From an uncultured Neglectibacter sp. (lineage in GTDB: Bacteria; Bacillota; Clostridia; Oscillospirales; Acutalibacteraceae), in contig CANSKS010000001.1 in the NCBI GenBank assembly GCA_947647615.1, forward strand, positions 90,441 to 128,589: 38,149 nt of DNA, given 5' to 3'. Each line of letters opens with the position of its first letter. Within the stretch, counting starts at the first letter, position 1. Of the stretch, positions 1 through 38,149 are shown in pieces. The notes under the pieces were generated by a model. That model saw only the letters and a list, made by a program, of their open reading frames with translations. It made no database searches and had not been told where the DNA came from. Position numbers and translations under genes: made by a program.

Positions 1-339
1 ATTGATAATGTACGCGTTGGCTGTGTCCATGGCAAGGATATTGGTGGCTCCCTTAGCCTGGGCGCGCTCTATGCTGCCTGCCAGCTGGGCCATAAGGTCT
101 GGCGTCAGCTCTATGCCCCGCTCCGCTGCCCGCAGGCTGGCATGCTTGGAAAAAGCCACTCCCTGGGTTTTGGGCAAAGCGCTTTGCTGCACCGCCGCGT
201 TTTTCACGGCCAACTCCTGCTGCATTACCTGGCCAAAGCTTCCCGCCGCCGGCTTTTGGGGCTGGACGGTATTGTTTGCGGGCTTTTGCTGTACTTGCTG
301 CACCTGCTGCCGCAGCTGCCAGGATATTCGGTCTGTCAT
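1..339 (-). CDS. TIGR02530-type flagellar operon protein, 3' end outside window
   Basis: A minus-strand frame is open from an ATG at 339 to the window edge (113 codons) and has no stop inside. The ATG follows an AGGAAAGGA ribosome binding site. After a Gln-rich start, the segment FSKHASLRAAERGIEL and the later AKGATNILAMDTANAYI match my memory of the small flagellar proteins (TIGR02530, Flagellar_put) usually encoded between flgD and flgE. The gene starts 17 bases after the flgD stop, so it is very likely in the flagellar operon. The molecular role of the family is not well established; a hook-assembly-associated role is inferred from position only. The C-terminus cannot be seen. Confidence 0.85.
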   Translation of the reverse strand, partial: MTDRISWQLRQQVQQVQQKPANNTVQPQKPAAGSFGQVMQQELAVKNAAVQQSALPKTQGVAFSKHASLRAAERGIELTPDLMAQLAGSIERAQAKGATNILAMDTANAYIIN

Positions 340-356
340 ATAGAATCCTTTCCTTC

Positions 357-995
357 TTAACCCGCGGCTTCCGTTACCGGGGGTTCTGGCGTTTCGGGAG
401 TATCGGGGTTTTCCGATGTTCCTGAATTGTCCGGGTTTTCCGGGACGTCAGGGTTTTCGGGTGTCTCCGGGGTCTCCGGAACCTCTGGGGTTTCCGGCGT
501 TTCCGTACCGTCTCCTTTATCTTCACCCTCTCCGGGCTTTTCCGGGTCTTTCACTTCGGGCAGCTTGCCTACCGACATGATCTCGCTAAGCTTATACATT
601 TTGTCGTTGACAAAAATGACCTGTTCGCCGCCATAAACACCGGTGCCTGTTACTACGCCTACCACTTCCTTAATGCCGTTGGTGCCAACCTCTCCTACGG
701 TGACCTCTTTTCCTACCAGAGAACCTGCGTACATCATTACGGTAGCGTCGGTAATGTTGTTAATGGCCTGCACAACAGACATCTGCACCAGCTGGTTTAA
801 CATGTCGGAGGTGTCGGCGGTAGCGTCGATGCTCTGGTTCTGGAACTGGGTGACCATTAGGGTAAGGAAGTCCGTCATGTCCAGGCTGGTCTTATCTTTT
901 TTCTGGCTCTTTGTAGCCGCGCTTGCAGCGGCGGAGCTGGCACTGGCGGCTTTCGCAGTATTCCAGTAGCTCAGGTCGTTCATGTAATCGCTCAT
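357..995 (-). CDS. flgD: Flagellar hook-capping protein FlgD with Pro/Glu/Thr-rich tail
   Basis: FlgD caps the growing hook and guides FlgE polymerisation outside the cell. Residues ~37-82 carry the conserved FlgD N-terminal signature (MTDFLTLMVTQFQNQ, then QLVQMSVVQAINNI). Residues ~92-145 resemble the small beta domain (VGKEVTVGEV). The frame opens at a TTG at 1013, but that codon overlaps the AAAGGA ribosome binding site of an ATG at 995, so I start there, giving 212 residues. Residues ~146-212 are a low-complexity tail of PETP, PENP and PDTPE units, where I would expect either the end of the protein or a folded C-terminal domain. It lies directly after fliK in the flagellar operon. Confidence 0.92.
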   Translation of the reverse strand: MSDYMNDLSYWNTAKAASASSAAASAATKSQKKDKTSLDMTDFLTLMVTQFQNQSIDATADTSDMLNQLVQMSVVQAINNITDATVMMYAGSLVGKEVTVGEVGTNGIKEVVGVVTGTGVYGGEQVIFVNDKMYKLSEIMSVGKLPEVKDPEKPGEGEDKGDGTETPETPEVPETPETPENPDVPENPDNSGTSENPDTPETPEPPVTEAAG

Positions 996-1013
996 CCTAT
1001 CACTTCCTTTCAA

Positions 1014-2186
1014 TTATACGGCTGCTTCTTCCAAGGGCACTAAGCCCAGCCGCAGCTGCTGTAAAAAGTTTTCGGTGTGCTGGGGCTGCCTTTGCTGCTG
1101 TTCCTGCTGGGGCTGGCCCTGCTTGCCGTTGCCGCTGCTGCCGTTGTAATCGAAGTTAGCGCTTTGCTGGCTTTCCTGCTGGCGCTGTACCTCTACCACC
1201 ACATCTTCCCGGCCGTTGGCCGAAAGCAGCTCCTGTAAGCCTCCCATATGCTTTTCCAGAAGGCCCTGGGTTTGCAGCCGCTCCGCGTGAAGCACCACCG
1301 ATAAAGCACCTTCGGCGCTCCGCGTAAGCTCTACGGTTACATGGCCTAAATACTCCGGGTTCAGTTGTAGCTGCACCTGAGATTCCCCTTGCTGCAGGGC
1401 TTCGGTCACCTTTTGGGCCACTTGACCCTTTACCTGTTCTCCGGCTTCAGCTTGCTCCGGGGCTTTGGCGTTTGCCACTTTTACCGGCGCGGCCTCCACG
1501 TCGTGGAACAGGGGCTCGGCAATACCGCCGCTCATGGTTTCCGGGGTACGGCCTTTTACCTCCATCTCTGCCTTTTCCTTAGATTCCGGACCGGTCTCGG
1601 CTCCTTCCGCTTTGACCTCTTCCTTCCCCTGGGTTACAGGCTCCGCCTTTTCCTTGGGGGCTTCGATTTTCTCTGCCGCCTGGGGCTGCTCTGCTTTTTC
1701 CACAGGCTTCGGGGCTTCTGCGTTCAGGTTTTCTACCGGCGCGGTGAGCTCGGCTTCGGCTTTGGGGGCGGCACTTTCCAGTACGGGAGCCGTGGCTTCC
1801 AACAGTTCAGAACTGGCTTGGGGTGCTGCCGCTGCCTCTTCTGCGGGTACTTCTACAGGCTGGACAATCACAGGATTCTGCATCATGGCCAAAGCTGCCA
1901 TTGTCATTTGCTGTTCGCTGACAGGCTCTTCCCTTTCGGAAGCTTGAGCGGCGTCCTTAACGCTGGAGGTTCCCTCCTCCTTACCGGTTGTACCGGTCTT
2001 TTGGGTTTCCTGTCCCGAGGGTTTCCCATTGGGCGCGTCCTGGCGGTATTCCCGCTCCAACACCTTCCCAAAATCGCTTTCCCCTTCGCCGTCTTTCTTC
2101 CCGGTTCCGGCCACAATCCCTGCCGCTGCCTGCTGTGCCCGCATAAGCTGCATTAGGCTCAAAAGCTTGTTGTTCACTTGTTCCAT
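1014..2186 (-). CDS. fliK: Flagellar hook-length control protein FliK
   Basis: FliK measures hook length and switches export from rod/hook to filament substrates. The chosen ATG at 2186 lies 8 nt after AGGAGG; a GTG at 2195 is inside that ribosome binding region and is rejected. The product has 390 residues. The N-terminal two thirds (~20-255) is low complexity, rich in Ala, Glu, Pro, Gln and Lys, as is usual for the secreted ruler part. Residues ~265-335 form the Flg_hook C-terminal domain, recognisable by LQLNPEYLGHVTVEL and the following beta-rich block. A Gln-rich stretch (~340-375) precedes the end. It lies between fliJ and flgD, the standard Gram-positive order. Confidence 0.92.
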   Translation of the reverse strand: MEQVNNKLLSLMQLMRAQQAAAGIVAGTGKKDGEGESDFGKVLEREYRQDAPNGKPSGQETQKTGTTGKEEGTSSVKDAAQASEREEPVSEQQMTMAALAMMQNPVIVQPVEVPAEEAAAAPQASSELLEATAPVLESAAPKAEAELTAPVENLNAEAPKPVEKAEQPQAAEKIEAPKEKAEPVTQGKEEVKAEGAETGPESKEKAEMEVKGRTPETMSGGIAEPLFHDVEAAPVKVANAKAPEQAEAGEQVKGQVAQKVTEALQQGESQVQLQLNPEYLGHVTVELTRSAEGALSVVLHAERLQTQGLLEKHMGGLQELLSANGREDVVVEVQRQQESQQSANFDYNGSSGNGKQGQPQQEQQQRQPQHTENFLQQLRLGLVPLEEAAV

Positions 2187-2267
2187 TCCTTTCACCTCCT
2201 TTCAAGGCTTGGTTCTATTCCAAACAGCTTCCCAAAAGGGACGCTGAGTTTGGCTAAAGAAAATATC

Positions 2268-2720
2268 TCATGCCGAAATCCGGCTGTTCTTGGAAGCGTT
2301 GCTCACAAACTCCTCTATGAGCTGCTCCTCGCTCTTGGAAAGAGCCTTCTGGTAAATGGCATACTTTTTCTCTTTTAGCTTTTCCAAGGAAGAGGTCTCT
2401 TTTTTCGCCTCTACTACTTCCTCCCGCTTCTTTTCCTCCTGCTTTCGCAGGCTTGTCAATTTTTCGGTTTCCCGCTGAATTTCCAACTCCGCAGCCCGCA
2501 GGCCGCTTTCGTAAATGAGGGCTTCCGTAATGGTAAGGCCTTGAGCCTTCTGCTGGGCAAATTCCCGGTTATAGGCCCGGTATTCTTCCCAAAGCCCATC
2601 TACCACATCTTCCTGGGCATTCACCTGAGCCAGGATCAAAGCGTGTTCCCCCTGCAGGGTATCCAGTACCTGCTGTTTATAGCTGAGCACGATATCCAGC
2701 GAAAAACGGAACTTCTTCAT
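2268..2720 (-). CDS. fliJ: Flagellar export chaperone FliJ
   Basis: FliJ is a small coiled-coil protein that works with the FliI ATPase ring and the FlhA gate in type III flagellar export. The 150-residue product begins MKKFRFSLDIVLSYKQ, typical of Gram-positive FliJ, and is almost entirely predicted helix with charged heptads (residues ~10-140). It follows fliI after 162 bases and precedes fliK. The AAAGGAGG site sits 11 nt before the ATG. Sequence conservation in the family is low, so the call rests on N-terminal similarity, length, helical character and operon position. Confidence 0.9.
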   Translation of the reverse strand: MKKFRFSLDIVLSYKQQVLDTLQGEHALILAQVNAQEDVVDGLWEEYRAYNREFAQQKAQGLTITEALIYESGLRAAELEIQRETEKLTSLRKQEEKKREEVVEAKKETSSLEKLKEKKYAIYQKALSKSEEQLIEEFVSNASKNSRISA

Positions 2721-2793
2721 GGCCCCTGGTCCCTCCTTTGCGTTCTTTTCCTTTATTTCAAAACCCTGCGGTGTTGTTTTCCGGTTTTATGGC

Positions 2794-2813
2794 TGCAAGA
2801 CTTTTTTCTTGCA
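2794..2813 (-). other. Small hairpin in the fliI-fliJ gap
   Basis: The 162-base gap between fliI and fliJ is the widest inside the flagellar operon. It contains a perfect 7-bp inverted repeat (TGCAAGA/TCTTGCA) around a 6-base spacer. No T-run follows on the minus strand, so this is not a standard intrinsic terminator. It could mark an RNA processing or stability site that changes fliJ expression relative to fliI. I see no convincing promoter in the gap. Confidence 0.4.
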
Positions 2814-2882
2814 AATTCGCTCTTTTCTGCTTTTTTTCTCAAATGTTACATAATATTAAGGTGGTTCTCTTTCTTGGTTCCG

Positions 2883-4190
2883 CTATTTCAAGATCTCTCT
2901 CAATTGCTGTACCACTTCTTCGTAAGAAAAGGCCTCGTTTACGTCCTGCATCAGAAAATTGTTAATAGCGTCTATTTTGGTGAGGGCAAAATCCAGCCTT
3001 CGGTTGCTGCCCGCCTTGTACGCGCCAATGGAAACCAGATCCGAGTTCTTTTCATATACGCTCATAATATCTCGCAGCCGGGAAGCCAAATCCCGGTGCT
3101 CGCGGCTTACAATTTCTACCATCAAACGGGAAATGCTGGCCCCTATATCAATAGCGGGGTAGTGGTTCCCGTTTGCCAAAGCACGGGAAAGCACGATGTG
3201 CCCGTCCAAAATACCGCGGACGGTATCGGCGATAGGCTCGTTGGTATCGTCACCCTCTACCAATACGGTATATACCCCGGTAATAGAACCTCTTTCAAAA
3301 TTACCGCTTCGCTCCAAAAGCTTTGGCAGCTCCGCGTAAATAGAGGGGGTGTACCCTCTGGCCACCGGCGGCTCCCCAATGGCCAGGCCAATTTCCCGCT
3401 GGGCCATAGCAAACCGGGTAAGGGAATCCATCATCAAAAGCACATCGTAACCCTGGTCCCGGAAGAACTCGGCGATGCCCGTAGCTACGGAAGGGCACTT
3501 CATGCGCAGCATGGCAGGTTGGTCGGAAGTGGCCACCACCAAAATGGACCTGCGCATGCCCTCTTCTCCCAAGTCCTTTTCCACGAACTCCAGCACCTCA
3601 CGGCCACGTTCGCCTACCAGGGCAATGACGTTAATATCGGCCTTCACGTTCTTGGCAATCATGCCCATCAAGGTGCTCTTTCCTACGCCGGAGCCCGCAA
3701 AAATACCAATACGTTGGCCCTTTCCAATGGTAATAAGCCCATCAATAGCCTTTACGCCGAATTCCATCCGCTCCCGAATGGGCGGCCGCTGCAGGGGGTT
3801 AATGTAGGAACCCGTAATGCAGTAGGGAGTGCCGCTTTCAAATTCGCCCTTGCCATCAATAGGCTGGCCCAACGCATTGATAATGCGCCCTCGCAGGAAC
3901 TCGCCCACCCGCATGGTCAGCTGGGTTCCGGTGTTGCGCACAAAATTCCCGGCGGAAATTCCGTTCATGTCGGAATAAGGCATCAACAGAATACGGTCGT
4001 TTTTGAACCCCACCACTTCCGCTGTAATTTGCCCGCCGGATTCGCCGTTATAAATGCGGCAAATATCGCCTACTGCCGCATGGCCTCCTGAGGCCTCAAT
4101 AGACATGCCCACGATATTTTCTATTTTCCCTGTCAGGCTGTAGGTTTCGGCGCTGTATACCTGGCGGATCATCTGCTGAAACATGGGCAT
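2883..4190 (-). CDS. fliI: Flagellum-specific export ATPase FliI
   Basis: FliI is the cytoplasmic hexameric ATPase that energises and unlocks flagellar type III export. The 435-residue product has the F1-beta-like layout. The Walker A motif is GSGVGKST at residues 166-173, GERGREV is at 193-199, and Walker B VLLMMD is at 250-255. The length is normal. Two ATGs are possible: the first at 4190 is only ~4 nt from the GGGAG ribosome binding site, while the second (Met3, 4184) has better spacing of 10 nt. The difference is two residues. fliH lies immediately upstream and fliJ downstream, the usual partner set. Confidence 0.96.
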   Translation of the reverse strand: MPMFQQMIRQVYSAETYSLTGKIENIVGMSIEASGGHAAVGDICRIYNGESGGQITAEVVGFKNDRILLMPYSDMNGISAGNFVRNTGTQLTMRVGEFLRGRIINALGQPIDGKGEFESGTPYCITGSYINPLQRPPIRERMEFGVKAIDGLITIGKGQRIGIFAGSGVGKSTLMGMIAKNVKADINVIALVGERGREVLEFVEKDLGEEGMRRSILVVATSDQPAMLRMKCPSVATGIAEFFRDQGYDVLLMMDSLTRFAMAQREIGLAIGEPPVARGYTPSIYAELPKLLERSGNFERGSITGVYTVLVEGDDTNEPIADTVRGILDGHIVLSRALANGNHYPAIDIGASISRLMVEIVSREHRDLASRLRDIMSVYEKNSDLVSIGAYKAGSNRRLDFALTKIDAINNFLMQDVNEAFSYEEVVQQLREILK

Positions 4191-4226
4191 GTCACTCCCT
4201 TCAAAAATTTATGATTCTGGATGGTT

Positions 4227-5111
4227 TTATGGAATGTTTCTGGGCTGGAAATAATCGCCGGAAAGGTCTGCGGAAGGCGTATCCATCAACAAGCCGCGAA
4301 TATTTCCCAGCTGGGTGGCGGCGCTGGCGTCCACAATTTCGTCTGGCATTTCAATGATGCAGGTGCCCGATTCATCGTTCGCCATGGGAATAATGCGCAC
4401 CCGGTCGGAAAGCCCCCGAAGAGCCGCCGTCAAGGTGGCAGGCACTTGCCCCATGCGCTTGGCGTCGCATTCGGCAATGTAAATGTGAACCCACTCCCGG
4501 CGTTTCCGCTTGTCAATGGCGGTTTGCACCATACGGCTTATCACTTCCGTACTGCTCTTGAGGCTAATGCACACCACCTTTTCCGCAATAGCAATGGCCA
4601 AGTCCCGCAACTCGTCTACATTGTCGTCCAACTGGCGGTCCAAGGCAGCGGCAGCCTGGTCCAAATATTTTTGCACCTGCCCCGCAAGCTCAGTAGCCTG
4701 GCGTTCTCTGGCCTCCATACCTTCCTGCAAGGCCTTCTGCACCCCTGCCTCATAACCGGCCCGGTAGCCATCCTCCCGGGCAGTCCTGCGAATTTGCTCC
4801 GCTTCCTCTTCCGCCTCTTCTCTTGCCTGATCCAGAAGTTCCTTTGCCTGCTGGCGGGCATCCCGCAGCAAGGCCTCGGCTTGTACCTGAGCAAAACTCA
4901 CCGGATCCTGGGGCGCCGGTTCGGAAACGAGTTCCGGTTCTTCCAAGGTGTTTTCCTGCTCTTCTTCCTCTTCCCTTCCTGCTTCCAAGCCTTCTTCTTC
5001 GGAGGGCGGAGCCTGCTCCACGCTTTCTGTTTTTAGTTCAGAGGCGTCGGGGAACACATAAAGCTCCGCTTCCTTGGCCCGGGAAAAACGCTTCCAAATA
5101 TTACTAGGCAA
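4227..5111 (-). CDS. fliH: Flagellar export stator protein FliH
   Basis: FliH regulates FliI and docks it to the export gate and C ring. The product is 294 residues, longer than many FliH proteins because of an acidic low-complexity insert (~30-75). A helical region with repeated Glu/Ala/Arg (~75-160) includes GYRAGYEAG, the GxxxG-like stretch common in FliH. The C-terminal half resembles the V-ATPase E-subunit-like fold. The start is a TTG at 5111: AAAGGA lies 8 nt upstream and there is no other early start. It overlaps the end of fliG by 8 bases, which suggests translational coupling. Confidence 0.92.
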   Translation of the reverse strand: MPSNIWKRFSRAKEAELYVFPDASELKTESVEQAPPSEEEGLEAGREEEEEQENTLEEPELVSEPAPQDPVSFAQVQAEALLRDARQQAKELLDQAREEAEEEAEQIRRTAREDGYRAGYEAGVQKALQEGMEARERQATELAGQVQKYLDQAAAALDRQLDDNVDELRDLAIAIAEKVVCISLKSSTEVISRMVQTAIDKRKRREWVHIYIAECDAKRMGQVPATLTAALRGLSDRVRIIPMANDESGTCIIEMPDEIVDASAATQLGNIRGLLMDTPSADLSGDYFQPRNIP

Positions 5112-6186
5112 TGATATCGTCCTTTCCGCCCTTCAGGATAATAATCTCGTTCTTCTCTTCCAAAGCACGAATAATATCCACAATACGCTGCTGGGCGGCC
5201 TCTACATCCTTGGTGCGCACATTGGTCGTAATTTCCAAGTCGTCCCGAATATTCTGGGCCATACGAGTAGACATATTGGTAAAGAGCTTGTTGGCCACCT
5301 GGGCATCTGCCGCTTTGAGCGCCAGCACCAAATCGCGAGGGTCGCAGTCCTGCACAAAGCGCTGCACCGAACGATTGTCCATGGTGACAATATCTTCGAA
5401 GACGAACATACGCTTGCGGATCTCTTCGGCCAGCTCCTGGTCGTATTCGGAAATGCCGTCGAAAATATTTTTTTCGCTGGCCCGATCCAGGTTGTTCATC
5501 ACATCGGCAACATAATCGATGCCGCCCACCTTCACATCTTGGCTGGTGATAATGTTGGAGAACTTCCGGTTCATTTCCGCTTCCACAATTTTCACGGCCG
5601 AGGGAGAAACGCCGTCGATCCTGGCAATCCCTTCCACCACCTGTACCTGTTTCTTTTCATCTAACTGGGCGATCACCGCGGCCGCCTTGTCGGCGTCTAT
5701 GTAAGAAAGCACCAGCGCAATGGTCTGGGGCCGCTCTCCCTGCAGAGCCGAGAACAGCGATTTCACATCTGCCTTATTCATAAAGGCAAACTCTCTCTCT
5801 TTCAAGGAGCTTGTGACCTTGTTCAAAAGGTCCTCGGCCGCTTGGGCACCATAGGCCTTTTCCAGCACGCTTCTGGCATACTCCAGGCCGCCCTCTGTCA
5901 CCGCCTTGTTGGTCATACACATGCGGTAGAAATCCATTAGGGCTTCTTCCGTCTGCTCCGAGTTCAAAAAACCCAATCGCGCGACTTCCAAGGTAAGCTT
6001 TTCGACCTCTTCCGGCTCCATATACTGGTAGAGCTTCGAAGCTTTTTCGGCTCCCAGTGCGACAATAACAGCAGCGGCGCGCTGCTGGGTTGTCATGGTG
6101 TCTAGTGCCGATACCTTATGTTCTACCGGTTCGGCCGCCGCTGCTTCCGGAACGGCCGCCGCTGTAGCAGTAGCTGCATCAGCCAT
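5104..6186 (-). CDS. fliG: Flagellar motor switch protein FliG
   Basis: FliG sits on the MS ring and transmits torque from the stator; it also takes part in direction switching. The 360-residue product has an Ala-rich N-terminal extension (~1-28), then the FliF-binding domain. The middle domain carries ERPQTIA at 151-157 (the EHPQ motif with Arg for His). The hinge and Gly-Gly region follow near 221, MFVFEDI is at 260-266, and the charged torque helix starts around 280. The start ATG overlaps the fliF stop by 8 bases. Operon position and length agree with the family. Confidence 0.96.
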   Translation of the reverse strand: MADAATATAAAVPEAAAAEPVEHKVSALDTMTTQQRAAAVIVALGAEKASKLYQYMEPEEVEKLTLEVARLGFLNSEQTEEALMDFYRMCMTNKAVTEGGLEYARSVLEKAYGAQAAEDLLNKVTSSLKEREFAFMNKADVKSLFSALQGERPQTIALVLSYIDADKAAAVIAQLDEKKQVQVVEGIARIDGVSPSAVKIVEAEMNRKFSNIITSQDVKVGGIDYVADVMNNLDRASEKNIFDGISEYDQELAEEIRKRMFVFEDIVTMDNRSVQRFVQDCDPRDLVLALKAADAQVANKLFTNMSTRMAQNIRDDLEITTNVRTKDVEAAQQRIVDIIRALEEKNEIIILKGGKDDIIA

Positions 6187-7828
6187 TCTTCTCGCCTCCC
6201 TTCAGCAGGTTGCGAATCATCATTGCTGCGATTTCCGGGTTATCCTCGGCAAACTGCCGAATATCCCTGCGCAGCTCCATACTCTTTTCTGTTTGCAGGC
6301 TCATCACGTCGGCGCCGCCTTCTTCTTCTTCCTGAGGTACGAATTCCACCGGAATCACCACGCCGCCGCCGGGCGCACCTGCAGCCGCAGCGGCTTCCGC
6401 CAAAGCCAGCTCCCGCTTCTTCCGCTTCTTCTTGCTTATGATCACCATTAACGTGATCAAGATAATGAAGAAGAGCAAGCCTCCGGCTGCTGCGATTAAC
6501 ACCCACAGCGGGATGTCTTTCAAGTTGAACAAAGGCGGTATGACGCTGGGATTGTCGTTGATAACGGGATCTTGATAAAAACCGCCGGGCAGAATGGAAA
6601 TCTTGGAAGCGGCCAGATTGTCGTCGATCCCCGCCACCCGGGCCACGTGGGCCCGCAGGGCGTCTACATTGATCACGCCGGCGGTGGTGCTGTTCACCGT
6701 TACCGAAACCATGCAGTCGGTAATATACCCGGCCGTGTGCTCAATTTGCATGACCCGGCGGTCGTTGTCGTAATCTTCTTCTCCGGAAGTGTGAATAGAC
6801 CGTTCGTCTCCGTTCGCCTGTGCCTCTTCTTCCACATAGGTGTTCAAATCGGCGTTATCTTGGGCGCCTACTACGCCGCCCACCGTTTCGTCGTCTCCAC
6901 GGACAATGCTGTTGTCATAGACCTTTTTGTTCAAAAGGCCTCTTTCCTCTTCCTTGGCGGTTTCCGGCAGGTTGTAGGTGGTAGATTCCTCAATGGTGCG
7001 GTTCACATCCACCGTGCAGTTCACGCCTACCTTCACGTTGTCCTTGCCGTAAAGAGGTACCAGTACCTGCAAAATTTCGGTGCGGATCTTATTGTTGTTT
7101 TCCTCTTCCAGCTGCAGCCTCAAGGCCGAAAGGTCGGTAGCGTCGCTGCCGTCTGCGGCGTTATAGGTATTGCCCCAGTTATCGATAATGGAAACAGAGG
7201 AAATATCCAAGCCCTGAACCCCTCGGGAAACAAAGGTGCGAATGGCGGTAGCCTGTTGGGCGGAGAGGTTTTCCCCCTCCCGCATATTCACAAAGACAGA
7301 GGCCGTAGCGCCTGTCAGGTTTTTACTGTCTAAAATATAGGTGCGGTCTTCCCCTTCGTTGATCTGTACTACCGCTTCCGTCACGCCCTCGAAGCACCGG
7401 ATCACCGCGCCCATCCTGTCTTGGATCATCATGAGATAGGCCGCGTTCCGTTCCGATTCCGTAGAAAGGGAGCTTACGTTTTGGTAGTAGCCGTCATAGG
7501 AAAAGCCGGATTTCGGATACCCCTGCATCAAAAGCTGCATCTTTAACTGATCTTCCTGGTTCTTAGGCACCAGGATCGTGGAGCTGCCCTCCATGCGGTA
7601 ATCCGTCATGCCCTGCTCTTCCAAATAGCTGGTAATGGCCGCCGCCTCTGTACTGTTCAATTGGGTGAACAGTACAGAATAGGGCTGGTTATTCAAAACA
7701 ATGGTAATAACGGTAGCTGCGACTACCAAAACCGCCACACCCGCTATAATAGCTATGATGGCCTTCTTGGATAATTTTTTGAAAAAGCCCGTTACCTTTC
7801 CCAGGGCTTCTTTGGCCTTATCGCCCAT
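6179..7828 (-). CDS. fliF: Flagellar MS-ring protein FliF
   Basis: FliF forms the membrane ring on which the rod, switch and export apparatus assemble. The 549-residue product has two membrane segments, at ~23-45 and ~439-465, which enclose the large extracytoplasmic ring-building region. A Lys/Arg-rich stop-transfer patch (KKKRKKR) follows the second segment. The last ~30 residues (RQFAEDNPEIAAMMIRNLL) match the FliG-binding C-terminal peptide of the family. It is a normal-length member between fliE and fliG, and its stop overlaps the fliG start. Confidence 0.96.
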   Translation of the reverse strand: MGDKAKEALGKVTGFFKKLSKKAIIAIIAGVAVLVVAATVITIVLNNQPYSVLFTQLNSTEAAAITSYLEEQGMTDYRMEGSSTILVPKNQEDQLKMQLLMQGYPKSGFSYDGYYQNVSSLSTESERNAAYLMMIQDRMGAVIRCFEGVTEAVVQINEGEDRTYILDSKNLTGATASVFVNMREGENLSAQQATAIRTFVSRGVQGLDISSVSIIDNWGNTYNAADGSDATDLSALRLQLEEENNNKIRTEILQVLVPLYGKDNVKVGVNCTVDVNRTIEESTTYNLPETAKEEERGLLNKKVYDNSIVRGDDETVGGVVGAQDNADLNTYVEEEAQANGDERSIHTSGEEDYDNDRRVMQIEHTAGYITDCMVSVTVNSTTAGVINVDALRAHVARVAGIDDNLAASKISILPGGFYQDPVINDNPSVIPPLFNLKDIPLWVLIAAAGGLLFFIILITLMVIISKKKRKKRELALAEAAAAAGAPGGGVVIPVEFVPQEEEEGGADVMSLQTEKSMELRRDIRQFAEDNPEIAAMMIRNLLKGGEKNG

Positions 7829-7872
7829 GCGACGTCACCCCCTGACTCATACGAAATATCTTCCACATCCCG

Positions 7873-8202
7873 TTACAGGCTAATGCGGTTCAATTCCGCA
7901 TAGGCATCCAGAGCCTTGTTCCGCAGCTGAATTAACAGGTTTACAGCCACCTGGTTCTTGCTGGCGGAAATCATCAAAGCTGCCGGATTATCCAACTGGC
8001 CGGTAGCCAACAAGTAACGGTCTTTCGCCAATTCCGAATCGGTTTCTTTCACATTTTCTACCACCGAACGGAAAATGGCGCCAAAGGGGGGTTGCCTCTC
8101 TTCTGAAGAAACTTCCTGCTGCCCGCTCAAGAACTCCATGGGCTTCAGGCTTTCCAAAGGCTTTATGGTTTGGAAGTTCAAGGGCTCTATTGGTGTAATC
8201 AT
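7873..8202 (-). CDS. fliE: Flagellar MS-ring/rod junction protein FliE
   Basis: FliE connects the MS ring to the proximal rod. The C-terminal half (ETDSELAKDRYLLATG, then LMISASKNQVAVNLLIQLRN) is the typical FliE helix pair. The longest frame begins at 8238, but no ribosome binding site precedes it. An AAAAGGAG site at 8217-8224 points to the ATG at 8202, though the spacing is rather long (14 nt). This gives 109 residues, the usual family length. The gene sits between flgC and fliF. Confidence 0.9.
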   Translation of the reverse strand: MITPIEPLNFQTIKPLESLKPMEFLSGQQEVSSEERQPPFGAIFRSVVENVKETDSELAKDRYLLATGQLDNPAALMISASKNQVAVNLLIQLRNKALDAYAELNRISL

Positions 8203-8282
8203 AGGTAAATGCCAGGCTCCTTTTCCCATTAGTTGCATTAGTTTTTAAAGGGCTTTACTTTTTTACAAAGCGCAACACCCTG

Positions 8283-8747
8283 TTACCGGCCGATTTCCAA
8301 CCCCTTGGAAACCACTGATTTTAGAGCGTTCAAGGCGGTAACGTTGGCGGAATAGGCCTGGGTGGCCGCCATGGCGTCTGTCATCTCTTTTACCATATCC
8401 ACATTGGGCAACGAAAGGTAGCCGTCTTCATCGGCATCGGGATGGTTGGGGTCGTAGACAATTTTAAAATCGGTGGGATCTTCCACGATAGCCGCCACAC
8501 GAACGCCGCCAGCCTTGTTATACCGTTGGTTGGAAACCACGCCGTCGGCAGCCTTCGCCATAGCCTCCCGAAAGCCGTTCCTGCCGGACTCCGATTGGAA
8601 GATCACCATTTTCCGGCGGTAGGTACCGCCGTTGTTTTCGGTGCGGGTGGTGTTGGAGTTGGTGATATTTTCCGCCACAATATCCAACCGCAGCTGCTGG
8701 GCCGTAAGCCCGGAGCCGGAAATATTCATAGAACTTAAAAAAGCCAT
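8283..8747 (-). CDS. flgC: Flagellar proximal rod protein FlgC
   Basis: FlgC is a secreted rod subunit. The 154-residue product starts with the rod/hook signature (SGLTAQQLRLDIVAENITN; the family's NIAN is NITN here). It ends with the helical MVKEMTDAMAATQAYSANV block that packs in the rod core. AAGGAGGA lies 8 nt before the ATG. It follows flgB by 18 bases. There is no cleavable signal peptide, as expected for a type III substrate. Confidence 0.96.
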   Translation of the reverse strand: MAFLSSMNISGSGLTAQQLRLDIVAENITNSNTTRTENNGGTYRRKMVIFQSESGRNGFREAMAKAADGVVSNQRYNKAGGVRVAAIVEDPTDFKIVYDPNHPDADEDGYLSLPNVDMVKEMTDAMAATQAYSANVTALNALKSVVSKGLEIGR

Positions 8748-8765
8748 TTTCAGTTTCCTCCTTGC

Positions 8766-9152
8766 TTATTGCCCGCGCACCACGCTGAGCATGGTAGAAA
8801 GGCCGCTGGAAATTGAACTCATCACATATTGCAGCTGGTAGGCGTTGCGCACCAGCTCTGTGGTCTGCTCGGTAATATTCACACCGTTTTCATCCATCCT
8901 GGTGGATTCCTGGGGTTCTACCACAGCAAACTCTGTGTCTTCCAACACACGGCGGATAGATTTTTTCGGGGTTTGAGTACCCCGGGCGGCCTGGAGCTTA
9001 TCCTGCAGGGTCTCTTCAAAGGTCACCACTTTCGCCTTATAGTTCGGCGTTTCCACATTGGCGATATTATCTAAAATCGCGGCTTGTTTTGTCCACAGGA
9101 AGCCCATGGACTTTTCCATCATCAGAAGGGAATTGCTAGACAAAAAATCCAT
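8766..9152 (-). CDS. flgB: Flagellar rod protein FlgB, first gene of the operon
   Basis: FlgB is a proximal rod subunit exported by the flagellar type III system. A GTG at 9188 opens the frame, but the AAAGGAGGA ribosome binding site lies inside that extension and points to the ATG at 9152 (spacing ~12 nt), giving 128 residues. The rod signature QAAILDNIANVETPNYKA is at about residues 21-38, and the C-terminus has the usual helix (ELVRNAYQLQYVMS). A sigma-A-like promoter about 240 bases upstream and a structured leader lie between promoter and start. Confidence 0.95.
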   Translation of the reverse strand: MDFLSSNSLLMMEKSMGFLWTKQAAILDNIANVETPNYKAKVVTFEETLQDKLQAARGTQTPKKSIRRVLEDTEFAVVEPQESTRMDENGVNITEQTTELVRNAYQLQYVMSSISSGLSTMLSVVRGQ

Positions 9153-9175
9153 TTTAAAAAGAGTTCCTCCTTTTC

Positions 9176-9293
9176 CTTCGCGGCCCACAAAAAACTTCGG
9201 CCTTTTTCCCTTTCTGCTGTAAAAATGGGCATTTACCGGCAGAAAACCCTACATAGAGCTCTTCGGATAAAACGAGAAAAAGGTGCCGCGAAG
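9176..9293 (-). promoter_or_regulatory. Nested stem structure in the flgB leader (possible cis-regulatory RNA)
   Basis: Three sets of complementary segments nest inside one another on the minus-strand transcript. The outer pair is 9 bp, perfect (9285-9293 with 9176-9184). The middle pair is 8 bp, perfect (9276-9283 with 9201-9208). The inner hairpin has 7 bp (9239-9245 with 9211-9217) plus 5 bp (9232-9236 with 9219-9223). Two copies of CCGAAG lie in the single-stranded parts, at 9261-9266 and 9195-9200. The outer stem ends ~8 bases before the flgB ribosome binding site. I do not recognise a known riboswitch class; the conserved core of cyclic-di-GMP-I RNAs is absent. Confidence 0.5.
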
Positions 9294-9394
9294 ATGTGAA
9301 ATAGCACAAATCCGGCCTTTTTGTTCAGCGCAATTTGTGAACTTTAAGCAATTTTTACAATTCAATGAGAGAGATCACTTAATTTCTCCAGTAT

Positions 9395-9422
9395 ATTATA
9401 CACCTTTCACGTCAAACCGCAA
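9395..9422 (-). promoter_or_regulatory. Sigma-A-like promoter of the flagellar operon
   Basis: On the minus strand a perfect TATAAT (9400-9395) is preceded by TTGCGG with a 16-base spacer (9401-9416). Transcription would start near 9388 and give a ~236-base leader before flgB. No sigma-28-type GCCGATAA box is visible upstream of flgB. Confidence 0.6.
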
Positions 9423-9592
9423 GCCCAATTTTGAATTTTCCATTCCTTTTTAAGATTTCTTCACTATTTCACAGATTATAACTGTCCTCCGTTGTCTTTT
9501 TTTCTTATGGGAATATTTCCCTAAAAAGACGTTCGAAAAAAGGGGGACAAAACGCCGGAAAAAAGTTCCTTGCCAGCGGGGATTCCGGCCCT

Positions 9593-9639
9593 AAAAACAG
9601 GAGGAATGAAGGCCGGAACTTCCTTCCAGCCCTCATTCC
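9593..9639 (-). terminator. Intrinsic terminator of the EF-G-like gene
   Basis: Eleven bases after the stop codon, a 16-bp stem with two G-U pairs (9624-9639 with 9603-9618) and a 5-base loop is followed by a short spacer and TTTTT (9597-9593). The 3' arm contains TTCCGGCC, which is also perfectly complementary to GGCCGGAA a little further downstream, so a second fold is possible. Confidence 0.7.
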
Positions 9640-9649
9640 ATCTTTAGGT

Positions 9650-11722
9650 TTAATCTTCTTTATTTTCCGCCGCAGACTCTTCTATTACTTTCTGGGCCAC
9701 ATTCTGCGGAGCCTCTTCGTAACGCTCAAAGTCAAAGGTGAAGCTTCCCCTTCCCTGAGTCACCTGGCGCACATAGGTGCAAAAATCGTGCATTTCCGCC
9801 ATGGGGACTTCGGCTTCTACCACTTGGCGGCCTTCGCCTATGGAATCCATACCCAACACCCGGCCCCGGCGCTTGTTTACTTCGCCCATAATGTCGCCCA
9901 TGTTGGCGTCCGGTACCATGGCCTTTAAGTGTCCAATGGGTTCCAGCAGTACAGGGCTTGCCTGGGGCATGCCAGCTTTATAGGCCAGGGTAGCAGCCAT
10001 TTTAAAAGACATTTCCGAAGAATCTACCGGGTGGTAAGACCCGTCATACAGCACGGCGGAAAGGCCCACTACCGGGTAGCCCGCCAAAGGCCCTCTCAAA
10101 ATACACTCCCGAAGCCCCTTTTCCACCGCAGGGAAGAAGCCCTTGGGCACGGAGCCGCCTACGACCCGCTCGCCAAATTCCAACCCGTCACTGTCACAAG
10201 GGGAGAACTCGATCCATACATCGCCAAACTGGCCATGGCCACCGGTCTGCTTCTTGTGCCGGCCTTGCACCTGTACGCTCTTCCGGATGGTTTCCCGGTA
10301 AGGGACCTTGGGCTTTTTCAGGGTGATTTCCACGCCAAACTTGGTTTTCAGCCTTGAAACCGCCACATCCAAATGCTGTTCTCCCAGACCGCTCAGCACC
10401 ATTTCATGGGTTTCCACGTTGTTGGTAAACTTCAAGGTGGGATCTTCCTCGGAAAGCCGCAGCATCCCCTGCGCCACCTTATCTTCCTCACCCTTATTCT
10501 TGGGAACAATGGCCATAGAAAGGGTGGGATTGGGGTATTCCACTCCTTCCAGCGTCACCTTCCTGGCAGGGGCGCACAAGGTGTCGCCGGTATTGGTGGT
10601 GGTCAGCTTTGGTACCGCACCAATGTCGCCGGCGCCAATATATTTGACGTCCTCCTGCTTCTTCCCGCAGATCATCACCGTCTTGCCAATGCGCTCCACG
10701 GTGCCCGTGCGCATGTTCAGAAGCTGGGAGTCGGCTGCGACCTTGCCGGAGATCACCTTCAGGTAGGAAAGCTTTCCAATGAAGGGATCGGCCACGGTTT
10801 TAAAGACGACGGCCGCCGCCGCACCTTCTGAATTCACATGAATCTCCACCGGGTTCCCGTCTACATCTGTGCCCAGCTCCTCCGCTTTCTCCTCTGCAGA
10901 AGGGGCCAGCCATGCCAGGCCGTCCATAAATTGCTCCATGCCCCGCATGAGCATAGCGTCGCCGCAGAATACCGGCGTGATGGTACCCATCTTCACACCC
11001 TTGCTCACGCCAATAATCACTTCCTCCGGCGTAAATTCCTCGCCGGCAAAATATTTTTCAAACAGCGCGTCGTCGGTTTCCGCTACAGCTTCGTAAATGG
11101 CTGTCCGCAGCCCTTCCAGCCGGTCTCCCATATCCGGCATAGGCACCGCCACAGGCTTTCCGCCGGAATAATCGTAAGCCTTATATTCCAACAGGTTAAT
11201 ATAAATATTGGCCTGGCCATCCTGGATAAAAGGCACTACCACAGGGCACACCGAAGGGCCAAACTGCGCCTTCAGGTCCTCAAACACCCGGTAGAACCTG
11301 GCGCTTTCGTCACACAGGCCATTTACAAAAAAAATCTTGGCCAAATCCCGCTTCTGGGCCGCCGCGAAAGCTTTCTCCGTACCTACGGCCACACCATTTT
11401 TGCCGGAGATCACAATAAGTACAGTATCTGCCGCCCGCATGGCTTCGCACATAGCGCCTTCAAAGTCAAAAAGGCCGGGAGCGTCCAGCAGGTTGATCTT
11501 TTTATTTTTCCACTCAAAAGGTGCCACTGCCGCCGAAATTGACGTTTTCCGGCGAACCTCCTCCGGGTCGTAATCGCTTACCGTGTTGCCGTCGTTCACC
11601 TTGCCGCGCCGGTCTGAGGCACCCGCCAGGTACAGCATTGCTTCGGTCAGTGAAGTTTTTCCGGAGCCCCCATGGCCTGCTACCGCCAAATTTAGAATGT
11701 TCTTTGCCTGATATTGATTCAT
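9650..11722 (-). CDS. EF-G-like GTPase (second-type elongation factor G paralogue)
   Basis: The 690-residue product has the full EF-G domain layout and full EF-G length. The P-loop is AGHGGSGKTS at 15-24 and the switch-I Thr is near 60. G3 is DAPGL at 80-84, where canonical EF-G has DTPGH, so the catalytic His is replaced by Leu. G4 is NGLCD at 134-138 instead of NKxD. C-terminal domains III-V are intact (QTGGHGQFGDVW, and the GRGSF region). These changes fit the EF-G-like group sometimes called EF-G2/FusA2, not housekeeping FusA, which normally sits with rpsL/rpsG/tuf. Its role is unknown to me; ribosome binding is likely. It is a single-gene unit with its own promoter and terminator. The start is well supported by AGGAGAGG 7 nt upstream. 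Confidence 0.88.
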   Translation of the reverse strand: MNQYQAKNILNLAVAGHGGSGKTSLTEAMLYLAGASDRRGKVNDGNTVSDYDPEEVRRKTSISAAVAPFEWKNKKINLLDAPGLFDFEGAMCEAMRAADTVLIVISGKNGVAVGTEKAFAAAQKRDLAKIFFVNGLCDESARFYRVFEDLKAQFGPSVCPVVVPFIQDGQANIYINLLEYKAYDYSGGKPVAVPMPDMGDRLEGLRTAIYEAVAETDDALFEKYFAGEEFTPEEVIIGVSKGVKMGTITPVFCGDAMLMRGMEQFMDGLAWLAPSAEEKAEELGTDVDGNPVEIHVNSEGAAAAVVFKTVADPFIGKLSYLKVISGKVAADSQLLNMRTGTVERIGKTVMICGKKQEDVKYIGAGDIGAVPKLTTTNTGDTLCAPARKVTLEGVEYPNPTLSMAIVPKNKGEEDKVAQGMLRLSEEDPTLKFTNNVETHEMVLSGLGEQHLDVAVSRLKTKFGVEITLKKPKVPYRETIRKSVQVQGRHKKQTGGHGQFGDVWIEFSPCDSDGLEFGERVVGGSVPKGFFPAVEKGLRECILRGPLAGYPVVGLSAVLYDGSYHPVDSSEMSFKMAATLAYKAGMPQASPVLLEPIGHLKAMVPDANMGDIMGEVNKRRGRVLGMDSIGEGRQVVEAEVPMAEMHDFCTYVRQVTQGRGSFTFDFERYEEAPQNVAQKVIEESAAENKED

Positions 11723-11821
11723 AAGAGAACCTCTCCTTCCACGAGCCCATATTCACGGCCTGCCAGCCGCCAGCCGGTCATGTCCTTACTGTTATACAAT
11801 AATTATCACGAGGCATAGCCT

Positions 11822-11850
11822 ATTATATCTTATAGCCATAAAAAAGACAA
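11822..11850 (-). promoter_or_regulatory. Sigma-A-like promoter of the EF-G-like gene
   Basis: On the minus strand, TTGTCT (11850-11845), a 17-base spacer and a perfect TATAAT (11827-11822) lie ~100 bases before the start codon. The rest of the 309-base gap (11723-12031) contains the terminator of the upstream gene and otherwise nothing I can identify. Confidence 0.75.
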
Positions 11851-11974
11851 TGGAAAACCTTAAATTATCCGAATTTTATGTTTTTACAACCTTGTTTTTG
11901 TAATAACTGCCCAGTATTTTATCCTTTTTTCCCTTCAAAAAAGCCTCTTTCCGAAGAAAAGAGAAAAAAGGACG

Positions 11975-12013
11975 AAAAAATTCGGGCCGCTTCCCTTTTG
12001 GAAAACGGCCCGA
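11975..12013 (-). terminator. Intrinsic terminator after the pseudo-P-type ATPase gene
   Basis: On the minus strand, TCGGGCCG (12013-12006) pairs perfectly with CGGCCCGA (11989-11982). An inner TTTCC/GGGAA extension adds to the stem, and A followed by TTTTTT comes directly after. It is located 18 bases past the stop codon of the rlmB-ATPase-like unit. Confidence 0.9.
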
Positions 12014-12031
12014 TCTATTTTTTGTTCCTGC

Positions 12032-15000
12032 TCACCGCTTCCGCAGCTTGGGAATTATCAAAATAATCAACAGCCAAAACAGCTGGAACGTAAACAGTAC
12101 AAAAGAGGTAAGCTGCTTCATGCCGCCAAAGCAGGCCAGGAAAGCCACTACCACAAAACCTAAAATGACCGCCGCGCTTTGCAGAGCCACAATCAGTCCC
12201 ACATTGCGGCGTTCGCCTACACAGGCGGAAACCACACTCAGAAGGGATTCCATACGGCCCTTTGTGGCCACTTTGGCGTCTGCCCGGGGGATCTCTTCCT
12301 CCATTAGCTGTTTGCCCACTTCTCCCAGTTGACTGCCCAGCACACAGACAGAAGCGGTGTCTATCCCGAACAGGCGGGAAAGCAACTGGGGAGTCACGTT
12401 CATGTCGGTGGTTCGCACCACGATACTTACACCGTTGTCTTCCAAACGCTGCAGCTCATTTTTCTTCCGACGGTCCGCCGAATAGGTCAGGATCATCATG
12501 GCACAGACCCGGGTATCCACCGCCAAATACACTACCTGTTTGTTGCCGGAAACATACTGGTTTTCTTCTTCCCTGGCGGGCGCCTCCAGGCGATGGTTCA
12601 TCAAGAGAGAGCGGTTGCCAATATAGACCCGTTTTCCATCCACATAGCCAACAATCCCGTTTCCGTCTTCGTAAGAAACCCCTTCCACCTCGGGCAGGGA
12701 GTCTTCGTTTTCACTGATCACCTGCTCGAACACGCCGCTTAAGGGGCCGCCCACTTCCTTCATCAACGCGGAAGCCGCCATAATGGCCTCCTCCGCCCCT
12801 TGCCTGTTCCCGAAGGTCTTAATGCCGTTGAGCACTACCGTACCCAAGGGAAAGATCTCTCCCGCATCAACCAAAACGGCGTTTACGTTACCCAGCTCCT
12901 CCACGCCCTCGTAGCCCACAATCATGGCACCGGCCCGGCGGGCCGTTTTGCACAAACGACTGACCGGCAGGTTAATCGCCAGCATATTTCCCACTGCCAC
13001 ACAGGCGCAAGCCGCAGCCGCCAAGGCACTTAAGGCCACCGGCACGCTCCGGGTAATCAGAAGGCTGGCAATGCAAAGCACCAGCGAAGCGATAAGCCCG
13101 ATGGGAGCAAGGAACTGGGAAGCGGCTTCGGCAGGGTCAGGATTATAGGAAAACTCTAAAAACCGCTTCAAAAAGCCTGTTTTGCACTGGTAAGAAAGTA
13201 CCGGCTTTTCCGCCACACAGTCCTTTGTCATTTTCAGTGCGGTATTATAGTCGTCGAAAAGACGTACGCTGTATTTTTGCTCTTTGGAAGACACAAATCG
13301 GAAGTTGCTATGAATCCGGCGCAGCATGGTCTGCTTCCCCGCGGCGTTTACAAACAGAATTGCCGAAACCACTACCGCGTACAAATGCAGCTTTCCCTCT
13401 GCCAGGTCGGAGGCAAAAAACAGGGCGCAAACAGTCTGGGCCAGCGCCGCCACCGCCGCCACCGCCGCCGCGCTGTCGGAATTGGCGTTAAAGGCAAACA
13501 GGGCTTTCAAGCCGTTCCCAATGGTGCGGTAGCAAATTCCCACAGAAACCAGGAAAAATACAAGTGTGAGCACCAGGTACACCATGGGGGCCGAGCCCCA
13601 TTCCCCCACCGGGGTTGCGGCAAAGGAGCCGCCGAAGATCATATTGACAATGGCAAGCAGAACCGTGCACACTCCGGTAATGAGCATTCGCAGGGTAAGC
13701 TCCTGCATATCGCCCTTCAATTCCCGGGAAATCGACTTGGCGTCTTCCGGTCCGGTGTAATCGTCTATGGCCTCGCCGGTATCTTCCTCCGGCATGTCCG
13801 ACATCTGGGCTTGGGCCAGGTCCTCTTCTTTCCTCCTGGCAGCATTCCGTTTCCGGGAAGACCTGCGGCCTTCTTCCAGCTCCGCCTTTCTTTGCAGCTC
13901 TTCCGATTCCGTAAGCAAAGCGCTTTGTAGAATATCGGCATTGACCACATGGGTGGGAATTCCCCTGGGTCGGTATTCATAAATGCTGGCCACCCGGGGG
14001 ATCTCTTTTACCGGGCGGCCAGAGATCACCTGAGTTTCCATCTCCGGCTTTTCCCCAGGCCCGAGCACTTCCGCCGCCCGGACAGGCTCCGGCTGTTCCA
14101 CAGGTGCTTCCTCTTCCCGGGAAATTACCCGAAGAACCGGCCCATCTTGCACGGATTTCGGGGGCGTCTCGGCGGGTATCTCTTCCATGGAGGTAGGCTC
14201 CTCCATGGAAGCCTCCTCTTCCACTGGAGTCCGCTCGTTTGCAGGGTCCACCTCTTCCACTGGAATCTTCTCTTCTGGGGGGAACGCCTCCGCCCCAGGC
14301 GCCTGCTCCTGGGAAGCCTCCAAAATTTTGTGAACCGCACCCTCGCTGACAGCAGGCATGTCCTGGGTCCGCTGGAGCTCCACCGTATCGTTCAGCACAT
14401 TGAGCTTGATCTCCATGGTCTTTTCCGAAGAAGTTTCCAGCATCGCCTTCTGAATCTCCGGCAGCCCTTCCCCGGAAGCCTTGGCCCCTTCTACTGCAAT
14501 CCCATGCTGCTTGGCATAAGGGTCGGCCGCGAAGGCCGTAACCGGCATGGGCGCCACAATTCCAAACTCGTCGGCGATCTGGTTTTCATCCATACCCGCG
14601 GTTTGTACCGCCTCGGCTACCCGGCGGCGGCGCTCCTTTTGCAGCCTTTGGAAATTGGCCTCCACTTCATCGTCAATGGCCTTTTTCGAATCGTCAAACA
14701 GCGACTTAAAGCTGTCTTCCTTTAAGGTAAATTCCCCTGTGGCTCCATCAAAGCCCATGCGGTATTCATCAATAGGCTTAAGCTGGATACCGTAATACAT
14801 ATCCTCGCCCTCGTCAAAATCGGGGGCCCGTTTTTTCCGGCCAAACCAGCCGCCTTTTTTCTTCTTTTTCTTTTTTTTGCCTTTGTCCTGTTCCTTTTCG
14901 GTCTCTTCCACGGGGAACTCCTCCGGGAATCTTTGCTCCCGGCCGCCCAAATCCTCGGAACCTTCCCAAGACTGCTCATCCTTTGGCAATGTGAGATTCC

Positions 15001-15202
15001 CTGTGGCAAAAGCGTTGAGATCCTCCGCCTCCTCTACTTCCTGCTGGGCAGGTTCAAGGGAAGGCATAGCGTCGGGTTCCGAAACCGGAGACGCCTCCTC
15101 CACAGAAGAAAGCTCTTCCTCCGCCTGTGGTTGCTTCCGGCGGCGGCGCTCTTCTTCTAAAATATCTTCCAACGAAAATTCGTTATTTCTTCCTTCTCCC
15201 AT
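12032..15202 (-). CDS. Large membrane protein with a degenerate P1B-type ATPase core (pseudoenzyme candidate)
   Basis: The product has 1056 residues. Residues 1-~500 are charged, low complexity and probably cytoplasmic, including a poly-Lys run near 110 and many PVEE/MEE units. About eight membrane segments follow: four from ~502, two at ~695-743, and two at ~1002-1024 and ~1029-1051. This order, and the soluble part between TM6 and TM7, copies P1B-type ATPases. The motifs are altered: CPC is C732-A-C734; the phosphorylation motif DKTGT aligns with D779-AGEIF; TGDN aligns with TTDM (931-934); no GDGxND is visible. The nucleotide-domain segment GNGIVGYVDGKRVYIGN is retained. Ion pumping is therefore unlikely. 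It starts 14 bases after rlmB with a good AAAGGAG site and is probably cotranscribed. The true function is unknown. Confidence 0.75.
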   Translation of the reverse strand: MGEGRNNEFSLEDILEEERRRRKQPQAEEELSSVEEASPVSEPDAMPSLEPAQQEVEEAEDLNAFATGNLTLPKDEQSWEGSEDLGGREQRFPEEFPVEETEKEQDKGKKKKKKKKGGWFGRKKRAPDFDEGEDMYYGIQLKPIDEYRMGFDGATGEFTLKEDSFKSLFDDSKKAIDDEVEANFQRLQKERRRRVAEAVQTAGMDENQIADEFGIVAPMPVTAFAADPYAKQHGIAVEGAKASGEGLPEIQKAMLETSSEKTMEIKLNVLNDTVELQRTQDMPAVSEGAVHKILEASQEQAPGAEAFPPEEKIPVEEVDPANERTPVEEEASMEEPTSMEEIPAETPPKSVQDGPVLRVISREEEAPVEQPEPVRAAEVLGPGEKPEMETQVISGRPVKEIPRVASIYEYRPRGIPTHVVNADILQSALLTESEELQRKAELEEGRRSSRKRNAARRKEEDLAQAQMSDMPEEDTGEAIDDYTGPEDAKSISRELKGDMQELTLRMLITGVCTVLLAIVNMIFGGSFAATPVGEWGSAPMVYLVLTLVFFLVSVGICYRTIGNGLKALFAFNANSDSAAAVAAVAALAQTVCALFFASDLAEGKLHLYAVVVSAILFVNAAGKQTMLRRIHSNFRFVSSKEQKYSVRLFDDYNTALKMTKDCVAEKPVLSYQCKTGFLKRFLEFSYNPDPAEAASQFLAPIGLIASLVLCIASLLITRSVPVALSALAAAACACVAVGNMLAINLPVSRLCKTARRAGAMIVGYEGVEELGNVNAVLVDAGEIFPLGTVVLNGIKTFGNRQGAEEAIMAASALMKEVGGPLSGVFEQVISENEDSLPEVEGVSYEDGNGIVGYVDGKRVYIGNRSLLMNHRLEAPAREEENQYVSGNKQVVYLAVDTRVCAMMILTYSADRRKKNELQRLEDNGVSIVVRTTDMNVTPQLLSRLFGIDTASVCVLGSQLGEVGKQLMEEEIPRADAKVATKGRMESLLSVVSACVGERRNVGLIVALQSAAVILGFVVVAFLACFGGMKQLTSFVLFTFQLFWLLIILIIPKLRKR

Positions 15203-15216
15203 AAGGGTTCTCTCCT

Positions 15217-16071
15217 TTACGGATTCACTGCTCGCAAGCCACTCCTTTGCCGGGCCACCTCATAACATAAGATTCCCGCCGCTACAGAAGCGTTGAGCGA
15301 ATTGATCTTCCCGTGCATGGGAAGGGATATCACAAAATCGCAGTTTTCTTTTACAAGTCTTCCAATTCCTGTGCCCTCGGAACCAATCACCAAAGCGGCC
15401 GGGCCGGAAAAATCGGTCTCACACCAGGGGCTGCCCTCCATGTCTGCGGCGTAAATCCACACACCCCGCTCCTTCAATTCTTGCAAAAAGCCGGTCAGGT
15501 TTTGTACTCTGGTCACCGGGATATGCTCTACCGCCCCGGCCGAGGCCTTTCCCACCGCATAAGTAAGCCCTACGCTACGGCGCTTTGGAATTACCACCCC
15601 GTGAGCACCGGCACATTCCGCGGTGCGGATAACCGCGCCCAAGTTATGAGGGTCCTCCAGCCCATCACACACCACCAGGAACAGGGGCTCCCCCCGAGCC
15701 TCCGCCAGGGCAAAAATCTCGTCGGGAGAAGCGTACTCTTTTACTGCCGCCACTGCGGCTACCCCCTGATGCACCGCCCCGGCACAAAGGTGATCCAGCT
15801 TTCTGGAATCCACTTCCTTTATCACAGCCCCCGCTTCCTTGGCTTTGGCGATTAAAGTGAGCAGGGCTCCGCTCTTTTCACCCCGCTGCACAAAAAGGCG
15901 ATCGATGACCCTTTGGGCCCGCAGCGCCTCTGCCACTGCATTCCTGCCTATAATGACGTCTCTTTCCGCAGGGTGTCCTTCCCAATTGTTGGAAAGCCCT
16001 TTTTCTTTTTTGGTCTTGTCCAAATTCAGGCACGCATCCTTTTCCGCAAATTGACGCTGGACGGCAAACAT
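15217..16071 (-). CDS. rlmB: TrmH/SPOUT-family 23S rRNA 2'-O-ribose methyltransferase (RlmB-type)
   Basis: RlmB methylates a G in the 23S rRNA peptidyl-transferase region. The product (up to 284 residues) has an N-terminal substrate-binding domain starting at DVIIGRNAVAEAL (~38-50). The SPOUT domain follows, with all three motifs: DPHNLGAVIRTAECAG, LVIGSEGTGIGR and NSLNASVAAGILCYEVAR. The ATG at 16071 gives a ~37-residue extension ahead of the family's normal start, and its ribosome binding site is weak. A later non-ATG start cannot be excluded. A strong promoter lies ~55 bases upstream. TrmH paralogues are hard to separate by eye, so the exact target is inferred. Confidence 0.87.
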   Translation of the reverse strand: MFAVQRQFAEKDACLNLDKTKKEKGLSNNWEGHPAERDVIIGRNAVAEALRAQRVIDRLFVQRGEKSGALLTLIAKAKEAGAVIKEVDSRKLDHLCAGAVHQGVAAVAAVKEYASPDEIFALAEARGEPLFLVVCDGLEDPHNLGAVIRTAECAGAHGVVIPKRRSVGLTYAVGKASAGAVEHIPVTRVQNLTGFLQELKERGVWIYAADMEGSPWCETDFSGPAALVIGSEGTGIGRLVKENCDFVISLPMHGKINSLNASVAAGILCYEVARQRSGLRAVNP

Positions 16072-16129
16072 CTTCCACGGCCCCAGGGGGCCCTTCTCAA
16101 GCCGCCAGATTTCCAGTTACTTTGCAGCT

Positions 16130-16158
16130 AGTATACCACAGTCCCTTTTAAATCTCAA
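16130..16158 (-). promoter_or_regulatory. Sigma-A-like promoter of the rlmB unit
   Basis: On the minus strand, TTGAGA (16158-16153), a 17-base spacer and TATACT (16135-16130) lie ~60 bases before the annotated rlmB start. The predicted transcript start near 16123 supports translation from 16071 or further downstream. Confidence 0.7.
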
Positions 16159-16388
16159 ATAAAAATGCGGAATTCTCCTAGAAAAAGGCCGTTTTCCGGA
16201 ATTTTCGTCCGTCCTTTTTAGCGGGTTTTCCCTTTTTTTCCGTAAAAATCCAAAAAATTTTCCAAAGAACGGCCCCTGTTCAAAAATAAATTTTCATACA
16301 TTTTTTGTAAAAACATACTTTTTTATTTTCCACATTTTTCTTCCGTCTTTCCTGTTTACATAAAACAGATTACCCTTTTTGCTTTCTT

Positions 16389-16418
16389 TGTGGAAAACTC
16401 TGTGGAAAATGTGAAAAA
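16389..16418 (-). promoter_or_regulatory. Three adjacent DnaA-box-like 9-mers
   Basis: Read on the minus strand, TTTTCCACA at 16397-16389, TTTTCCACA at 16409-16401 and TTTTTCACA at 16418-16410 all fit the relaxed DnaA box TTWTNCACA. They share one orientation and have start-to-start spacings of 12 and 9 bases. No dnaA, dnaN, gyr or rnpA gene is nearby, so this is more likely a DnaA-titration or DnaA-regulated site than the origin. Binding is inferred from sequence only. Confidence 0.45.
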
Positions 16419-16701
16419 CCCCTTGTCCCAGGCGGTTCTCTGCCCTTCCGCCAAAAGCGAATTCTATAATTCTTATGTAAACATCCCGGAAATTGCTTCC
16501 GGAAAGCCGGAAAAAGGCACTTTTATACATTATGGAAAAATAATCAATTTCTGGTGTTTTTCTATTTTTTAAATCCTATATTTTGTATTTTAGCTGTCAA
16601 GAGGAATTTTTTCACTTCTCACTTCTTCACAAAGTTTTAACATTCAGTATACTCATCTGAAACATCCTTTAGAAAAATTCACTTTCCCGGCTTTTCCCCT
16701 C

Positions 16702-16730
16702 TATTTTTTTTATTCCTTTTGTGTTATACT
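16702..16730 (+). promoter_or_regulatory. Weak candidate promoter for the DUF6062-like gene
   Basis: TATACT (16725-16730) sits 17 bases after a poor -35 (TATTTT at 16702-16707), ~130 bases before the start codon. One DnaA-box-like site (16766-16774) would lie just downstream of the start point. No better promoter is visible. Confidence 0.35.
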
Positions 16731-16858
16731 GGGGAAAACAGGAGTTTTCCACGGCTTCCACAGGTTTTTCCACACTGTGAAACATGAATGGCTCCTCAAA
16801 TTTCGTTTTGAATATTTATACATTATTCTTTTAGAACATACATTTTGGAGGGCTTGAC

Positions 16859-17566
16859 ATGAGAGAAGATCTGTGTTCTATCCCCATCAACGACGTTTTT
16901 CTTCCCAAAGACGGGTGTCCCTTTTGCCGGATGCGGGATATGCTGGAGGACCGCATGGCAACTTACATCACCGGCGCGGCTATGATGGAGCCGGATGTCA
17001 GGGAAGAAACCAACCGCCTGGGCTTTTGCGAGGAACACTTCAACCAAATTCTGGCGAGGGGCAGCCGCCTTTCTGTGGCTCTGATCCTGGAAAGTCTCTT
17101 AGCGGAGGTGCAAACAGAACTGTTCAGCCAAAATCGGACTCCCATCAAAAAAAGCCTTTCTCAGTGGGAGCGCCGGAAGCATAGCTGCTTTGTCTGCGAA
17201 AATATCGAAAAGAATACCGCTCACCTTTTAGAAACCGTGGTAAAGCTGTGGCAGGATGACGGAGAATTCCGGACGCTTTACAGCCAGCAGGAATACATTT
17301 GCTTTTCCCATTATGGCATGGTGCTGCAGGCCGCCCAAAAAATGCCAAAAAAGAATTTCGCGCTTTTTGAGGAAGCTACTACCCGGCTGACAAAATCCTA
17401 TTTAGAGACGCTCTGCGGCGATGTGACCCATTTTTGCCGGATGTTCGATTATAGAAACGCCGGAGGCGATTGGGGAAATTCCCGGGATGCCATTGAACGC
17501 TCTATCCACTGGCTTACCTCTCGGGAACCCCAGGACCGGCAGAAAGCGGATGAAAAGAACAGATGA
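16859..17566 (+). CDS. DUF6062-like Cys-rich protein with duplicated CxxC/CxxH modules
   Basis: The 235-residue product is soluble, mainly helical, and without signal or membrane segments. It resembles a clostridial family that I remember as DUF6062, with no known function. Two modules of near-equal geometry are visible: C20xxC23 with C57xxH60 (33 residues between), and C110xxC113 with C148xxH151 (34 between). This suggests an internal duplication and two metal sites, most simply Zn. GGAGG lies 10 bases before the ATG. Its stop overlaps the next start as ATGA, so it is translationally coupled to the OGG1-type glycosylase. A link to DNA repair is inferred from this coupling only. Confidence 0.75.
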   Translation: MREDLCSIPINDVFLPKDGCPFCRMRDMLEDRMATYITGAAMMEPDVREETNRLGFCEEHFNQILARGSRLSVALILESLLAEVQTELFSQNRTPIKKSLSQWERRKHSCFVCENIEKNTAHLLETVVKLWQDDGEFRTLYSQQEYICFSHYGMVLQAAQKMPKKNFALFEEATTRLTKSYLETLCGDVTHFCRMFDYRNAGGDWGNSRDAIERSIHWLTSREPQDRQKADEKNR

Positions 17567-18399
17567 CGCCTGTTGTAGCCATTCCCGCCTCCTTCGACTT
17601 GGCGCAGACCTTGGACTGTGGCCAGGCCTTTCGCTGGAGACCCGTAAACGAGGACTCGCCTTCCTTTTGGGAAGGCGTAGCCTTTGACCGGTATCTTCGG
17701 TTAGAACGTCAAAAGGATGTTCTGTTGCTTTATTGCTCCCAAGAAGAATTCCAAAACTTCTGGCGTTCCTACTTCGACTTGGACGAGGACTACGAAGCCA
17801 TGCGGTCGGAGCTTTCCGCTTTGTGCCCCGCCTTAAAAAGCGCCTGCGATTACGCCCCGGGCATCCGCCTGCTGCGTCAGAATCCTTGGGAAGCTCTTTG
17901 CTCATTTTTGATCTCCCAAAACAACCACATCCCCCGGATTAAAGGGATTCTCCAACGGCTCTGCCAACAATTTGGAAGCCCCATCGCCCATACCGGCTGG
18001 CACGCTTTTCCCACAGCGGCAGCCTTGGCCTCCGCCCGGCTGGAAGACCTCGCTCCCATTCGGGCGGGCTTTCGGGCGAAGTATTTGCTGGATGCGGCAA
18101 AGAAAGTGGCCTGCGGGGAAGTTGATCTGGACAAAATCCTCCTCTCCTCTGTGGAATACGGGCGGGAAGAGCTACAAAAAATTTTGGGGGTTGGACCTAA
18201 GGTAGCAGAGTGTACGCTGCTGTATGGTTTTCACAAAACCACCTGCTTCCCCATGGATGTTTGGATGAAGCGGGCCATGGCGGTTTTACTGCCCGGACGC
18301 TCTCCCTTGGAATTTGGGACTAAAGCCGGACTTGCTCAGCAATACCTGTTTCATTACAGCCGTATGCATCCTGAGCTGTTTTCAGGAAAGAGCGCTTAA
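17563..18399 (+). CDS. OGG1-type DNA glycosylase/AP lyase (8-oxoguanine)
   Basis: The 278-residue product has the OGG_N domain (LAQTLDCGQAFRW near 13-25) and the HhH-GPD domain. SFLISQNNHIPRI is at ~114-126, and the helix-hairpin-helix is LGVGPKVAEC with catalytic Lys213. Asp232 in FPMDVWMKR completes the catalytic pair. This is the bifunctional OGG1 arrangement, which excises 8-oxoG and cuts the backbone. Many bacterial members are labelled DNA-3-methyladenine glycosylase 2, but the Lys argues for OGG1-like chemistry. It overlaps the DUF6062-like gene by 4 bases. No clear terminator separates it from the converging hemW. Confidence 0.88.
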   Translation: MTPVVAIPASFDLAQTLDCGQAFRWRPVNEDSPSFWEGVAFDRYLRLERQKDVLLLYCSQEEFQNFWRSYFDLDEDYEAMRSELSALCPALKSACDYAPGIRLLRQNPWEALCSFLISQNNHIPRIKGILQRLCQQFGSPIAHTGWHAFPTAAALASARLEDLAPIRAGFRAKYLLDAAKKVACGEVDLDKILLSSVEYGREELQKILGVGPKVAECTLLYGFHKTTCFPMDVWMKRAMAVLLPGRSPLEFGTKAGLAQQYLFHYSRMHPELFSGKSA

Positions 18400-18445
18400 G
18401 CCTCCTGCCCTGTGAATGAGCCCGCCGCAAATCCTCTGTCCGCCT

Positions 18446-19561
18446 TCAACCACTGTTTGGCAACAGCTTCAAAAGCAGCGCATTAGAGACCAAAAAGCCC
18501 TCCGGCGTGAAGGCAAGCCGTTCCCTGCCCGCCCGAATCAAACCGGGTGGGCAGTTTTTCGCCCTTTCCAACATCCCTTCGAACTCCGCTCCTCCTTCCG
18601 GCCCAAACTTTTTTTCACAGGCCGGTTTGGTGAGCCCTTCCGTCAGCCGTAAATTCAGCATGGCGTATTCAAAAAAGCTGCCGCCCGTCCCGTCTTCCAC
18701 GAAGTCTTCCCCCTGTAAAAACGCTTTCAAATCTCGAGGGTAATAAAACCGTTTTCCTTCAAAAAAGGAATGGGCCCCGGGCCCCAGGCCCAAATATTCT
18801 TCCCCATGCCAATAAATCAAATTGTGGCGGCTTTCTTGGCCCGACCTTGAAAAATTGCTGATCTCGTACTGGCAAAAACCCCTGGCTGCCAGCTCTTTTA
18901 CAGAAAACAGGTACAAATCGGCCGCCTCGTCTTCTTCCGGCAGCGGAAGCTTTCGGGTTGCAAAGGGGGTATGTTCCTCTATTTTTAATAGATAGGCGGA
19001 GATGTGCTCCACTCCCAACCCTGCGGCAAAGGCGATGGAATTTGCCAGCCTTTCTTCGCTTCCGCCCGGCAGGCCCAGCATCAAGTCCAAGGAGATATTT
19101 TCAAAGCCGCCGTGGCGGGCATCCGCTACGGCCCGCGCCACATCCTCCGGGCTGTGCCTTCTTCCCAGAAGGCGCAGCTCTTCTTCGTTGGCGGACTGCA
19201 TCCCCAAAGACAGCCGGTTACAGCCCGCCCGCCTCAATTCCCGGAAAAAGGCGGCATCCACGGAGGTGGGATTAACCTCTGCGGTGATTTCCGGAAAAGG
19301 GGAAAAGGAAAAGGCCCGAAAAGCTGTTTCCAGCAGCTCTCCCAGCCTTCCCGCCCCCAAAAGACTGGGGGTGCCTCCGCCGAAGTACACCGTTTCTACA
19401 GGCCGGCCAGCCGCCCTTTGCCCCCAGGCAAACAGCGCTTTCCGCATTTCCAGGGTATACCGGTCCAGCAGTTCCTCTTCCGCTTTTACAGAGTAAAAAT
19501 CACAATAGGGGCATTTCCTCTCACAAAAAGGAACATGCAAATAAAGGCCCAGCTTACTCAT
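18446..19561 (-). CDS. hemW: Radical-SAM heme chaperone HemW
   Basis: HemW is a radical SAM protein that binds and inserts heme; it was formerly annotated as oxygen-independent coproporphyrinogen oxidase. The 371-residue product has the cluster motif C13xxxC17xxC20 followed by DFYS, with the extra fourth Cys of true HemN absent. [10 protein letters not shown] near 59-68 is the SAM-binding glycine motif. Residues ~290-371 match the HemN C-terminal domain. Its ATG overlaps the lepA stop by 8 bases, and the lepA-hemW order is conserved in many Firmicutes. Confidence 0.93.
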
Positions 19562-21356
19562 CCAGTTTCAACACCGACATAAAAGCCTCCTGGGGAACCT
19601 CTACCGTACCCAGCTGGCGCATCCGCTTTTTGCCTTCTTTTTGCTTTTCCAGCAGCTTTTTCTTTCGGGTAATGTCGCCGCCGTAGCATTTTGCCAGCAC
19701 ATCCTTGCGCATAGCCTTCACCGTTTCCCGGGCAATAATCTTGCCGCCCACACAAGCCTGAATAGGAACCTCAAATAGCTGGCGCGGTATCTTCTCCTTC
19801 AATTTTTCCGTCATCTTCCGTGCCCTTGGGTAAGCCTTTTCCGCGTGAAGAATAAAGGAAAGGGCGTCTACCACTTCGCCGTTGAGCATAATATCCAGCT
19901 TTACCAGCTCGCTTTTCTGGTAACCCAGCAGTTCATAATCGAAAGAGGCGTAGCCTCTGCTGCGGGATTTCAAAGCGTCGAAAAAATCGTAAATAATCTC
20001 GTTTAAGGGCAGCTCATAATGGATGTCTACCCGGTCTGTATCGATATATTTCATGTCTTTAAATACACCCCGGCGCTCCTGACAAAGCTCCATAATATTG
20101 CCCACATAATCGGAAGGGGAGTAGATATGGGCATTGGTAATAGGCTCTTCGGCGCTTTGAATGGTGGCAGGATCCGGGTAATTGGTAGGATTGTCGATGA
20201 GAACCGCTTCGCCGTTGGTCTTCACAATCTTGTAAACCACGCTGGGAGCCGTTGTGATAAGATCTAAATTATATTCCCGCTCCAGCCTTTCCTGGATGAT
20301 CTCCATGTGAAGGAGCCCCAAGAAGCCGCAGCGGAAACCAAAGCCTAAGGCCACCGAAGTTTCCGCCTCAAAGGTCAGGGAGGCGTCGTTGAGCTGAAGC
20401 TTTTCCAAAGCGTCCCGCAAATCGGCGTAATGGGCGCCATCGGCGGGATAAATGCCGCAAAATACCATAGGCTGCACCGCCCGGTACCCTTCCAAGGGTT
20501 CGGCTGCAGGACGGTCTGCTAAAGTGACCGTATCGCCTACCCGAGCCTGGCGCACATCCTTGATGGACGCGGCGATATAGCCTACCTCGCCTGCGTAAAG
20601 GGCCTCTGCAGGCTCCAAAGAGGTGGCCCGCAGGAACCCGCATTCCACCACGGAAAATTCTCCGCCGGTAGCCATCATGCGAATAGTATCTCCCGGGCGC
20701 ACCGTCCCCTCCTTCACCCGCACGTAGACGATCACGCCCCGGTAAGAATCATAATAAGAATCGAAAACCAGGGCCTGAAGGGGAGCAGTCTCATCTCCCT
20801 CCGGCGCCGGAATATCCGAAACCACCCGTTCCATCACTTCTTCGATGTTAATTCCCGTCTTCGCCGAAATCCGAGGTGCGTCCATGGCCGGTATCCCAAT
20901 CACATCTTCAATTTCTTTGCATACCCGCTCCGGGTCTGCACTGGGCAAATCAATCTTATTCACCACCGGTACGATCTCCAGCCCCGCGTCTACTGCCAAA
21001 TAGGTATTTGCCAGTGTCTGTGCCTCTATCCCCTGGGAAGCGTCCACCACCAGTACAGCCCCCTCGCAGGCTGCCAGGGAACGGGACACCTCATAATTAA
21101 AGTCCACATGACCGGGGGTATCGATCAGGTTAAACACATAATCTTCCCCATCCCTGGCCGTATAGACCAAGGTTACCACATGGGCCTTGATGGTGATGCC
21201 TCGCTCCCGCTCTAGGTCCATATTATCTAAAAGCTGGTTTTCCATTTCCCGCAGAGGCACAGCCTTTGTGTGCTCCAAAATCCGGTCCGCCAAGGTGCTT
21301 TTTCCGTGGTCGATATGGGCCACGATACAAAAATTCCTAATCTTGCTTTTATCCAT
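19554..21356 (-). CDS. lepA: Elongation factor 4 (LepA) GTPase
   Basis: LepA/EF4 is a ribosome-binding translational GTPase linked to 30S biogenesis and back-translocation. All G motifs are intact: [23 protein letters not shown] and [10 protein letters not shown]. The C-terminal EF4-specific domain ends with [18 protein letters not shown]. An upstream ATG at 21371 has no ribosome binding site, while GGAG sits 9 nt before the ATG at 21356. This start gives 600 residues, the family norm. It is 54 bases downstream of the ADP-ribosylglycohydrolase-like gene and overlaps hemW. Confidence 0.96.
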
Positions 21357-21410
21357 AAAAGGAGTCTCCATCTAAAAAAGTATACACGATGCACAGCCGG
21401 GTCTAAGGCC

Positions 21411-22970
21411 TCAGCTTTGGCCTTCGCACATCAAAGTGATCTTACAGGGGCCGGAGGAATGACGGCCCTCCAAAGAAATATCTGCCAAAAGCTCCAATTT
21501 TGGAGCGGCGGCCGCACTGGCCACAAATGCAAACTTCACTACCGCTTTTGACTTGTACAGATTATTCAGCGGCAGCAGGAAACTTACCGGAGTCTGGGGC
21601 TCTACCCCTTGGGGCAGGTAGAAAGCCACACGGGCCCATTGCTGTTCATTCATCGCTATATCATTTATCACAGTGAGGGTGAGCTCCCGGGGTTCATCCT
21701 GACGGTAGAAGACCGAGCCTTCATAGTCTACCTCCACATGGAAGGCCGGGAAATCATACTGTACCACATAGGGTGACCGGGTACAAAGCTCCTTCACTGT
21801 CGGCAGGCTACTTTTCCCGCCGCCGTTGATGAAGGGCAGATAATCGGGGACTTGGCAATACAGGTCCTGCCCTTCCCGGCAGCTTACCGTATACCCATTC
21901 CGGTTCAGCACATCACAGTACTTCTGCCCTAAAAACATGGGTGTATTCCCCATAATGCGGTCGGTAAACTCCGTGGCAGTAGCTGGCGTCCAAATACCTC
22001 CGCTGGTTTTGTCAATACACATGGTCACAATTTTGTCATCCAGGGGATCCGCCCATTTGGCAGGAATCGCCTTTGCCCCGCTGATGATCCCCAAAGTGGC
22101 TCCCAGCGTGGCGCAGGTGCAGTCGGTATCTTCCCCGCAGGAAAGAGCCAAACACAGGCTCCGTCCAAAATCGTCTTCGCCGTAAAGCCAGCCGGCAATA
22201 GTAAAGCCGATATTCTCCGGCGCGTCATAGCCCGGTCTTCCTATCTCCAGGGGCGGGTCTTCCCGGGGCACCGCTCCGATGGGGCAGCTCTGCACCCCAA
22301 AGGTTCCGGGAGCCTCCTTGTGAATTTGGCGGCGCGCCTCCAAAAACTCCACCCCGCCGTCGTAACAGGCAACCGCTTTCCCAATGCAGCGGGAAACCGC
22401 GGAATCCTCCGGAATATAAGAAAGCCCTATGGCAATGAGCTTCCGCTTATCCCGTTCCACAAAGGCTGCGCTTTGCAGGGCGGCAAAAAAGACCTCCCCG
22501 TAAACACCCTCGCCCTGGTGATCTACCACCGCGTCCTCATAGGCGTACCGGGCCGCGATTTCCGGATGCCCCGGCGCCAGGCAAGCCCATATTTCCGAGC
22601 GAATGAAAGCCCCGCAGGAATCTCGGTAAGTGTTATCCACCATTCCGCTCATAGGCGGCATAAGGCCCGCCCGCAGGTTTGCCTTTCCCGTGCCATATTC
22701 TACCCAGTTGGGGATCACATAAGAAAGCCAGTACTCCCCTAAAATCGCGGAATTTACCTGGCGGCCATACCGTTCTACCGCCGCCAGCCACACCACCTGC
22801 AGGTCCAGGTCGTCATTGGGGGGCGGGCCATTGGAAAGGTCCTGGGCATAAAAGTCTATCTGGTTGACTTGGCGCTTCCCTTCAAAAGGAGCGCCCAGCA
22901 CGCCGCCAATGTTTTTCCCCACCCAACAACCCAGTAGTTTGTCCCGATACTCGTCAAAACTCAATACCAT
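21411..22970 (-). CDS. ADP-ribosylglycohydrolase-family protein with C-terminal beta domain
   Basis: The N-terminal ~330 residues form an ADP-ribosyl-glycohydrolase (DraG) all-helical domain. KLLGCWVGKNIGGVLGAPFEG opens it, the first metal site is NDDLDLQ (D53, D54), and the second is GEDTDCTCATLG (E280, D281, D283). The family's first motif is usually TDDT/S; ND-D-L-D is a variant also seen in uncharacterised members. Residues ~350-519 form a beta-rich domain of unclear function. Substrates may be ADP-ribosylated proteins or small ADP-ribosyl or glycosyl compounds. It has its own promoter and a GAGGA site 9 nt before the ATG. Confidence 0.85.
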   Translation of the reverse strand: MVLSFDEYRDKLLGCWVGKNIGGVLGAPFEGKRQVNQIDFYAQDLSNGPPPNDDLDLQVVWLAAVERYGRQVNSAILGEYWLSYVIPNWVEYGTGKANLRAGLMPPMSGMVDNTYRDSCGAFIRSEIWACLAPGHPEIAARYAYEDAVVDHQGEGVYGEVFFAALQSAAFVERDKRKLIAIGLSYIPEDSAVSRCIGKAVACYDGGVEFLEARRQIHKEAPGTFGVQSCPIGAVPREDPPLEIGRPGYDAPENIGFTIAGWLYGEDDFGRSLCLALSCGEDTDCTCATLGATLGIISGAKAIPAKWADPLDDKIVTMCIDKTSGGIWTPATATEFTDRIMGNTPMFLGQKYCDVLNRNGYTVSCREGQDLYCQVPDYLPFINGGGKSSLPTVKELCTRSPYVVQYDFPAFHVEVDYEGSVFYRQDEPRELTLTVINDIAMNEQQWARVAFYLPQGVEPQTPVSFLLPLNNLYKSKAVVKFAFVASAAAAPKLELLADISLEGRHSSGPCKITLMCEGQS

Positions 22971-23069
22971 GTCAAACCATCCTCTCTGCCCTGCGCCCTT
23001 CTTCCAAAAACCGTGCGGCTCCTTTAATGGGTTCTTCCGTATCTCCTACAGGGGCTTCAATTTCAAAAA

Positions 23070-23098
23070 ATTATAACAAAAAAAAACGGGGAATGCAA
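23070..23098 (-). promoter_or_regulatory. Sigma-A-like promoter of the ADP-ribosylglycohydrolase-like gene
   Basis: On the minus strand, TTGCAT (23098-23093), a 17-base spacer containing nine T, and a perfect TATAAT (23075-23070) lie ~100 bases before the start codon, in the 227-base gap shared with the divergent cortex-hydrolase gene. Confidence 0.7.
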
Positions 23099-23197
23099 TC
23101 TTGGCAAACACAAAAAACTGGTCTAAGCAAAATTTTCCCGGCATACCTATAAGCACGAAGCGGTAAACAGTGCTCTTAAAAAGGGAAGGTGTTCCAC

Positions 23198-23632
23198 ATG
23201 GCATTTTCTGACCTGGAGATCCTGGCCCGGATCTTGGAATGCGAGGCGGGTGGGGAAGGGGAAAACGGAATGAAGGCGGTGGCCTGTGTAGTCATGAACC
23301 GGGTACAGGTAGATTACGGGGAATATGGCAGGCTGGAAACTATCCGCCAGGTGGTCTACCAGCCCAGGCAATTTACCTGTGCCATGGAAACCGTGGGAGG
23401 ACGCTACAATAGTCAAAATATCTACAACATGAGGCCCACTCAGGTGCACTATGACATTGCTAACTGGGCCATCGCAGGCAACCGGTTGACAAACCTAGGG
23501 TTTGCCCTTTGGTATTTCAACCCCTTTAAACCCACCTGCCGGGACAATTTCCCCTCCGAAGTGGGGGAGTTTGTCATCCGTCTGGGAGACCATTGCTTTT
23601 ATAACCCCACTGCCGCTTACGCGGACACTTGA
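23198..23632 (+). CDS. CwlJ/SleB-type spore cortex-lytic hydrolase
   Basis: The 144-residue product is essentially one Hydrolase_2 (SleB/CwlJ) domain. The catalytic Glu is expected at E16 in the CEAGGE motif, followed by GMKAVACVVMNRV and, later, a QFTCAM segment. There is no signal peptide and no peptidoglycan-binding domain. That resembles CwlJ, which acts on cortex peptidoglycan during germination, more than exported SleB. A GTG at 23189 is in frame, but GGAAGG 8 nt before the ATG at 23198 decides the start. No clear sigma-A promoter is present. The sequence around 23142-23149 (CATACCTA) could be part of a sporulation sigma-factor -10, at low confidence. Confidence 0.85.
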   Translation: MAFSDLEILARILECEAGGEGENGMKAVACVVMNRVQVDYGEYGRLETIRQVVYQPRQFTCAMETVGGRYNSQNIYNMRPTQVHYDIANWAIAGNRLTNLGFALWYFNPFKPTCRDNFPSEVGEFVIRLGDHCFYNPTAAYADT

Positions 23633-23651
23633 GAATATGGAGGTAACAGAC

Positions 23652-24086
23652 ATGGAGGATTACAGAAGGGTACGGCCGGAGGACTTCACCCCCGGCATGA
23701 AACGCTTAAGGGCCAGAAACGATTTCCAGGAGTTTCCCGACGGCAGCCGGACTATGGATAATTTTAGCACGCCGCCCCAACCCAGCTTTGATACGGAGGA
23801 AATGCGGGGTTCCATGCAGGCCATCCTTTCCGACAACATCGGACAATATGTGGTGATAGAGTTCCTCATTGGTACGGAGCAGATGATGCGGAAACAAGGG
23901 CTGTTATATTTTGTCGGCAGAAGCTTTGTCACTCTGTACGATGAAATGGTCAACAACTTCATTGTCTGCGACATCTTTTCCATAAAATTCGTTTATTTCT
24001 ATATGCCGGGGGACCGGCCCAAATATAACTACAACATTCTTCCCAGCATCAACGGAGAACCCATGAACGGACGTAGGCCCAGGTAA
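23652..24086 (+). CDS. GerQ-like spore coat protein (candidate)
   Basis: The 144-residue product has a disordered N-terminus (~1-52). A globular part at ~55-122 (SMQAILSDNIGQYVVIEFLI, then FVGRSFVTLYD and KFVYFY) fits the pattern of the GerQ domain, in which a conserved N-terminal helix precedes a beta domain. GerQ is a coat protein needed for CwlJ localisation, and here the gene follows a CwlJ-like gene by 19 bases. The assignment is thus context plus faint similarity. GGAGG 8 nt upstream selects the ATG at 23652; the longer frame from 23502 overlaps the previous gene and is rejected. A strong terminator follows. Confidence 0.6.
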   Translation: MEDYRRVRPEDFTPGMKRLRARNDFQEFPDGSRTMDNFSTPPQPSFDTEEMRGSMQAILSDNIGQYVVIEFLIGTEQMMRKQGLLYFVGRSFVTLYDEMVNNFIVCDIFSIKFVYFYMPGDRPKYNYNILPSINGEPMNGRRPR

Positions 24087-24087
24087 A

Positions 24088-24127
24088 AGTAACCCTCCCC
24101 AAACCAGTTTGGGGTGGGTTACTTTTT
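24088..24127. terminator. Bidirectional intrinsic terminator
   Basis: A 17-position stem with one T-T mismatch (24088-24104 with 24107-24123) and a 2-base loop is followed by TTTTT on the plus strand and preceded by AAAA. It can therefore end both the GerQ-like gene (plus) and degV (minus). It begins 2 bases after the GerQ-like stop codon. Confidence 0.9.
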
Positions 24128-24132
24128 CTCAT

Positions 24133-25023
24133 TCACTTTGCAGGAGTTTCCGTCTCAAAAAGAATCCCCAGGGTATTGGGGCCGCAATGAGAGGAAATGG
24201 TACAACTGGCCTTGGTGGCGTGGATCTCCTTGAACACCATATTTTCCTGGATGGTCTTGCGCACCAGCTCTTCCAGTTTCGGCTCTATGGAAGAATAGGT
24301 AATAAAGATATGATCCCGTTTGATATCGGGGTATTGCCGGAGCTTATCTTTTACATACTGGGGCAACACTTTCTCCAAGGGGCCCCGGTACTTCTTCCCC
24401 ACGTGCATGCTGCCGTCTCCGTTATCCACCTCAATACAAGGCTTCAGGTTCAATAAGTTAGCCCCGAAAGCTACCACGGAAGAGCAGCGGCCGCCTGCCC
24501 GCATAAAATCCAACGTGTCCAAAATAAAACTGGCATGGCAGCAGGGGATAATTTCCCTCAGTTTTGACACAATTTCCGATGCCGGTACCCCAGCCTTGAT
24601 CATGTCTCCGGCCTCAATAATCTGTAGAGAAATTCCGGTAGAAAGTGTACAGCTGTCCAAAGGATAAACCCTGCCTCCCTGGGGGAATTCCTCCTGAAGA
24701 GCCTGGGCCGCCAACAGGCAATTTTTATGGGCGCTGGAAATGGCGCCTCCCAGGTTCAAATGGATGACATCCCTGCCGCTTTTTACCCAGTCCCGGAAGT
24801 AAGCCACATACTCCGAAACATTAATGGCCGCCGTGCGGGGCAAGGCCTTCCTGGCGTAGTAGGCATCGAACAACTCTTTTGTGGTAATATCCACATTATC
24901 CTGGTAATCCTTTTCCTCTAAAATCACATGGAAAGGGTAGTAATATACCCCATACCGTGCCTTCAGTTCTTCCCCCAAGTCACAGGTGCTGTCTGCGCTG
25001 AGTACGATACTGCATTCTTCCAT
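24133..25023 (-). CDS. DegV-family fatty-acid-binding protein
   Basis: DegV (FakB-type) proteins bind a fatty acid and, in Gram-positives, present it to a FakA kinase for phospholipid synthesis. The 296-residue product has SADSTCDL at 9-16, the loop GGAISSAHKN, and the second-domain segment DTLDFMRAGGRCS, all typical of the family. AAAGGAG sits 9 nt before the ATG. No fakA-like kinase is in the window. The preceding terminator at 25074-25099 suggests at least partial independence from the dehydratase-like pair, though I see no clear promoter in the 86-base gap. Confidence 0.9.
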   Translation of the reverse strand: MEECSIVLSADSTCDLGEELKARYGVYYYPFHVILEEKDYQDNVDITTKELFDAYYARKALPRTAAINVSEYVAYFRDWVKSGRDVIHLNLGGAISSAHKNCLLAAQALQEEFPQGGRVYPLDSCTLSTGISLQIIEAGDMIKAGVPASEIVSKLREIIPCCHASFILDTLDFMRAGGRCSSVVAFGANLLNLKPCIEVDNGDGSMHVGKKYRGPLEKVLPQYVKDKLRQYPDIKRDHIFITYSSIEPKLEELVRKTIQENMVFKEIHATKASCTISSHCGPNTLGILFETETPAK

Positions 25024-25073
25024 AAAACAATTCTCCTTTCCAAATCTCCGCGGCAGGCGGGATTTGTCCCAAC

Positions 25074-25099
25074 AAAACCGGCAAAGAACGCTTTCCCGG
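25074..25099 (-). terminator. Probable terminator after the dehydratase-like gene
   Basis: On the minus strand, CCGG-G-AAAG, loop CGTT and CTTT-G-CCGG form an 8-bp stem with one G-G mismatch, followed by TTTTGTT. It lies about 10 bases past the stop codon. Confidence 0.6.
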
Positions 25100-25109
25100 G
25101 CTTGGTTTT

Positions 25110-26393
25110 TTAGGCCGGACTCACACCATCCACGTCTTTCCCTGTGTGACGCTCTTGGGCCACTGCCAACATCAACTTAATGCGGTTCTCCTGGTTCACC
25201 TTGGTGGCGCTGGCATCATAGTCGATAGGCACAATGTTCGCCTGCGGCAGGACCTCCCGCACCTTGCGAATCATGCCCTTTCCCACAATATGGTTAGGCA
25301 GGCAACCAAAGGGCTGCGTACACACTACATTTTCATAGCCGCTTTCCACCAGCTCCATCATTTCCGCTGTCAAAAGCCAGCCTTCCCCCATTTTACAGCC
25401 ATGACCGATGACCTCTCCTGCCAGCTCCTTCAGCCTCTCGTAAGAGGCCGGCGCGGTGAACTGCGGGTATTTTTTTACCGATTCAATCAAGTCTGTCTCA
25501 TATTTAGTAAAATACCATTTTAAAAGGGTACACACCCGTTTTTTAGCGGCGCTTCCTCCATAAAGGGCAATATCTTCCAGGCGGTTATCTACCTTAAAAA
25601 TCATAAAGCCCAAAATGCCGGGAACCATCACCTCACAGCCCTGCTCGAAAAGAAAATTTTCCAACCCATTATTGGCTAAAGGGGAATATTTCACATAGAT
25701 TTCCCCCACAATCCCCACTTTAAGCTTTTCCTTTTGCTCCAGCTGGATTCCGGCAAAGGACCGGGCGATTTGGTCAAAATACTCCCGCACTTCTCTCTGA
25801 GAAAAAGCCTTTCCCTGCTCAAAAAGTCGGGTCAGCTTTTTAAGCCATTCCTCTACCAGCGCGTCGCTTTCCCCGGCAGTGACCTCATAGGGCTTTGTCT
25901 GGTTCTTTAACAGCATCAGCAGATCCCCATAGGTAAGGGCGGCAATGGCCCTTCGCAGCAGCGGCAGGGTAATCTTAAAGCCCGGGTTGCTTTCCAGCCC
26001 GGAAATATTGATAGAGATCACCGGAATAAATTCCAGCCCATCCCGTTTTAAGGCCTTGCGAAGCAAATGAATATAGTTGGAAGCGCGGCAGCCGCCGCCT
26101 GTCTGAGTCATGACCAAGGCTACCTTGTGCAAGTCATACTTTCCGCTGTGCAGGGCATGCATCATTTGGCCAATGGAAAGCAGGGCCGGGTAACAAGTGT
26201 CGTTATGTACATATTTCAGGCCTTCGTCCACGATTTCCCGCCCGGTGGTGCGCAGGAGTTCTATTTTATAACCAAAGCTTTGCAGCACATTTTTGATCAG
26301 CTCAAAGTGAATGGGCGCCATATTGGGAGTGATGATCGTATAATCCTTCTTCATCTCCTTGGTAAACTGTACCCGGGAGGTTTGTTCTGCCAT
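25110..26393 (-). CDS. 2-hydroxyacyl-CoA dehydratase-like protein (COG3581 type)
   Basis: The 427-residue product resembles the D-component-like part (COG3581/HGD-D) of the large activase-dehydratase proteins of Clostridia. Conserved cysteines occur in NDTCYPALLSIGQ, TGGGCRASNY, GHGCKMGEGW and QPFGCLPNH and are likely ligands of an iron-sulfur cluster. A TTG at 26417 opens the frame, but GGAAAGGA points to the ATG at 26393. It follows the activase-like gene by 53 bases, so both are probably one transcript. The substrate is unknown; the homologous large fused proteins are widespread and not proven to act in amino-acid fermentation. No hgdA/B pair is nearby. Confidence 0.85.
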   Translation of the reverse strand: MAEQTSRVQFTKEMKKDYTIITPNMAPIHFELIKNVLQSFGYKIELLRTTGREIVDEGLKYVHNDTCYPALLSIGQMMHALHSGKYDLHKVALVMTQTGGGCRASNYIHLLRKALKRDGLEFIPVISINISGLESNPGFKITLPLLRRAIAALTYGDLLMLLKNQTKPYEVTAGESDALVEEWLKKLTRLFEQGKAFSQREVREYFDQIARSFAGIQLEQKEKLKVGIVGEIYVKYSPLANNGLENFLFEQGCEVMVPGILGFMIFKVDNRLEDIALYGGSAAKKRVCTLLKWYFTKYETDLIESVKKYPQFTAPASYERLKELAGEVIGHGCKMGEGWLLTAEMMELVESGYENVVCTQPFGCLPNHIVGKGMIRKVREVLPQANIVPIDYDASATKVNQENRIKLMLAVAQERHTGKDVDGVSPA

Positions 26394-26446
26394 AACCGTT
26401 TTCCTTTCCAAAAACAAGAATTCCCACGTTTAAAATACTTGCCCGC

Positions 26447-29368
26447 TCAAACCTTTTCCGCCCCCAGGTTCAAAGCGGCAAACAGACTTCTCAGGCGAAT
26501 GCGTACCGCTCCCAGGTTGGTGATCTCATCGATCTTGATTTGGGTATATATGCGTCCTTCCCTCTCCAAAATGCTTCGCACCTCGTCACCCGTGATGGCG
26601 TCTACCCCGCATCCGAAGGAGACCAGCTGTACCAAATTCAACCTCGGGTCGCCGCTTTGAGCCACATATTTCGCAGCTGCGTAAAGCCTGGCGTGGTAAG
26701 TCCACTGGTTAAGCACACCGGTCGGGAACCTTTCTACCAGGTCGCTGACAGAATCTTCGCTTACCACCACGGCCCCGCATTCGCAGATCAACTTATCGAT
26801 CCCATGGTTCACCTCAGAATCTAAATGGTAAGGGCGTCCGGAAAGGATAATCACCGGCAAGTCCTTTTCCTTTGCCAACGCCAGGTATTCCTTGCCTTTC
26901 TGCCGAATTCTCTCCATGTGCGCCGAATATTCCTCATAAGCCGCTTTGGCTGCCGCTTTTACCTCTTTTTCTGTGATCCCAGAGAAATACTTGGCAAGAA
27001 TCCCGCACATCTTTTTGGGAAAATCCTTGGGACGGTGAATGCCCACATAGTCGTAAATAAATTTGGTTTCCGCCAGGGCGGCCACGTTGGCGTCTAACAC
27101 CTCCGGATAATAGGCCACCACCGGACAGTTGTAATGGTTATCCCCCAAATTCTCGTCAAAATTATAGCTCATACAGGGGTAAAAAATCGCGTCGGGCTTT
27201 TCGGAAAGCAGCTCTTCTATATGGCCGTGCATCAATTTCGCCGGGTAGCAAACGGTATCGGATGGGATGGTGTGCTGTCCCTTGAAATAGAGCTTTCTGT
27301 CGGATTCCGGGGAATGAAACACCCCGAAGCCCAGGGCGGTAAAAAACCGGTACCAGAAGGGGTAAAGCTCAAACATATTGAGCCCCATGGGAATGCCAAT
27401 CCTGCCCCGGGGACCTTCACAGGGCCGGTACGCGTCTAAAAGCTGCTTTTTATAATCGTACAAATTATAATGGACCTGGGTCTTCCCCTTTTGCAGGGGT
27501 TTTTCGCAGCGGTTCCCGGCAATGTACCTGGCCCCGTTTGTAAAGGTGTTCACGGTGAGGCGGCAATGGTTCTCACAGCCATTGCAGGTGACCGCCTTCA
27601 CCTGGTGGGAAAAGGATGCCAGGCCCTGGGCGTCTATCATCTTGCTCTTTTCCCAGGCAGCCCGCTCCTTGGCGTAAAGGGCCGCTCCATAAGCTCCCAT
27701 GAGCCCGGCTACAGAAGGCCGGGTCACCGGATGTCCAATCTCTTTTTCAAAGGCCCGCAGCACGGCGTCGTTTAAAAAGGTCCCGCCCTGTACCACAATA
27801 TGGTTTCCCAAAGTCTTTGCGTCGGTGAGACGAATCACCTTATAAAGGGCGTTTTTCACAACACTCATGGAAAGGCCGGCAGAAATATTTTCAATGGAAG
27901 CCCCATCCTTCTGGGCTTGTTTTACCGAGGAGTTCATGAATACCGTACAGCGGGACCCCAAATCTACCGGGTTTCCGGCGAAGAGCCCCAACCGGGCGAA
28001 CTCTCCCATTTCATAGCCCAAGGCTCCGGCAAAGGTCTGCAAAAAGGAACCACAGCCCGAAGAACAGGCCTCGTTAAGAAAGATATTGTCAATGGTCTCG
28101 TTCTTTATTTTGAAGCACTTGATATCCTGTCCGCCAATATCTATGATGAAATCCACTTCCGGCTCGAATTTCTTGGCCGCGGTAAAATGGGCTATCGTTT
28201 CTACCACTCCCAGATCCAGGCCAAAGGCGTTCTTTACAATTTCTTCTCCATAACCGGTAGAGGCGGAAGACACAACATGAATCTCCGGGAATTTGCTGTA
28301 AAGCTCCGCCAAAAAGTCCCGCACCAAAGGCACCGGGTTTCCGCTGTTGGGCAGGTAACGGGAAAAAATAATTTCTTCCTCTTCGTTCATGGCCACGGCC
28401 TTTACCGTAGTAGACCCTGCATCTATGCCCACAAAGGCCTTTCCTCCAGGCAGCAGGGGCGCGTTTGTGGGGACACTGTCCTGTTGATGACGCCTTTCAA
28501 ATTCCCGGTACTCCTCCTGGCTGGAAAAGAGCGCTTCACTGCCCCGGTACTGCTTTTTCGAGCTGTAATGGCGAATTTTTTCCATGATCTCCGAAAGCTC
28601 GAACTGGGCAACCTCTTGAGAAAGGGCCGCTCCCATGGCCACAAAATACAAGGAATTTTCCGGACAGGCTCCCTCCACCTTCAAAATACGGTCAAAGGCC
28701 TCCCGCAGCTGGGGCAAAAAGGTAAGAGGACCGCCCAAATAAACCACATTTCCGGAAATTTCCCGCCCTTGCGCCAAGCCCGCTACCGTCTGGTTGACCA
28801 CCGCCGTCAAAATGGAGGCCGAAATGTCTTTTTTCTGAGCGCCCTGGTTCAAAAGCGCTTGGATGTCAGATTTGGCAAACACCCCGCACCGGGAAGCGAT
28901 GCTGTAGGTGCGCTCGCTTTCTCCGGAAAGCCGGTTAAGCTCTTCCGGCGTAATGTTCAGCAAAGTGGACATCTGGTCAATAAAGGCGCCGGTACCACCT
29001 GCACAGGAACCGTTCATACGCACTTCCATGGCGCCGGAAAGAAACAATATTTTTGCGTCTTCCCCTCCCAACTCAATTACCACATCTGCTTTTGGTACGT
29101 AATGCCTTACCGCCGTGCGGGTGGCATAAACCTCCTGCACAAAAGGGATCTTTAAATCTTCCGCCAGGCCCATGCCTGCGGAACCGGAAACACAAAGGGC
29201 GGCCTGCTCCATGCCAGCGCATTGCTCCTTGGCCGCAGCCAGCATTTGGGCCGCCTTTTCGGCAATTTGGGAATAATGCCTTTCATAGGCTTTAAAGGCC
29301 AGCTCCCCTTTGTCATCATAAACCACACATTTGAGGGTGGTCGAACCGACATCTAATCCGATCCTCAT
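26447..29368 (-). CDS. Large acyl-CoA dehydratase activase-like protein (two ASKHA domains + DUF2229)
   Basis: The 973-residue product begins at the ATG at 29368, the family's natural start (MRIGLDVGSTTLK). An AGGAAG site is 13 nt upstream; the GTG at 29458 is rejected. Two BadF/BadG-type ASKHA ATPase domains are visible. The first has NGSCAGGTGAF and SRCGVFAKSD, the second GIDAGSTTVK, EACSSGCGSFLQ and SRCTVFMNSS; the cysteines can bridge a [4Fe-4S] cluster. A CNGCENHCR...NRCEKP zinc/FeS-like motif precedes a C-terminal DUF2229 (COG3580) region (GIPMGLNMFELYPFW). Related proteins are often ~1400 residues with the COG3581 part fused; here that part is the next gene. ATP-driven electron transfer to a dehydratase-type partner is inferred. 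Confidence 0.88.
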   Translation of the reverse strand: MRIGLDVGSTTLKCVVYDDKGELAFKAYERHYSQIAEKAAQMLAAAKEQCAGMEQAALCVSGSAGMGLAEDLKIPFVQEVYATRTAVRHYVPKADVVIELGGEDAKILFLSGAMEVRMNGSCAGGTGAFIDQMSTLLNITPEELNRLSGESERTYSIASRCGVFAKSDIQALLNQGAQKKDISASILTAVVNQTVAGLAQGREISGNVVYLGGPLTFLPQLREAFDRILKVEGACPENSLYFVAMGAALSQEVAQFELSEIMEKIRHYSSKKQYRGSEALFSSQEEYREFERRHQQDSVPTNAPLLPGGKAFVGIDAGSTTVKAVAMNEEEEIIFSRYLPNSGNPVPLVRDFLAELYSKFPEIHVVSSASTGYGEEIVKNAFGLDLGVVETIAHFTAAKKFEPEVDFIIDIGGQDIKCFKIKNETIDNIFLNEACSSGCGSFLQTFAGALGYEMGEFARLGLFAGNPVDLGSRCTVFMNSSVKQAQKDGASIENISAGLSMSVVKNALYKVIRLTDAKTLGNHIVVQGGTFLNDAVLRAFEKEIGHPVTRPSVAGLMGAYGAALYAKERAAWEKSKMIDAQGLASFSHQVKAVTCNGCENHCRLTVNTFTNGARYIAGNRCEKPLQKGKTQVHYNLYDYKKQLLDAYRPCEGPRGRIGIPMGLNMFELYPFWYRFFTALGFGVFHSPESDRKLYFKGQHTIPSDTVCYPAKLMHGHIEELLSEKPDAIFYPCMSYNFDENLGDNHYNCPVVAYYPEVLDANVAALAETKFIYDYVGIHRPKDFPKKMCGILAKYFSGITEKEVKAAAKAAYEEYSAHMERIRQKGKEYLALAKEKDLPVIILSGRPYHLDSEVNHGIDKLICECGAVVVSEDSVSDLVERFPTGVLNQWTYHARLYAAAKYVAQSGDPRLNLVQLVSFGCGVDAITGDEVRSILEREGRIYTQIKIDEITNLGAVRIRLRSLFAALNLGAEKV

Positions 29369-29470
29369 ATATGCTGAACTACTTCCTTTCTGCTTTCCCT
29401 GCTCTGGGACCAATGAAAATTCTTTGGAATAAAAATGCGAATCACTTTCATATTTCACTTATAGAGTCGT

Positions 29471-29499
29471 ATTATAGCACTTTTTGTAGGAAAAATCAA
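29471..29499 (-). promoter_or_regulatory. Sigma-A-like promoter of the activase/dehydratase unit
   Basis: On the minus strand, TTGATT (29499-29494), a 17-base spacer and TATAAT (29476-29471) with an upstream TGC extended -10 lie ~100 bases before the start codon. Confidence 0.8.
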
Positions 29500-29547
29500 T
29501 ATTTTCGCAAAGCCAATCTCAGGCAATCCGGTTGGTAAAATCTATGC

Positions 29548-29574
29548 TTGTCCCTGGGAAAAATATGCTATAAT
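29548..29574 (+). promoter_or_regulatory. Sigma-A-like promoter of the thioesterase-ribulokinase unit
   Basis: A TATAAT (29569-29574) with extended -10 TGC sits 15 bases after TTGTCC (29548-29553), or 17 after GCTTGT. It is divergent from the activase promoter and ~80 bases before the first start codon. Confidence 0.6.
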
Positions 29575-29656
29575 AGCTTCGGGCCTTTAAATCGAACAGG
29601 GGCCTCCGGCCGTTTCAACAACGGAATTTATTTGCTGAAGAAAGCGTGATGGAAGA

Positions 29657-30115
29657 ATGTCTGCCTTGTACACCCGAACCGTTCACTACTATGAAACCGA
29701 CAAAATGAACTGCGTCCACCATTCCAATTATATTCGCTGGTTCGAAGAGGCACGTACCTTTTTGATGGAGCAAATGGGCTTCGGCTACGATAAAGTAGAA
29801 GCCTTAAATATCCTGTGTCCCGTTCTGCACGCCCAGGCGGAGTACCGCTCCATGACACGGTTTGGGGAAACTGTGGAGATCGAAGCCAAAATCTTAAACT
29901 ACACCGGTGTAAAACTTTCGTTTTCTTACACAGTGCGGGACAAAACCACAAAGGCTTTGCGTTGTACCGGCAAAACAGAGCACTGCTTTTTAAATGAAAA
30001 GGGAAAGCCCATCCTGCTGAGACGAGTCCAGCCCCAGCTGGACCTGCGCATCCGTGCCGCGGCAGAAGCAGATTCCTCCAGCAACGGACAGCCTTCCTCG
30101 GAAAGGACGTGTTAA
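29657..30115 (+). CDS. Hotdog-fold acyl-CoA thioesterase (YbgC/4-hydroxybenzoyl-CoA thioesterase type)
   Basis: The 152-residue protein is one hotdog domain. The family motif [23 protein letters not shown] region is at ~11-33 with the catalytic Asp15 and a His pair, and the beta sheet is at ~65-120. It hydrolyses an acyl-CoA thioester of unknown chain. The ribosome binding site is poor: GGAAG is directly adjacent to the ATG, so expression may be low or the start may differ. One base separates its stop from araB, so both are likely translated from one mRNA. Confidence 0.88.
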
Positions 30116-30116
30116 A

Positions 30117-31793
30117 ATGGCCAGCTATAGCATAGGCATCGATTTCGGGACGCTTTCCGGCCGAGCTCTCCTAATCGACGTGGAAACCGGAGAGGAACTG
30201 GCAAGCTCTGTGTATGAATACCCCCATGGCGTTATGGATCGGGAACTGCCTTGTGGGAAAAAGCTGCCGCAGGATTGGGCCCTGCAGCATCCCCAGGATT
30301 ACCTGGATGTCCTTTTCCATGTCGTGCCGGCCGTGTTAAAGGAGTCCGGTGTTTCTCCGGAAAGCGTCATTGGCGTGGGCACCGATTTTACCGCCTGTAC
30401 TCTCTTACCGGTAAAATCGGACGGCACCCCCCTTTGCTTCCTAAAGGAATACCAGGAAGAACCCCACGCCTATGGAAAGCTTTGGAAGCATCACGGGGCC
30501 CAGGGCCAGGCCCACCGGCTTACTGCCGCAGCCAAAGTTCGTGGAGAACGGTGGCTTTCCAATTATGGCGGGAAAATTTCTTCCGAATGGGCTCTCCCTA
30601 AAATATGGCAGGTCTTAGAGGAGGCTCCCCAGCTCTACGAAGCGGCAGATCAGTTCCTGGAGGCCGCCGATTGGATTGTCTGGCAGCTCACCGGGAAAAA
30701 GACCAGAAATGCCTGTTCCGCCGGTTATAAGGCCCTGTGGAACAAAGAGACCGGCTACCCCTCCCGGGAATTTTTTGCCGGGTTGGACCCAAGGCTTGCC
30801 CATGTGGTGGAAGAAAAGCTGGGCACCGAAATCGCTCCCTTGGGGCAAAGAGCCGGCGGCATCACGCCGGAAATGGCCAAGTTGACCGGCTTAAAGGCCG
30901 GCACCGCCGTGGCGGTGGGCAACGTGGACGCCCATGTGTGCGTTCCCGCTGCGGGCATTGACGGCCCTGCCAAAATGCTGGCCATCCTTGGCACCTCCAC
31001 CTGTCATATGATGTTGGCTTCGGATGAAAAACAGGTTCCCGGTATGTGCGGCGTAGTGGAAGACGGCATTCTGCCCGGGTATTTCGGCTATGAGGCCGGC
31101 CAAAGCTGCGTAGGCGATTTGTTTGCCTGGTTTATAGAAAATTGCCTGCCTCCCTCCTACTTCGAAGAAGCGAAACAGGCAAATCAAACTATTCACGCTT
31201 ACCTGCGGGAAAAGGTTCAGGGCCAAAAACCGGGAGAAAGCGGACTTCTGGCCCTGGACTGGTGGAACGGCAACCGGTCTATTTTGGTGGATGCGGACCT
31301 GACCGGCATGCTCTTAGGCATGACTTTGCAGACAAAGCCCGAAGAAATTTATAGGGCCTTGATCGAAGCCACTGCCTACGGCACTCGGGTGCTGGTGGAG
31401 AACTACCGGGAGCATGGCCTTCCGGTAAAGGAATTCTTTGCCTCCGGTGGCATCTCCTGGAAAGACCCCATGACCATGCAGATCTATGCCGACGTTTTAA
31501 ACATGCCGGTAAAAATCGTAGGCACCCTCCAGGGACCCGCCTACGGCAGCGCCCTGTTTGGCGCTGTGGCTGCCGGCAGGGAAAAGGGAGGCTTTGACCA
31601 TATTTTCTCCGCCGCCCGCAAGCTCGGGAAGGTAAAGGATACCTTATACCGGCCCATTCCGGAAAACGCGGCGGTTTATGACGTCCTTTACCGGGATTAT
31701 TGCCTGCTGCACGATTATTTTGGCAGGGGCCCCAACGATGTGATGAAACGCCTGAAAGCCCTTCGGCAGCAACAGCTGGGCCGGCCCTCTTAA
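30117..31793 (+). CDS. araB: Ribulokinase (AraB type, FGGY family)
   Basis: Ribulokinase phosphorylates L-ribulose. The 558-residue product has the N-terminal phosphate motif [24 protein letters not shown], the segment [12 protein letters not shown], and a C-terminal ATP-binding region with [11 protein letters not shown] and [11 protein letters not shown]. These match bacterial AraB better than xylulokinase or glycerol kinase. The frame reaches upstream to 30054, but GGAAAGGA 9 nt before the ATG at 30117 decides the start. No araA, araD or AraR-like gene is in the window; its partner is a thioesterase, which is unusual. Confidence 0.88.
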
Positions 31794-31867
31794 GCTTTCT
31801 TCCACATTTTCTGCGTGCTTCTCCGTTTTCTGCCGCCACACCGGCGGGTTATGGCTACAAAGAAATA

Positions 31868-31900
31868 CTGCCGGGAAAATTCCCGGCAGCATTTCTTTTT
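31868..31900. terminator. Intrinsic terminator between araB and pnp
   Basis: A perfect 10-bp stem with a 2-base gap at the centre (31868-31877 with 31880-31889), extended by A/T pairs, is followed by ATTTCTTTTT on the plus strand. It lies 75 bases past araB and directly next to the pnp stop on the opposite strand. On the minus strand TATTTCTTT follows, so it may also serve pnp. Confidence 0.85.
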
Positions 31901-31901
31901 C

Positions 31902-34094
31902 TTATCTTCTGTCTTGATCTCTTCTAGGGCGATGGTCCCTGTCGCCGTGATCTCTACGGGGAGGACGTCCCTCAGAAATCGTGTTCTCCGGCACCGCGCC
32001 ATCCAGATCGATCAACGCGTCGCGGCGGCTCAGGTTCAGCCTGCCCTTGTCGTCGATCTCCAGCACCTTTACCTTGACAATATCGCCTACGTTCACCACA
32101 TCGGTAACCCGTTCCGTGCGCTTGACATCCAGCCGGGAAATGTGCACAAGGCCTTCCTTTCCGGGAGCGATTTCCACGAAAGCGCCAAAGTCCATCAGCC
32201 GGGTGACCTTGCCGTTATAGTAGGAACCGGGCTCCGGGTCGTTGACAATGGTATCTACAATATCCATGGCGCGCTGGCATTTCTCTAAATCGATGCCGGA
32301 AATGAACACATGGCCGTCTTCTTCAATATCCATTTTAATATCGCACTCGGCACAGATCTTTTGAATCACTTTTCCGCCGGAGCCGATCACTTCCCTTATC
32401 TTATCTACAGGGATCTGCATGGAAAGCATCTTGGGCGCATATTTGGAAAGCTCAGGCCGAACTTCGGGAATGGCCTTCAAAATGATTTCGTCTAAAATAT
32501 AATTTCTGGCCTTGTGAGTCTTTTCCAAGGCCTCCTTCACCATTTCTGGGGTCAGACCGGAAATTTTCAGGTCCATCTGAATGGCGGTAATCCCCTTCTT
32601 GGTGCCGCCCACCTTAAAGTCCATATCGCCAAAGAAATCTTCAATACCCTGAATGTCCACCATAGTCATCCAACGGTCTCCCTCGGTGATGAGGCCGCAG
32701 GAAATACCTGCTACCGGAGCCTTAATGGGCACGCCGGCGTCCATCAAGGCCAGGGTAGAGCCACAAATAGAAGCCTGAGAGGTGGAACCATTGGAGGAAA
32801 GCACCTCCGACACCAGCCGAATGGTGTAGGGGAACTCATCTACGCTGGGAATTACCGGAACCAGCGCGCGTTCTGCCAAGGCGCCGTGACCTACCTCCCG
32901 GCGGCCGGGTCCCCGGCTGGGCCTAGTTTCTCCAACAGAATAGGATGGGAAATTGTAGTGGTGAATATAGCGCTTCGACTCTTCCTCGTCAATGCCGTCC
33001 AACAGCTGGTTATCCCGAATGGACCCCAAGGTGGCCACAGTGAGCACTTGGGTTTGACCCCGGGTAAACATGCCGGAACCGTGAACGCGGGGCAGCAACG
33101 CCACCTCTGCGGCCAGAGGCCGCATATCGTCCATGCCGCGGCCATCTACGCGCTTTTGTTCGTCTAACAGCCAACGGCGGACCACGTACTTCTGGGTCTT
33201 ATACATACATTCGTCGATCTTAGCCTCCTGTTCGGGGTAGACCTCGTCAAACTTTTCGTGAACCTTCTCGTAAATGGGTTTTAACCGTTCGTCCCGCACG
33301 GTTTTGTCATCGGTATCCAAAGCAGCCCGAACCTCGTCCTCCGCAAAGGATTTAACGGCCTCGAACATTTCTTCCTCCGGCTCATTGGAGGGATAAGAGA
33401 ACTTTTCTTTGCCAATCTCCGCCTGGATGCCCTTAATAAACTCAATGATCTTCTGGTTGGCCTCGTGACCTGCCATAATGCCGTCGTACATATCCTCGTC
33501 GGAAATTTCATTGGCCCCGGCCTCGATCATGGCAATCCGTTCACTGGTGGAAGCCACGGTCACCGCCATTTCGGAAACCTTGCGTTCCTCCGCGTTGGGG
33601 TTTATCACAAACTTTCCTTCTACCAAGCCCACAGAAACACCGGAAATGGGGCCGTTCCAGGGAATATCGGAAATGGAAAGAGCGATGGAGGTCCCCACCA
33701 TCGCGGCGATCTCCGGCGAGCAATCCTGGTCTACCGACATCACCGTGCAGACAATGGAAACGTCATTGCGCATATCTTTCGGGAACAGCGGGCGGATGGG
33801 CCGGTCAATCATACGGCATACCAAAATGGCTTTATCGGTAGGCCTTCCTTCTCTTTTCAAAAAGGAACCGGGAATTTTCCCCACGGAATAAAGCTTCTCC
33901 TCAAAATCCACGGAAAGAGGGAAGAAATCAATCCCATCCCTGGGCTTCGGGGAAGCAGTAGCAGCTACATGGACCACGGTGTCGCCATAGCGCACCAGAC
34001 ATTCACCGTTTGCCAACTGGGCCATTTTCCCTGTTTCCACCACAAGGGGCCTGCCGGCGAATTCTGTTTCGTAAACCTTAAATTTTTCAAACAT
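31902..34094 (-). CDS. pnp: Polyribonucleotide nucleotidyltransferase (PNPase)
   Basis: PNPase is a trimeric phosphorolytic 3'-5' exoribonuclease. The 730-residue product has two RNase PH domains (e.g. KREGRPTDKAIL and the second core near 330-540). A KH domain carries the GSGG loop (VIGSGGKVIQ) at ~566-580, and an S1 domain (~624-692) contains MDFGAFVEIAPGKEGLVHI. An Arg/Asp-rich tail (~693-730) ends the protein. The frame extends to 34202, but AAAGGA 8 nt before the ATG at 34094 decides the start. It follows rpsO, the conserved bacterial order, after a 167-base leader with two large stem-loops. Confidence 0.96.
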   Translation of the reverse strand: MFEKFKVYETEFAGRPLVVETGKMAQLANGECLVRYGDTVVHVAATASPKPRDGIDFFPLSVDFEEKLYSVGKIPGSFLKREGRPTDKAILVCRMIDRPIRPLFPKDMRNDVSIVCTVMSVDQDCSPEIAAMVGTSIALSISDIPWNGPISGVSVGLVEGKFVINPNAEERKVSEMAVTVASTSERIAMIEAGANEISDEDMYDGIMAGHEANQKIIEFIKGIQAEIGKEKFSYPSNEPEEEMFEAVKSFAEDEVRAALDTDDKTVRDERLKPIYEKVHEKFDEVYPEQEAKIDECMYKTQKYVVRRWLLDEQKRVDGRGMDDMRPLAAEVALLPRVHGSGMFTRGQTQVLTVATLGSIRDNQLLDGIDEEESKRYIHHYNFPSYSVGETRPSRGPGRREVGHGALAERALVPVIPSVDEFPYTIRLVSEVLSSNGSTSQASICGSTLALMDAGVPIKAPVAGISCGLITEGDRWMTMVDIQGIEDFFGDMDFKVGGTKKGITAIQMDLKISGLTPEMVKEALEKTHKARNYILDEIILKAIPEVRPELSKYAPKMLSMQIPVDKIREVIGSGGKVIQKICAECDIKMDIEEDGHVFISGIDLEKCQRAMDIVDTIVNDPEPGSYYNGKVTRLMDFGAFVEIAPGKEGLVHISRLDVKRTERVTDVVNVGDIVKVKVLEIDDKGRLNLSRRDALIDLDGAVPENTISEGRPPRRDHGDRDHRPRRDQDRR

Positions 34095-34134
34095 AACGAA
34101 TATCCTTTCTCCCATGATCTGGGGATTTCTGAAA

Positions 34135-34200
34135 GGCGGCCCTGTTTGACAAGCAAACAAGCCGGGCTCGCGGCTTGTTTGCTTGTAAAACAGTTCCGCC
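34135..34200 (-). promoter_or_regulatory. Long hairpin in the pnp leader
   Basis: The rpsO-pnp gap contains an inverted repeat with a perfect 14-bp core (34150-34163 with 34172-34185). It is extended by a 6-bp (34142-34147 with 34188-34193) and a 5-bp (34135-34139 with 34196-34200) pairing around an 8-base loop, giving 25 pairs in 66 bases. No T-run follows. In E. coli an RNase III-cleaved hairpin in the same place lets PNPase repress its own mRNA; a similar role is inferred. Confidence 0.65.
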
Positions 34201-34215
34201 AAATAACAGAGCGAG

Positions 34216-34257
34216 AAGGCTGTGCCTGCCGGCCAGAAAGCCCACAGCCACAGCCTT
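34216..34257 (-). other. Stem-loop just after rpsO
   Basis: Starting a few bases after the rpsO stop, AAGGCTGTG (34257-34249) pairs perfectly with CACAGCCTT (34224-34216). The sequence following it is not T-rich enough for a normal terminator. It could be an attenuator or a 3' protective hairpin for rpsO mRNA. Confidence 0.5.
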
Positions 34258-34261
34258 TCAC

Positions 34262-34525
34262 TTACTTGCGGATGCCCAGCTCGGCAATGATAGCGCGGTA
34301 GCGCTCAATGTCAATCTTGGTCAGGTAGTTCAACAGGTTCCTTCTTTGCCCTACCATTTTCAACAAACCACGGCGGGAATGATGGTCCTTTTTATTGACG
34401 CGCAAGTGCTCGGTAAGGTCGTTGATGCGCTTTGTCAGCACCGCGATCTGCACTTCCGGGGAACCAGTGTCTCCCTCATGGCGGGCATACTTTTGAATAA
34501 TCTCTGTTTTCTCGGCTTTTGTCAT
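34262..34525 (-). CDS. rpsO: 30S ribosomal protein S15
   Basis: The 87-residue product is a full-length S15, with [16 protein letters not shown], the conserved [15 protein letters not shown] loop that contacts 16S rRNA, and a terminal [19 protein letters not shown] precedes the ATG. It has its own promoter at 34623-34651, just after the terminator of the ribF unit, and pnp follows. Confidence 0.98.
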
Positions 34526-34622
34526 GCTAAATCACCTTTTCTGCGGGAAGTCCCGCGTAAATTCACCCATTCCACAGGTAGGGGCCGGTGTTTCCCTTAT
34601 CCGAGGAAAAGGCAGCTAGAAT

Positions 34623-34651
34623 ATAATAGCACAGGCAGTTCCTTTTGTAAA
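34623..34651 (-). promoter_or_regulatory. Sigma-A-like promoter of rpsO-pnp
   Basis: On the minus strand, TTTACA (34651-34646), a 17-base spacer and TATTAT (34628-34623) with an extended TGC lie ~95 bases before the rpsO start. Confidence 0.75.
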
Positions 34652-34664
34652 GTTCTTTCTCCCG

Positions 34665-34688
34665 AAAAAACGCCAGAAATGGCGATTT
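34665..34688 (-). terminator. Intrinsic terminator of the ribF unit
   Basis: On the minus strand, CGCCA (34684-34680), loop TTTC and TGGCG (34675-34671) are followed directly by TTTTTT, with A-run extension upstream. It lies 14 bases after the ribF stop and ends the rbfA-nrnA-truB-ribF unit. Confidence 0.8.
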
Positions 34689-34701
34689 TCCAGGCCTCTT
34701 T

Positions 34702-35628
34702 TCAAGCCAGCCCGAACTTCGGGGGCGGGAGCCGTTTTGCCGCCTCCTCTGCCTGGCCCGCGTTTTTTTGTATTTCACATTTCAGCGCTTCCAGCGAAGC
34801 AAATTTCCTTTCCGGACGAATAAATTCCAACAAAAACAGCCGCACCCGCTTCCCGTAAAGGTCCCCGTGAAATTCCGGAAGCCAGGTTTCGGAAAGCACC
34901 CGGTCGGAGCCCACGGTGGGCTTTAGGCCAATATTGGTGACTCCATAAAAGTATTGCCCCGCCACCCTGGCCCAAGAAGCGTACACCCCGAACCTTGGCA
35001 GCACAAACCCCTCCGGCAGCGCTTGATTTATGGTAGGTATACCCAACCCCGTGCCAATATGGTTTCCGTGAATCACTTCCAGGGAAAACCCAAAAGGCCT
35101 TCCCAAAAGCCGGTTGGCCAAAGGGATTTGTCCCTCCTTCACCGCCTGGCGGATTCTGGTAGAGCTGATCTTTTCTCCTTCATCCATCACCGGCGGCGCC
35201 ACAGCAAGAGCTCTCCCGGCTTCCCCGCACAACTGCCTCAGCAGGGAAACATCCCCTTGGGCCTCTTTACCAAACCGGAAATCCTCTCCACAGCAAAGCT
35301 GCTGGGCCCGACATTTGGAAAAAAGCCATTCCCGGACGAACTGCCCGGCGGTCCAATTTTTCACTTTGGAAAACGCGATGCTGTACATCCGCCGGACTCC
35401 CATCTCTTCCAGCAGCCTTTCTTTATCCCGCTCCGTAATCACGTCCCCTTCCCCGTGAGGGCTTTGGGGAAACGTGAACACTGCAGGTTCCAGGCCCCGG
35501 GCATCTCCCAGGGCCACCGCTTTTTGAATAACTGCCATATGCCCCAAATGCAATCCGTCAAAGGCGCCCAAGGCCAGGGAGCAAGGGGAAGCTTCCTTCA
35601 TCTCTTCTAACTCTTTTATAATCTCCAA
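34702..35628 (-). CDS. ribF: Bifunctional riboflavin kinase/FAD synthetase
   Basis: RibF converts riboflavin to FMN and then FAD. The N-terminal adenylyltransferase has GAFDGLHLGH near 20-29 and SSTRIRQAV. The C-terminal kinase domain starts at GRPFGFSLEVIHGNHIG and has GIPTINQ, the usual metal-binding PTxN. The longest frame begins at a TTG (35649) that overlaps truB. An AGGGGG site 6 nt before another TTG at 35628 fits better and gives 308 residues, the usual length. The ATG at 35601 is possible but has a weak site. It follows truB almost directly. Confidence 0.93.
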   Translation of the reverse strand: MEIIKELEEMKEASPCSLALGAFDGLHLGHMAVIQKAVALGDARGLEPAVFTFPQSPHGEGDVITERDKERLLEEMGVRRMYSIAFSKVKNWTAGQFVREWLFSKCRAQQLCCGEDFRFGKEAQGDVSLLRQLCGEAGRALAVAPPVMDEGEKISSTRIRQAVKEGQIPLANRLLGRPFGFSLEVIHGNHIGTGLGIPTINQALPEGFVLPRFGVYASWARVAGQYFYGVTNIGLKPTVGSDRVLSETWLPEFHGDLYGKRVRLFLLEFIRPERKFASLEALKCEIQKNAGQAEEAAKRLPPPKFGLA

Positions 35629-35638
35629 AGCCAGCCCC

Positions 35639-36544
35639 CTATTCCGCAAATAGCTTCAAAAATTTCAGCTGGGCTTGTTCCAAATCTGCCAGAGCTAACC
35701 CCAGGAACTCTTCTTCCGGCCCGTATATACAAAACCGCATTCCCTCCAAAATCCTCATCCGCGGCAGCCGCAGCCGGTCCATCGCCAAGCTTCCCCCGTT
35801 TCGAAACCGGGAAGCCTGAGCACTGCTGACACTCACCGCCGTATAAGCGGTGAACAAGCTCTCCACCGGCATTAGAACCTGGTCCCAGTCTCCTTTTTCC
35901 GCCAGCTCTTTCAGCCTATCCAGCGGCACCGCCTCTTCTTCCAAAAAGCCACAGGCGCGCACCCGCCGCAAGGCAGTCATCATTCCTACCGTACCCGCCG
36001 CTTTGGCAATATCTTCTATGAGCACACGGATGTAAGTACCCTTGGAGCAAGCGGCTCTCAAGGTTCCCCGCCGCGTGGAAGGGTCGTAACTCTCCAGGTT
36101 CAACCGGAAAACCGTCACGGGCCTTGCCTGCCGCGGGATCTCCACCCCTGCTCTGGCCAGCTCATAAAGCCGCTTTCCTCCCACGGAAACCGCCGAATAC
36201 ATGGGGGGCACCTGCAAAATATCGCCCTGGAATTTTTTGAGCGCCCTTTCCAAAGCTTCGGTGGGAACCGGCGCATCCTTTGTTTTTAACACCTTCCCCG
36301 TGCTGTCTCCGGTATCGGTTTGGCAGCCCAACTGGAATTGGGCCAAATATTCCTTTTCCGTGTCCGGCAGCAGGTCACAGGCCTTGGCAGCCTTTCCCAG
36401 CAACAGGGGAAGCACTCCGGTAGCCATAGGATCCAACGTCCCGGTATGGCCTACTTTTCTCTCCTGGGCCAGCCCTCGCACCACAGCCACCGCGTCAAAA
36501 GAGGTAAACCCCGACGGCTTATCTAAAATGATAACCCCATTCAT
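35639..36544 (-). CDS. truB: tRNA pseudouridine-55 synthase TruB
   Basis: TruB makes pseudouridine 55 in the tRNA T-loop. The 301-residue product begins MNGVIILDKPSGFTS and has the catalytic motif HTGTLDPMATGVL with Asp38. KEYLAQFQLG and the motif CSKGTYIRVLIEDI follow, and a C-terminal PUA-like domain lies at ~245-301. The ATG overlaps the nrnA stop as ATGA. Confidence 0.97.
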   Translation of the reverse strand: MNGVIILDKPSGFTSFDAVAVVRGLAQERKVGHTGTLDPMATGVLPLLLGKAAKACDLLPDTEKEYLAQFQLGCQTDTGDSTGKVLKTKDAPVPTEALERALKKFQGDILQVPPMYSAVSVGGKRLYELARAGVEIPRQARPVTVFRLNLESYDPSTRRGTLRAACSKGTYIRVLIEDIAKAAGTVGMMTALRRVRACGFLEEEAVPLDRLKELAEKGDWDQVLMPVESLFTAYTAVSVSSAQASRFRNGGSLAMDRLRLPRMRILEGMRFCIYGPEEEFLGLALADLEQAQLKFLKLFAE

Positions 36545-37506
36545 TCTATTTCCTTCAAATAGGCCTTGCAGGCCTCTTTCATTTTTTTACCAATCTCCTG
36601 CATGGTCCCCTTTGGAAAAGAGCAACCCGCCGCACCCGGATGGCCGCCTCCGCCAAACTTTTCACACAACTTGGCAGCATTGGCCGGCGGATTGGACCGC
36701 ACGGAAACTTTGATTTCGCCGCTTTCCCTTTCCTTCAGGGTAATTCCCAAGATAACCCCTTCCACCTGTCGGGGCAAGGTAGCCACGCCATCCAGGTCGC
36801 TTTCCACTGCGCCCGTTTCCCGGTATATCAGCTGAGGCACAAAAGCCATAGCGCATTTCCCTTCACAAAAGAACTCCATGGTATCCAACACCCGGCGCTC
36901 CGCCTCTACCTGCCGCCTGGATTTACTTTCAAACATTTTCCGGTTAATCTCGCCGCCATCGGCCCCTGCTTCCAACATTTGGGCTGCCACCCTGTGAGTG
37001 CGGGGCGTTACGTTTCGGTACCGAAAGCAGCCCGTATCGGTGGTAAGTCCGGTATAAATGCTGCCTGCCATAGGCTTGTCCAGCTTTACCCCCAGCGTTT
37101 CCAGCAAAAGGGCTATCATCTCCGTAGTGGAGGCGCTGGCCGGTTCCACCCATTTTTTCTCCGAAAATTCCTTGTGGGTGCCATGATGGTCAATAGCCAG
37201 CTCCACCCTATCCCCGTACTCTCTTTCCAGGCTCCCCAGCAGGCATTTATCTGCCACGTCCACGGTCACAACGTGCCGAATCGCATCCTTATGATGGGGA
37301 ATTCCCTCAAAAAGGTACTCGTACTTCCGGTCCGGCTCTTCCGAGCAGGCAAAGGACGCCTGCTTGCCCAACCGATGCAACCCCCGAATCAGCGCTGCTG
37401 CGGAGCCCAGAGTATCGCCGTCGGGAGAGGTATGGCTTAAAACCAAAATATGGTCCCAGCCTCTTAACAAGGCCGCGGCCTGTTCACAAGTGATATCTTC
37501 TGTCAT
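36541..37506 (-). CDS. nrnA: DHH/DHHA1 phosphoesterase, NrnA type (oligoribonuclease/pAp phosphatase)
   Basis: NrnA degrades nanoRNAs and pAp in Firmicutes. The product has the DHH-domain motifs SPDGDTLGSA (D29, D31), VDVADK and AIDHHGTH. The DHHA1 domain has GGGGHPGAAG near the C-terminus. The frame opens at a TTG (37539); I choose the ATG at 37506 (321 residues) because it matches the family start, though neither has a strong ribosome binding site. It lies between rbfA and truB, the standard Firmicutes order. Confidence 0.93.
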   Translation of the reverse strand: MTEDITCEQAAALLRGWDHILVLSHTSPDGDTLGSAAALIRGLHRLGKQASFACSEEPDRKYEYLFEGIPHHKDAIRHVVTVDVADKCLLGSLEREYGDRVELAIDHHGTHKEFSEKKWVEPASASTTEMIALLLETLGVKLDKPMAGSIYTGLTTDTGCFRYRNVTPRTHRVAAQMLEAGADGGEINRKMFESKSRRQVEAERRVLDTMEFFCEGKCAMAFVPQLIYRETGAVESDLDGVATLPRQVEGVILGITLKERESGEIKVSVRSNPPANAAKLCEKFGGGGHPGAAGCSFPKGTMQEIGKKMKEACKAYLKEIE

Positions 37507-37564
37507 TTCTAGTACCCACAGCCCTTGCCACGGCGGCAAAAGCTTCCTTTCTTCCCAACTTCAT

Positions 37565-37963
37565 TTAGACCTCTGTTTCTGTCTTCTCTTCCGGGTCTTC
37601 TTCCGACTGCTGAGGCCTGTTTTGCTCTAACTCCCACAGCTTTTTGGAAATAGCCGCCCCATATTCAATGGAATCGGTGGGCTTGAACAGCATTTGAGGC
37701 ACATGCCGCAGGGAAAGCCTGGCCCCCAGCTCCCGGCGGATGTACCCTGCCGCCGATTTTAACCCGTCCACTGCCCGCTTTGTCTGTTCCATCCCCTCCA
37801 TGGTACTCACATAAACCGTGCAATAGGAAAGGTCGTTGGTCACCTCTACTCGCACAATGCTTAAAAAGCAGCCTCTCACCCGGGGATCTTTTATTTCTCG
37901 CAAAATAGCTGTCAGCTCTCGCTTAATATCTTCTGTGACTCGCCCTAATTTATGTCCAGGCAT
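37565..37963 (-). CDS. rbfA: Ribosome-binding factor A
   Basis: RbfA assists late 30S maturation, processing of the 16S 5' end and cold adaptation. The 132-residue product has the KH-like fold with RVTEDIKRELTAIL, EIKDPRV, the kinked-loop segment VTNDLSYCTVYVS, and LRHVPQMLFKPTDSIEYG. GGGGGAG lies ~5 nt before the ATG at 37963; the longer frame to 38005 reads into the repeat and is rejected. infB normally precedes rbfA; here the ~82-bp tandem repeat lies immediately upstream. Confidence 0.95.
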   Translation of the reverse strand: MPGHKLGRVTEDIKRELTAILREIKDPRVRGCFLSIVRVEVTNDLSYCTVYVSTMEGMEQTKRAVDGLKSAAGYIRRELGARLSLRHVPQMLFKPTDSIEYGAAISKKLWELEQNRPQQSEEDPEEKTETEV

Positions 37964-37985
37964 AGCTTCTCCCCCTTCCCCGGCT

Positions 37986-38149
37986 TTTTGAAAAAAGCCG
38001 GCCAAAAACTTTTATTCCGGCTATGGCAAGGCAAAACGGGTATAGCCCGCTCCTCGATGCCCCAGGCCTTTTGAAAAAAGCCGGCCAAAACTTCTATTCC
38101 GGCTATGGCAAGGCAAAACGGGTATAGCCCGCTCCTCGATGCCCCAGGC
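37986..38149. repeat. ~82-bp tandem repeat, two copies, reaching the window edge
   Basis: Copy 1 (37986-38068, 83 bp) and copy 2 (38069-38149, cut by the window edge or just complete) differ by one inserted A in an A-run and one T/C change. Each unit contains an inverted repeat GGCTAT/ATAGCC with 17 bases between the arms. Copy 1 also forms a near-perfect CCGGCTTTTT/AAAAAGCCGG palindrome with its flank (37980-38001). The period is not a multiple of three and no frame stays open through it, so it is not coding. It lies in the upstream region of rbfA. Confidence 0.9.

Follow-up and report, generated by a model that had tools for sequence, protein, structure and literature searches.

Does a protein built like a copper-type P1B ATPase still pump, and if it does not, why is it kept? 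This question is raised by a gene on the minus strand of a 38,149-nucleotide stretch of DNA from an uncultured Neglectibacter sp. (the window, meaning the whole stretch that was analysed). In an earlier note its product was described as a P-type ATPase that had kept its fold and lost pumping, encoded in an intact reading frame, and the strand was left unstated. The frame contained no internal stops, and the gene was present as a single copy in its own genome. The features of the locus are collected in Table 1.

Table 1. Positions in the window of the pseudo-P1B-ATPase gene (pseudo-pump), its protein motifs and its flanking signals.
Feature	Position	Strand	Basis or remark
Promoter-like TTGAGA-17-TATACT	16130..16158	-	5' of rlmB; weak evidence
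rlmB (23S rRNA G2251 2'-O-methyltransferase)	15217..16071	-	directly upstream of pseudo-pump, 14-bp gap
Shine-Dalgarno-like AGGAGAG	15210..15216	-	sequence; adjoins rlmB stop codon (15219-15217)
Pseudo-P1B-ATPase gene (P0001)	12032..15202	-	1056 aa; ORF call and predicted fold
Cytoplasmic arm, residues 1-480, mostly disordered	13763..15202	-	pLDDT mostly < 50; composition
Putative docking peptide FSLEDILEE, residues 9-17	15152..15178	-	predicted helix 11-27; recurring motif
Arm island (residues 110-154) with a polybasic run followed by DMYYGIQLKPIDEYR	14741..14875	-	A3 conservation; shuffle enrichment
Eight-helix P1B-like core, residues 481-1056	12035..13762	-	hhalign, predicted structure, structure comparison
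Reduced actuator-domain insert, residues 639-690, without TGE	13133..13288	-	alignment and predicted structure
V735-A736-V737, equivalent of CPC	12992..13000	-	MAFFT and hhalign
DAGEI 779-783, equivalent of DKTGT	12854..12868	-	MAFFT and hhalign
G818-G819-P820, equivalent of E-H-P of SEHPL	12743..12751	-	joint alignment
Kept N-domain motif GNGIVGYVDGKRVYIGN, residues 847-863	12614..12664	-	G849 55/56, G862 56/56
TTDMNVT (family TxDPNIT), equivalent of TGDN	12392..12412	-	D933 55/56, N935 51/56
Intrinsic-terminator-like hairpin 3' of pseudo-pump gene	11982..12013	-	14-bp stem and T-run

Fold and motifs of the core

Hydropathy and predicted helices gave eight membrane segments, arranged as four segments, a soluble insert at approx. 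639-690, two segments, the P/N head and two further segments. This agreed with the six segments, soluble part and two final segments reported earlier, and showed in addition that the actuator insert, which follows segment four, is reduced. In the predicted structure the P domain (a HAD Rossmann fold) and the N domain were inserted in the membrane domain in the P-type order, as in other members of the P-type superfamily. The earlier note had recommended a structural comparison with P1B ATPases such as CopA; against LpCopA (3rfu) the P-type fold was found, with 18% identity over 492 aligned residues. All eight helices were kept, the sixth being predicted to be broken at residues 734-738. Against curated models the window protein scored low, with 54.1 bits for NCBIfam TIGR01525 (cut-off 346.25) and 49.9 bits for the CopA model PRK10671.1 (cut-off 1316); the latter model picked up 19/21 core sequences (E 0.001). 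No Pfam family reached its cut-off for the window protein, and none was detected for the 21 core sequences (E 0.001) or for seven long-armed relatives (E 0.01). The best Pfam match of the window protein, EMC3_TMCO1 (E 0.075, 13.2 bits against a cut-off of 27.1), was taken as chance. We concluded that the protein is related to the P1B (copper-type) pumps, with a predicted eight-helix membrane domain and a predicted folded P/N head kept.

The motifs were compared with those of real pumps in a joint MAFFT alignment of 56 members of the protein family (the window protein, 19 from the same taxonomic family and 36 from other families) and 30 pumps, which came from the same genome searches as the members. 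Three broken or odd loci (L219, L049 and L208) were excluded. The columns of DKTGT read D, K, T, G and T in 30/30 pumps, while DKTG occurred in 0/56 family members, and DAGEI of the window protein was found in exactly these columns, as had been proposed. The placing of TTDM (931-934) on TGDN was likewise confirmed against the 30 pumps; the string TGDN was seen in none of the 56 members, its Asp (D933) in 55. GDGxND had been noted as absent, and indeed the stretch fell into an alignment gap and the motif was found in 0/56, as was CPC. The earlier reading of CAC (732-734) as CPC did not stand: CAC is there, but it lies three residues off, because both MAFFT and hhalign place the CPC of the pumps on V735-A736-V737. 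The Pro of this position was kept in 47/56 relatives and is Ala (A736) in the window protein. An alignment of homologues had also been suggested to see whether DAGEI and CAC are conserved, and for the phosphorylation Asp the answer was divided: its column did not vary among the 59 sequences of A3, the set of the window's family, but contained D in only 27/56 members order-wide.

In the actuator segment, which had a median length of 72 residues in the family versus 137 in the pumps, TGE was present in 2/56 members versus 30/30 pumps and was absent from the window protein. None of the marks of an active P-type pump (the DKTGT Asp, TGDN together with GDGxND, a TGE actuator) was found, and neither was a CPC site or a nucleotide site with SEHP and GxG, by which a P1B ATPase would be recognised. 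A catalytically dead P1B fold is well supported, as the predicted fold and the loss of catalytic and metal motifs in the alignment bear out the earlier claim that the fold was kept and pumping lost. The eight helices, the break in the sixth and the Pro frequently found there would fit a protein that still acts as a transporter or channel, passively or by an unusual chemistry. With the known pumping motifs absent (DKTG, GDGxND and CPC throughout the 56 members, the actuator TGE in all but two), transport is nevertheless very improbable.

The nucleotide-domain-like region GNGIVGYVDGKRVYIGN was found to be kept, where it had been reported (847-863). The second Gly of its GxG (G849) was present in 55/56 members and the Gly of GN (G862) in 56/56, the first Gly of GxG in 17/56. 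The Glu and His of the N domain contact ATP in CopA. In the two columns that hold them in 30/30 pumps (M814 and G819 in the window protein) the family's four most frequent states included neither, and the SEHP His column was G or S in 41/56. Two further residues, Y907 (53/56) and N935 (51/56), were conserved in the family without a counterpart in pumps. The kept G849 and G862 in the N domain and D933 in the P domain might suggest a ligand-sensing regulator, in which the N domain would bind a nucleotide or another ligand and move the membrane domain or the arm. As the Glu and His are replaced, the nucleotide-sensing form of this idea is weakened, and with the first Gly of GxG mostly missing as well we consider such a regulator improbable.

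Genomic neighbourhood, distribution and upkeep

The gene upstream was identified as rlmB by TIGR00186 (4e-72, score 242.6 against a cut-off of 160.15). From 127 flanked loci, 2 outgroup pumps and 5 loci at a contig edge were removed; the resulting 120 included 7 second copies of the same contig. rlmB was located directly upstream on the same strand in 112 of the 113 distinct checkable loci (119/120 with second copies included), and the sole locus lacking it, L065, begins inside the arm. Most of the gaps between the two genes were shorter than 50 bp and several genes overlapped; gaps of 421-1312 bp were found in four loci (L059, L085, L098 and L219), which include broken or misread arms.

A good ribosome binding site, promoter and terminator had been attributed to the pseudo-pump gene. 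The first was observed as AGGAG (15216-15212) immediately 3' of the rlmB stop, and the terminator as a 14-bp-stem hairpin followed by a T-run (12013-11982), the longest stem among 11 such sites in the window, where 7.9 were expected. The promoter held up only in part. Promoter-like sites exist (7 versus 3.7 expected, which is weak evidence), but the best-placed one (16158-16130) precedes rlmB, not the pseudo-pump gene, which therefore looks like the second gene of the rlmB transcript. Shared expression is the likely link to RlmB.

The other neighbours were shuffled among the relatives, with the exception of an EF-G-like gene, which in 15/56 loci from several families lay on the same strand and no more than two genes downstream. 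In the window this gene lies at 9650-11722 (minus strand), downstream of the pseudo-pump, matches NCBIfam PRK12740.1-5 above cut-off and has its own promoter-like site. Flagellar genes (FlgB, FlgC, FliE, FliG and FliH) were seen at 4227-9188 (minus strand), downstream of the rlmB/pseudo-pump unit.

Such a neighbourhood might point to a tether linked to translation, which would be made together with RlmB and recruit to the membrane either ribosomes or assembly factors, its polybasic patch contacting rRNA or ribosomes. The constancy of rlmB amid shuffled neighbours and the EF-G-like gene agree with this, and so do the arms, in which a 12-residue stretch with at least eight K/R was found in 38/78 arms of family f1 (0.7 expected from shuffles) and in 9/35 others (0.4 expected). 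Operon partnership can, however, mean shared expression only, the EF-G-like gene was not within two genes in 41/56 loci, and the occurrence of the tip peptide on LspA and an ABC-2 permease (see below) points away from ribosomes and towards the envelope. We regard this tether as unlikely.

The family was searched for across the order of the source genome, which we take to be Oscillospirales in GTDB; in the NCBI taxonomy Neglectibacter is placed in Oscillospiraceae. A single-sequence search matched 137/150 same-family genomes at E 1e-10, the weakest of which could be real pumps, and the family profile matched 247/247 order genomes at 1e-5. Because real pumps also match this profile, a stricter line was set at 1.0e-33, beyond the reach of the best match outside the order (1.7e-32 among the 231 class genomes, 7.0e-27 in a phylum sample); the protein scoring 1.7e-32 bears DKTGT, GDGxND and TGDN. 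At this line or better 232/247 order genomes matched, a score also attainable, in principle, for a genuine pump from the order, and 15/247 gave no match above pump level. Members without DKTGT were fetched from 24/24 sampled families of the order, at least one locus each, the copies from f22 and f11 being split. Named relatives included Neglectibacter, Acutalibacter, Anaeromassilibacillus, Caproiciproducens and Faecalispora, among others. Outside the order DKTGT was present in 44/45 fetched matches. The exception (L173:187-2607) carries CPC, TGES, SEHP and TGDN, shows no DKTGT by pattern and has GDGIYD in place of GDGxND; it was assigned to the pumps by hand and, judged from its sequence, may be another P-type ATPase that degenerated independently. 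A DKTGT pump of 1105 aa (L221:2653-5970, plus strand, genome G358) was observed three ORFs downstream of a pseudo-pump on the opposite strand, so pump and pseudo-pump can coexist close together.

The earlier note had held that the gene does not look like a decaying one and had proposed dN/dS across relatives as a check. By NG86, ten f1 sequences gave values of 0.03-0.26 for the core and 0.09-0.37 for the arm where defined, many dS values being saturated; the three core pairs with dS < 0.75 gave 0.03, 0.13 and 0.25. Selection on the pseudo-pump is purifying. That the pump is decaying and being lost from the genome could be argued from the f22 copy split by an in-frame TGA (L219), the f11 copy split in two frames (L208), one copy having been fetched from each family, and some broken f1 arms (L065, L085, L098 and L252), with assembly errors possible throughout, and from the 15 order genomes without a match above pump level. 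Decay is hardly credible given that each of the 24 sampled families has members, which mostly show one long open frame, and that dN/dS is far below 1; the view of the earlier note was upheld. Two excluded loci have features of their own: L219 (4164-6560, genome G170), whose TGA may reflect assembly error, decay or recoding, has a long AEAKAA repeat in its arm, and L049 (1238-4780) has an extra long, charged, Glu-rich C-terminal extension beyond the last membrane helix.

The arm, its tip peptide and a proposed role

The long N-terminal arm had been described as disordered, which is in line with the low pLDDT of most of residues 1-480. Longer helices were predicted at 11-27, 173-202 and 422-448, next to a few short elements. 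The arm tip follows the helical consensus [FY]S[LVI][DE][DE]ILxE, and I14 and L15 were at least 90% conserved in set A3. A relaxed form of the motif was detected in 55/78 distinct f1 arms (0.4 expected from shuffles) and in 15/35 arms from other families (0.3 expected). Even this form was missing from 43/113 arms (23/78 in f1, 20/35 in others). Some members are almost without an arm (none in L206, 9 residues in L234, 32 residues in L047). In a phmmer search of the PDB two peptides gave one match each, at E of approx. 7, and no known peptide structure resembling the tip of the arm was found.

The peptide was then sought on other proteins. In its own genome the DNA pattern for the peptide gave one strict match, the pseudo-pump gene itself, and no other carrier was found by the strict pattern. 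Two extra one-mismatch matches were discounted, as an in-frame stop interrupts the matching letters of one, and in the other the peptide is found at residue 61 within an ORF of 83 residues. In the 247 order genomes the pattern gave 63 matches versus 8 for the reversed pattern, 42 of them on pseudo-pump arms and 21 elsewhere. Four arms truncated by a frame break or by the edge of their contig (L252, L261, L266 and L282) were counted with the family. Two of these 21 (LspA and an ABC-2 permease) were on disordered-looking tails; the remaining 19 were read as chance. A one-mismatch scan of 16 genomes gave further matches, exceeding the reversed control. Eight such ORFs were inspected and contained the peptide inside the chain, which was taken as chance; we presume that they resemble SecA, CorC-like (two), ClpC-like and four other proteins.

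In the LspA carrier (PF01252) the peptide is at the C-terminus of a disordered-looking tail. From 115 f13 genomes with LspA the 30 loci most similar to this first carrier were chosen, and 20 of their 29 readable genes ended in the peptide after a long tail. Among the 27 readable genes from 30 genomes spread across the order (one of them also f13) none did. The LspA tails (L297-L326 in family f13; L275:670-1542) are long, C-terminal and often Pro/Ala-rich, and end in peptides like [FY][SDNT][LIV][DE][DES]I[LI]xEF. The ABC-2 exporter permease (PF01061; L251:229-1539, minus strand, genome G245) has a disordered-looking N-terminal arm that starts with MSDKFSIDDILAE, the same peptide as on the pseudo-pump arm.

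We tentatively propose, with a probability of approx. 0.4, that the pseudo-pump is a membrane anchor whose arm docks a partner via the tip peptide, and that the carriers share an envelope-associated hub. The retired P1B fold would serve as a constitutive anchor from which the long flexible arm reaches into the cytoplasm. The amphipathic tip helix would fit into a groove on the partner, itself a cytoplasmic or peripheral protein, and docking would hold this partner at the membrane. The partner may be an envelope-associated hub into which several membrane proteins plug, because LspA in one lineage and the ABC-2 permease in one genome carry a like peptide. Docking by the peptide, one partner common to all carriers and anchoring as the job are what we infer. 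Counting against this anchor are the lack of another peptide carrier in its own genome, the near-armless and motif-less members, and the f13 LspA set having been picked by similarity to a carrier. As the peptide is short, the LspA tails could also have arrived at this shape convergently, to suit a different partner. In a bolder form, one cytoplasmic receptor, or the pseudo-pump head, would read the peptide and gather pseudo-pump, LspA and exporter at one envelope-assembly site, with the retired copper pump as near-universal anchor; this hidden membrane hub we find doubtful.

The receptor might otherwise be the head itself, with the arm peptide folding back on its own or a neighbouring P/N head, in autoinhibition or oligomerisation, and the LspA tails using the same site; the pseudo-pump would then be the hub and not a client. 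The head is predicted to be fully folded, and the retention of Y907 and N935, which pumps lack, and of D933 suggests a kept interaction surface; the LspA carriers also belong to an order with a near-universal pseudo-pump. Armless members, however, retain the head, and we consider this distinctly unlikely.

Comparison with known systems

The open-access literature (preprints and most subscription papers not included) yielded no account of a bacterial family of pseudo-P-type ATPases like this one, and nothing on it among the best 15 of 594 matches for the FUPA classes or under rlmB with P-type ATPase, LspA extension or CheY-binding peptides. As far as that literature shows, the family is undescribed, a member of the P-type fold superfamily that lacks the marks of a pump. 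What defines P-type ATPases is their catalytic cycle. A family that persists throughout a bacterial order with the P1B fold kept and the motifs of that cycle lost is a natural experiment on the use of this fold without pumping. It is also a large annotation blind spot, since the pseudo-pump is near-universal in the sampled order genomes and had no Pfam match among the members scanned.

Apicomplexan guanylate cyclases, which have a P4-ATPase-like domain, also combine a membrane module of P-type character with another function by fusion, and the title of one of two papers on them cites P4-domain activity (PMC6592433, PMC7858053). These proteins differ in being eukaryotic, of another P-type class and fused to cyclase domains. 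With the P1B copper ATPases (CopA/LpCopA 3rfu, ATP7B, HMA4) the family shares the eight-helix membrane domain, the P and N fold, the second Gly of GxG, the Gly of GN and the Asp of TGDN. It differs from them in lacking DKTGT, GDGxND and CPC, in the replaced SEHP His, in the near absence of TGE, in the halved actuator segment and in the long disordered arm that precedes the core.

The CheY-binding peptides of FliM and CheZ have the shape S-x-[DE]-x-[IV]-x-x-L. They are located at the N-terminus of FliM and the C-terminus of CheZ (PMC9659070). The carriers in this order are membrane proteins of the envelope, not components of the motor, and the likeness is by shape only; as a lead, a short helix at a terminal tip whose shape resembles the peptides of both the arm and the LspA tails may be useful. 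Owing to the peptide shared with the LspA tails, asking what the pseudo-pump does becomes a concrete question, namely which protein binds that peptide.
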